A stretch of DNA of 64,000 bases, taken from positions 36,615,989 to 36,679,988 of the forward strand of contig NC_052350.1 in the NCBI RefSeq assembly GCF_009727055.1, written 5' to 3'. Both the position numbers and the translations under genes were made by a program. The notes below the pieces were generated by a model. The model saw only the letters and a program-made list of their open reading frames with translations, had not been told where the DNA came from and did no database searches. The first letter of the stretch is position 1. Each line of letters opens with the position of its first letter. Of this stretch, positions 1 through 64,000 are shown piece by piece. The stretch comes from Benincasa hispida (taxonomy: Eukaryota > Streptophyta > Magnoliopsida > Cucurbitales > Cucurbitaceae).

Positions 1-303
1 TGGAGGTGAGGAGATCTCACACTTAGGGAGAGACTAAGTACGGTATATTAAGATGCATCTTCCAACTCCTAGACTCATCACGAAAGATGTGAAGCGTGTC
101 TCCTGAAAACGTACGACGCACTAATTAACTCATCGGGAGGTAAGCCATATTTAACCAGAACTCTCGATGTTGGTTACACGTCGTCGAGAGTTATAAGTAA
201 CTTCTGACGGTTATTTTACAGCGTCTGGAGATAATATATCTCCCAACTAATGAACTCCCGATGGTGGTCTTTAACGTCGGAAGATCGTCTTTTTCTTGTA
301 GTG
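1..303. mobile_element. 3' end of a CACTA (CMC) DNA transposon, cut by window start
   Basis: The sequence ends in TTCTTGTAGTG, the reverse complement of the CACTACAAGAA terminus of plant CACTA elements. Inside the end are the usual subterminal repeats: short inverted words such as ACTCTCGA with TCGAGAGT, plus CGTCGGAAG and CATCGGGAG. The 3-bp duplication expected for this superfamily would be AGG, but the other end lies outside the window. No transposase is visible, so whether the element is autonomous cannot be judged. Confidence 0.7.
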
Positions 304-659
304 AGGATCTCGTTCAAGTTTAAAGAAGCATTATTGTTGAAGTGAGGGGAACTCAAATTTAGGGGAATCTAAACTGAAACTAAAGAGCAGGTTATACGTG
401 AGTCACTAAAGATTGAGTGTATCGAATAAGTACTCCTTTGTAATTGCTAAACTCTTTATATAGTGAAGTTTTTTTCCATTGAGCACACAACCTACTAAAC
501 ATAGGTTATACTACACTGAACTAGGTTATCAATCTTTATGTTTCACTATCTTTGTTATTATAGTTTGATATTAAGTAATTTTGTTATGTCAGTGATCATG
601 TTACAACATCGTGTGTGACGACAATTATATTTTGTGTTAGATCCACTTTATTTTTTCAA

Positions 660-985
660 ACTCCAACGACAACTACGATCGACTACTATCACCGCCTCAC
701 TCTAATGATAATAATTGTTGAGGACATGCTCTAGCGACCAACCAAGGCAACCACTTCTGGTGGCCAAAACACTCGTCAACTCCACCCAACCACCATTGAC
801 GATCACTTTGGTGACCAACTCTAGCAAAGATCCCCTTCAATGATTCAGTGCAATGAGCACCTCCAGTGACTAGCTCAAATGACTACCTCGACAACCAACT
901 TCAAAGATCACTTCTGACAACCACCTCTAATGAACAAGTCTGTCGATTATCTCCAATGACCAACTCTAACCACGAACTCAACTGA
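660..985. repeat. Degenerate short tandem array (GACCAACTCCAATGACCAC-like)
   Basis: The stretch is built from diverged units close to 18-20 bp that alternate 'gaccaactc', 'aatgacca' and 'cacctc'. It is much richer in GC than its flanks, and no reading frame of note runs through it. Bases 304-659 on its left are AT-rich with nothing recognisable. Confidence 0.5.
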
Positions 986-2199
986 TTATAGACTAGAAAA
1001 AAAAAAACATAGCTGATGAAAACGTTTTTAAATACAAACTTAAAATTATTAGTTCATAGAGTTTTACAATCTTCTTTTATAGTAATCTAACATTAATAGA
1101 AATATTTTGAGTGTATAGCAGACCATACAAACTTGTATATAAAAATACTTTTTAAAAAATTTATCCAATTTTTTTTATTTTAACCAGTATTTACCAAAAG
1201 TGATTAAATAAAAATGACCTTTTCAAAAACATTTTTTACCTAAACATTCCAAACAAACCCTAATTCAAGTTTTTATGTTAAAAGAAGATCAAATGATATG
1301 TTAAACAAATACTTTTATTTATATTTGCAAAACATGCTATTTAACATACCACTACTTGAAATAGAATAATTTTTTAAAAAAATATATATAAATAAATAGT
1401 CTACCTAAACTCCATCCTTCAAAATTTCATGTAAAACAAATCAACACTACAAGTACAAGACTTCTTGAAGTACACGTATTAAAATAATCGACACTCCAAA
1501 CATAGACGTTTTAAACGAAGACGAAAATAAAGACTTCTCAACTCCACAGACTATATTATAACCTTAGAGACTATCATAACCAACTATACACTCCAAAACG
1601 ACTCTTAAGAGATTAACCGATCAACTGGAGGAGAGAATTTGAGGGTGATTCTATACTTGATATAATAATCAATTATTATCCATCCCAATTCAGAAATTTG
1701 GAAGTGATAGAGAGCAAAGGCGTATCCATGGCGGATCATGATGCTCCCATAATAGAGAGCAGTTTCATATTGGAAATGACCCAATTTCAAATCTTGATTG
1801 GCTTTCAAATTTTTTAGGCAAAAGAAGAGCCATTCAATTCCATGGACAGACATGACGCTCCCACTCAGTCAAAGATGGTGTTTAGATTTTGTATGTACTC
1901 TAAAGCTTTCGTTAATTATAAATCATTGTTCTTATACTATTAGGGAATTACAAAGTTAGTCCTTTATTGTCGTCAACTTTATGGTTTTCAATTTCTTTTT
2001 TTTTAAATTTATATATATTTTCTATGTCCTTTGTTTATTTTATTTTATTTTTTTTTTTTGGTCACAAGGCATATTAAAACAATCATTAAAGCCATTTAGA
2101 TAATTAAAGTCTTGTTTAATAATCATTTATTTAGTGTTAGTTTTTTTATTTTTGAAAATAAGTCTTATTTCGTCTCAATTTCTTACCGTATATTAGGTG
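986..2199. other. AT-rich intergenic sequence with one weak unassigned ORF
   Basis: Mostly AT-rich sequence. A minus-strand frame at 1605-1853 could encode 82 residues, but I recognise no domain, splice partner or promoter. A shorter plus-strand frame overlaps it (start ATGGCGGATCATGATG at 1728). Either could be the scrap of an exon. I do not call a gene. Confidence 0.3.
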
Positions 2200-2403
2200 T
2201 CGGCAGTTCTTGGAATTCTCGACGCCTTATATGTGCGTCGAGAGTTCCCCGAATAACTATCGACGCCGTTTTAAAGTGCGTCGGGAGATCATTTCCTGAC
2301 CAAACTCCCGACGACCTTTTATTCGTCGGGAGAGGCTCTCCCGACACTTTTTCCACACTTTTCCGACGAAATGTGACGTCAGGAGAAGTCAGATTTCTTA
2401 GTG
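2200..2403. mobile_element. CACTA-like 3' terminal region with strong hairpins
   Basis: A GC-rich patch ends in TTTCTTAGTG, a slightly eroded CACTA terminus. It carries a hairpin with 14-bp near-perfect arms (2212-2225 with 2235-2248, core TCTCGACGC) and a perfect 10-bp-arm hairpin (CTCCCGACGA at 2305 with TCGTCGGGAG at 2323). The same CTCCCGA/TCGGGAG words occur in the element ending at 303, so the two are probably relatives. The 5' end was not found. Confidence 0.5.
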
Positions 2404-2667
2404 AGAGTTGAATTATTAACCAATTTTCTAAAGCAAAAACAATTTTTTTTTTTTTTTTAGTTTTTAGGACTTAGCTTAGTTTTTAAAACATTGGTAAAAA
2501 GTAGATATTAGAACAAGAAATTTTGTAGTGAGAGTTGAATTATTAACCAATTTTCTAAAGCAAAAACAAGTTCTAAAAACAATTTTTTTTTTTTTTTTTT
2601 TAGTTTTTAGGACTTAGCTTAGTTTTTTAAAACATTGGTAAAAAGTAGATAATAGAACAAGAAATTT
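2401..2667. repeat. 127-bp tandem duplication, two copies
   Basis: Copy 1 runs 2401-2527 and copy 2 starts at 2528. Both begin GTGAGAGTTGAATTATTAAC and end in GAACAAGAAATTT. Apart from poly-T length and a short AAGTTCTAAA insertion they are almost identical, so the duplication is recent. The junction falls on the GTAGTG word that also ends the neighbouring CACTA-like element. Confidence 0.85.
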
Positions 2668-3630
2668 AGACGTAAAAAAAGTGTTTATATGCTTAGTTTT
2701 CAAAAATTAAAAATCAAATTAATGATTCACAAATGAGGCCTAAGTTAGGAGAAATTTTCTAGTACTATGGAAGTACCATACTCTATTTGTTTTGTTCACA
2801 CTAGAAACTATTATGATAAATACTTTTTAATGTAAGTGGGTCCCACACTATTTTTAAAAACATGTCGATATGGCATACAATAAATGGAAGTAGTATGAAA
2901 AATTATTCACAGTACTAGAAATTTCTAGTTAGAAAGTTTATGTCGTGTTTTCTTAGAGTATGAACTCCATGTGAGAGATGTATGTAATGCTTTAGTATAT
3001 GATTGAAAATAGATGCAAGCAAATTGCGAGATGAAAGGATGGAATGAGACTTCTATCACCTGAAAAGGACATGATTGTACGTTTGTATTTCTCTTCTTTA
3101 TCTTCTAACTGAGTTGATGTAGAATCTATTTAGATTGACTTTCTAAGCATTTAAAAAGGTATTCTTAAATACAAAAGAAAATATTTTCAATCCTTTAAAA
3201 AGTCAATCCAAACAAATCTGTAATATTTTTATTCATCTTTTTGTGATCAGTAGTATGAATATTTTTCTTTATTAGATGTTTGAAGAGATATTTGATTAGA
3301 TCAAGCGAAGCCAAATTTCAAAAGCTAATTATGTAGGGACAACTTGATATTAACGTCTTTCCAAATGTTGGGCGAGGATAAAATTTTATATATACAAATG
3401 TTTTTTATCTAATTTTTTTTTAGATAATTATTTTTTTTAAAAAAAAATTCTCATAATTATTTATATTAATTTTCATTTTTTCTTGAATTCACAATCAAAC
3501 TCCACAAATAAGACAAAGTTTTTAACATATATATTTTAAAACTTTCTTTGGATTTTGAAAACATCCCTGAAAATGATTTCAAAACAAACAAACTTACACG
3601 TAAAGGTAGTGCATCAAATACCAAAAGCTA
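2668..3630. other. Intergenic, nothing recognised
   Basis: AT-rich sequence with homopolymer runs on both strands. No long frame, RNA gene or paired repeat end was seen. Confidence 0.5.
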
Positions 3631-3945
3631 AGGTCATTTTGATAATTATTTGATTGTTTTGTTTTTTAAAATTAAGGCTATAAATATTATTTTTATCTAT
3701 TGGTTTCTTTGTTTTATTGTCTATATTTTCTAAGTGTTTTCAAAATCGAAGCCAAATTTAAAATTTTTTTTAAAAAAAAAAAAAAAAAAATTGCTTTCAA
3801 ACACATGTTTTAGTTTTTAGAAATTGGATAAGAATAAAAATGTTTGCCTACAAAATAAGAAAGTCATGGGTAAAAAGTTTATGAGAAACAAACATAGTTT
3901 TCAAAAATAAAAATTAAAAAACTAAAAGATTATCAAATTGGACCT
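3631..3945. mobile_element. Fold-back/MITE-like element of the TTTGATAA family
   Basis: The left end AGGTCATTTTGATAATTATT matches the reverse complement of the right end, AGGTCCAATTTGATAATCTT. The interior is AT-rich and non-coding. Related ends recur at 9519-9813, 12498-12753 and 39449-39553. I could not settle a target-site duplication, so the superfamily is open. Confidence 0.5.
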
Positions 3946-4839
3946 AAAATATTAGGTTCGGTAATGCTTTTATGTTTAGTTTTTTATTTGATTTGGAAGA
4001 TTATGTTTGTTTCTTTTCAATTTCATTACTGTTTTATTTGGTTTTTTTTTTAAATTATATTTGGTTCTTTTCAACTTCATTACTATAGTTTTCTTCTTTT
4101 TTCGAAAAAAATGTTTGAATTCTTTGTCCAAATGCTAATAATACTAACAACTGATGAGAACATTGACAGACAATTTGATGACAAAACACACAAGCTTCCA
4201 AAAAAATGCAATGTTTAAAAAGTTTATTTTTCAAAAACCAAAAAGTAAAAACTAAATAAAAACTATATAGTTATCAAATGAGGTCTATATAGTATCAAAT
4301 GAGACATCAATTACTAACATTTAAAGACGACAACAAAAAAAAAGAGAGAAAACTTTAGAAGTCTTTTAACATCTTTTGTTTGTTTTCTAAATCTTAAGAC
4401 GAACTAAGGAAGCGATAATGGTCTCATTTCTTTCTTTCTTTATTTTTTACTCCAATTGTTGGTGATCATAATCACAGTCTAATTTTCTTCAATTATACGT
4501 TATAACCTTTAATGAATTATAAAATAGAACTATAATTCATCGACAAGTTCTAAGTTGAAAAGTTAATGTTTCTACTAGCATGTCAAAAGAACATATATAA
4601 GTTTACAAACTAAATTAATAAATTAACTATTTATATTATTTAATAGCACATGATATTTCTCTCAAATTTAAAAGTAATAATCTCTCCCTCTCACACCCCT
4701 CTCTCTCATATACTTTATTTTGTAGACATAATTCCCCAAAGAGTGGAAAGTAAGTTAAACTAAAAGCAATAACCAAAAAAAAAAACATCAAATTTAGGTA
4801 AAACAGTTAGAGGATTTGGAAATGAATATGGGAATAATT
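3946..4839. other. 3' flank of the FAF-like gene
   Basis: AT-rich sequence with a CT-rich run near 4682-4712. It should hold the 3' UTR and poly(A) site of the minus-strand gene that ends at 4840. No second gene is visible. An orphan fold-back right end (agttatcaaatgagg) lies near 4270. Confidence 0.4.
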
Positions 4840-6173
4840 TTAGGAAGTGGCAATGCACCGTGGCTCCCAAAACACCACCGTCCGCCGGACCTCCTTACAA
4901 CTCCCATTTGAACACATTACTACCAATTTCTCTTCTTCATTTGCTGTTCTGTTCTTGCATATCATAACCTTTCTGCTGCTGCTCTTGAACGACGCCGGCT
5001 GCTGCCCCAGCGGGTTCATGCCCGTTCCCACTTTCCCCGTCGGCTTTGACTTCCAGTAGTACTCATAGGCATTCAACGTCGCAGCGGTCGGCGGTGCGGC
5101 GCAGCCTGTTAGTGGCTGAGCCGCCTTGGGCCGCGGTGGGAGTGATGGGTTCCTGTTGGCTAAAGCTATTGTTTTGCTGTTCATCATTGATGCTAACCTG
5201 TGTATTTTTACTAACCCACTTGCGAATTCTGATGATTTTGTCAGTTTTGGATCTTTCTCTTTTTCCTCTTCCTTCTCTTCTTCTTTGTCCGAGTCATCGT
5301 CTTTTACTACCTGGATTATGAAAATGAATCAAAGGATTAAATTATTTAAATTTTTAGTTTAAAAGTGATTTTATAAGAACAGAAAGATGATCTTAATTAA
5401 TATGAATGATGACCATCACTCGTCAACTTTTGAGTTTAGTAGTGATTTAATATTACCTGATTGATTGGATGACGATTGAGGAGTGTGAGAACAAGGCGAC
5501 CATCTTGACGTTGAGCGCGAAAGTTGTTTTGTGAAGGCACGGACATGGCCTCAAGAACCAACCGCCCATTGTCACGGCGAGGCTGCATCCTCAACGACTC
5601 GCCATCCGGGCCGGAAAGCGTAGGAAGCGGTGGAGGAAATGACCGATGGGGTGGCGATTTCTTGTAACTAATCTTCACACGCTTCCACTGATTCTCCACC
5701 TCAAATATTTGAGTACCTTCGAGTATATTTTCCTCCTCGTCATCAGTATCTCCATTCTCCGACGACGGATACGACGAGAACCCATCAGACCCAGTCTCGG
5801 AGCCGAGACTTTCCGTACAAATTTCAAGACTCTTTTCACTCAAACACTTACCAGATCGCTTAAGAAGAGGATGAACATAAGGATCAGAAACAGGCTTGGA
5901 ATCCTGACGAGATTCTTTAATGATAGAGCTCCAAACATCAACACCCTCTGCTTCATCCTCTGTTTCATGCTCTGTTTTGGGAGTGTGAAATTCATGAAAC
6001 GAAGCGACTTTTTTCATGTAAGAGATCCATTTCTGGGAGGACATATCGGCAGAGAGAGTTCTTCGAAGAGAAGAAGGTTGAATTTGGGAGTGTTCAGAGT
6101 CAGAAGAAAGAACAGCGACGATGCCCTGTTTCTTGTCAGAATAAGAAGCTTGGAAGCTCTTCAATGGCGACAT
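4840..6173 (-). CDS. FANTASTIC FOUR (FAF)-like protein, two exons
   Basis: Coding exons are 6173-5457 and 5310-4840, joined across a 146-bp intron (5456-5311) with a GT donor after CAG and an AG acceptor; phase is preserved. The product is 395 residues. Residues 178-233 hold the FAF domain (SFPPPLPTL, MQPRRDNGRLVLEAMSVPS, RAQRQDGRLVLTLL). An acidic DDDSDKEEEKEEE run follows at the start of exon 2. The N-terminal KKQGIVAVL and LRRTLSADMSS blocks resemble the 'FAF-like, chloroplastic' branch, which includes Arabidopsis At5g22090, rather than the short FAF1-4 proteins. FAF proteins affect shoot meristem size, and the At5g22090 branch has been linked to abscisic-acid signalling through PP2C phosphatases; the role here is inferred from family. 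I chose the start at MSPLKSFQ. An in-frame ATG 17 codons upstream (6224) adds only a leucine-rich stretch. GRLVLTLL contains an LxLxL word of EAR type. This is the only intact host gene in the window. Confidence 0.88.
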
Positions 6174-6300
6174 GGTTTTGATTAGCAACAACAGCAACCA
6201 GCAGCGGTCTAAAAGAGAGACCACTGAAGGTGCAGAGTTGCGGAAAATTGAAGAAGAAGAAAGAGGAAGGTTTGCTAAGGAAGATGAAGAGGAAAGTGGG

Positions 6301-6308
6301 TATTTATA
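6301..6308 (-). promoter_or_regulatory. TATA box of the FAF-like gene
   Basis: Reads TATAAATA on the minus strand, 128 bp upstream of the chosen ATG. That places the transcription start near 6270 and leaves a roughly 100-nt, pyrimidine-rich 5' UTR. Confidence 0.65.
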
Positions 6309-6439
6309 GTTCCACCATGGGAATCGAATTGGGGGCCCCCATTAACGCCACCATGAAAATGACTCTGTTTCAAACCTTTTTTTCCTTTTGCTCTGCTTTT
6401 ACAGAGACGATTTCCTCTAAAGTTGAAGCTTAAAGAAAA

Positions 6440-7228
6440 GGAAGCAAATATTTTTAGCTGTGGATTTCGAGAGGACAGTCGGAACTCCCACTAATTATTC
6501 CACTCCCACCACCAAAGGATTAAAATATCTCTCTCATATGGATATCGATCTTGCGATCTTGGTATCCCTATTTCAATTTTAGAGATGTATCTATAAAATT
6601 TTCATATTAATAAATATTTATTTAAATATAAAAAAAATATTATTTTGGTTCATATATTTTGGAATTTGAATGGATTATATTTGTCAATATTTCTTAAAAG
6701 TATATAGACTATATTTGATAAATTTGATATTTAAAAGTTTTCAAAATTAAAATTGAACAAATTCTAAACTATAAGAAATTAATTGGTATTTTTAACTATA
6801 AAAGAAGGTAAATTAACAATGAAATTATTTCTACTTCGAACTAGGTTATAGATCTTGTTATCGATGTATATCTTCATATTCAGATTTATAGATGATATTT
6901 TGTTTATATGATCTAGGGGTGTTTATAAATGATCACAAAGATGTGAATAATCTTTAATATTGATATCAAACTCTCTTATTTATAATTTTATAGATATATC
7001 AACTCATATTTAAATCCTTCCACCCACCTTATTTTTTCTACTCTATTTTAAAATTTCAATAGATATTACAATGGATATATATTTGTTGAAATAGCCAAGT
7101 AATATATTTTTGGGGATCAAGTTAAAAAATATGGTGTATTTTCAAATTATCGACAAAAATGAGGTATATGGGAAAGTATTTTTAAAAATAGGTAGGAATG
7201 GAAAGTATTGAAAAAAGTAGGGTATGAA
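6440..7228. other. Intergenic, upstream of the FAF-like gene
   Basis: After the promoter region (to about 6480) the sequence is AT-rich with no coding frames or paired repeats that I can recognise. Confidence 0.4.
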
Positions 7229-7286
7229 AATCGTGTACGGGGTACATGATTAGTATTTTGGAGAATCGTGTACAGAGTACACGATT
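7229..7286. repeat. Two tandem hairpins, AATCGTGTAC arms
   Basis: Unit 1: AATCGTGTAC (7229-7238), GGG loop, GTACATGATT. Unit 2, 35 bp later: AATCGTGTAC (7264-7273), AGA loop, GTACACGATT (7277-7286). Unit 2 is a perfect 10-bp-arm palindrome; unit 1 has one changed base. Confidence 0.75.
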
Positions 7287-7410
7287 AGCATTTAATCCAG
7301 TCAGCACCACGTCGATTGAGTTGGTTGGCCGATTGCATAGAGACTCTAGACCGGGTCCACAATTTTTTTTAAAAAAAATAAAAAATAGATTGACTAATTA
7401 TTTTTTTTAA

Positions 7411-7836
7411 TCGGAGATGTACAACAATATTAAGACTTTAGGACCGAGTCCACAAATTTCTTCATTATTAAACTTAATTATATATTTAATATACAATGTA
7501 AACTTAATTATTCTGCACTCATATTAAGAAAAAAAAGATGTCATGATACTAAAGAGGATTTACAATTAGTTTTTTAATTTGAAAATAGAAGTTTACATGA
7601 AATTTAAAGACGACATCTTTTGCCCTTACCTCACATGGAGGTTGTCTTCGTGTGCCTCTAAATTAGCTTCACCCTACTGCCGTTGTCGTCTACGACGAAT
7701 ACGTCTTCGATCAGTGTCAGCAACATTGAGTCGTCTTGTTTGTTGAATAATACTTTCCATGTTAACCAATGTTTGGTGACAAATTGACCCCAACTTCGTA
7801 AGTTGTGTTGTACTGAATATTGTTGTACATCTCCGA
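7411..7836. mobile_element. Candidate 426-bp MITE with 21-bp perfect inverted termini
   Basis: The first 21 bases (7411-7431, beginning TCGGAGATGTAC) are exactly the reverse complement of 7816-7836. TAA flanks both ends, which would fit the 3-bp target duplication of PIF/Harbinger elements. Against this, a direct repeat (agactYtagRaccgRgtccac at 7340 and 7434) spans the left terminus, so a local rearrangement could also explain it. The right half (7620-7836, minus strand) looks weakly coding (GDVQQYSVQ...), perhaps a fragment of a captured transposon gene. Confidence 0.4.
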
Positions 7837-7920
7837 TAAAATTATTCTATTAGTCTAAATTTAGTCTTCATACTTTCAATAAATGTTAAACAAAATCTAT
7901 TTTATTTTATTGAAAATGAT

Positions 7921-7946
7921 TAAATAATAATAATAATAATAATAAT
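7921..7946. repeat. (AAT)n microsatellite
   Basis: Eight uninterrupted AAT units in an AT-rich intergenic stretch. Around it, 7837-8633 holds no genes. An orphan fold-back left end (CCCCGTTTGATAACATTTGG) starts at 8285. Confidence 0.8.
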
Positions 7947-8633
7947 TTTTATGTAAAGATTCACATAGCCAAGGTTTATAAAGATAATGTTAATAGATAC
8001 ATAATTTTTTAAAAGAAAAAAATAAACAACAAATTAATAACAAATACTATTTTTAGGATGGTTGGAAGTATTGAGACTAAAATTGGATATTTGAAAGTAC
8101 AATGATTAGTATAGAATGAAACCCAGAGTATATAGGAAAGAAAATGATGTTTTAACTAAAACTTTGTATTACTTCACACTAGCTCTATTAGGGATCAACT
8201 GTAACCTTTGAGATGATAATTAATACATTATATGCTAAATTATACGTGAATTGACTATTAACTTTTACATTATGAATAATATAAGCCCCGTTTGATAACA
8301 TTTGGTTTTTTGTTTTTGTTTTTTAAATTTAACCCTATTTCATCCATACTTTTTCTATAATGGAGTAAATTATATTTAAAAATTGGCATCTCGTTTACAA
8401 ACTATTTGATATTTTATTTTTGTATTTTTGAAAACCATGCGTATCAACACACTATTTTCACTCATGAACTTATTTTCTACTTTTAAAATGATTTCAAAAT
8501 CTAAAAAAAAAATTATAAATTTTAAAGACTTAGTTATTTTTTAAATTTGGCTAAGAGAATGCAATATTTTTTTAAAAAAATATAAGAATTCTTTTCATAT
8601 TTTTAGTTCAACAACATATTTGTAGTTAAAGCG

Positions 8634-8710
8634 TGGGTCGAAGAATCAAACCTCTAACAAAGAGGTCGATAATACAAGTATTATGTCAATTGAGCTACGT
8701 TCATATTATC
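8634..8710 (-). repeat. tRNA-like SINE head (minus strand)
   Basis: On the minus strand, TAGCTCAATTG (8697-8687) fits the RNA polymerase III A box TRGYNNARNNG exactly. GGTTTGATTCT (8652-8642) fits the B box with one change. Spacing is 45 bp, as in a tRNA. The body does not fold into a credible tRNA, so a tRNA-derived SINE fragment is the better reading. A weak, B-box-only relative lies at 9405-9445. Confidence 0.5.
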
Positions 8711-9518
8711 GTTGACAAACATTTCATATTTAAAAGACACATAAAAAGTTAGAATATAAAATTTTGCCCTACCGCGATCGAGGGACAAGAACAAAACTCA
8801 CCTCTCTCTTCATGTTGTTGGTTGCTGAGGAATTATAACCCATCAATCCAATTTGGTTCATAAGATCTTTGGAATATTTTCATGTTGGGAAAGATTGAGA
8901 GATTTTTTGGTCCTCTCTATACTTTCTCTACTATGTCAAGCCTTCGTACATTTTTCTGAGTTGGTTTTCATAGCATGATTTTCTTTTTCAATATTAAAAT
9001 GATTCTTTTAGCTTTAAATCATATTCAATTTCTCGAGATCGATAGTACAACTTTATGCAGTTTCGTTATTCTAAATTTTAAAATTAAATCTTCTCTTTAG
9101 TTTTCAAGTTTTGTGTAATTGTTGTTTTTTTTAATGTGTTAGTTCCCGAATAGATTGTGAGTTTTTATTTAATGATCAATTCCAAAATAGTATGAAGTTA
9201 ATGTTAAGAAAGGATTTTAATATATTTTATACTTTGAATTGGTTCTGTTTTTTTATTTTTATTTTTTTTTATCTCTGTCTTTGACATGTAAATCGTTATG
9301 TTCATTTAAATGGTCAAAATATAGGAATGGAATTTTTTAATAACAGTTTTTCTCAAAATGATATATATTTATGATTTTAAAATTTATTAATTGTATTTGA
9401 TACAATATGGTACGATCTAGAGGTTATAGGTTCAAATTTTTCATCTTAAATTGTAATGCTAAAATAATCCAAAGTGAAATGGCTACTAAATTAGTTTATT
9501 GTTCAAAATAGAAATAAC
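8711..9518. other. Intergenic, nothing recognised
   Basis: AT-rich. Only the weak tRNA-like B box near 9430 (ataggttcaaatttt) stands out. Confidence 0.4.
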
Positions 9519-9813
9519 AGTCTCATTTAATAACCATTTGATTTTTTTTTTAAAAAAAATTAAGACCGTAGATATTATTTTCATTTCCAAATTTCTTCTT
9601 TTGTTATTTACTTTTACCAATAGTTTAACAACCAAGCAAAATTTTGAAAACTAAAAAATTGGCTTTTAAAATTTTTTTTTTTTTTTAATTTTGGCTAAAA
9701 ATTTAACCATTGTACTTAACAGAGTTACAAATTATTGTAAGAAATGAAAAAGAAATAGATTTATTTTTCAAAAAACAAAACCAAAAATAAAATGGTTGTT
9801 CAAAAATGGAACT
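9519..9813. mobile_element. Fold-back/MITE-like element of the TTTGATAA family
   Basis: The left end AGTCTCATTTAATAACCATT pairs with the reverse complement of the right end, AGTTCCATTTTTGAACAACC. Length is about 295 bp with a non-coding interior. Same family style as 3631-3945. Confidence 0.45.
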
Positions 9814-10176
9814 AACTAATAAGTAGAAAAGTTTAGAAACTAAACTAATTTTATCCTCATTTATTTAGAACTAATTTTTTATCATGTGTTTTGCCATTTG
9901 AATTAGGGAATCCCTTTAATTTATTTTCTTTTTCCTTTTGTTAAATTCATTTTTTTCTTTTATGATATAAAAGGAACACAGTTATGTATTAATTCCATTT
10001 TTTTTGTTGTGTGTGTTTTGGAAATTATTCTCATGAAAGAAATACATTCATTAGACAACTTTTAAGTTCAACAATGAATTAAATACAGAAAACAATGGTG
10101 GATTAGAAGCCACTCATCCTATTTCATGACTTGTCAATTCATTTCTTTTTTTAAATATTAAAAAATTAAAAATGAA

Positions 10177-10189
10177 TATATATATATAT

Positions 10190-10231
<42 letters not shown>
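10177..10231. repeat. (TA)n microsatellite
   Basis: A long, nearly pure TA run broken by two ATT steps. Shorter TA runs occur at 12931-12950, 13209-13226, 15953-15966, 24885-24900 and 54068-54086. Confidence 0.85.
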
Positions 10232-10233
<2 letters not shown>

Positions 10234-11573
10234 TTTTGGTATAAATGTAAATAACAAATATTAGTTCTTTAAAGCATTATTTTCCTAAATGTAACTACAT
10301 CATGTAATTATAAGGTTCTCCTCATTTTCCTATGCAGTATCATTCTTTCATGTCTTTTTGTTCAATCTCACAGGAGTGAAATTTTAAAATTAAGGGAAAA
10401 AAAAAAAAAAAAACAACAACAACAAAAAGAAAAGTTGATCAAAATTCTAGTTTTTTTTCCTCTTTTTGAATTTGAACAAATTGGAGTAAGCTACAAATAT
10501 AAAACAATAAAGATTCTTTACAAATAATTAAAAAAGTAATTGTAGATGTAAAAAGAAACACAAATGAGACGTCAATTTTGACATAACTCGATTGGTTGAT
10601 CTTCACTTTCACGTTGTTAGGTGACAATCTTATTCAAATTCTTATATGTAATGACTCGAAAGAAATAATTTCTATTTAAAGTGTGAGTACTATTAAGAAA
10701 CCACTTAAAAATATTTTTAGTACTTAGACCAAACATCGAAAAAGTGATTTGTTAATAAGCACTTATTACTTAAAAGTGATCAAAATTCACGTTGTTAAAT
10801 TCTCTAGTTCCCGAAAAATGATGCAAGTAAGTAGTATAAACTTGGAGAAAGTGATATTGTAATTAGAATCGGAGAGAGAAATGTTCTGAATGATTGTAAT
10901 AATTTTTCACATAGTCAATTGTTTTTAGGCTGTGGTTTTTCTTCGAGATAGGAATTTTCTACGTAAATTTTTGTGTTTCCAGTTTTATTGTTTTCTTTTA
11001 ACTTCTCAATAATTTTCTATTTATTCGTGCCGTAAAAGTGAGAGGTTTTTTCCAACAATTACCTAATTCATAGCTAATTAATTAGCTATATTTATAAATT
11101 TTAAAACCTTAATGTTATATATGGAAATATTTATTTGATATAAAAAAGGAAAATGGAGCCCATCTAAGAAAAGAAAAATCATCCTTTTTGGCATGATTGA
11201 TTAATGGGATTGATGAGAATGAGAAGGAGGTTTAAAAGTAAAGGGAAAAAGGGAGAAGAGCCAATGGAGATAATGAAAGGCCTAAAGAAATTCAACTATA
11301 TTGAGAGACCATGTTGTTATGTATAAAGTATATGTACATGCATGTTACTTTGATCAAACTTCTTTATCTTATAGTAATAATTTCACCTCTTAATTTATTA
11401 TTTACACATTGCCTTGCGTGGATGCCATTATACAAATATCTTACTTTTTCATGTTCTTTTTTTAGAGTGTGGCCATAAAAGATTTGCGTCACTCTTTTTT
11501 TTTTTTTTAATTTTAGATTTTGACGTCAAAATTTTTTAATTGTTATTAAGAAAATAATAAAAAATTAAATCTT
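10232..11573. other. Intergenic, nothing recognised
   Basis: AT-rich with poly-A runs. The only frame above 60 codons (10439-10627, minus) is low-complexity and has no supporting signal. Confidence 0.4.
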
Positions 11574-11938
11574 GACTACGTGCAAGAATACTTTTATTAT
11601 TATTATTTTTTAATACAACAATAGTTTTATTATTAAACAAAGTATTTCTAGGGTTGATTTTGTTAACTATTTCGTTTTGTAATTTAATTTTTGAAGGATG
11701 TTTTCAAAATTTAATGTTATGTTCTGAAAAAAAAAAAAAAAAAAAGAGAAAGACTGACTACGTGCAAGAATACTTTTATTATTATTATTTTTTAATACAA
11801 CAATAGTTTTATTATTAAACAAAGTATTTCTAGGGTTGATTTTGTTAACTATTTCGTTTTGTAATTTAATTTTTGAAGGATGTTTTCAAAATTTAATGTT
11901 ATGTTCTGAAAAAAAAAAAAAAAAAAAAAGAGATAGAC
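11574..11938. repeat. 182-bp tandem duplication, two copies
   Basis: Copy 1 starts at 11574 and copy 2 at 11756. Both begin GACTACGTGCAAGAATAC and end in a poly-A tract followed by GAGAWAGAC. By eye the copies are identical except for the A-tract length and one base, so the event is recent. No gene is involved. Confidence 0.9.
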
Positions 11939-12359
11939 AACCGGTTTAATAATAATTTTGTTCTTGTTTTCTCTACCAACTTTTCAATTATGGTTTTCAC
12001 AAACATTTTGAGTTTGAAGTCTAATTTCTAAAAATAAACTAAAGGGTTTTTAAAAACGATTTTTTTTTTTCAAAATTTGATTTAGTTCTTAAAAACATTA
12101 GTAAAAATTACAAAATAAAACGTTGAAATTTAGGAATAGCGTAATGTTTATAGGCTTAATTTACAAGAAATAAAAATAAATAATTAACCTAATGATTATC
12201 AAAGAGAGACCAAATTTATTATATTATTAGTTTTTTAGAACTTAAATATGGATTATGGGAAAACGAATACACTTTTCAAAAACAAAATATGGTTATCCAA
12301 ACTGTGACTAAAGGTTAAAAATACTTTTTTCGAATTCAAATACCCATAATTGACTTGTT

Positions 12360-12430
12360 TATATAGTTCAATTGGATAGGATGTTAATAACATTATTTGT
12401 AGGTTGTGTTATAGGTTCGAATTCTTTCTA
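12360..12430 (+). repeat. tRNA-like SINE head (plus strand)
   Basis: TAGTTCAATTG at 12364 is a perfect A box. GGTTCGAATTC at 12414 matches the B box with one change, 50 bp apart. The region between does not fold as a normal tRNA. Confidence 0.5.
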
Positions 12431-12497
12431 TGTATTTGACTTATAACACTAAAAAAGAGATGCAACATATATTTGTTGAAATGTTTTTTAAAAGCTA

Positions 12498-12753
12498 AGG
12501 ACTTGTTCAATAACTATATGTTTTCTTATTTTATATTTTTAAAAATTAAATTTATAAATACTATTTTCACTGATAAGTTTTGTTGTTTATTTTCTCTTAA
12601 TATTTTAAAAAAGTAACATCATGTTTAAAGAGAACCAACCGTTTTCAAAAAGTATTTATAAATTTCAGAATTTGACTAAAAATTTTAAGAGAAAATCAAC
12701 ATACAATTAAAGAAAAAATCGAAAACTCAAAACGAAATTGTTAAGCAAGGGCT
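12498..12753. mobile_element. Fold-back/MITE-like element of the TTTGATAA family
   Basis: The left end AGGACTTGTTCAATAACTAT pairs imperfectly with the reverse complement of the right end, AGCCCTTGCTTAACAATTTC. Non-coding, about 256 bp. Confidence 0.4.
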
Positions 12754-13399
12754 GAAAATAATATTGGAATATAGATTTGATATTCTCCAAACTTTTAATT
12801 CTATATTATATATAAAGACAGAAAAAAAATTAAAAGGTGTGACGTCAAAATGTACAAAGGTTTCTTTAAACAAAATGTAAAAGTTTCTCTTTTTAGGCAC
12901 TTTATCTAGTGCATTGTTTACTTTTCATCTTATATATATATATATATATTTAATTTCAAAATGATTTCCATCTCTATATAAACTTTATTTTATTTATTTT
13001 GTTTTGATCTTAACTTTACTATATAAGTGTTAATATATTTCCAATATATATTCAAATCTACCAGAAACAATCGATCGTCTATATTATATATTGCTTCAAC
13101 TATTGTCTTATAAAAATATCTACCATATTTTCTTAAATAAATTTTAGATAATGTTTACAAACTAAAATAAAAGGTATAACAAATTAATCATTGATCAATT
13201 GTTTAAGTTATATATATATATATATTTCTTAGGGTTGAGAGTTATAATTAATTGTTTATTTTTTTTTAGGAAATTGTAATGGTATTAATTTGATTATATT
13301 ATTTTGTAGGTGTAACTTATATTTGATATTTTACAAATATGGTAAAAACATAAAATCTAAATTTTTAATTATTTTTTATTACATAAATCCCTAAAAATT
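12754..13399. other. Intergenic, nothing recognised
   Basis: AT-rich, with two short TA microsatellites and no coding signal. Confidence 0.4.
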
Positions 13400-13640
13400 A
13401 ATTGATAGAGAGAGAAAGAAATATCGAGAGAGATAAAAGTGGCGACCAGCAATCGGTGACCAGACGTGCGGTGGTTGACAGAGATAAACAGTAGAGAGAT
13501 GGAGTGATGGTGGACGACAAATGGTATGGAGTTGGTGAAAAAAAGATGTTGAAGGAAAGAAAGACAGAGAGGGAAAAAGAGAAAAATAGTGGCCAAGAAC
13601 GAACGATGGGTGACCAGACGTGCAGCGGTCAATAGAGGTA
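13400..13640. repeat. GA-rich patch with a repeated GGTGACCAGACGTGC word
   Basis: The 15-bp word occurs at 13455 and 13609, 154 bp apart, with related surroundings (gtggcgacc/gtggtcaac, gagagag). The long open frames on both strands here come from low-complexity purine/pyrimidine bias. Confidence 0.5.
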
Positions 13641-13759
13641 AGTGGCGAGAAGGCGAAGCAGTGGCTGGTGTCAGATGGTGTGGAGCAGTGCTGGTTGTTT
13701 GATGTTGGAGGTGGAGGGTCTGCTGCTTTCAAAGAAGAAGAAAAAGTTCATTTTTTTTT

Positions 13760-13955
13760 AAATTTTAAGTGTATCATTTTATTTCAAGTGTATCAAGAGG
13801 TATCATGTATATAGGTTGTGTCAGATATATCAAGTGTGTATCAAGTGTATCGGTTGTATCAAGTGTATTAGGTGTATCAAGTATATCAGTGTATCAAATG
13901 TTTATCAAGTGTGCATCAAATATATCAGGTGTATCAGGTATATTAGTACATTTTT
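13760..13955. repeat. Minisatellite of GTATCAAGT-type units
   Basis: About fifteen imperfect copies of a 9-12 bp unit (gtgtatcaa, ggtgtatca, agtatatca) in direct orientation. A spurious 90-codon frame reads through it and is not a gene. Confidence 0.7.
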
Positions 13956-15440
13956 TTTTTTGTTTTAAATCGTGGACTACGCTTGTTTTTTGCTTTTTTT
14001 TTTCTTTTTGCAAAACTAAAAGGTTTGGGCTATGCACATAATATTAAGAATTTATTTTGCCCATTTTGTAACTAGCCTTTTTTTATATATATATATATTT
14101 ATCTTTATTTCTTTTCTTTCTTAATTAAAATTAACTTGAACGATTAAATGGACTAATCATAACATGTGGTAAAATAGTTTGTGGTCTTCTTTCAACTATG
14201 TAATTCAAACTAAATATAGAAAAATTTCCTTATTAGATTAAGCTCAAGCAACATAGAATATTAAAGACCATAACTTTAATTTGACTCTAGGGTTTTCCAT
14301 AATCCATTAGACATCAATGCAATGGCTTTTGCTGAACAAGTCACACCAAGATATGTATCCATAATCAAGATCACTCCATAAGTCCACTAAAAAATCCAAG
14401 ATTTAAAATTAGAGTAGAAGGCAACAACACTAACTACATCTCGAAATTTCTTGAAATGTCTACATAAATAACTTAAATGTAATTATAGACCTCTGTAAAT
14501 TTATCTAGAAGACTTCAAATAAATATCTCAAAAGTGAGACTCTAAAAATATCCTAATATTTCTTTAGGAATTAACGAATTCTAGAGATTCTATTAGATGA
14601 AAATAATATGATATATGAAGCTAGAAGAAAGAAAGATTATAAAAACTTAGAAAAATTTAGAAGTGTAAAAGAGAGTGAAGAAAAAGTCCTCTACAAATTG
14701 TAGATTTTTTTACATTTTCTCAATAAAATCTCTTTTTTTTTTCCCAATGTTTGTTTCTTCCTTTGTTTTCAACCTTTAGTAGCTTTTTAATTTGTTGTCC
14801 ACAAATAAATTTATTATTAAAATAATTGCAACAAAAGTAGAACATAATATGGTTTGGTAAACAGTATAAATTAAGGTGATATAAAATGGAAATAAAAAAA
14901 TGAAATAGAACTTTTTTTTTTCTTTTTGGATTAATGGAAAGTTATAAAGTTTATGTTTCCAATGAGCTGAGGTTCTCATGTAAAGTGGGATATGAGTCTA
15001 TCTGAATGGCATAAAAAGGAATAGGGAAATTCACAAAATTTAAACATTTACTAAATATTTCCATTAAGAGAGACAGGAAGTGACAAAGATTGAAAGACAA
15101 TGGCTTAAGAAGGAAGCAAACCCATCATTTCATTTCTAAATACACCAATCTGATTACAAGAGAGAGAAAGAGAGAGGATTCCACAAAATATAAATGAGTT
15201 AAATTATATCAACAAGAATATTCTAATTCTTGGGAAACAATTAATTAATGCTCTCATATCCATATTTTTTTTAGTGGGTGAAAATATCCAACTCTAGATT
15301 TTATGAAAATTTTGATTTCGAGCAAAATTTTGAAAAAATTGATAAAAATTGATAGAACTTGTACTAATTAGTTAGGGAATTTTCAAAAATATAAAAATAA
15401 GGAAAACTATTTACACAAACGGGATAAATTTAACGTTATT
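13956..15440. other. Intergenic, nothing recognised
   Basis: AT-rich, no recognisable genes. The 67-codon minus-strand frame at 14776-14979 is low-complexity. Confidence 0.4.
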
Positions 15441-15690
15441 TGATAGAAACTGATAGAAGTCTATCAGTGTCTATTAGTGATGGAGACCGATAGAAGTCTA
15501 TCATTGATACTATTTAGTGATAGAAACTGATACAAGTCTATTACTGATAGATGCTGTAGTAATATAAAAACTAATAGATGTCTATCATTGATAGACGCGG
15601 ATAGAAATTTATCATTGATACTATAGAGATAGAAATTGATATAAGTCTATCACTGATAGACGTTAATAGAAGTCTATCAATGTCAATTAA
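15441..15690. repeat. TGATAGA/TCTATCA palindromic minisatellite
   Basis: Tandem imperfect units of about 30-37 bp built from 'gatagaa', 'gtctatca' and 'tgata'. Because TGATAGA and TCTATCA are reverse complements, each unit can fold on itself and the array reads alike on both strands. Similar arrays are, as I recall, common in cucurbit genomes. Confidence 0.7.
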
Positions 15691-16254
15691 TATTTTTTTT
15701 CCTCCTATTTCTGTAAAAAGTTTGACATTTTTTTCTATTTGTGAAAATTTTTCTTTAGTTAATGAAACTTTAATTGTAGCTTAATTAGACATAAATGACC
15801 ATTTTTAATCAAAATTTCTATAAGTATGCTTGAGTAAATGTTAATGGGAGAGTAGGAATTTTAGAAAAACGAAAAATAATTACAAAATAATATGAAATTT
15901 AGGAATTTTTTGAGGTGAAATGATCTAAAAATTATGAAAGTTTCGAATGGTTATATATATATATATAACTAACATCAATTCAAGGTGAAATAATTTGAAA
16001 ATTTAATGAAAAAATTTGAATGAGGTTAAAAATAAATATATCTTATTTCTTGTGCTTTTTTAAGATTCAATTTCTTTAAAAATGAAAGTTTTGGGTAAAA
16101 AATAAAACTAAAAATTGAGAAAAGTTAAAAATTAGAAAAAGTAACACATAAAAACACATAATCCTTGGTCAAAAATGACATTGGCATATGAAATTATAGA
16201 ATTATGTGTAATCAAGATCATAAAATTGAAAATTTTGAAATGAGTTAATGTAAT

Positions 16255-16440
16255 CAATTAAAAAAAATCGAAATTTTCTCAAAATCTTGAAATCTCGTCG
16301 AAATGGAGGGATTCAGAATATTCTTGATATATTTAGAAATTTCGAAATTTTCTCGAAATCTCGAGATTTTGATAAAATTGGGAAAAATCGAAATTTTCTC
16401 CAATTATAATTTCGAGGCGATTGAAATTTGGAAATTTTAA
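16255..16440. repeat. Degenerate TCGAAATTTTCTCGAAATC array
   Basis: Four to five diverged copies of a 20-30 bp unit (tcgaaattttctc, gaaatctcg) with self-complementary TTTCGAAA cores. Flanks 15691-16254 and 16441-16949 are AT-rich with no gene. Confidence 0.55.
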
Positions 16441-16949
16441 ACCATGGGATAACTACTCTTTTTTCTTCTTATTTTTTTTTCTTCTACAACATAGGAGTGG
16501 AGATTTAATCTTGTGTATAACTTTCTAACATTAATTTTTCTTAAACATGCTAATTTACATAGTAAGTTTATGATACATATAACTTTTACTTATTTTGGTC
16601 TCCATATTTTTAAAATACTTATTATAGTCTTCTATTTGAAAAATAGTGGGTTGTGCTTTAATAAACACGAGTAGCTCACAACCTGCTTCTTCAGGTCACT
16701 ACAATATATTTTGTAGATCGTAGAAAATTTTCATCTATAATCATGTGATAAAGGTATTCTAATTCAAACATTGATTGCATCTATTAAAAATAGCTTCTGC
16801 AAACACACAATGGACAAACTTTTTACTCATCTTTGGCCCATTATTGAGTTATTGTTCTACGACTATATCGCTATTTGCATCAATATTTTTCTTTGTTATG
16901 TTCCCCTAATTACGTGCATATTTATTTTACTTAAGACTTTAATGAGCTT

Positions 16950-17756
16950 TGTTGGAATCGGCCACTCTCTGACGATGAAACTCGATAGTAGAGAACAGTC
17001 AGGAATTGACGGTCGTAAGAAATGTAGAACCTATAAAACAAAAACTCGTTATGGGCTGAGTCACGAATCTCACTCTCTTTAAGACGTTCCGTGGCTTTGC
17101 CCAGGTGTACAATTGGGTCAATGGTATTGCCACGTCGTCCCCAGGAAAAAAACAACCCCAAAAAAGGTCTTGATCGAAAATACACCGTCATCGACCAGAA
17201 ACTCACACCATTCAGACTAATTTGCTCATAAAACGATCGGAAAACAAAAATGTAAAACTGGAAAAGAGGTTTAAGATAGTAGAGAGTATTTGGAATGAAT
17301 GATGAGATGATGTGAGATGGTGGGAAAAGACATAAACAACGTTCGGCCACAGAATGTGCAGATCCGTAAATTGCATGGAGCCACTAAACGTGCAAATCCG
17401 CAAATTGCATGGAGCCACTGAACGTGCATACCGAAGACTTGTTTGTACTCATTGCGACACTGGAGCATTGAAAAAAATAAAATAAAACAAAAAATAATTA
17501 ATAATAATAAATTTTTCTAAAAAAATAATCACACACGTGCCCCTCGCCTCGGCACATCTGATTGACGAGCACATATGAGATTTCTGTCGTACCCATATTG
17601 GTCTATCTCTTCACTCCCTCTAGAATATGGGTACCCCTTAGGGCCCAAACCTAAGGTCCAAGATGGGAGTATATGAAGGAGAATTCACTTCCTAACTTAA
17701 TTGATGTGGGATTCTCAAAAGCCATTTTTCTTTTTAAAACTCAATTTTCACCAACA
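16950..17756 (-). repeat. Copia A downstream (3') LTR
   Basis: About 807 bp, aligning along its length with 22194-22924. Shared landmarks are the CGGCCAC end, 'ttatgggctgagtcac', 'caatggtatt' and 'ttaaaactcaattttcacc'. It is some 75 bp longer than the other copy, partly through a segment around 17540-17640. Confidence 0.85.
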
Positions 17757-18589
17757 ATCCTCCACTTGAAAATTTAAAAACATAAGAAAAATACATTTTT
17801 CATTAAGTAGTTTCAGTCTATACAATACTATTCATAAACAAAGATGTCATACAACTTAAACCTTTGCGTAGTGTAGATAATTCAGAATATATTAGAGTAA
17901 CCTTTGGTTTTGATCTCACACACAATATCACTAGAGTTTAGTTTGAAAGTTCATGCTTCAAGGCCTAGTACATATATCCTGATTTAGTGAACGCCCTAGA
18001 TAGTTTGCTTGAAAACTCCATAGGAAACGACCCCCCACTTCTACATTCACACAGGTGAGTCTATCAAGAGTACCCCTATAGCTAGGTAGCCCCCTTGACA
18101 TCAAGTATAGATCTCATTAAGAACTGAGTTTAACCTCTCTTACACTTCAGGATATCATGCCCAGACTTCAAGTTATAGGAAGGGAACTCTGTATTCGTTT
18201 TAGCATGATTCACTATATATCACTTGTGATCAATTATTACTCGTTGAACCTTCTTCTTGGGATCTCCAATCTACAGGTTGGATTTTCCTCACAATGATTC
18301 ATCTTTTTATAGGCATGACTCTCATCCTTTCTGAGGTTTTGAAAACCTTTTCTTTAGCCACTTTTTTCATCAAAGGATCTGCCAAATTTTCATCAGTCCA
18401 TATATGATCTACTCTAACTGCACCAGTAGTGAGAAACTCTCTAATGATACTATGCTTACGACGTATTTGTCGTCTCTTTTAGTTGAAATGATAGTTTTGA
18501 ACTTTTTCAATTATTGTAGTACTATCACAATTGATCAATATGGTTGGTAGCGTCTTTTCCCATAGATGAATCTCTGATAGCAGACTTCT

Positions 18590-21500
18590 AAGTCAATCTA
18601 CTTCTTCACTAGCTGTTGCTAGTGCTACCTTTTCTGACTTCATCGTAGATTGGGCTAAAATAATCTGTTTCTTGGACTTCAAAGAGACAGCTACGCTTGC
18701 TATATTGAAGATATAGCCACTTGTAGCCTTTGAATCATCTGAGAGAGAGTTCCAATCAGCATCGTTGAATCCTTCCAGGAAAGAGGGAAACTTCTGATAA
18801 TGTAATCTTAGGTTCTGGGTTTTCTTCAAGTACCTCATAACCCTTTCTATAGCATTCTAATGCTCTAAGACTGCCTATGATGCTACAACGTAATCCTACA
18901 GCATAAGCTATATCAGGCTTAGTGCAGTCCAATAGGGTATCAAAGACTGTTATGATGCTCGCATACTCAGACTGATTAACAATATCACTAGTATTCTTGA
19001 ACAACTTAACACTAGGGTCATAAGAAGTACATGCTGGTTTACATTTAAAGTAATTGTATTTCTTTAGAATCTTTTCTACATAGTGAGATTGATCCCAAAG
19101 AAATTCATTTTTCAAACCTAGTCACTTTTATGCCTAAGATTACACTCGCTTCTCCTAAGTCTTTCATGTCGAAGTTTGCACTCAATGTAGATTTCACATC
19201 ATTTATGACGTGCAAGTTCAATCCAAAAATTAACAAATCATCTACATACAGATATAGGATGGTGCAAAGATTATTTTCAACCTTATAGTAGATGCATTTG
19301 TCACTTTCAATAACCTTGAAACCTTTAGATATGATTAGTTTATCAAACTTTTCATGTCACTGCTTAGGAGCTTGTTTTAGACCATAGAGATATTTATCTA
19401 CTTTACAAACCTTATTTTCTTGACTATAGACTCCAAAACCCTCAGATGTAAATCTCTTCTTCAAGTTCACTGTTTAGGAAGGAGGTCATTACATCCATAT
19501 GATGTACTACAAGGTTATAAAGGACAGCGAGAGAGAACAAAACACAGATTGAGGTAATTTTAGTGACAGAGGAGAAGATGTCAAAGAAGTCTATGTTTTC
19601 TCTTTGTCTAAATCCCTTTGCCACCAACCTAATTTTAAACTTGTCAACTATTTCATTAGGTCTAAGTTTCTTCCTTAAGATCCATTTGCACCCTATTGTC
19701 TTGCAACCTAGAGGTAGGTCTACTAAGTGCCAGGTCTTATTTGACTCAAGAGAGTTCATCTCATCGTTTATGGCTTCTTGCCATAAGTTGGCATCTACAG
19801 AGGACAAGATAGCTTTTAGGTCTTTAGGATCTTATTCTACATTATAGGTATGGAAGTCATCCCTAAAATCCTTGACGGTTCTAGTTCTTTTGCTTCTTCT
19901 AGGTTCTGGGTCGGCTTCCTCTATAGAGGTAGGGTTTCTAACTAGAGTTAGACTACTAGATCCCGAGCCCCCACTATTTCTCAATTTAAAAGGAAATCTA
20001 TCTTCAAAGAAGTTGGCATCATTTGACTCAATAATCACTTGGTTTACTAAATCATAGAACCTATAGGCTTTACTATTTATGGCATAACCTATAAAGACGC
20101 ATTCATAGGATCTTTTGGCTAGCTTTCTTCTTGTAGGGTCTACAATCCTTAAAATGGCTAGACAACCCCATGTTATAAAACATGACAGGTTTTGTTTGTT
20201 ATTCTTAAAGACTTCATAAGGTGAAGTTGTGTTTTTAGATTTTGGTATTCTATTGAGGACATAACACACGGTAAGGATGATTTCACCCCACAATAAGACG
20301 TGACTCCTAAACTAAGTAAAATACCAACTACTAGCTTAGCTAAAGTTCTATTTATCCTTTTGGCTTTTTCGTTCATTTCAGGAGAGTAAGGTGCAATCTT
20401 TTTCTGTATTATTCCATGAGAGTTAAAGAACTCATTAAAGTTGTCTGAGGTGTACTCAGTTCCCCTTTCACTACGAATTATTTTAACTTTTCTATTAAAC
20501 TGATTTTCTATTTCAGTTACAAACAAATTAAATGCATCAAAAGCATCACTTTTGTTTTTTAGAAAATATACAAAAGTAAAATCAGAGTAATCATCAATAA
20601 AAGTAATAAAATATCTTTTACTGTTCATAGTCAAGATGCCATCAAATTCACATAAATCAGAATGAATTAAATTTAGAGGTTCAAGAATCCTAAGTACAGA
20701 TTTATTCGGTGTTTTAGTAATTTTAGCCTGACTACAATACTCTCATTTATCAAATTCATTCACGAATAACTTAGGTATTATTTCTAGCCTAATCACGTTA
20801 CTAATTAATTTCTAACATGAAAATTTTTAGCATGCCAAATATTCATAGAACACAACATATACACAAAAGATTTCATTTTTATTAATGTCTAAATATAATC
20901 TGAACATTCCCTTAGTTGTATACCCTTTCCCTACGAATATATTATTTTTGGTAAGGGTATATAAATTTGTCCCTATAGTTTGAGTAAATCCAACCTTGTT
21001 GAGAAGATAGCCCGAGACTAAATTATTTCTTATCTCCAGAGTGTGCAGAACATCCTTCAATATGAGGGTCGTCCCGGAGGTAAACTTTAGCTCCACCTCG
21101 CCGTTTCAGCAATTTTCGTAGAGTGGTGATCCCCCAACAGAGTCTTCTTATCCTTAGTTTCAGTATAAGTTTTAAATAAACTAAGATCGTGACAGACATG
21201 GCATGTGACACCAGTGTCTATCCACCACCCCTCAGAACCACCGATCACATTTACTTCTATGATCATGGCAACTAACGATTCCTCTGTCAGGTTCGCCTAA
21301 CCAGTAGGACGATGCCTGTTCCTATAGTTCCTAGCCATGCGTCCAGGTTTATTACAACTTAAGCAAAGGAACTATACCTTTTTTCCTGGGGGGTTTTCTA
21401 CTTCTTTTGTTCGTTCTGGTTGCTGGAACCATGGTTCTAACCTTTCCCCTTTGTCCCCTTGAACTTTTGGACAGACTTTATCGTGAAAGAGGCGAATCTC

Positions 21501-22185
21501 CCAAGTACAATGTTCACCTCCTCCTTCTGGTCCTGCTTTCGGGCTTCTTTCTCAATCTTTATCCAAGTGAAAGAATCTCCAAAGAAAACTCCTTGGTTTT
21601 ATGCCTCAAGGTGTTCTTAAAATCTTTCCACAAAGGAGGCAAATTGTCAATAATAACAGTAACTTGGAATTGTTCGTCTAGAGGCATATCTTCACTTATT
21701 ATTTCATGGGCCATCTTCTATAGTTCATGTGATTGGGCCTCCACAGATTTGTCATCCGTCGTCTGGAAATTGAGGTAACGGCTGACAATATATTTTTTCG
21801 ACTCGGCCTCCTTGGTGTCATATTTCTTTTGCAGGGCATCCATACTTTCTTTACCATTTTCATTGTGATGTAGTAGTCATAAATATCATCAGTCAAACCA
21901 TTTAATATAATTTTTTTACATAAAAAAAATCTTTTTCTTCCCAATCAATAACTTATTTTATTTGTTGTTCAGTTAGATCTTTTATCGGGATGGTTGGCTT
22001 ATTTGTGGTACAATCATCGGCAACTTTCTTGATGGTAAGGAAAAACAACATCTTCTGCTTCCACCATTTGAAGTTCGCTCCTTCGAACCAAAATGGACAG
22101 TTGAGGTTGGATCTTTTATCGGGATGGTTGGCTTATTTGTCGTTGTTGCTTGGGAGGGCGATTACAAAATTGGCAGATGGAATGT
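18590..22185 (-). pseudogene. Copia A gag-pol remnant
   Basis: Reading the minus strand downward: gag-like text (NCPFWFEGANFKWWKQKM near 22060), then a zinc knuckle near 21365 where CX2C survives but the H and last C have become R and Y. Protease WWIDTGVTCHVC follows at about 21220. The integrase core (20634-20173) keeps FIDDYSDFTFVYF, but the second catalytic Asp is Glu (SERGTEY) and the Glu of the AERKN block is Lys (EKAKRINRTL), so the DDE triad is broken. Reverse transcriptase (19807 to about 18850) keeps YVDDLLIFG near 19235. RNase H (18838-18593) has GFNDADW. Frame changes and stops separate these blocks. Parts remain readable as several 60-150 residue frames, but no complete polyprotein can be made. 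Confidence 0.85.
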
Positions 22186-22193
22186 CTTAAAAA

Positions 22194-22924
22194 TGTTGGA
22201 ACCGGCCACCCTCCGATGGTGAAACTCGACAGCAGCGAATAGTCAGGAATCGACGGTCGTCAGAAATGTGGAACCTGCAAAACAAAAACTTGTTATGGGC
22301 TGAGTCACAGATCTTGTTCTCTTTAAGATGATTTGTGACTCTTTTTAGGTGTGCAAGCAGGTCAATGGTATTTCCATGTCATCCCCTAGAATAAAACAAC
22401 CCCAAAAAAAGGTTTTGATTGGAAATACACCATCACCGACCGAAAACTCACATTGTTCAGACTAATTTGCTCGAAACGATCGAAAAACAAAAATATAAAG
22501 TTGGAAAAAAGGACTGAGAAAGTAGAGAGTATTTGGAATTGAATGATGAGATGATATGAGACGACTGAAGGCTTGTGCCTTTTATAGGTGTAGAGAGCCA
22601 ATAGAAAAAGATTCAAACAATGCTCGACCACAAAACGTGCAGATTCGCAAATTGCATGGAGCCACTGAACGTGCACACTAAAGACTTGGCTGTGCTCATC
22701 GTGACAGGTGGAACGTTGAAAAATAATAATAAAATAAAATAGAAAATAATTAATAATAATATTTTTTCCAAAAAAATAATCACACATACGCCTTGGGGCC
22801 CTTGAGGCCCAAACCAAAGGTCCAAGATGGGAGTATATGAAAGAGAATTCAATTCACTTCCCAACTTAACCGATGTGGAATTCTCAAAAGCCATTTTCTT
22901 TTTAAAACTCAATTTTCACCCACA
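22194..22924 (-). repeat. Copia A upstream (5') LTR
   Basis: 731 bp matching 16950-17756. It should contain the promoter, but I see no clean TATA box. The inner end abuts gag codons directly. Confidence 0.85.
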
Positions 22925-23970
22925 AATTCATCCCCCTTAGGTCAACAAGTTTCACTTCTTAATCATACCTCTACATCACACCGTGTTTTTGAATAAATTA
23001 AGAAGTATCCATAACAAACTTCTTTGAAAGTAAGATGTACACAAGACTCATTTATCTAGCAATGTCGATCCATGGCATGCACACGGATCTATGGGGTATC
23101 TCTTTACGATCCATGGAACCTAACTAGAGATGGAAGCCAAGACCTAATTACTTTGTTTTAATGTACCCTTTGCCTCTGTTAAGCATGAATATAGAAAGTG
23201 ATATTGAGTCATTCAATTTTGTGGGGCTCTCAGTATAAAGTCACATTTAACCCAACTCTATACATTCTTTCATGTACCCTAAATATCGTCTCTCCAAATA
23301 CGACATAACCCATTTGATGGTGAAAAACAAAATAGCAACATAACAATATATATCTCTAGACATTTTTCTCCAATACAGTAACTTCAAATTAATAAGTCTT
23401 TAAGACATAAATGTCAACCTTCTCGCTAATATGTTTTACATGGATTTGGCTTCATTAAAATTTTCACGTTGTGTTTTTATTACTGGAATGTACATCTTGC
23501 TTAAATATTGATCAACAAGCTCTAACTATATCTTAACTATCTCATCCACACTTAGCTATGGTTATAAAATATTTTTGTATCATCGTTAATTACATTTATA
23601 GACCTCGACCTGACATGTTATCTTATACTGAATAACATATTTAAAGAATCTCTAAAATTTGATAGATATAATTTCCATACTATACAGACACTTCTAATAA
23701 AAGAAAACACAAAATTTTAGAATTTTGTTATAAGTTGAGCAATCACAATAAAAAACAAATTTTGATCATTAAATGTGAAGATGTTATATCTTTCTTTGAA
23801 GAACACTAACTCAATGCAACATGTCTCACATTATATATTACCATTCATTTTTCCAATCTTAGATAAAACTAATAATAAGTTGTAAAAACATAATTCAAGT
23901 GCATTACCCCAAAATAATAATAATAATAATAACTATCACTTGAGAGGGGAAAAAAACAGATTCTTGTAAA
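22925..23970. other. Intergenic, nothing recognised
   Basis: AT-rich sequence, moderately complex, with no frame above 60 codons and no paired repeats that I can see. Confidence 0.4.
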
Positions 23971-23975
23971 ACAGA

Positions 23976-24122
23976 CACGTGTTGGGCAAAAAGGTAATGA
24001 CGTTGATTATTATCTTGACACGTGTGTAACTAATATTGTACAATTAAAAAAACTTTGTTAAAAAAATTATGGGAGATGCTGTTTGTCTACCAATAAGATA
24101 ATGACATTTCATCCTATAAAAA
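23976..24122 (+). promoter_or_regulatory. Possible promoter: two CACGTG G-boxes, CCAAT, TATA
   Basis: CACGTG cores lie at 23976-23981 and 24019-24024, both preceded by GA, 43 bp apart; this is the ABRE/G-box class bound by bZIP and bHLH factors. CCAAT follows at 24090 and TATAAAAA at 24115-24122. A CT-rich stretch follows (24145-24260), as in plant 5' UTRs. The only frame downstream is 19 codons at 24308, so a non-coding transcript, an unseen spliced gene or chance are all possible. Confidence 0.35.
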
Positions 24123-24144
24123 TGCTTATCAAGACTTCCTTAGC

Positions 24145-25036
24145 CTTTACCTAATGTCTCTCTAGTCTACAACTCCCCCACTTCTCTTTGTTTTGTTCTT
24201 TTTTAGACGGTTCTCTTATTTCCTCATTTAGCAAACTTCTTTGTCCACTTCTCATTTGCCCACATATATTCATCATCACCTTCATGCATCAATTCAATAA
24301 CATATCAATGGAGAGTATATGTGTATATGCTTCAAAATGGGAAAGAATAATACATAGATTTTTATGATGAATAAGAAAACAACTATAGAAAAAGAACAAT
24401 TTATAATATATAACAAAAAGAATTAGCATAAGGGGTCTTTCCTTTGATACAAATTTATAGATAATGTTAGTTTGACGCCTTAATTATCAGGAAGCTTTTT
24501 ATGGTGCTCAGATGTATAATACATGCATGTTACCCGTTGAAGATGTACACACAGGGGAAAAACATCAACCCCTAATCTTGTTTGTAGCTTTTTTTTCACA
24601 TTATTTCTCTTTGCTATTGATTGTTATGCCTTGAAGTAACTACTTAACATTGTGAAGCTTATAAGAGGGACCCTTATCTTTAATTTACCTATGAGAACAA
24701 AGTGAACAAATACATTGATAACTTTGATAAGTATTTGTCGTCAAATTTGGAAAGATAAAAGGAGAAAACATGCTTCCAAATATGAAGAAAGTCATTTCAA
24801 ACTTAACCTAATGTTTGTAATCCGAGGATATGGGTGCGAAAAATATATCTTTTTCATCCTTTTCTAATTTTTCCACCAAAAAGTTATATATATATATATA
24901 TTATAATGATATTATTCTCATTAATAGTATACACTTTACTCTCTCTCTCTCATTCACACATTCTCCTCTAAGTGTCCCTTCCCCTAGTTGTCACCTTAAC
25001 ATTTTTATATATTATGCATTTGTGGTAGTAATACTA
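24145..25036. other. Unassigned sequence downstream of the possible promoter
   Basis: Pyrimidine-rich near 24145-24260, then AT-rich. I looked for a microRNA-like hairpin and known microRNA words and found none. A 71-codon frame at 24830-25045 is low-complexity and runs into the MITE. Confidence 0.3.
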
Positions 25037-25396
25037 GGTTTATAAATACTATTTTGTTCTTTGTACTTTTCGTTTTGGTTCATTTTGATTCTTGTACTTT
25101 TAAAATATTCATTTCGGTCTTTATACTTTGAACTTTAGTTCATTTTTGTCTCTAAACTTCTAAAAAGTTACCATTTTGATATTTGATCCTTTAAAAGTGA
25201 AATAAAAATGAAAATGAAGAGACTAAAATGATCACTTTTTAAAGTACAAGAACTATAAAGCACCAAAGTTGAAAGTACATCTACCAGAATGAACCAAAAT
25301 TGAAAGTATAAGACCTACAAATTGAACATTTTAAAAGTATAGAGACCAAAATAATCCATAATCAAAAGTACAAGATTCAAAGTAGTGTTTAAACCT
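25037..25396. mobile_element. 360-bp MITE with 8-bp target duplication (hAT-like)
   Basis: TAATACTA stands at both edges (25029-25036 and 25397-25404). The termini are inverted: GGTTTATAAATACTATTTTG at the left against the reverse complement of the right end, AGGTTTAAACACTACTTTG. Similarity continues inward through repeated 'tttgtacttt' and 'ttttggttcattttg' words, so most of the element can fold back. An 8-bp duplication fits the hAT superfamily. It is non-coding and would depend on a transposase elsewhere. Confidence 0.8.
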
Positions 25397-25404
25397 TAAT
25401 ACTA

Positions 25405-26464
25405 TAAACTTTTGTACATATGGTGATGTAATAGTAGGTAGATATTAAATTGAATTATTCAACAAAATTTAGAGTCTAGTATTTGAAAATTTGGAGACAA
25501 AAAAAACTTAAAGTGCATGGATTAACAATAGTCTACCTTTTTTTATTTTATTTTTTCCTCCTTATTGATATTTCTATGGGATATCTTTAGAGACCAAACG
25601 TTTGAAATTAAACTCAATTAGTTTGTGTCGATGTAGACTACTAGTCCATCTATATACCAACATTTCCTTTTAATTTTTGCTTTCTTTGATTATGAGTTTG
25701 AATGTGTAACGCCCCAAGAAAAATGATTTTTTTATATGATTTTTTTTCTTTCAAATTTTCCATTAGAAATGTTTTTGCTTAGATAGGATAACTAATTACA
25801 CAAGTCATTTAATCATATATAACCATACAGTTATCTTCACTCAACAGTTTAAATTTTTGGATTAATTGATGATTTTAAATGATATCAAGATAGATATTCC
25901 AAGAAATATTGTGTTGAAATTCTTACAACATTGTTTCAATTGATTACCACTCATTCTCCCTACCATCACAACGATAAATTTAACATTGATCTTAAGATTT
26001 AGTATATTTTCTGTGTTTTTGTTGGACTTTGTTTTCATTTTTAATGTTTTGGTTATTTAAAGATATTGGACTTGGATCTAGGTTTTAAGCCTTGCCTTAT
26101 TGTGTTATGAATATTTCTGTTTAATTTTAGATCATGTTTGGATTGATTAAAGTAAATATATATTTTTTAATTAAAAAAGTCATCTTTATTTAAACTATTT
26201 AGATAAAAACATTTTAACATCAAAATCTATTTTAAGTGATTGCTAGACATTTTATTTTTTTCTAAAATGATTTATTTTTAAAATTAAATACTTCAAAAGT
26301 TAAACCAATCAACTAGGTGATATTCGCTCTAATTTGATAAGCATTTGCCTCCAAGTTACTTTTGTATTTATATTCTAATTTGCATGGCTAATTATTCGCT
26401 AAAGTTACTTTATCAAATTTCTCCTTTTTTTTTTTCCCAACTAGGAATAAGGCTAGAAATTGGA
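25405..26464. other. Intergenic, nothing firm
   Basis: AT-rich. A TGTAACGCCCCAAGAAAAAT word at 25707 resembles retroelement borders, but no partner was found. Confidence 0.35.
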
Positions 26465-28692
26465 GGAATTTATCGCCTAATTCTGGATCAAATAAATTAA
26501 CAATTTTTATCTAATTTATAGTAATTGTAATACGGGTCGAACTCAAGGAACTGTTGAGTTTCTCTATTAAATTTTCTGTAACCCAAGGTAACTGAGGGGA
26601 GAGTTGAGATTGAGTTTGTTGCATACGACATAAAAATAAAGAAAACAAAAAAAAAGTTGAGATAATAAATGAAAAAGACATAGTTTGGGCTATTGCGGAA
26701 TTTCCTATTAAGTATACTTTATCATCGAATTCTCATTAACTTAATTTTAGTATTTGTTGTACTTAGCCGAATTAATTAGAAAAGCTAATTAATCGTCCTA
26801 ACTAAGTAATTAGTCCAAAAGTGAATTGATGAAAACATGCAAAACCAAATTGACCTAATTGTATTAAGATCTTGGGCCAAGTTAAGTTGAATATTTAATT
26901 TTCAAGCATCTAATTAAACACTCAATCGATTTCATCCTAGGTTGATTAGAAACATATTTATCGTTATCGATTTACAAGCTATACATAACCTATTGCCTCT
27001 TTCAAACTAACATACAAATAAACAATCGTTAATCAACAATCAACAAATATGCTAATCTAAAGGGGTAATCATACAATCAACAATCATCAGACAATATGAT
27101 CATGCTCTATTAAATCAAAATTGAAACCAATAAATATAAATAAATCAAGTTCAAATACTCACAAGTTACATAAATAGGGAGAAAATCCTAAAATTCAAGC
27201 TAGAACGAGATACCTTAACCCATAATTGATATTACGATCAAGGAAGTAGGGTTTGGATATATTAAAGATAAAAAAAAAAAAAAAGATAGAAGAAAATAGA
27301 GAGAAATCAAGTGGGTTCGATTGGGACCAGATATCTTTGGCGGCTAAAGTTCTTTTTATAGAGAACGAGCTAGTGCCACAACTCTCTTTGAAAAGATGCT
27401 CTTAGGTGAGCGCATCGCCGTAGTACCGACATGGTATTGTGGCGCCAGTGCGCATGTGCATGCTACTTCATTTTAGAGCGTTGCAGTGCTTTAAAGCAGG
27501 GTTGCAACACCAAATACATCTTGGCACAATATTGGTCTTGGGAAAATGCGTCGAGCTTGGCTCTTGGCAGCGCAGCTGTGCCTTGCCCTCATTGCAATTC
27601 TATAATTTCAGTTCTCTCTTTTCCAGTTTATGCATTTAAGCTCCATTTTTGTTCGTTTTATCTCAATTTTATTAATAATTCTCCGTTCTACCTCTAAGAC
27701 CAAAATCGAATTAAGTAGAGAAAGATAGCACATTTTCGATGCCGTCAAATACCCCAAATTTAATTTTTCATTGTCCTTGGGCAAGGTAGAATAAAACACA
27801 CATTCACTCATCATTCAATTTGTAAGGTTTGTTACTCAAGTCTTAACACTCTTCTAGGGTCTAACTTGGAATCACAATGAACCAATCGTAATTAGTCAAT
27901 GTAGCACAATTTAAAATTGAATTTAGACCCATTCTTGCGTGAGTGAGTTCAAAGCTCTTTTAATCAAGCTTTAATAACCGATAATAGTTTTACATAGCTC
28001 TCAATTCGTCTTCCCTCTATTCTGCCTTAAGCACTAACCATCAAGAATCAAAACAATCAAGATAGTAATATTACAACTAAGATGCTTGAAATTAAACTAT
28101 AGGGTCCTAAACTTGCATTCTTTTTACCCAAGGGCATCAACTTAAACACATTTCTGCACGGAATTATATTCATTCTTTTCTCATGAGTGTCGTCCTAACC
28201 AATCACTACAAAAGCAACACTTTCTACTCTTAGTCATGCATAAACATTACAAGTTTATTTTTCTTCCTTTTGAGATTCTTTTGAGTGAAAACAATTCTTA
28301 TCAGCTGATTTTTTTTTTAAAGCAAGCATATAGATTATTTTTACTTCCTCAGCATTACATTACAACCTATCATGCAAGATACTCTTTAATCAGTGAGGCA
28401 TTTCGGAGTGATAAAAAAAATACAAGCTAGATAATACAACTCTAAGCATGCACAACCCTAATGTAAATAGAAACTTAAGTGTGCATGAAAGGTAAGAATT
28501 TTCTTTTTAAAATGGACGAAAAATCATGATTACTCAATTCAAATATCATCTCAAGCAAATAAAATCACAAAGAAATACATCATTGACTAGTCATAATAAT
28601 AAACCACACAAGAATGAGCAAACATGCAATACAAAGCACACAACATATAGTCCGAGCTTATATGCTCAAGGACTCCAGCCAGAAAACATACA
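26465..28692 (-). repeat. Gypsy B LTR (Athila/Tat-like), minus strand
   Basis: On the minus strand a purine tract (CAAGTTTGGGGTGGGGATG, 28711-28693) precedes TGTATGTTTTCTGG at 28692, the LTR start. The far end reads CTTGAGTTCGACCCGTATTA then GGCGATAAATTC near 26480, typical of Athila/Tat LTR 3' ends. A diverged stretch (CTAGCCTTATTCC) stands where TGGCGCC-type primer sites normally lie. Having a purine tract on one side and a primer-like site on the other suggests a recombined or tandem arrangement. The inner end is approximate. Confidence 0.6.
27353..27360 (-). promoter_or_regulatory. TATA box of Gypsy B LTR
   Basis: TATAAAAA on the minus strand. Immediately upstream (27380-27575) lies a GC-rich island with GGCGCC, GTGCGCATGTGCATGC and GCAGCGCAGC words. 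The same TATA context recurs in the LTR fragment at 38531-38538. Confidence 0.5.
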
Positions 28693-29084
28693 TCCCCACC
28701 CCAAACTTGAAATCTAACATGTCCTCGATGTGATAAAAGAAATTAAAAAAAAGGACAAATGCAAGGGAAATAGAAAAATTTTCCTGAAATTTGGCATAAT
28801 GGATGTTAGTGATATTTGACTTATGAAACTATAAATCTTCTCCATCTCCTCAAAGGGCTACCAAAAACCTAATGACAAGAAAGATAGAAAGAATTATGCT
28901 GAAATAAAAATAAGAATAATAGAAAAGAAACCTACATTAAGAAACCAATAAAATGTAAATCCTGGTTGCCTCCAGGTAGTGCAACATATTTAATGTCAAT
29001 ATGCTTGACGAGATTCGCCTTGATCATCCATATCTAGAGTTGATCACCTTCTGTCTGTCCATTACTCCCAACTTAGGTGGTTGT
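28693..29084 (-). mobile_element. Gypsy B internal 3' region with polypurine tract
   Basis: On the minus strand this ends CATCGAGGACATG...CAAGTTTGGGGTGGGG, the pattern before the 3' LTR of Athila/Tat elements. It also holds the phrase reading 'acctggaggcaaccagg', the usual tail after their polyprotein. The element at 29085 interrupts it. Confidence 0.6.
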
Positions 29085-31135
29085 TGATAACTTGTAGAAA
29101 TACAAGTTATTTATAATGCTTGATTTAGATATTGCAGTTGAAAGATAGGAAAGTTGCGTCAATTGTATGGAAATTGGTTAAGAAATATAATAATTATAAA
29201 TTGCCGTCAATACACCCACTAACACCATTGCGATGGTAGAAAAGAATATTTCAAGTCTGTTTTGCAGGAAATCAAGTCACCGTATGCGTTCATGGCTCAA
29301 GAGAAAAAAAGATTAACACATCTACGTCGCATTGCGCCCATCATTCAGGAATGAATAGACAATCAACGTAATGACGACGCATGCGACAATCGATCCAGAG
29401 TTGAACTTCAACCGCATGCGGTAATAAAAACAACACCGCATGCGAGCACACGATCGAAAGATGCAAATGAGCAATGCAATCACGGAGGATTTTGACACAT
29501 ATACAACTAACCGTTGTGCATTTTCGACGAACTGCTTGCATAATAGAAGGAATATTTATTCCACCATTTTCGGAATTTCTATAACAATAAAGTGGAGACC
29601 ACAAGTCAGAGAGTTAAAAATTTCATCTATAAATACCCTCAAAGAATTCACTGAAAGGATATACTTGATACGGGGGGATAATTGATACGAGGCTATTGAG
29701 AGAGAGACTGATCTGAGTGCTGATTGAAGAAGATTCGGAAAGAAAAGAGACAAGGCCAAGAGGTGAGTCTCAGGGCGAATCATTCCAAATCCTCACCATG
29801 AAGCTCTGTACCTAGATCAACTCTACCGGTTGAGCAAGCCTGAGAGGGAAGCTCATCCTTCCGTTCACTCCATCTACGCCGGCAAGCAACCTCTTCATCC
29901 AGATCGGTGTCAAGACATTGGCACTCTTCTGTACCTGTTTCTAACTCTTATTCAACAATTTTATTTCATCTTCTTAGTCTAAATCATTCACAACCATGTA
30001 TTAGATGCTTGATTTTATAATTAAATGTCATGATCATTCTCATTTCTACATTTCTGTCTATTTTTGTTCCCCCATTAATCGCTTTCTCCACTATATTTTC
30101 TTAATCCCTTGGTGATTAATATGAATTAAACAAGTAACATAATCTGTGCTAAAGAGATAAAGATGTTTAGCTAAAGCATGCTAGATGACATCTTCACCTG
30201 TGAAAGCAGAAGTGAAGATGCCATTCTGATCTGTTAAGAGAAGGTTAGAAGAATGCGTTAACTAAAGCAAGAATGCGTTAACGTAGTAAACTTGCGTTCA
30301 ATACGTTCGTCCCTGTTTCACTACAGAGATGTGGGAAATGCGGCTGATCACTGAGAGGTGTACGCCAAGAGAAAGCGGAATCACACTTATATCTTTAACG
30401 CAATTAAGGAACTTGCGATGTTTATATTAATTATCCTTTCTCTTTCTGCTTCGCACATAAGCCTTGCCACCGTATAACACGATCTTTGTATATTCTTCAC
30501 AATTAGTCTCAACCTTGGTATCTTATATCATGTAACCTGTATCTTGTATCATCATGGCTTAGGTTTATTTTATCGCACTTTACTTTTATCGCAATTTACT
30601 TTATTATCGCATTTTTATCGCTTATCTTTACTTTACTGCACAATTTACTTTACCGCATCTCTAAATACCTGTACACACAACTTTTATTAAATTGAAAAAT
30701 CCCGGGTCGCATATATCACAAATATAACGCAATTAACCTAAAACAATCCCTGTGTTCGACCTCGGATCACACCGAGAAACTTGCGGTGGAATTATACTTA
30801 GTTCAAATGCAAGGAAACTTGTGACAACGCATAGTATACTACAAGATTCTCATAAATAATGCATATCTAGAAGTAGTATCGCATAAATAAAGTGTGTCTG
30901 AATAAGCATAACACATTTCCATTCCAAGTCATTGAGTTTATGGTAACATGAACTTGTATGATCCACCATTCATCACAATCCATATGCATATTTAGAATCA
31001 CCACATCTTAAACGTTGTATGACATAAGAAGATAAATTTTATGCACAACAAGTTTATGGCATCATCGCATTTTTATGTCACAACAGTTGTCTACTATCCT
31101 ATAAAAGTAAAGCACTAGAGCATACGAGATTAGAG
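29085..31135 (+). repeat. Left (5') LTR of the LARD-type element
   Basis: About 2051 bp. It opens with a perfect hairpin (TAACTTGTA, GAAA, TACAAGTTA at 29088-29109). Three CGCATGCG palindromes lie at 29388, 29413 and 29437, followed by TATAAATA at 29628-29635. The last base shared with the right LTR is 31135. No standard primer-binding site follows. Confidence 0.85.
29628..29635 (+). promoter_or_regulatory. TATA box in left LTR
   Basis: TATAAATA within ATCTATAAATACCC. The identical context occurs at 36172-36179 in the right LTR. Confidence 0.6.
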
Positions 31136-31563
31136 GTGTGTTGCGGGAATGCATGCGCTATTGTCCGTCCTCTGCGAAGATGCATTTGCGCTGGCAAACA
31201 CATTGCATTAATCTTTTCCTTGCGTCCATTCGAATAAAATATTAAAGATAATTCTTTTCTCAAAATTGAGAAGTCTAATCGTTCCGTATTCCAAAGAAAT
31301 GATGAGTATGCAGACGAAAGGACGTTTACTCTGAAACCTCATAAAAGAGGGGAGTTCAAACGGCGGGCCTTTTGAGTGTCTCGAGGCCTACCACCACAAA
31401 AATAGCATTGGGTCCACTAAAGCCCAACCTATAAAAAAGACTTCCCCTGTCTGTGAGCACACTTTGCCTTATTTTCAATCTGAAACCCTAGCGCCCCTAC
31501 ATATCGAGCTTTCTTCTTCCCTGAAACCCTAACGTTTTCTAGCTTTCTTTCACCTCAACATCC

Positions 31564-34331
31564 ATGGCCAACCAAACTTCCCAACCTTCCGCTTCACCCT
31601 CAACACCTTTGACTGACCAACTTTCCATGCGAGAGGCAGCATTCCTTGCTGCTAGTTGCCGTCTTACTGCTCAGCCTCACACTGTTCCGAGAATCGTCGA
31701 AAAACCCCAGTGAAACCCTTTAGTCGTCAGAGCACTTCAGTTCAAAAGGGGACAAAGTATTGAAAGCACCCCACTCCCAACTCCAGCAGTCTCCATCAAA
31801 AGCGAAAAAAAGAGACGAGATGACAATGAGGTATTCGGAAACATTCTGAGTAACTTGGAGGAAGAAGGAGGACTAGCCGCGGTAGGGGTTGTAAACCAAC
31901 CACTGTCTACGGAGAAGGTGATGGTGGAGGTGACTGAGGAAGTGGCAGTGGTGGAGGAAGTGGCAGTGGTAGAGGAAGTGGTGGAAGAGGAGACAAGGAG
32001 AAGCACTCTTGCCATAAGGGATTCTGCGGAAACTACGTAAGTAGAATCCTATGAAGGACCCATCAGAGTCGTGTTAGAAGAAGTCGCGGTAGAGAAGCAA
32101 CAAGAGGTGGAAGAGGAGAAAAAGAAGAAAAAGCAGAGCAAGAGAAAGAAGGTTGGAGAAGGTGAGCCATCCCATTATCGCAAAGAGAAAAAGAATAAAG
32201 AAAAGAAGGAGGATGAAGAAGATGAGAAGGCCAAGCTAAGGAAGAAGAAAGAGAGGGGAGAAAGAAAAGAGCGCAGACGTAAGGAAAGGTGCTTGAAGAA
32301 GGAAGAAGAAAAGAAGAAGAGGGTTGCAAGCCCAGAAATGGATGAAAAATCCACCTCCATGAGGGAGAACGGGGGGAACCAGCACAACTTAGGGAGTCGG
32401 CGCAACTTGAAATAACGTAATTGGTTGTGGCCGACGAAGGCGAAGAAGGAGAATTTACCCCCCTGATACGACATCGCAAGGAGAATGCGCCGTAAGGGTC
32501 TACCATTGACCCTTTAATTTTGATCAACACATTAGAAGAAAAGGAAAGGAGGAGAAAGGAAGAGGAAGAGAGACAAGAGAAAATAGAGTGGGCGAAACTC
32601 ATCACCACAGAAGGTGATAGAAGAAGAAGACTGCATGATGAGGAGGTTCGCCGCAATAATGAGATCTCGAGGCTTGAAAAAATAAGACGGATCAAAGAGG
32701 AACAACGCCTTTTGTTGGCCTCTAAGAAGTTTGTGGAATTGTTTGAAAGAGAAATGAGAGAAGAGGAAGAAGAAGAAAAGAAAAGGAAGGCAGAAGAAGA
32801 AAGGAGAATGAGAGAAGAGAAGGAAAAGAAATGCGAAGCCAACAGGCAACGTTTAATTAAGAAGAAGGGCAAGGAACTTGCCAAGCGAGAGAAGGAGGAA
32901 CAACGCAAGGAACGAGAAAGAAAACAAAGTCAACAATCGCCTTGCGTTGGCCAAGGGAAAGGGCAAAGCGATCGCAGAAAGTAGCAAGCCCGCGTTGGCA
33001 AAGGATCCTCCATCTAGAAAGAAAGATAATGAAGACTTGTTGATGGAGATGGGTTTTTTCCCTACGCCAACGCCACTACCAGATCTGATCATGAGCGTGA
33101 TCGTGGAGCATGGTTGGGACACATTTGCCAGTGCCCAGCCATTGTTGTTCCAAAGGTAGTGCGCGACTTCTACCATGGACGACTACATGGCACCAAGGAT
33201 GTGGTGACCATAAAAGGGCGAATGGTGTCTTTCAGCGCAAGGGACATCAATAAACTATACCAAATGAAAGATAATCTGGATGCACCGGGCAATAAAATCA
33301 TTGATGATCCCACTGAAGAACAGATGGAAGATGTGCTGCGAATATTAACACAACCGGGCACTAAGTGGTCAGTTTCTCTAAAAGGCATCAAGACCCTAGC
33401 GTCCAAGACTCTGCTTCCGGAGGCACGACTTTGGGTTTATTTGGTTAAAAGGCGGCTGATCCCAACTTCCCATGACAAGAAAATTTTAAGGGATCGAGTT
33501 ATGGTTGCATATTGCATTGCGCGCGACATTCTAATCGATGTAGGCCGATTGATTGCAAGTCAAATTCGAGGCTTTGTGGGGCACATTAGAGGACAATACT
33601 TCTTTCCATGGACTAACTCAAGTCTGTGCCTGTCAATGGGTGTAGGCATTGAGGAAGAGCCCATGCACGAAGTCCACGGCCTCATCAATATCAAAATCCT
33701 GAGGTTGCTCCTCAAAGACTCCCCACATTGCCCAAAGCTACCTTTAAAGAGGCCCGGAATCGATCTTAATGCGCCGCAAGAACCTAGGCCAAAGAGACAG
33801 TGCAGAGATGATAAGGGAAAAGAAAAGGTCCAGGAATTACCATCGCAAGAGACAGAACCTTTGGACCCTTTACCCTTAGTAATCCGCCCTCCAAGCCCTC
33901 CCGCACAACCTTCTTCTTCTTCCCTTCCTGAGCACTTTATCAACCTTCTCCTTGCCCCAAATTCTCCAATCGCATATCCAGCAGCCCCATCCTCACCTTC
34001 AGCATCATCACCGCAACATTCCCTTCCACCGTCGCATATTGATGACTCACACGATTTAGGTGAAGGTACCTCTGTCCAACCCCAAAACGTTGCTGGTGAG
34101 ACATCGTAGGCACCACCCACTGTCGCGTCCTTGGCTGCTGAGTTAGCAGAAATGCGGTTCTTCTTCTCCCAACAACAACAACTCTTCGCTTAGCAACAAG
34201 CCTTCTTCAACCAGAAATTTGATGTGGTAATGGAGCAAGTCGATGATATACAACGCAATGCTGCTACGTCAAGGGAGGCGTTGATCAATATTCCGCGCAA
34301 TATTTATAAGGTCCATCGGCACCAAAGATAG
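31564..34331 (+). pseudogene. Decayed ORF with the putative plant transposon protein domain (PF20167-like)
   Basis: The frame opens at ATGGCCAACCAAACTTCC. It has a Ser/Thr/Pro-rich head, then a long Glu/Lys/Arg-rich coiled-coil stretch (32071-32960: KEEEERQEKIEWAKLI, REMREEEEEEKKRKAE). The globular domain follows at 33150-33660: VVRDFYHGRLHGTKDV, VSFSARDINKLYQM, LPEARLWVYLVKRRLIPTSH, VMVAYCIARDILIDVGRLI. These blocks match the domain found in many plant LTR-element proteins of unknown function; I infer a Gag-like or accessory role. The tail (33760-34331) is Pro/Ser-rich with a basic KRQCRDDKGKEK, then QQQQ-rich text. Stops break it at 31711, 32038, 32413, about 32491, 34107 and about 34191, with frame changes near 32420, 32930 and 33155. 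The longest intact part is 331 residues (33114-34109). Confidence 0.75.
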
Positions 34332-35638
34332 ATTCTGGAGCGTAACCATGAGTACTTTAATTTTTTACAGCATATCTTCATGGTCCCGTGGTGCCTCCGC
34401 ATCTCAGGCGGTACTTGATTTTCGAAGAGACTCCACCCGTACCGCATCAGAACCCTTCTTCAGACCCTTCTGCTCCTCAACAATAATCTTTGCATTTTTA
34501 TGTGACCATTCTATATTTTTATTCAATTCATTATTTAACGAAATTCTTTGATTCTTTGTATAGGCAACAATTTTTGTATTGCGTTATTTTTAATTATTTG
34601 TATACTTAGTGAATTTTCAATACAACTAAGTAGCAATTCTCTCTATTCACCTATGCCTTTTTCTTTATCATCCTTTGTCAATATTTGCGATGTTCTTGAT
34701 ATTTTACTGTTGCGTTATTCATTGCGCTGCCATGATGTATAATATGTTTACACTTAGAAACATTTCCCACACTTTGTAAATTCTAACTAACACTTAGTTA
34801 ATTCGTAGCTTAGCAATACTTTAACTTTTGTCCTTCAAAATTCTGCTCAAACCTTCTTTTTGAAAATTTTTCTAAGTATTTGTCTATTCTATCCAAAAAA
34901 TGCAATGAGGACCTTGTGCATCTCTAAATTTGGGGGTAGGGAAGGTCTGAGCAGATGAGAACAAGATTATGTGGTCATTAAGAAAAATGCATTCATTTTT
35001 CATTTCCAAAAAAAAAAAAAATCATATCAACTCCAATGTCAGTGCAAGGGAAAACCAAAAAATAATCCCAACTTGATAAGAGTTAGTTGTGAAAGGAACC
35101 TACTCGTAGTTGGATGTTCGCATGACACCCGTGTGAGCAAGCCAAAACGAAGGTGGGTTTCCAAGAACAACGTAATATGAAAAGAGAAAAATGCAAAAGA
35201 AAATAAAAGAATACAAGAGACAACTCCTCTGAAATTCATGAGTTAAAGTTGAATTTGGCACACAACCGTGGTTGGATGTTCGCATGACACCCGTGGGAAC
35301 AAGCCAAAACGAAGAGTGTAACTATGAACAACAGTCTCTAATAAATGACGCAAAACCGGACCACCGCATACGGACGTTTCAAGTTGTTTTGACAAAGAAG
35401 AGGTAAACATTCTTTTTAAAACTAGAAAAGCAATTTTTGAGCAGAAATTTGTAGTATAGAAGAATAAAATAGGGATTTGATACGACTTAGTAAGGATAGA
35501 AGGAAATTGCGTTGTCAAGTAATGTACCTAAGTGGAGCATTCAGAGCAATTGACGCAAAAATATAGGATAGGAATTGAGCTTTATTGCCTTAGTAGAAGA
35601 TATGCTTGAGGAAAAACATATATCTAAATTTAGGGATG
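34332..35638 (+). other. LARD-type element 3' non-coding region with two purine tracts
   Basis: AT-rich. A classic AAATTTGGGGGTAGGGAAGG tract sits at about 34927, 700 bp before the LTR; a second (AAATTTAGGGATG) touches the LTR at 35638. A 43-bp direct repeat (TTGGATGTTCGCATGACACC...) lies at 35110-35152 and 35272-35314. No gene is visible. Confidence 0.6.
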
Positions 35639-36424
35639 TGATAACTTGTAGAAATACAAGTTATTTATACTGCTTTATTTAGATATTGCGGTTAAAAGAG
35701 AGGAAAGTTGCGTCAATTGTATGGAAATTATTTAAGAAATACAATAATCGTCAATACACCCACTAACACCATTGCGATGGTAGAAAAGAATATTTCGAGT
35801 CTGTTTTGTAGGAAATCAAGTCACCGTATGTGTTCATGGCTCAAGAGAAAAAAAGATTAACACATCTACGTCGCATTACGCCCATCATTCAAGAATGAAT
35901 AGACAATCAACGCAATGACGGCGCATGCGACAATCGATCCAGAGCTGAACTTCAACCGCATGCGATAATAAAAATAATACCGCATGCGAGCACACGATCG
36001 AAAGATGCAAATTGAACAACGCAATCACGGAGGATTTTGACATGTGAACAACTAACTGTTGTGCATTTTCGACGAACTGATTGCATAACGAAGGAATATT
36101 TATTCCACCATTTTCGGAATTTCCATAACAATAAAGTGGAGACCACAAGTCAGAGAGTCAAAGCTTTCATCTATAAATACCCTCAAAGAATTCACTGAAA
36201 GGATATACTTGATACGGGGGGATAATTGATACGAGGCTATTGAGAGAGAGGCTGTTCTGAGTACTGATCGGAGAAGATCCGGGAAGAAAAGAGACAAGGT
36301 CGAGAGGTGAGTCTCAGGGCGAATCATTCCAAATCCCCACCATGAAGCTCTGTACCTAGATCAACTCTACCGGTTGAGCAAGCCTGAGAGGGAAGCTCAT
36401 CCTTCCGTTCACTCCATCTACGCC

Positions 36425-36462
36425 CTGTCTCTTATACACATCTAGATGTGTATAAGAGACAG
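36425..36462. other. Nextera mate-pair junction adapter (assembly artefact), copy 1
   Basis: CTGTCTCTTATACACATCT followed at once by its reverse complement AGATGTGTATAAGAGACAG: two Tn5 mosaic ends head to head, exactly the Nextera mate-pair circularisation junction. It replaces 35 bp present in the left LTR (29881-29915). Confidence 0.97.
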
Positions 36463-36527
36463 CATTGGTACTCTTCTGTACCGGTTTCTAACTCTTATTC
36501 ATAAATTTTATTTCATCTTCTTAGTCT

Positions 36528-36565
36528 CTGTCTCTTATACACATCTAGATGTGTATAAGAGACAG
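36528..36565. other. Nextera mate-pair junction adapter (assembly artefact), copy 2
   Basis: An identical 38-bp palindrome, 103 bp after copy 1. The 65 bp after each adapter (cattggtactc... to ...cttagtct) are also identical, so the block was duplicated in assembly or gap filling. Confidence 0.97.
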
Positions 36566-37829
36566 CATTGGTACTCTTCTGTACCGGTTTCTAACTCTTA
36601 TTCATAAATTTTATTTCATCTTCTTAGTCTAAATCATTCACAACCATGTATCAAACGCTTGATTTTATAATTAAATGTCATGATCATTCTCATTTTCACA
36701 TTTCTGTCTATTTCCGTTCCCCCATTAATCACTTTCTCCACAATGTTTTCTTAACCCCTTGGTGATTAGTATGAATTAAACAAGTAACATAATCTGTGCT
36801 AAAGAGATAAATATGTTTAGCTAAAGCATCTAGACGACATCTTCACCTGTGAGAGCAGAAGTGGAGATGCCATTCTGATCTGTCGAGAGAAGGTTAGAAG
36901 AATGCGTTAACTAAAGCAAGAAGTACTTCCAGAGATGGAAGCAACCTTGTGTTCACTACGTTCGTCCCTGTTTCACCATAGAGATGTGAGAAATGCGGCC
37001 GATCACCGAGAGGTGTACGTCAAGGGAAAGCTGAATCGTACTTATATCTTTAACGCAATTAAAGAACTTGCGATGTTTATATTAATTATCCTTTCTCTTT
37101 CTTCTTCGCACATAAGCCTTGCCATCTCATAACACGATCTTTGTATATTCCTCATAGTCAGTCTCAACCTCGGTATCTTGTATCATGTAACCTGTATCTT
37201 GTATCATCATAGCTTAGGTTTATTTTATCGCACTTTACTTTTATCGCAATTTACTTTATTATCGCATTTTTATCGCTTATCTTTACTTTACTGCACAATT
37301 TACTTTACCACATCTCAAAATACCTGTACACACAACTTTTATTAAATTGAAAAATCCTCGGTCGCATATATCACAAATACAACGCAATTAACCTAAAACA
37401 ATCCCTATGTTCGACCTCAGATCACACCGAGAAACTTGCGGTGGAATTATATTTTGTTCCAACGCAAGGAAACTTGTGACAACGCATAGTATACTACAAG
37501 ATTCTCATAAATAACGCATATCTAGAAGTAGTATCGCATAAATAAAGTGTGTCTGAATAAGCATAACACATTTCCATTCCAAGTCATTGAGTTTATGGTA
37601 ACATGAGCTTGTATGATCCACCATTCATCACAATCCATATGCATATTTAGAATCACTGCATCTTAAGTGTTGTATGACATAAGAAGATAAATTTTATGCA
37701 CAACAAGTTTATGGCATCATCGCATTTTTATGTCACAATAGTTGTCCACTATCCTATAAAAGTAAAGCACTAGAGCACATAAGATTAGAGACAATGAGAG
37801 TATCCATCACACAAGATTAACACTGAGAG

Positions 37830-38165
37830 TACCAACCAAAAAAAGTTTTTCAATTTCCCTCAACGCTCAATGATTAGGGACCCTTTATCAACATTAATAA
37901 CGGCCTTTGCGGTCTTAAGAAAGGGTCGACCTAACAGAATAGATTAATTAGAGGGAAGGGAATGATCATTCACATCAATAACATAAAAATCAACAAGAAA
38001 AGTTAGGCCATTTATCCTAAAAAGTATATTTTAACTAGTCCTAATGACCTAACAAGAGGGTGATTAGCTAACTGCACTTAGGTATCAAAAGGATGCAAAA
38101 TATGAGACTGAAACTCAATATAAACAAGAATAGACATAATATTAACAACAGACCCTAAATCTAAC
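37830..38165 (-). pseudogene. Gypsy B aspartic protease fragment
   Basis: The minus-strand reading includes LDLGSVVNIMS, HPLVRSLGLVKI and VDPFLRPQRPLLMLIKGP. These align by eye with the Athila/Tat protease pattern (LDLGASVNLMP ... GRPFLATARALIDVEKG). Several stops interrupt it. In an intact element reverse transcriptase and integrase would follow on the minus strand; they are absent, and the LARD-type element begins instead. Confidence 0.6.
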
Positions 38166-38271
38166 ATGTGGAATGGTAGAGAAAAGAATGGAAATTAGAA
38201 GAAAAGAGGAAATTTGGAAGGTTGACTTTTGGGGAAAATTTGAAAAAAATTTGGCTAAGTATAGAAATTTG

Positions 38272-38460
38272 TTGGATGCGTTGGAAGGGACCAATGCATT
38301 GGAAGGGTGTGTTGGATGATGGTTGCATTGGATGTGTTGGATGATGGATGCGTTGGATGCATTGGATGCGTGGGATGATGGATGCGTTGGATGTGTTGGA
38401 TGATGAATGCGTTGGATGATGGATGTGTTGGATGCGTTGGATGTGTTGGATGATGGATGG
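38272..38460. repeat. GATGCGTTG minisatellite
   Basis: About twenty imperfect 9-bp units, mainly GATGCGTTG, GATGTGTTG and GATGATG. A 150-codon minus-strand frame (HIQRIQHIHHPTH...) passes through it only because the unit length is a multiple of three. Confidence 0.85.
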
Positions 38461-38461
38461 T

Positions 38462-38640
38462 AATAAAAAAGACAGAAGAAAATAGAGAGAAATTGGATCG
38501 GATATCTTTAACCCTTGGTAGCTAAAAATCTTTTTATAGAAAACAAGTTGGTGTCGTGACGCCAAATGCATCTTCGAACAATGTTGGTCTCCGAAAAATG
38601 TGCTCATAAGCAATTAACTCCATTTTGTCACATTTTTTGT
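38462..38640 (-). repeat. Gypsy B LTR fragment (other end of the element)
   Basis: Matches 27258-27660 of the large LTR: 'agacagaagaaaatagagag', 'gatatcttt', 'tttttata', 'gtgtcgtgacgcc' and 'ttggtct' in the same order. It is probably what remains of the upstream LTR, which would place both Gypsy B ends around the nested element. Confidence 0.6.
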
Positions 38641-38740
38641 GCTATCAACTAGAGAGCATTTCAAAGTTAGTAGCAACTAGCTTAGTTACTAATAAGTTAA
38701 TAAATTATTTATTTATTTATTTATTAATGAGTATAATTGG

Positions 38741-38812
38741 GGATAGAGAGACTTGAACCACGGACATCTTTATTTCTAGCACACATTTGAATATCAATTG
38801 AACTATGCTCGA
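38741..38812 (-). repeat. tRNA-like SINE head (minus strand)
   Basis: On the minus strand TAGTTCAATTG (38805-38795) is a perfect A box and GGTTCAAGTCT (38759-38749) a perfect B box, 46 bp apart. The stems do not pair as in a real tRNA. Best preserved of the three copies. Confidence 0.6.
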
Positions 38813-41590
38813 TTTGGCCAACTTAAAAAATATTAAATTCTAGTTACATAAATATTTATTTACATTGCGCTTAATTTTTAACGATGTTTGAAGATAAATA
38901 ATTAGTGGTTGACTTCCATAATATAACCAATTATAATTCATTGTACTTATCTTTAATATATTTTTTATTCTATCATTGATAATATTGTATTGTTAATGAT
39001 GTGCGATCATTCTCGATACCACAAAATTAAATAATACTGCATACTTAAAAGTATTTCAAACATTCATCCTTAATTTTTTTTTTGGTTTTTGAGAACTTTA
39101 ATTAAAAGTTTGTAAGGATATTATTGTTTTACAACAACAAAAAGTTAATTATTTTGATGCAAAGAACAAGGATAAAGTAACATAATATATTTTATTAGTT
39201 TTCTTCATAATTAGAGAAAAGTAATGAAAGTAAGGTCAAAAGAGATTTCAAAAAGTTATAGTTCTTCTGACTAATGACTAAACTAATAATTAAAATGAAT
39301 TGGAAATTGCACCCACAGCTATTGTTCTGATTAAAGTGTACTATAATCAATTCAAATGCTATATTCTCAAATTTAATTAAATTTCTAGAGATGAATTAGA
39401 TTAAATACATATATGATGTCTTTAATTAAAGTAATCTTTAAATTTTTGAGATCTGGTTTGATAACAATTTTATTATTACTTTTTCATTAGAAATAGTGTC
39501 CATAATCTTAGTTTTCAAAAATTTAAAAACTAAATGGCTATCAAACTGGAGCTAAAGTTATTTCAATTACATTTTTATGCATTGATTTAATCTCTACCTA
39601 ATAAAATCATTGTTACCAAAATTTGGCATCGAATGGTGAACTTGTAATAATAGAAAAAAAAAAAATTCAAACAATTATCTTATACAACAAAAAGATCTCT
39701 TACTAGTGTAACACTTTCTCTCTAACACGCTTCAGTGATCAAGTCAATAAATTTGGTAGAAATCTTAGAAAGTAGAGATTTTCGAGTATTTTTGGGATAC
39801 CTCAAATGTAATGTACTCTTTTGATTATATAGAAATATTTTTTCAACCATCATTTAGCTAATTAACTTTTCAAATTATTAATTAGATCATTACTAAAAGT
39901 TATGCAATTGATTGTCAAAATAACCTTGATTGTGGACCTAAGTATTTGATTCAATTGATGAACATTTTGGTTTAAGCCCCTCTTATTGACCTCTTTTAAT
40001 AGGTCGGCCTTCATGGTACATTTTAGTCAACTATAGTCGACCAGTATGGTTAAACTTCATAGGTTACTCATAGAATTATGGATGAGTCATACGGTCGGCC
40101 TCACTTTGACTCTCACTTCTTAGGATTTAGTTTTTATGACTATCTTTAACAAGCTAGATCATTTTTCGGGTACTTAGTTCCTTTTTTACGCTAAAAAAGT
40201 CACAAATGAAAACTAATTGGAGGATGAAATGATGATCAAACAAACATTTAAAATAGTTGAATTAATGAACAAAATTAAGAGGAATTCAGTTGGTCAAATC
40301 ATTACGATTAGTCGTTAATTAACAACGACTTAGACGTTAATTCATTAAGACTTATATTAACAATTATCGATACTCATAAATATATATATACACTAGGAGC
40401 ATTAAGAAACTTTTAAGTATCACATAAAAATTCACAATAAAACATGCGAATGAATCAATTCTAAATTGACTTGACTATCAAATAACCCAAGAAATAGAAT
40501 ACTTTTAAGCCTTAATTTAACCAATTATAATACATTCTAATATTGTTCTTGTTAAAAAGTCGCCTCATGATCATTGGCTATAACTAAACTAAGCATTCTT
40601 CCTTTTCCAAATTAATTTCAATAGCCCACCAGTTGTGAGGAACCGTGGATCATTAATTTGCTAATACAAAGATATTATTTATTTATAATTAATCAAATTA
40701 TGCTACGAAACTTTATATTAATTTACATAAAGTATGATGTAAATTGGAATTAAATATTTATACATCCAATGCACTAAAGATGGAAATCATTAGACTTGAT
40801 ATAGAAGGTCGGTGATTCTTATTCTTTTGGAGATTAAATAATTTCGAGACTATTGGACTTGGAAGTTATAGGGTAATTAAAAAATTACAATTTTAAAAAT
40901 GTTTCGATAACATTTTAAATTGAAAACTAGTATATATGTACACATATAAGAAATATGGTATAGCTTTGGATTAGGTGGTTCGTTAAGTTGAAGTTTGATC
41001 ACACGATTCCATAATTTTTAAATTATTATGGATTGTTTGGCATTGAGTTGAATTATGAAGCTTGAAATCAATATGTTTTTAAAGTTAGGAAGTGGAACAT
41101 TGTTCAAAATGACCAAAAAATAAAAAAACTTTTCTATGTAGGTTTGTTTTTTGACATTTTTCACATGTGAAATACCGCTTTTACCCTCAATATCAATGCT
41201 TTCCTTCTCCTCTATTTCCTATATCTCGTTTGCTCTTCCCTTTCAACAAAAACAAAAAAAAAAAAAACAAAAAAAACAAAAATTCATTACAACACCAATA
41301 TTCCATTCCATTCTCTCTGTCAACCTCATCAACATGCAATGTTATTAATATCAAGCATGAGACAAATAACGAAAGACCATTTTCAGTTCTCCATTTTCAA
41401 ACGAACACTCTTAGTTTTTGCATTACTCTCTCACTTTTAGGCGAACACTCTCATGGTTGATTGCTTTCAACTTCTTTCAGTTTTTTTCATCGGTCTAGAG
41501 CAAGCAAAAAATGTATATTCGAGGAAGATGATCTTACCAAGTAACAAATAGAAGGTAAGTGTTCAATCACTAACCAATGATTTTTATTTC
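38813..41590. other. Intergenic, with one short fold-back element
   Basis: AT-rich and gene-free by eye. 39449-39553 is a 105-bp fold-back element (AGATCTGGTTTGATAAC against reverse complement AGCTCCAGTTTGATAGCC). 'GGTCGGCCT' occurs twice near 40005 and 40100. Open frames around 41151-41460 are low-complexity. Confidence 0.4.
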
Positions 41591-41599
41591 ATTAACTGA

Positions 41600-41860
41600 C
41601 TAAATGTAAACGATCGCTCACCACAACTAAAGGATCATTTATATGTAATCAGAGATCAATATGCCACACTAAAGCGATCACTAACCACATGCTATGCGAC
41701 CTAAATGAAAAGTGAGTGATCGCCTATTGCATAAATGACCTATTATAGGTTAGCGATTGCTGATTTCATAGGCATGATCGGTTACCATGTTATCAGTGGA
41801 AGTTTGTCATGTGCTCAGCGATCACTTACCATTTTCTTATCGATCGCATACATTTTCTTA
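41600..41860. repeat. Cluster of AGCGATCACT/AGTGATCGC motifs
   Basis: At least six spaced copies of GCGATCAC or its reverse complement (near 41610, 41685, 41713, 41752, 41818, 41841), embedded in AT-rich DNA. It resembles the motif islands inside the retroelements of this window, so it may mark an unrecognised element. 41861-42554 holds nothing I can name. Confidence 0.45.
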
Positions 41861-42554
41861 TAAATCATATACATTTTATTGTTATTCTAAATGCAATTCA
41901 GACCTGACTGTCCCTAAATATAAATAAAAAGCCTAAGCCCTAATTAGATTAAATGCCTTAGTCTTATTGGGTTTGAAAGTGTCCAACTTCAATTAACTCA
42001 TTTGTATTACGATTTATGATTCCATTGTGTGCTTGACCAATTAGGTTGCCTAATTAACTAATAAATTAATCTTTGAACCTAGGTTTAGCATGTATTCAAG
42101 GTCTATGGGAAACCTATATTCCTAGCATATGTGATCAACCATTGCCACTAATGATTTTAGCTAGACGAACAAGAAAAGGATGTGCAAACAACAAATTGAT
42201 AGCTAAGACGTACATCTATGATAAGGGAGTCAATCCACACATGAACATGTATTTAAATATGAACAAAATTTAAAGAAACATGAAATGAATGCTTTGAGTC
42301 CAATCAACAAAAATCTCACAAAAACTACATAAGTCCTTGCTCCCAAAAACATAGAGAAACAATGTACCTCATCAATTAATAGACAAGATGAAGAGGGGGA
42401 GCATTCCTTCCTTAATCACGACCCAAAATAAAAGAGAAATATAATCTAAAATGACTAGAAAGATAAAGGAAGAAGAAGAATTTCGAGCTCCTCCTCGACC
42501 TTTATAATTCCCAACATGAAAAATCCTAGAATCGGAAGAGGTTCAAGTGCCTTT

Positions 42555-42702
42555 CTGTGAGGTTTCCTCATCACCAGATCCCAACTCAGCTTCTCATCTG
42601 GTACTTTTACAACAGGCTGTTGCAATAGGACAAGAGTAACATTGATGCAATTACTGGTGGAGCACTGATGAACAAGGTCACTTTTGAGGCTAAAGAGTTG
42701 AC
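42555..42702 (+). pseudogene. Gypsy gag fragment
   Basis: One frame reads RFPHHQIPTQLLIWYFYNRL then, after a stop, DKSNIDAITGGALMNKV. This corresponds to the Athila/Tat Gag core (CPHHGIP...FYNGL...IDAAAGGALMNKT). Copia C begins where it ends. Confidence 0.6.
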
Positions 42703-43122
42703 ACTATAGGTTATATGAGAGGTTGTAAACTATAGGTTATATTATATGTGATAAAATAAACTATAGGTTATATGCTATATGAGATATAATATATAATTTA
42801 ATTATATTGTTTAGTTAATATAATTAAATTAATTTTTTTAAATTATGAATTTAAAATCAATAACTCCTTAGGGAGTTATTTTTATTTAAGAGTAGGAAGT
42901 TCTTTTTTCTTAATCTCGTATACATGAAAACACAAGAGATATGTGCTTCATCATCTTTAGCCTGCTCTTGACATCTATGTGATTTCTCTCAACCAAGATC
43001 TCAAAAAGAAAAACTTATCCCTTACCAAAATTAAAAAAACTGAAGTTGACATATCTCTATTAATTCTCACCTTGAGAATAACGAGGAAGCTTTGTGGTAG
43101 TGTTCTTTTAGTTACACTATTC

Positions 43123-43158
<36 letters not shown>

Positions 43159-43409
43159 TGGTGTTGAGTTCGGGAGATCAAGAGAAACAATGGATTGTTC
43201 ATGCTGTTGGAAAGGAAACGTGAAGAAGTGAGGCTTCAAGGGTAAATTTTTGTTTTCCCTTTCTTCTTTGTAAATCTTAGTAGAAGAAGTATGCTTAGTT
43301 CATTTTTTTTATCCTACTTTTCATCCCTCTGAACTTTGTGTTCTGTAAAACAAAATCAAGACACATTGTATTTATTTGCTTCTACTTCGAGGTATTCCAA
43401 AACCCTGCA
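42702..43409 (+). repeat. Copia C 5' LTR, truncated at its left end
   Basis: Ends CCCTGCA at 43409, directly before the primer-binding site. Repeated ACTATAGGTTATAT words (42705-42780) match the corresponding parts of the D and E LTRs, but the expected TGTTGGG start is missing. Contains a 34-base poly-T run at 43124-43157. Confidence 0.65.
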
Positions 43410-43427
43410 ATTGGTATCAGAGTCAGG
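43410..43427 (+). other. Copia C primer-binding site
   Basis: ATTGGTATCAGAGTCAGG, the standard plant Copia match to the 3' end of initiator-Met tRNA. Confidence 0.85.
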
Positions 43428-45716
43428 TTGTGTCTTTGATTTTTATTTTCGAACTTCAATTCAAACTTTTGGTGGGATTTGTACACTGCATTTTGAATGT
43501 TTGGTGGTTTTCTCATTGGATGTTTCGAAAATGGGCTTAGCAATTACTGATTTAATTTAGTCAATTTGTAAAGGACCGGTGTATTTTTGGGCCTTTTTAT
43601 TCTTGCATTTGAGTTTGTAGTTGTCTGTGTTGCTTGTGGTGGCATTTCGGCTTGAATTTAAAGAAATTTAGGAGAAGAATGGAGCAATTCAGATGAAGAA
43701 TCAAAGTAGAGGAAGCATTCTGCCTTCCAGCATAATGCACAATGTTACTAAGTTATGCATTACGCTGTAAGCAAAATGCCCAACGTAACTACACTGCATA
43801 CAACGTAATGCTACGCTTTGACATCTCAAAAGGCAACTTAGTAACGCTACATGCAGCGTAAGGCTACGCTGCAGCAAATGAAAAGTGAACGTAACGATGC
43901 TGGCCTAGAGCATCGTTACGCTCTGAACATGATGAACACGCGTCAAACATCTCCAGTTCGTGGCTTCAAGGGTGGATTAAAGCAGTTTTATCAGTTTTTT
44001 TTTGTTTTCATTAATTACTAATTTTTAATAATTAATTAATTTAATTATATTTTCATTAATTAAATTAATATAAGGGTTATATTAATTTAATTAATATTTA
44101 GGATACCAATTTTCGGTCCAATGTTGCTTTTATTGTTTTGTACATGAGATGTGTGATTTAATTTGTTTATATAGCATATTGTATGTCATACAGTATAAAA
44201 ATCTCACCATAGGATAAATATTATTTTATGCATAATTTTAATATAAGTGCTATATTATGTAGTTGCATGATTTAATTAAGCATGCTCATGATATTACATA
44301 TAATTGTTATATTACATGAATGTTTGCACTAATAACATGTCCATGCATAATGTTATATTATAATTGTCATAATATATAGTTCTGGATGATGGATTAATGT
44401 TATTTATTTTCATTACTTCATTATTTAAATATTATATATAATTTAATGAAAATGGAGATGCATGAAGCATGACACCATTTTAGAAAAATATAATTGTTAT
44501 ATTCTTAAATGTGTCATTAGATGCATGTATAGGTTTTAATTATTTCATTAAACTTTATAACTTTTGTAAATTAATGAAATTAGAATTAAAATCTATAATG
44601 CATGCAAATATAGGTTAAATTAATTTTAAGTAGTTTAAAATTGATTACACCTAGACCTATTTTAATAATATTTCTAATGAAATTAGAAATAGATTTGATC
44701 TTTTAATTCCTTTCTTAATATGTTTAAATTGTATTAAATAAAAGTTTAATTTTATAACATAATTGTCTATAAGGGATCTTTGTCTAAGGAAGGTTTTGTC
44801 TAGGTTAGGTTATTTAAGCTGATGGAAGCGGAACATCCCTATCTAGAAACGAACCTAAAAGATGAAATATGCAATTATATTATAAATATGCAATGAATAA
44901 TCAAGGTTTATTAAAGTGTTTAATAAACAAGAATTATTATTGTTAAACTATTCGATATAAGTGTTATATTGAGCAAATTTAACAATCACTTAGTAAAATT
45001 AATTAGCTAAATTTTTCTATGTTAATGAACACTAGGTTTAAAACGTTCAGTGGGAGGGAAATGATGTATATGATATGTCAACTTCCTTTCACATTTCTCC
45101 CTAAATAGTTTAGACTGTGAGATCTATGCTCGGCCTCAAGACACATTTGCTTGTGTTCCTCAACGAATGGTGTTTGCATAGGTCAATACCAAGGTGAATG
45201 AAGAAAGTATTTATAGTGAGAGAGGGACGTGTGTCAACACATCCCACCATCTTTTTCATTGGTTTGTATAAAATTTCATGCTTGGCCTCGAGGCACCTTT
45301 CCTTGTGCCCCCTAAGGATGACATTTTGCATGAAATTTTACACAAACTTCATAAATGGATAGGGCTTCTTTAGTTTTTGCTCTAATCAGTTTTTTCCCTA
45401 CGATTGACTCATTGGGGTGGAACTATAGATTTCAAAATGAAGGGTTACATTTACAAGAAATTATTAAATAAATTAATGATTTCTGGACCAAATAATGGTG
45501 ATTAATCGTTATAGGGATAAGAATTATTCATGTGTAATAGTTAGTTGAGATTATCTCAAGTTAGTGAAGGGGTAACTAATCATCCTACGATGACTTTTAT
45601 CCTTACTCACTAAAGCATCATTGCAAAAAAAGATGTCACATGGGGTACATCAGAATTTTGCTAAATTGATTGGTTTTTCTTTGATAATTCCTTAATAACT
45701 AATATAAATAATTTGT
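43428..45716 (+). other. Copia C leader: motif island plus TATAAnTGTTATA repeats
   Basis: A 2.3-kb untranslated leader. 43730-43930 is a GC-rich island of repeated ACGTAAC/GTAACG words, including a perfect hairpin (CGTAACGATGCT 43890-43901, 7-nt loop, AGCATCGTTACG 43909-43920). 44160-44400 carries repeated 'atgcat...tatataagtgttatatt' units shared with D and E. Past these, 44440-45700 is alignable leader with no gene. Confidence 0.6.
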
Positions 45717-46186
45717 ATGGTTTCAAAAATCTTCAAAATGACTAGCACTACATTGAATTTGCTAAGTGTTGACAAACTAAATGGCAATAACTATACTAGT
45801 TGGAGAAGCATTATAAACACTATGCTAATTATCGATGACCTGAGGTTCATCCTTGTTGAGGAATGTCCTCAAGTACCTGCTGTTGGAGTATCTCGAAATG
45901 TTCGGAATGCATATGAAAGTTGGGTCAAGGCGAACGAAAAGCCCCGAGCGTACATCTTGGCAAGCTTATCTGAAGTCTTATCCAAGAAGCATAAAACCAT
46001 TGTCACTGCACGACAGATCATGGATTCGTTGAGGGAGATGTTTCGACAGTCGTCCATCAACTCCGACATGACGCTCTTAAATACATCTTTAATGCTCGTA
46101 CGAAAGAAGGGGCTTCTATTTGAGAACATGTTTTAAACATGATGGTCCACTTTAGTGTGACTGAGATGAATGGGTCTGTCATTGAT
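45717..46186 (+). pseudogene. Copia C gag (5' part)
   Basis: Reads LLSVDKLNGNNYTSWRSIIN, YESWVKANEKPRAYILASL, then after a frameshift near 46110 EHVLNMMVHFSVTEMNGSVID. This is the N-terminal half of the Gag of long-leader plant Copia elements. A Gypsy LTR interrupts it after VID. On the far side VIDETSQI resumes, but zinc knuckle and protease active site are missing. Confidence 0.8.
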
Positions 46187-47395
46187 AGCTCTAAAAAAAA
46201 GCTATTATTCCTAGCTTAATTTGAACTCGTTATTGGATTTTACGGGTTTATTTTCCTATTTTGTAGGTACTGAGCAACCAATAGGTAAAATTGACAATTT
46301 AGAGTTGATTGGGGTCAATTTAAAGCAATTCAAAGGTGATTGAGCATCAGGGCTTCAAAGGAGTTAGACCAAAATGCCCCTATTGCAGCATCGCAACGTT
46401 CGTGGGTTGGCTTGGCCTGATGCTCGCCCAACGCTATAAGATAGAATGGGTAGCATTGCAACGCTACCCATTAGTGTTGCAATGCTACGAGCTTTGACAG
46501 ATGGAGAGCCTCATGTGCGTGCAAGTGAATGTCAGGGCAGCGTTGGACTTCTTCACCTTGACGCTCTTGATCAGCTGCCTCAGTGTTGCAACGCTAGTTC
46601 TAACGTTGCGACGCTATCCCATTTTCTATAAATAATCTCATTTGATTTTTGGTCAATTCATGCAGAATTTTGGGGGCTGAATTGATGGAAGACGAAGATA
46701 AACTTCTATTTTCTTCCCTTCCCTTCAGATTTTAGTATCTTTAGATTAGTTTTTTTTTTTCTTTTTGGTTTTGGGGTTGTAATCGACAGATTGGATGTGT
46801 ATATCGGAGTTGTCTATGAATTAAGAGCTAACTCCTATCTATTTCATTGAGCAAGAGCCCTATGTTCAATTTTTTGAAGGATTTCTAATTAATTTAACTG
46901 AATTGTTATGAACTCTTTAGGATGATTTGATTAAATCTTAATGGAATTTCTATAAATTGATCTGATAAATTGGTTTATTGAAATTCTTGTTTGCAAAATC
47001 GTCATAGCCTATGCATATATTGATTGATTTAGTTGCGCATTTTAGGATCGCTTGTGAAAAATCGTCATAGCCTATGCATATATAGTTACACATATTAATG
47101 AAAGAAATTTCATAGGAAACTCTCTCTTGCTCTAGAAATTAGATGGACTCTTATTCTAGATTACATTTACCCCTTTTATTTTAATTTTACACTTTTATAT
47201 TTTTCACACCAAAACCCTCCATTCACCACTCTAGTTAGGAAATTAACTTAACTAAATAAATCGTGCTTCCTTATGGATCGACTCGACTTACCACTATTGC
47301 TACGTTTCAGTAGTAACAGGAGTAGTTCGGTATTTACAAATTTTCTTTTGATCAAGTTTGAAGCTTATTCACGACGTAAGTTTTGGGCTCTGTTA
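46183..47395 (+). mobile_element. Gypsy solo LTR inserted in Copia C gag
   Basis: 1213 bp starting TGATAGCTCT, flanked by GTCAT on both sides (46178-46182 and 47396-47400), a 5-bp target duplication. TATAAATA lies at 46627. The 3' part has 'atggatcgactcgacttacc' and ends near CACGACGTAAGTTTT, like Athila/Tat LTR ends. The terminal CA appears as TA. Just upstream of the TATA box (46385-46620) is an island of GTTGCAACGCT words. It has no interior, so it arose by LTR-LTR recombination. Confidence 0.7.
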
Positions 47396-47400
47396 GTCAT

Positions 47401-48004
47401 CGATGAAACCAGTCAAATTTGTTCTTCTTTTCAGGGAATTATTTCCTGATAGCAGCTAAGGATTAGTGAGATGACTATACGTGTTGGAACTGGGCAAGTC
47501 ATCTCAGCAGTAGCAGTGGAAGGCCTCCGACTACTTTTGTAGAAATCCTTTTTATTATTAGATAATGTTAATGTGGTTTCTTATTTAAAGAGGAACTTGA
47601 TTTCTATAAAATGTCTGCTTGAACAGAATTATTCTATAAATTTCAATGCAAATAAAGTGTTTGTTTACAAAAAGGTACTTTTATTTATTCAACTAGAAAG
47701 TAATCTTTATATGCTAATGTTGTTAGCATTTAAGACCCTTCTTAATACTGAAATTTTTAGAACTACAATAACTCTGACTAAAAGTCAAAAAGTTTATACT
47801 AAAGAATATGTTCAACTTTGGCACCTAAGATTAGGTCACACAAATATCAATATGATTGAGAGGTTAGTTAAGAATAGACTTCTAAGTGAGTTAGAAGAAA
47901 ATTCTTTTCCAGTATGTAAGTCATTCCTTGAAGGCAAAATGACTAAAAGACCTTTTACTGGAAAAGGTCATAGAGTCAAAGAACCCTTGGAACTTGTGCA
48001 TTCG
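47401..48004 (+). pseudogene. Copia C protease tail and GAG-pre-integrase
   Basis: Reads CSSFQGIIS, MTIRVGTGQVISAVAVE, LLDNVNVVSYLKRNLISIKC, QLWHLRLGHTNINMIERLV, SFPVCKSFLEGKMTKRPFTG, LELVHS. The HHCC zinc-binding pieces (WHLRLGH, CKSF with the second Cys lost) are recognisable. Cut at 48004 by a solo LTR. Confidence 0.8.
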
Positions 48005-49853
48005 TGTTAGAGTAAACATGTAAAACATGGAAGCTAATAGAATCATTAAGAACTCTAATTACATTAATTCAAGTAACAAGTATGCAAACTCATAGTTTTC
48101 GAACAATAGGGTTTCAGTTTGTATACCTTTAATGATTTTCACTTGTTTCTTGAATTCTCCATGAAATTGACCTTCGATCTTTTTAGTAGACCACCAAGAG
48201 TATCTTCTCTACTAATCTTAGCCTTGGATTGAGTAGTGAAACTCCAATTGAGATAGAATTGGAAGTGGTTTTGAGAGAGTTTGAAAGAAGAAAATTTTTA
48301 GCATAATTTTCTCTAAAATTCAATTGCATGTCCTTTACATTGATTAATTCTTAGCCTTTTAATTAGATTAAGCATGCAAGCACTTGAATAATCAACTGAT
48401 TGACACTTCAAAGAGCATTATACAAGTGGTGTAGGTGTTAATTTGTGGATAAATTCACTAGGAAAGTGCATTTAGGGTAAATCCACTTAATTTAATAATT
48501 ATATTTAATTTAAGACTAAACCAAATATAATTAAATTCAATTTAAAAAAACTGAATTTATTTTAAAATTAAATTGAATTGAATTTAATTAATTAAACAAA
48601 CTTAATTAATTAAATAATAATTTAATATCAAATATTAAATTAATAAAACACCTAATTCAAACATGAATCATATTCATGTAATCAATGTTTAAATCATTAT
48701 TTAAATATATTAAAATCTCTGAATACGTTTAATTTCAATAAATTTAAACATTAATTATATCGAATATAATTATCCAAACCCTAAATTTAATTTGAACATT
48801 TCAAATCACTCAGTATTTTAATCCAAGGTTTAATCTTTTATGAGCTACTAAAGGGACCTTATGGACCTATAGATCATGAGCTCCAAGGATGGAGATTAAT
48901 TGGTTGAACTCTTCAGACCGAATTAATCAATATTCGTTAACTACCAACACATATCACTATAGCTCAGTAGTTGCACTCTTTTCTCTGTAGATATATTTAT
49001 ATCTAAATAATTTAACCATAATCAGTAAATCAATCACTCACAGGTCGTTCATATTTACAGCTAGGTCAAAATTACCGTTTTACCCCTGTAAATACATCTT
49101 ATATTTACTGATCTTCTATTGAACAATTACTTTATATTCCAACTAATAAACCACATTCCTCTCTATCATGAAAGGGTGGGGCTCCTTAGTTCAAATCTAG
49201 AAATTAGTACCTAAGGTAACAACCTATCTTCTAACCCTAAGACAGGTAGGAGCGAATTCCTTCTTGCAGGACTATGTCCCTAGCTATCTATCAGGTTTCA
49301 TCCCCAAAATGGGAGGCTTATTGAGCGGTGATGTTGAACCACTCTCATCTATGACGATCAAAGGATAATCTCGAATAAACAAGAGTTCATATTTAGCTCA
49401 GGATTAAGATCGAGTTATCTTAAGTCATCGATTTAAAATAGTTAGTTTTAAAAGTAAACGATTGTTATAAAGAAAAGTGACTATGTCATGGTCCGGTCTT
49501 ATACAAGCATCTTTTGCATACAATGGCCCCACTCGCATGTCTCTACATGAATGAATCATATCGTTTGTATCAATATACAAAGTGGGATGTATCCACAATG
49601 TCCCCAGGATGAGGTGCCCAACCTCATTCATATACTTATTGGCCTTTTTGGCTATATACTAAAACTTGATCCTCTTTTATGTCTTTACATAAAGTTTAAG
49701 TATTCATAATATAGCCATGGTTTCATTAATTGGATTTTATAACAAAATGCGATTTCAATAACACTGTTATTAAATGAAGTCTCAATAATACTTTTATTGC
49801 ATAATAGAATATGTTTAAAAAAATATGAACTGTGAGTTTTAGGACATTCCCAA
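48005..49853 (-). mobile_element. Copia solo LTR 1 in Copia C integrase, minus strand
   Basis: About 1849 bp. On the minus strand it begins near TTGGGAATGTCCTAAAACTC and ends CTCTAACA. The inner text (TAAAGACATAAAAGAGG, CATTCATGTAGAGACATGCG, GTATAAGACCGGACCATGA) matches the LTR style of Copia E. No perfect target duplication remains: the integrase text resumes with 'tggtcc' after losing about 8 bp. Confidence 0.7.
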
Positions 49854-50611
49854 TGGTCCTTTTAATGTTAAGTCAAGAAGAGGGTTTGAATATTTCATCT
49901 CTTTTATAGATGTTTAATCTAGGTTTGGGTATGTTTATTTAATGTAGCCCAAGTCTGAAGCTCTTGAATTGTTCAAGGAGTACTAGGCTAAAGTTGAGAA
50001 TTCATTAGGTAAAATGATTAAGACACTTAAAACTTAACGATGTGGAGACTATTTGATACAACATAGAATCTATTCCAACTATTAGCACCTAGTACACCTC
50101 AGTAGAATGGTGTATCAGAAAGAAGAAATAAAACCTTATTTGACGTGGTTCGGTCTATGATGAGTCAGTAGAATGGTGTATCAGAAAAAAGAAATAGAAA
50201 CTTATTTGACGTGGTTCGGTCTATGATGAGTATGCTCATTTACCTGACTCATTTTCGAGTTAGATTGCAATTTATGTTTTGAACTGAGTTCCGTCCAAGA
50301 ATGTTTTTGAAACATCTTTGGAATTATGAAATTGTTGTAAAGGTAACATACACCATTTCAAGATTTGGCGTAATCCAACACGCATACTTGAGGCTAATCT
50401 TAAGAAATTGAAACCTCGTTCAAAACTATGTCTATTTGTATATTACCCAAAGGGACTAAGATTTTAAAGATAATAAAGTGTTTGTGTCGACAAATGCTAC
50501 ATTTTTATAAGAGGACCACATCAAGGAGCATAAACTACATAGTAAGATAGTGTTAAACGAGCTATCCAATGAAACTACTGAAATTTCAATAAGAGTTCTT
50601 GAAGAACCTAG
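49854..50611 (+). pseudogene. Copia C integrase core, with a 66-bp tandem duplication
   Basis: Heavily degraded integrase aligning with 61000-61730 of Copia E. NGVSERRNKTLFDVVRSMM, the block holding the catalytic Glu, is present twice because 50101-50166 is repeated at 50167-50231; 66 bp is 22 codons, so frame is kept. Many stops occur elsewhere. Ends at the CCTAG insertion point. Confidence 0.7.
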
Positions 50612-52674
50612 TGAAGGAAATAATAAATTGAGATCTCCATGAGCAGCGAAAGTGGATTGTTCCAAATTCCATTCAGAATGAACACAAGCAATTATAGTCT
50701 TAAATGGGAACGAATAAATTATGCATATACAAAAAATACAGTATGCTATAAAAGATTCAAGGGATAAAGTATGCGTACCATTGAAGAATCATTCTTTAGG
50801 AATCCCTCGATCAATATCCAATGTGTCCAACGAAGTACTCGAATGCAACGACCGAAATAACCAACAACACAAACACGAACACAACGATCATCTGAATGCT
50901 CCTCGAACCCAATCGAGTCCAGCTTGATTCACGAACGAATGTAGAACACCAACACAAGTGTTACCTTGGTGTTCTCGGTGTGAGAATCTAGGAGTTGTGG
51001 GCTCTGTATGATATTGGCTTTAGGAAGGCTAGAGATATGTAATCAAGTAGACGATTGAGTAAGTGGGACCTATAAACACTGTCTATCGCATAGACGATGT
51101 ATTCATTGTTTAGAAAACACAAGCTTATCGCATAGACTTTGCTACTCGATCGTGTAGCAATGATCAGCTGAGTAACTATCATATAGTCAACTCAAAGAGA
51201 TCGTGTAGACTCTCAACAACTACCACTTAGTAAAAACAATTTTTACTTGATAGACTATTCTGTGAGAATTATCCAAATTGATCACCTTCTAATTTTGCAA
51301 AACAATTTTACTTTTATCTCACCGTTACCATAAAACATCCAATAACCTTCTACTCAATTGGTTATTAGAGAAAAAGAATTAATTATCATATAATTAATAT
51401 ATTATAAATAAATATGATAACCAACTTATCATGTTATATTTATAACCTATATTTTTAATATTTCATCATATGAAACATATAAACCATAGTTCTTTTAATA
51501 TTTTATGGTACTTAATATAAATTATATTTATATTAATTCCGCCAATGAATGTATCTAATACATCACCACAATTATATCACATATAATTGAATTTCCTCTT
51601 GTTAATTTGAACACTTCAAACTAACTGAAAATCTGATTCTCAACTTAAACCCATTGAGCTACCAAGGGGATCTCATGGACCTGTAGCTTGAAACTCCAAT
51701 GGTACGTGAATAACTGACTAAATTCTTTAGTCACGAGATCCACCATCCGTTAACTGCCGGACACTCTACTAAAGACTGACAGCTGCACTCTTCTCACTAC
51801 AGATATATTTCTGTTTCTACGTAACCATTAAATAGTGCGATAAACTTTCACAAATCACTCGTAAGTACAGCTAGACCAATTTACCATTTTGCCCCTGTAG
51901 TTACATCTAACTCCTTAAGTACCACTGATTCCTCTAATGAACAATTAGTTATAGTCCTACTATGACTGAGTCCTCTCTCCTAAAGAGAGGGTGTGGCCAT
52001 TATGTTCAAGACCTGGAATCAGCCCTTAAGAGAGCAATTTATCTACTTACCACTGCTTCGGGGAAGGAGTGAATTCCGTCTTGTGTAACTGAGTTTCCAG
52101 CTCCTTAATCAGACGAATCCCCAAAAAGGTAGGCTTGTTGAGTTGGCAATCTGGCCACTCTCACTCATACTAATCAAAAGACCGCCCTCAGAGACAAGAG
52201 TTCCCAAAACACTCAGGATTAAGATCATGTCACCTATGGTCATTTTAGTGAAATGTAAGTCTCAATTATCAACGACGTTATATAAAGAGAGTAATCATCT
52301 CGTATTCCGGTCTTATACAAACTCTTTGTATAGGACACCCCCGCTCGTATGTCTTCACATGAATGGTTAGGATCAGACCATCTGTAGCACTTTACAACAC
52401 TTGTAAATATCTACAAAGCGGGCCATATCTGAGTGTCACAAGGATAAGATATCCCTTCTTTATCCTTATACTATAGACCATTAGGTTATTACTTAAGGCA
52501 TGATCCACTTGTATGTCTCACATACATGCTTAAGTTACATGAAATAACCGCGGATCTTAGTTTATTGTATACGAGTAAATGCAAGTAAAATAAAATTTAT
52601 TTTATTAATAACAATATGTATAAACTGTTTAAGAACTACGAGACTCTAGGAGAATTAGTACAACAATCCCAACA
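50612..52674 (-). mobile_element. Copia solo LTR 2, 2063 bp, minus strand, target duplication CCTAG
   Basis: CCTAG borders both ends (50607-50611 and 52675-52679). On the minus strand it runs from TGTTGGGATTG to TTCCTTCA, the same termini as the Copia E LTR. No interior remains, so it is a solo LTR. It contains GATCGTGTAG and TATCGCATAGAC words near 51060-51210, resembling the leader island of Copia E. Confidence 0.88.
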
Positions 52675-53377
52675 CCTAGTACATCAACAAGAGTTGTTGA
52701 TGTCGGTTTATCTAGTTAGTCACATCCACCTCAAGCATTGAGGGAGTCTTGACGTAATAGGAGGGTTGTGAATTCAACTATTCATTATATAGTTTTAACA
52801 GAAACCCTAACCATCATATCAGATGGCGACGTTGAGGATCTATTGTCGTATAAACAGGCAATGGAGGATGTGGACAAAGATGAATGGATTAAAGATATGG
52901 ATCTCAAAATGGAGTCTATGTACTTCAATTAGTCTTGGATCTTGTAGATCAACCTGATAGGGTTAAACCTAAAGGTTGCAAGTGGATCTACATGAGAAAA
53001 AGGGGTGCACATGGTAAGATGTAGATCTTTAAAGCTAGATTGGTGGCAAAGGGTTATACTTGGGTTGAAGAACTTGACTATGAGGAAACTTTCTCACCTG
53101 TTGCCATGTTAAAGTCCATCTGAATATACCTGTCTATTTCTACATATTATGACTATGAGATTTGGCAAATGGACATCAAGACTGCCTTTTTTGAATGGAA
53201 ATCTTGAGGAGACCATCTATATGAAACAACCAAAGGGATTTATTTTTCAGGTCAAGAGCAAAAGGTTTGCAAGCTTAATCGGTCCATTTATTGACTGAAA
53301 CAGACTTCTCGATCTTGGAATATAAGATTTGATACTGTGATCAAATCTTATGGCTTTGATCAAAATGTTGACGAGGT
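52675..53377 (+). pseudogene. Copia C reverse transcriptase (N-terminal part)
   Basis: Reads EDLLSYKQAMEDVDKDEWIK, VDQPDRVKPKGCKWIY, FKARLVAKGYTWVEELDYEE, TFSPVAMLKS, TYYDYEIWQMDIKTAFF: the fingers and palm start of Copia reverse transcriptase. Stops at about 52930, 53023 and 53120 and a frameshift at NGN (FFEWKS) disable it. Copia D interrupts it before the YVDD motif. Confidence 0.8.
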
Positions 53378-54598
53378 TTGTATTGGGGTTGCTGCCCTAC
53401 ATCTCGTGGGTCCTATAGTTTCTAATTGTAATATACAAAAATTTTATTTATTTAATAAAATATGAGATGTTTTATTCAATATTTAGTAACATTAACTCAT
53501 AAACCAATAAACTAATATCCAAGATTATCATTTGTAGCTTAAACATGTATGTAGAGACATATAGGTAGATCATGTTTAAGTGATAACCCAAATGGTCTAT
53601 AGTTGTCAGTCTTTAGTGGAGTGACTGATAGTTAGTAGATGTTGGGTAATATACTTAAAAAGTTTAATTAATTATCCAAATACCATTGGAGCTTCAATTT
53701 ACAGGTCCATAAGGTCCCCTCTGTAACTCAACAGGGTTATTAAGAAATAATTTTGGATTACTTTGAATTATTCAAATTAATTGAAGGAATCAATTATATA
53801 TGATATAAATAAATAAATTATATATGGGATATAATTAATATAATGTATTTGATATATTATAATATAATGTTTATTTGAGAGGAAATAAATATTTGAATAT
53901 GATTCAAATATTAATTATATGGATTGGATTCATATAAGTATAAATGTGGTTTATATCGAATACCACAAATTAATGAGAGAATTAAAAACTATAAGTTATG
54001 TTGTATTTGATACAATATAAAAACTATAGGCTATATTGTATTTGATACATTATAAAAACTATAGGTTATATATATATATATATATATTCGTTTTAAATTT
54101 AAATTTTAAATTAAAGGGAGGGAATTAGAATTTTCTCTCCTTAATTCTCTCAATTAACGTGGAAGTGAGAGGTTTTTTACGTAGAAAGAGTTTTTCAATT
54201 TATCAATCATCTTCTTCACAGACTCAAACAAGAAAAACACTCTCTGGAGTTCTTTCTAGAATCCTTTCTTCCTCTCTCAAATATTCTTTTTTTCCCTTTT
54301 CCAAAATCTCATAGCCAATACACTCCTGAGAGATTCTCATCCCAAAAGAGAATACAGAGGTTTCACTTGTGGGGGTGCCCATTGGATTTTTGTTCTTTGG
54401 ATCATGATTGTTTGAGGGAATATGTGAAGAAATCGTTGTATTCATCAAAGGTATGAATTCATTCTCCCCTTTTTATTTTTAACGCATGTTGTAAATTTAT
54501 TAATTAATGCATAATTTTCTATTTGGTTTTGTAAATTTCATTGTTTTTTAAAAAATTGAAAATCCCTGCTTCAGCTATAGAACTTTATAGTTCCTTCA
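53378..54598 (+). repeat. Copia D 5' LTR, inserted in Copia C reverse transcriptase
   Basis: About 1221 bp from TGTATTGGGGTTGCTGCCCT to TTCCTTCA. Shares 'catgtatgtagagacatat', 'tcaatttacaggtccataag' and 'gtcccctctgtaactcaaca' with the E LTR. Contains two to three copies of an about 44-bp unit (CTATAGGTTATATTGTATTT...) at 53988-54075. Its 3' LTR is beyond the window. Confidence 0.7.
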
Positions 54599-55545
54599 AT
54601 TGCAAATAGAGTCAGGTTTTTTGTCCCAATTTTTCAAATTTTTTAGAATTATTTTATAGAATTTGTGGGTTTTTGCATTCTGTATGTGGATGAATGTATG
54701 GAATGAATGTTTAGCAATTTTTGGATGTTTTGGGATTAGATTTTGGAATTATTGCTTTATTTTTGTCAAATTTTGATTTGTAAGGGCTCGATTTTTTGGG
54801 CATAATTAAAGTTATAGATTCTATAATTCAATGTTCTATGTCGTTTGTTGTAATTTTGGTGAATTTTTGGAGAAAACGAGGCCTAATTCAGAGGAGTTTC
54901 GAAGGATTCGCAACTGCATAGTGGCTTTTGTACAGTAGCATTGCAACATTATGCCTTAGCGTTGCAACACTATGAATGGGTAGAATGTGATGATCTTTCC
55001 ATAGCGTTGCAATGCTAGGTCACAGCATTGCAACTCTCCGAGATGGAAAGAACAAACTGGTTCGTGCACGATTCTGTTTGAGGCTTGGCTGGTTCGTGTC
55101 TGTTTGCTTGGTTTGAGCACTTTGTGACCGATTCGGGTGATGGGCGGTCCATTTGATGTGGTTCAAGACCTAGTTCACTTGTTTTGAACCGGTTGACTAT
55201 TATTAAAGTAATAATTAGCAATTTTTAATTAATTAAATTATTATAATTGTTATATTAATTTAATTAATTATTTGGAACTCCAATCCCCGTCCAATAATTG
55301 TTTTTAAATTATGCATATGATGTATGATTTATTTTATATATTTATATGTCATAATGTATGGCATATACTAAAATCCCACCATAGGTTATGCATTATTCAT
55401 GCATCATTTATATTATAAATGTTATAATGTATAGTAGCATGATTTAATTTATAGCATGCTCATGCATCATATAGTATAAATGTTATAATATATGATTGCA
55501 TGCTTTAATAACATAGCCATGATTAATTTATATTATAAATGTTAC
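54599..55545 (+). other. Copia D primer site (degraded) and leader
   Basis: ATTGCAAATAGAGTCAGG stands where ATTGGTATCAGAGTCAGG belongs, so priming is probably lost. A motif island at 54935-55035 repeats AGCGTTGCAACGCT-like words (GTAGCATTGCAACATTATGC, TAGCGTTGCAACACTA, ATAGCGTTGCAATGCTA). The TATAAATGTTATA repeat region follows to 55545, where Copia E begins. Confidence 0.6.
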
Positions 55546-57528
55546 TGTTGAGATTGGTGTCCTAAATCTTTTTGTAATCTTGTAGTTTGTAAACTTTGTA
55601 TAAACATATTGTTGTTAATAAAATAAGTGTTATTTTATTAGCATATACTCGATCCAATAAACTAAGATTTGAGGTTATTTCATGTAACTTAAACAAGTAT
55701 GTAGAGACATACAAGTGGATCTTGTTTAAATAATAACCTAAACGGTTTGTAGTAGATGGATAAGGTTGGGTACCTTATCCTAGAGACACTACGGACACGA
55801 CCCGTTTTGTAGGTGTTACAAGGTTGTAAAGTGCTACAAATGACCTGATCCTGATCATTCATGTAGAGACTTGTGAGCGGGGGTATCCTCTACAAAAAGT
55901 TTGTATAAGATCGGACCACGAAATGATTAGTCTCTTTATATAACGTCGTTAATAATAGAGACTTACATTTCACTAGGATGACCATAGATGTCATGACCTG
56001 AATCCTGAATGAATTGTGAACTCCTGCTCATGAAGGTGGTCCTTTGATTTGTATGGGTGAGAGTGGCCAGATCGCTAACTCAACAAGTTTACCATTTTAG
56101 GGATTCATCTAACTGGGGTATTGGGAACACAACTACACAAGACAAAAGTCACTCTTTCCCCAATACAGTAGCAAGTAAATAAATTGCTCCCTTAAAGGTT
56201 GATTCTAGGTCTTGAACATAGTGGCCACACCCTCTCCTGGCTCGAGAGACTTGGTCATAGTGGGACTATGACTTATTATTCATTAGAGGGATCAGTGGTA
56301 CTTAAGGAGTTAAATATAACTACAGGGGCTAAACAATAATTTTGACCCAGTTGTACTTACGTACAATTTGTGAAGCGTCATCGTACTATTTATTGGCTAT
56401 ATCAAATGGACATTGAAATTTATCTGTAATGTGAAGAGTGCAGTTGTCGATCTTCAGTGGAGTGATCGGTAGTTAACAGATGTTGGGTAACTTAATTAAA
56501 GAGTTTAATTATTTATCAGAGTACCGCTGAAGCTTCAATCTACAGGTCAATAAGGTCCCCTCTGTAGCTCAACAGGGATTTAATTGAAAATTAATTTTGA
56601 GTTAATTTGAAATGTTCAAATCAATTGAGAGAATTAATTGTATATGATATCATTAATTAAATTGAATATATATGTAATATAATTAATATAATGTATTTGA
56701 TACATTATAATTTAAGGTAGTATGAGAGGAATTTGAATATGATTCAAATATCAATTATATAAATGAGATTCATGAAATTAAACATAAATATGATTTATCA
56801 GAAGGATTAAATATTTGAATATGATCTAGATATCAATTATATGGATGAGATTCATGTAAGTGAATTTAATATAAATGTGATTTATATTAAATACCATGTA
56901 TTATTTAGAGAACAATAAAATCTATAGGTTATGTTGTATTTGATGCAATATAAAACTATAAACTAACATATAGTGTATATATATAATAAAATAGTTATTA
57001 TATATATATATTTATTATTAATTTAATGAAAATTAATTAAAGGGAAGGAGTTACAACTCCCACCCATTATTTTCTCCTAGTTAACATATGTGAATTGGAT
57101 GAAAAAAGTGCGGATGAGATTTTTCATCTTCATCCTGAAAAAACGATCGAGAGAATACAGAGAAAAGGTCTTCTCTTCCCTCTCCTCCTCTTCATCTTCT
57201 TCCCTCTTCATCAAGCAAAGCCCGCAACTCTTGCTTGAATCCTTTATCCCAAGAGAATACAGAGGGTTCTCAAGTGATGATGTCCCTTTCGAAGAAGGAG
57301 ACCCGCGTGGAGAAGGTGATCCGTTCGTGTTTTATTCGAAGGAGTTCGTGAAGAAATGGTTCCTCAAAGGTAAGGATTTCTGAAACCTTAAGTTTTTTTA
57401 AGCATGCTATAAATTTATGTAAATGCATATCTTGTACTTGTTTTACTGTAAAACTTATATTCAATGAAAAATGAAACTTGGGTCGATCTTGCTTCCGCTC
57501 AAAGGATCTTGTTCGAAAATTTCCTTCA
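55546..57528 (+). repeat. Copia E 5' LTR
   Basis: 1983 bp, TGTTGAGATTGGTGTCC... to TTCCTTCA. Matches the start of the 3' LTR at 63561 (TGTTGGGAATAGTGTCC). Left flank is GTTAC; the matching duplication would be outside the window. Open frames near 57090-57383 are in LTR sequence and are not host genes. Confidence 0.85.
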
Positions 57529-57547
57529 ATTGATATCAGAGCTAGGT
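57529..57547 (+). other. Copia E primer-binding site
   Basis: ATTGATATCAGAGCTAGG, differing by one base (GG to GA) from the consensus initiator-Met tRNA match. Confidence 0.8.
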
Positions 57548-59760
57548 TGTAGGCTTTCTGATCCCAAATTCCATTCTTTTCTATTGAATCGATTTTACAA
57601 TATTTGTGGGTTTTATATATTCTGCATTCTGGTTCATGTGATGAATGGTGATGAATGTGGTTTTGTTAATGGATGTTTTGGCATATGATACTTAATTTTA
57701 AGGCTTTCTTTGTTTAGAAATTTGGTTTGTAAAGACCCCTGCGTTTTTTGGCATTAATCTTACTATAGAGTATGTAATTCATAAGTTTGAGTCGCTCGTG
57801 CTATTCCTGGGGAGCTTCAATGAAGAGTTGTAGAGCACTGTTTCGATGAAGAAGAAGAAGTAGTTCTACAAGATTGTGTAGCTACAACTACATGAGCGTA
57901 CATCTTTTGCTAAAGAATCTTTTAGCTTTTGCTAAACGATCGTGTAGCTAATGCTACAAGATCGCGCATCCAGTTTGCTACATGATCATTGCAAAGAGTT
58001 TGTTAAAGGACGGTTCGGTTCAAGCGGTTTAAGGCCTGGTTCACCTATTTCGAACTGGATGACTCAAGATTATGTACTAGTTAACCTTTAAATTTATTTT
58101 AGGTGTCCTATCCTGGTCCATTAACTATTTCAATTAAATATACATATGATGTATGCTTTTTCTTATATGTCATATTGTATGTCATATAGAATCAAAACCC
58201 ACCATAGGTTATGCATTTAATTTCATGCATCATTTATATTATAAGTATTATAATAAATGTATATGCATGATTGAATTTTATAGCATGTTCATGCATCATA
58301 TAATATAAGTATTATACTATATGCTTGCATGCATAAATAAAATAGCTATGCATCATTTATATTATAATCGTTATAATATATAGTTTGAATGTATGCATGT
58401 GATATATATTATTTACTTTCATTACTTTGTTATATATAAGTGTTATATATATGTAGTAATAAAATGAACAATGAATGATGCATGACATTACTTTAGGTAA
58501 TCTTATAAACGATATAATTTTATAAACTGTCAATCGATGCAATGTAGGTTTTAATTTGTTTCATTTACTTTATAAGAGTTATAAATAAATGAAATTAGAA
58601 ATTAAAATCAATAACTAAGAGTTGCATGCAAACTTATGTGAAATCATTTTTTTAAAATAGTTTTAAAATATGGTTCACATAGACCAAAATTCACAAATTT
58701 CTAATGAGATTTGAAATTAGATTAATCTTTTTTAATCGGTTTAATAGGATTAAATTGATCTCAATAAAAGATTAAATTTGTAGTAAATGTATTTATAAGA
58801 TAACTTTTATTTAAGGTGGGTTCTAGTTAGGCTGGAGTACTTAAGATGACGGAAACGGAACACCCCTACCTGGAAACCTACCTAGAAAGGTGAATTAGAT
58901 AACATTTTTGATTAACATGCAATTGTTGATTAACATTTTTTAAAATGTTTTAACGAATATTAATAAAAAATTGTTAACTTTCCAAAGTAAGTGTTACTTT
59001 TGGGCAAACTTAAACAATCACTTAGTAAAAATAATTAGCCGTATTTTTCCTAAGTAAATTAAACCCTAGGTTATTAAAATACTTAGTGGGAGGAAAAGAT
59101 GTATATGGTATGTCATTTTTCCACTCATGTTTCTCTCTTAATATTCACACCGTGAGGCTCATGCTTGGCCTTGAGGCACCTTAGGTATCCCTCTTCGGAT
59201 GGTGTTCGCATGTGTCAATATCAAGGTGAATGGAGAGAGCATTTATAGTAAGTGGGAGAGGGATGTGTGTCAACATGTCCTACGGTCTCTTTCATTGGTT
59301 TGCACCATGAGTCCTTCTTGCACAACCTCGAGGCGTCTTGGGAGCATCCCCCTTCCAATGGTTTGTGTAGTAGGTTAATATCATAGTGAAATCCATAAAT
59401 GGATAGGATCACTTTAGTTTTTGCCCCAATCGGTGTTTCCCTTCGGTTGGCTCATTGGGACGGAACTTTAGAATCTAAAATGAAGTGTTACACTTACAGG
59501 AAATTATTAAGCAAGTTAATGATTTCTTGACCGAATAAATGATGATTGATTGTTATAGGAATAAGAGTTATTCTGGTGTAATGATTGGTTGAAAGTGTCT
59601 CAATTCAGTGAAGGGACAATTGACTACCCTTCAGTGACTTTTGTCCTAAATCACTGAAGCGTCATTGAAAAATTAGATGTTAAATGGGGTTCATTGAGAT
59701 TTTGCTAAAACTGATTGGATTTTTTTAAGAGTTATGCTAAAATCTAATGCAAATCAATGT
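57548..59760 (+). other. Copia E leader: motif island plus TATAAGTATTATA repeats
   Basis: A 2.2-kb leader. 57865-57990 is an island of GATCGTGTAGC words (GATTGTGTAGCTACAAC, CGATCGTGTAGCTAATGCTA, AGATCGCGCAT). 58200-58385 carries three spaced 'atgcatcatttatattataa' units. Past these, 58600-59760 aligns with the leaders of C and D, including the 'cttcactcatgtttctc' region and the 'tcggccttgaggcacc' type phrase. No gene. Confidence 0.6.
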
Positions 59761-59799
59761 GTTTATTTTTTAGCAAATATGTAAAATATCGTTTTTCCG

Positions 59800-62700
59800 T
59801 TAGTTGTCTTTTCTATTTTGACGGATTTCAAATACACGACGTGGAAAGAATCTATTAACATGTTTTTCGTGGTAAACGACCTCGAAATTGTCATGATTGA
59901 GGACCTAACCCCTGACGCACCACGAAATGTTTGTAATGCATACAAGGTGTGGTTGAAGGCTAATGTGAGGGCCCGAGTTCACATTTTGGCAGGCATATCT
60001 GATGGGTTGGCCAAAAGGTTTGAGAACATGGTCATTGCACATGAGATCATGGAATCAATGCGAGAATGGTTTGAATGAAAGTTCTTACGATTTAAGCAAA
60101 ACGGGATTGATGACAATGAAACTAGTGTCAGTTCCTAAAATAATCTCCAGTCCATATTGAAAGTCAAGGGACTAACAAAGAAAGCAATCGTTGCCAACTC
60201 TGATGAAGTTCATCGACAAGGGTTGTCCTTTGAGATGAAACTTGGAGTTTACGATTTGGGTTCTGAAACTGATCTCACTACTCTCCAGAAAAAAAAGAAC
60301 TCTAAAGAAAATAAATCTGATTTATTTGTCTTGGAGTCATGCTTAGTAGAGAATGATGATTATGCCTGGATAGTTGATTCAGGAGTTACTAACCACGTGT
60401 GTTCTTCCCATCAAGGATTTAATTCCTGGAAATAGTTGGAAACTGGAGAGATGACTCTTAAAGTCGATATTGGTGAGTCCGTTTCAGCTATTGCTGTAAA
60501 TAGGCTTAAGTTATTTTTAGACAAGAAACGATATATGTTATTAGACAACGTATATGTAGTTCCTCGTATCAAGAGGAATCTAATTTATGTTTCCTGTCTA
60601 ATTGAACAAAAATATTCTATCCTTCTCTGAGAATAAAGAGTTTATTTTTAAGAATGGAACGAAGTTAGGTTTTTGTTTAATGGAAAATAACTTATATGTA
60701 CTAAGGTTGTTAGTCATAAAAGTTATGCTCAATATTGAAATGTTCAAAACAAAAACCACTATAAAAAGATCGATAATTTCTCCTAAAAAAAATGCCCATC
60801 TTTGGCATCTAAGGTTAGGTCACATCAATCTCAATAGGGTTGAGAGGTTGATGAAGTGAAATTCTAAATGGTTTAGAAGAAAACTCTTTACCAGTATGTA
60901 AGTCATGCTTTGAAGGCTAAATGTCCAAACGACCTTTTATTGGAAAATGTTATAGAGCCAAAGAAACCTTGGAGCTTATACATTTCGATCTCTATGGTCC
61001 GATGAATGTAAAAGCACGAGTGAGTATGAATCATCTCTTTCATAGATGATTATTCTAGATTTGGGTATCTATACCTAAAGCAACATAAGTCTGAAGTTCT
61101 TGAAAAGTTCAAAGAGTAAAAGCCTGAAGTTGAAAACTTGTTAAGTAAAAAGATAAAAATACTACGATCTGATCATGGTGAAGAGTATATGAACTTAAGA
61201 TTCCAAAACTATATGATAGAACATGGAATCATGTCCCAACTTTCTGCCCCAGGTACATCTCAACAAAATGGTGTATCAGAAAAGAGAAACAGAACCCTAT
61301 TGGACATAGTTCGGTCTATGATGAGTTATGCTCATCTTCTTGACTCATTTTAGGGATATGCAGTAGAGACCGCGGTTTATATTTTGAACAACGTTCCCTC
61401 AAAGAATGTTTTTGAAACACCTTTTGAGTTATAGAGAGGTCGTAAATGTAGTTTACGCAACTTCAGAATTTGGGGATGTCCAACTCATGTGCTAATGGAA
61501 AACTCCAAAAAGTTGGAACCTCGTTCAAAAGTGTGCCTATTTGTAGGCTACCCCAAGGAAACGAGAGGTGGATACTTCTATGATCCAAGTGAGAATAAAG
61601 TGTTTGTATCGACAAATGCTACTTTTTTGGAAGAAGACCACATGAGGGATCTTAAACCATGAAGTAAACTAGTTTTAAGTGAGATTTCTAATGAGACTGC
61701 TGAAACTTCAACAAGAGTTGTTGAACAGGCTGATAGATCAACAAGGGTTGTTGATGTCAATTCATTTAGTCATCAATCTCAAGAGTTGAGATCGTCTCGA
61801 CATAGTGGGAGGGTTATGAATCCACATATACAGTACATGGGTTTAATAGAAGCCCAAAACATTATAAGTGATGATGGAGTTGAGGATCCATTGTCTTATA
61901 AAGAAGCAATGGAAGATGTTGATAAGGATGAATGGGTTAAAGCCATTAATCAAAAAATGAAGTCCATGTACTTCAATTCTATCTGGGAGCTTGTAGATCA
62001 ACCTGATAGGGTAAAACCTATAAGTTGTAAATGGATCTACGAGAGGAAAAGTGGTGTAGATGGAAAGGTACAGATCTTTAAAGCTAGACTTGTGGCAAAG
62101 GGTTATACCTAGGTTGAGGGAGTGTACTATGTAGAAACTTTCTCACATGTTGTCATGTTAAAGTCTTTTAGGATTCTCTTGTCCATAGCCACATATTATG
62201 ACTATGAGATATGGCAAATGGATGTCAAGACCGCCTTTTTGAATGGTAATCTTGAAGAGACCATCTTCATGAATCAACTAGAAGGATTCATTGAACAAGA
62301 TTAAGGGAAAAGGTTTGCAAGCTTAATCGGTCCATTTATGGACTGAAACAAGCATCTCGAACTTGGAATATAAGATTTGATAATCCGATCAAACCTTATG
62401 GTTTTTATCACAATGTTGATGAGCCTTGTGTTTACAAGAAAATCATCAACAACTCAGTAGCTTTCCTCGTGTTATATGTGGATGATATCATATTCATTGG
62501 GAATGATGTAGATTTTCTGACTAATGTAAAGAAATGGCTAGCCACCCAATGCCAAATGAAAGATTTAGGAGAGGCCAGTTTGTTTTAAGGATCCAGATTA
62601 TAAGGAATCGTAAGAACAAAAGGTTGGCCTTGTCTCAAGCATCGTATATTGACAAGATGTTTGTCAGATATTCGATGCACAATTCCAAGAAGAGTTTATT

Positions 62701-63450
62701 ACCTTTCAGGTATGGAATTGTATTGTCTAAGGAACAGTGTCCTAAAACGCCTTAAGAGGTTGAGGAAATGAGAAGAATTCCTTATGCATCGGCTGTTGGC
62801 AGCCTTATGTATGCAATGTTATATATTAGACCTGATATTCACTATGCAGTAAGGATTTTCAGTCGATATTAGTCCAATCCAGGATTAGATCACTGGACGA
62901 CAGTCAAAATGATCCTCAAGTATCTTCGGAGAACGAGGGACTATATGCTTGTGTATGGAGTTAAGGATTTGATCCTTATATGATACACAAACTCTGACTT
63001 TCAGACTAGTCGAGATTCTCGGAAATCCACATCAGGGTCAGTGTTTACTCTGAATGGAGGAGCTATAGTATAGCGAGGCATCAAGCAAGGATGCTTGCAG
63101 ACTCCACTATGGAAGCCGAATATGTAGCTGCTTGTGAAACTGCTAAAAAGTCTATTTGGCTTAAAAAATTTCTTATTGATTTGAAAGTTGTTCCAAATAT
63201 GTCTTTGCCCATCACACTTTATTGTGAGTGCTATGGAAAATTCTAAGGAACCTAGGAGTCACCGTAGAGGCAAACACATAGAATGAAAATATCATTTGAT
63301 TTAGGAGATGTGCATTAAGATGATTTGATTGTCACGATGATTTCTTCGGAGCATAATGTTGCTGATCCATTTACAAAGGCTCTCATAGCTAAAGTGTTCA
63401 AGGGTCATCTAGAAAGTCTGGGTCTACAGGATATGCGTCACATTATCTAG
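59800..63450 (+). pseudogene. Copia E gag-pol remnant
   Basis: Gag N-terminal half (TDFKYTTWKESINMFF, AYKVWLKANVRARVHILAGI) to 60078. The second half and zinc knuckle are essentially deleted by 60157. Protease WIVDSGVTNHVCSS has its DSG at 60376-60384. GAG-pre-integrase WHLRLGHINLNRVERLM follows at about 60800. The integrase keeps all three acidic residues (FIDDYSRFGYLY near 61045, SDHGEEY near 61175, GVSEKRNRTL near 61275), with stops at about 61118 and 61351. Reverse transcriptase has CKWIYERKSGVDGK, IWQMDVKTAFLNGN and an intact LYVDDIIFIGND (YVDD 62475-62486). RNase H (62980-63180) and the tail ADPFTKALIAKVFKGHLESL end at TAG 63448-63450. About ten stops and several frameshifts make it inactive, but it is better preserved than Copia A or C. 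Confidence 0.88.
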
Positions 63451-63560
63451 GACAAGTGGGAGATGTTACTGGGGTATAATGTATGCCCTAGTTTATTGTA
63501 TTTTTGTACTTTATTTGTATTGTACATTAGTCTCCCTAAGCTTTAGGATAAGTGGGAGAT
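63451..63560 (+). other. Copia E double polypurine tract
   Basis: AAGTGGGAGAT occurs at 63454-63464 and again at 63550-63560. The second directly precedes TGTTGGG of the 3' LTR and is the functional position. Confidence 0.75.
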
Positions 63561-64000
63561 TGTTGGGAATAGTGTCCTAAATCTCTTTGTAATCTTATAG
63601 TTTGCAAAATTTGTATAAACATATTGTTGTTAATAAAATAAACGTTATTTTATCATCATACACTTAAGCAAACTAAGATCTGAGGTTATTTCATGTAATT
63701 TAAACAAGTATGTAGAGACATAGCGTGGATCTTATTTAAATAATAACCTAAACGGTTTGTAGTAGATGGATAAGGCTGGGTACCTTATCTTGGTGACACT
63801 ATGGATACGGTCTGCTTTGTAGATGTTACAAGTGTTGTAAAGTGCTACAAATGATCTGATCTTGATCATTCATGTGGAGACATGTGAGCACGGGTATCCT
63901 ATACAAAGAGTTTGTATAAGATCGAACCACGAAGTGATTATTCTCTTTATGTAACGTCGTTGATAATAGAGACTTACATTTCACTAGGATGACCATAGGT
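63561..64000 (+). repeat. Copia E 3' LTR, cut by window end
   Basis: The first 440 bp of the LTR, collinear with 55546-55985 (for example 'aacatattgttgttaataaaataa', 'aacaagtatgtagagacata', 'gtttgtagtagatggataag'). Scattered differences show that the two LTRs have diverged. Confidence 0.88.

Follow-up and report, generated by a model that had tools for sequence, protein, structure and literature searches.

The two 38-bp palindromes found in a 64,000-nucleotide stretch of the wax gourd (Benincasa hispida) reference assembly, hereafter the window, represent with a probability of about 0.97 a sequencing-adapter artefact of the assembly and not plant biology. Each palindrome, here termed J, consists of two exact 19-bp Tn5 mosaic ends placed head to head with nothing between them, and both copies (J1 and J2) are located in the right LTR of an LTR element at 29085-37790. 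The locus is confirmed as a technical artefact of a type already known and does not constitute a biological feature. The elements relevant to the analysis are as follows.

29085..31135, plus strand: left LTR, 2051 bp, with the boundaries of the initial annotation
29881..29915, plus strand: 35 bp of the left LTR without counterpart in the right LTR, present in 38/38 other genomic copies examined
35639..37790, plus strand: right LTR, 2152 bp including the artefact, with the boundaries of the initial annotation
36425..36462, no strand: J1, mate-pair junction adapter (two 19-bp Tn5 mosaic ends head to head), replacing the 35 bp present in the left LTR
36463..36527, plus strand: 65-bp LTR segment, first copy, false duplicate
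36528..36565, no strand: J2, mate-pair junction adapter with the identical 65 bp on either side (X-J-X)
36566..36630, plus strand: 65-bp LTR segment, second copy, which runs on into the rest of the right LTR

Exact mosaic ends are present in the window at 36425 (+), 36444 (-), 36528 (+), and 36547 (-), compared to a mean of 0.00 in 100 dinucleotide shuffles. The coordinates and the identity of the two palindromes, given in the initial annotation as lying 103 bp apart, are thus correct, with all four mosaic ends exact. When up to 2 mismatches were allowed, no mosaic end beyond these four was detected in the window, which likewise contains no other mosaic-end fragment of 11 or more bases and no run of N. 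Eight other library adapters were searched for in the window and none was found.

According to PMC4248319, the mosaic end corresponds to the Illumina oligonucleotide Tn5MErev and is a hyperactive substitute for the wild-type ends; J is composed of Tn5MErev followed by its reverse complement. In Nextera mate-pair libraries such a junction of 19 + 19 bases, one adapter in forward orientation and one as reverse complement, marks the point of circularisation (PMC3928519). The same source states that the two adapters are found at the fragment junction of mate-pair reads and that unclipped reads were reported to mislead scaffolding; the trimming tool NxTrim was used in the work described in PMC6298255. 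An identical 38-mer serves as a ligated ‘ring adapter’ for mate pairs in a protocol that employs sheared fragments and ligation without Tn5 (PMC7357533). Sequence alone cannot separate the ring adapter from the Nextera adapter. The original designation of the palindromes as a Nextera mate-pair junction therefore stands with regard to the mate-pair junction adapter, while the Nextera brand is presumptive, given that the ring-adapter protocol relies on an identical 38-mer.

A search of the whole assembly for J, as proposed in the initial annotation, was performed on 912,946,352 bases (912.9 Mb) in 1,791 contigs, in which the window corresponds to C2:36615989-36679988, and revealed 9,991 exact 38-bp copies, whereas the reversed-pattern control yielded 0 copies in the same assembly. 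In contrast to the mate-pair reads described above, J is thus present here in finished sequence, at a density of approximately one per 91 kb. Single mosaic ends were found 10,766 and 10,764 times on the two strands, with 0 matches for the reversed control. Within the first 5.87 Mb of C1, 6 places carry a lone mosaic end without a full J.

The publication on the wax gourd genome (PMC6856369) describes a 913-Mb genome obtained from three paired-end and five mate-pair libraries together with PacBio data, the use of ALLPATHS-LG, PBJelly, and ALLMAPS, and the preparation of the mate-pair libraries by the Illumina standard protocol; in its main text the words ‘nextera’ and ‘adapter’ occur 0 times each. 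The 2,197 scaffolds given in this publication, of which 397 were anchored to 12 groups, correspond by arithmetic to 1,812 sequences, which deviates slightly from the 1,791 contigs searched here.

Exact copies of J are also present in assemblies of other organisms. In the prokaryote genomes of the GTDB species set, at least 120 stretches with exact J were detected, belonging to at least 19 assemblies as counted by title. Moreover, J was found in 7 stretches of viral contigs and in 5 of 72,556 plasmid records, but in none of the 20,395 records of complete E. coli genomes and in none of the 50,697 phage records. Among the matches listed, many J are found in two Enterococcus assemblies and in an Ideonella MAG.

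Viewed without this context, about ten thousand exact copies distributed over the genome would resemble a repeat family, and J could be taken for a true plant palindrome or mobile element, for example a natural relative of Tn5/IS50, the scar of a transgene, or a hitherto undescribed family of palindromic repeats. This explanation is contradicted by several lines of evidence. J is made of the engineered mosaic end and not of the wild-type end (PMC4248319); no 9-bp target duplication is present, with only 2/9 and 4/9 positions matching at the two J; the two ends abut, with no transposon body between them; and the same 38-mer occurs in the at least 19 prokaryote assemblies mentioned above. Consequently, a natural Tn5 or palindromic repeat was rejected on the basis of the engineered end, the missing target duplication, and the presence of the 38-mer in prokaryotes, and we consider a biological origin of J extremely improbable.

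The wax gourd and the prokaryote junctions share the 38-mer as well as X-J-X duplications that abut J. To quantify this signature, we compared the two flanks of each J and counted those in which left-hand sequence recurs on the right-hand side as a direct repeat scoring at least 20. The wax gourd sample comprised the 38 places with a full J (47 J) on C1 up to 5.87 Mb, the six places with lone mosaic ends being left out; these 47 junctions are not independent, as four derive from one array. A J-anchored duplication was observed at 20/47 junctions, compared to 5/190 random positions in the same stretches, a control that is somewhat lenient because its flanks, kept clear of J, in many cases fell short of the 700 bases analysed at J. 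In eleven of the 20 duplications, both edges lie no more than 2 bases from J, and the remaining 27/47 junctions are without duplication. From the other public assemblies, of which several contribute many loci each, 127 loci with 154 J were available; after removal of 7 J with flanks below 60 bases, duplications were present at 40 of the 147 junctions, 17 of them abutting both edges, as compared with 4/628 control positions. The two sets differ in the proximity of ambiguous bases: an N was found within 300 bp of J at 53/147 prokaryote and viral junctions and at 1/47 junctions in the wax gourd sample.

When the same test was applied to the window, J2 showed the 65-bp duplication with offset 0 at both edges and falls into the same class, and J1 showed no duplication. 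The repeated stretch X can be as short as 20 and 27 bp in X-J-X arrangements of other assemblies. An array at C1:2861251-2861789 (L150) contains four J with an exact spacing of 167 bp and represents a longer version of the tandem in the window. At L107, two J flank 1.3 kb of unrelated sequence, and beyond each of them, on the outer side, lies a copy of the same 564-bp stretch. A change of opposite sign to the duplications is suggested by one locus of another assembly (L014), where an acyltransferase profile ends at position 42 before J and resumes at position 145 (residue 23) beyond it. By extrapolation, about 80 profile positions thus appear to be missing at J. This locus was chosen by eye among 10 frame pairs, the comparison having covered 53 of the 120 prokaryote loci, and does not amount to a census; its left-hand match is below the Pfam cut-off (28.8 vs 32.7 bits), and the right-hand piece contains one ambiguous base, with its first 22 residues unaligned.

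Within the right LTR, the 103-bp unit at 36425-36527, composed of the 38-bp J and 65 bp of LTR sequence, recurs without mismatch at 36528-36630. In line with the initial annotation, which had reported the 65 bp after each adapter to be duplicated, the segments following J1 and J2 are identical. The left LTR contains this segment only once (29916-29980, with 4 mismatches), and a search of the window that tolerated as many as 15 mismatches revealed no further copy. As only a single copy of this right LTR is assembled, the adapter could be artefactual and the 65-bp tandem duplication nevertheless a real polymorphism of this LTR copy. However, the boundaries of the duplicate match J exactly at both edges, as is the case within 2 bases at 11/47 wax gourd junctions, and the left LTR has the 65 bp once, which renders a real polymorphism very improbable.

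The 35 bp at 29881-29915 of the left LTR, which the adapter was originally suggested to replace in the right LTR, occur once in the window, even when 9 mismatches are tolerated. This suggestion is borne out by the other genomic copies of the LTR, as 38/38 copies examined retain the 35 bp with 26 to 34 of 35 positions identical, and no mosaic end is present in the 161 bases fetched for each of them. The count was obtained with a query ending at the left edge of J1, which gave 41 genome matches, scoring being applied to the best 40 of 4,736 candidates; both LTRs of the window itself and a short additional piece next to one copy were subtracted. We relied on this query because the two other sets available, namely 30 loci obtained with a query containing the 35 bp and 41 pattern matches for the 35 bp, each including the left LTR of the window, had been selected for having the 35 bp and were not counted. 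Moreover, the window contains the only exact CATCTACGCC-J join of the whole genome. As judged from these sequence comparisons, J1 is private to this LTR copy among those examined and replaces sequence that the others keep, because all 38 retain the 35 bp without a mosaic end and the CATCTACGCC-J join is unique. The replaced 35 bp bear a slight resemblance to J, which is weak and may be due to chance, as 32/1000 shuffles score equally high.

The identity of the adapter, its recurrence throughout the genome, the X-J-X signature, and the 35 bp kept elsewhere constitute the observed basis of the artefact. From these we infer a joining step, and the following route is probable. An untrimmed J at the ends of reads or contigs would provide a shared 38-bp palindrome, and two such ends may be joined through J irrespective of their true genomic offset. 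In the case of a positive offset the genomic ends would stop short of each other, so that J would stand for the lost bases, as proposed for J1 with its 35 bp lost. Given a negative offset, the ends would overlap and the overlap would be missed, which would generate X-J-X, as proposed for the 65 bp duplicated at J2. The joining may have taken place when contigs were joined, during mate-pair scaffolding, or when gaps were patched. Gap filling with PacBio data by PBJelly is the named gap-filling step, and by itself it would not introduce J.

Alternatively, the tandem could reflect a real library molecule, in which a tagmented 65-bp fragment was circularised to 103 bp or joined into a concatemer, and J-65-J-65 reads were assembled whole. 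The length of the tandem unit, exactly 65 + 38 = 103 bp, and the array of four J with exact 167-bp spacing at L150 speak in favor of such a molecule. It would explain J2, but not the join CTACGCC-J of J1 with the loss of 35 bp. Furthermore, DNA stiffness and transposase spacing limit how short a tagmented circle can be, and X of 20 and 27 bp in other assemblies is too short for it. A small circle or concatemer is therefore unlikely as the source of the locus, and we favor joining through J; nevertheless, the X overlaps down to 20 bp and the four J at 167-bp spacing need an additional loop or repeat step.

The initial annotation also predicted consequences for the length and dating of the LTRs. 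The two LTRs align end to end, with 94.3% identity over the 1997 columns outside 36425-36565. The lengths of 2051 and 2152 bp were reproduced, but the corrected right LTR measures 2152 - 103 - 38 + 35 = 2046 bp and not 2049 bp as had been calculated. The former value equals 2051 plus a net -5 from six other LTR indels. The latter still includes one 38-bp adapter where the 35 bp should be, so that the near match of 2049 and 2051 is partly coincidence. The warning that dating by LTR divergence would be misled applies to gap columns, which change strongly from 141 with the artefact to 33 without it, and hardly to substitutions, the K2P distance being 0.0626 with and 0.0594 without the artefact.

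With regard to the wax gourd reference as a whole, it very probably contains about ten thousand false junctions, approximately 4,000 of them with false tandem duplications if the start of C1 is representative, and others with false deletions; the figure of 4,000 is extrapolated from the 20/47 junctions in the first 5.87 Mb of C1. Among the errors to which the 9,991 junctions can give rise are small deletions, false palindromic repeats, false tandem duplications of short length, and gene models that are broken or extended. One reading frame of J is open (VSYTHLDVYKRQ), so that predicted gene models may run through it; J lies within stop-to-stop frames of up to 240 residues at L147, L153, L160, L163, L172, and others. 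None of the titles listed in the literature searches reports false J junctions in the wax gourd reference, the searches not being aimed at this exact claim. The locus is worth reporting as a quality warning for this crop reference, in which J sites should not be read as biology. A single 38-base search finds all such junctions, and other assemblies can be checked rapidly for the X-J-X pattern.

Among the 100 of 197 matches listed, five places (C1:3329487, C1:66783288, C1:85163084, C3:43977596, and C4:19666281) share the ten bases GATCTACACG immediately before J, which looks as if one junction had been reused in copies of a repeat. The GATCTACACG-J joins had suggested P5 flow-cell sequence beside J. 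This candidate was rejected, as the 29-base P5 complement occurs 0 times in the genome, and the sequence at L154 continues differently.

Concerning the host element, its long direct terminal repeats were confirmed. A 5-bp target-site duplication was not found at the given boundaries, which may be off, as GTTGT precedes the left repeat and ACAAT follows the right one. With regard to gag-pol genes, 3 internal frames out of the 11 frames listed were compared with Pfam, which yielded PF20167 only, in the following frame.

33033..34106, plus strand: open frame within the element, with PF20167 (putative plant transposon protein) in 33114-34106

All seven proteins reported for this frame at E ≤ 0.001 belong to Benincasa hispida. 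Scanning the window for Rfam families and tRNAs gave no matches. Outside the element, degraded retroelement frames were detected.

19835-20742, minus strand: degraded frames of a retroelement; PF00665 (integrase core) in 20176-20742, PF25597 (retroviral polymerase SH3-like domain) in 19835-20311

In addition, a 182-bp unit at 11573-11931 of the window is repeated nearly exactly (1 mismatch in 177) without an adapter, and may represent either a real or another assembly duplication.
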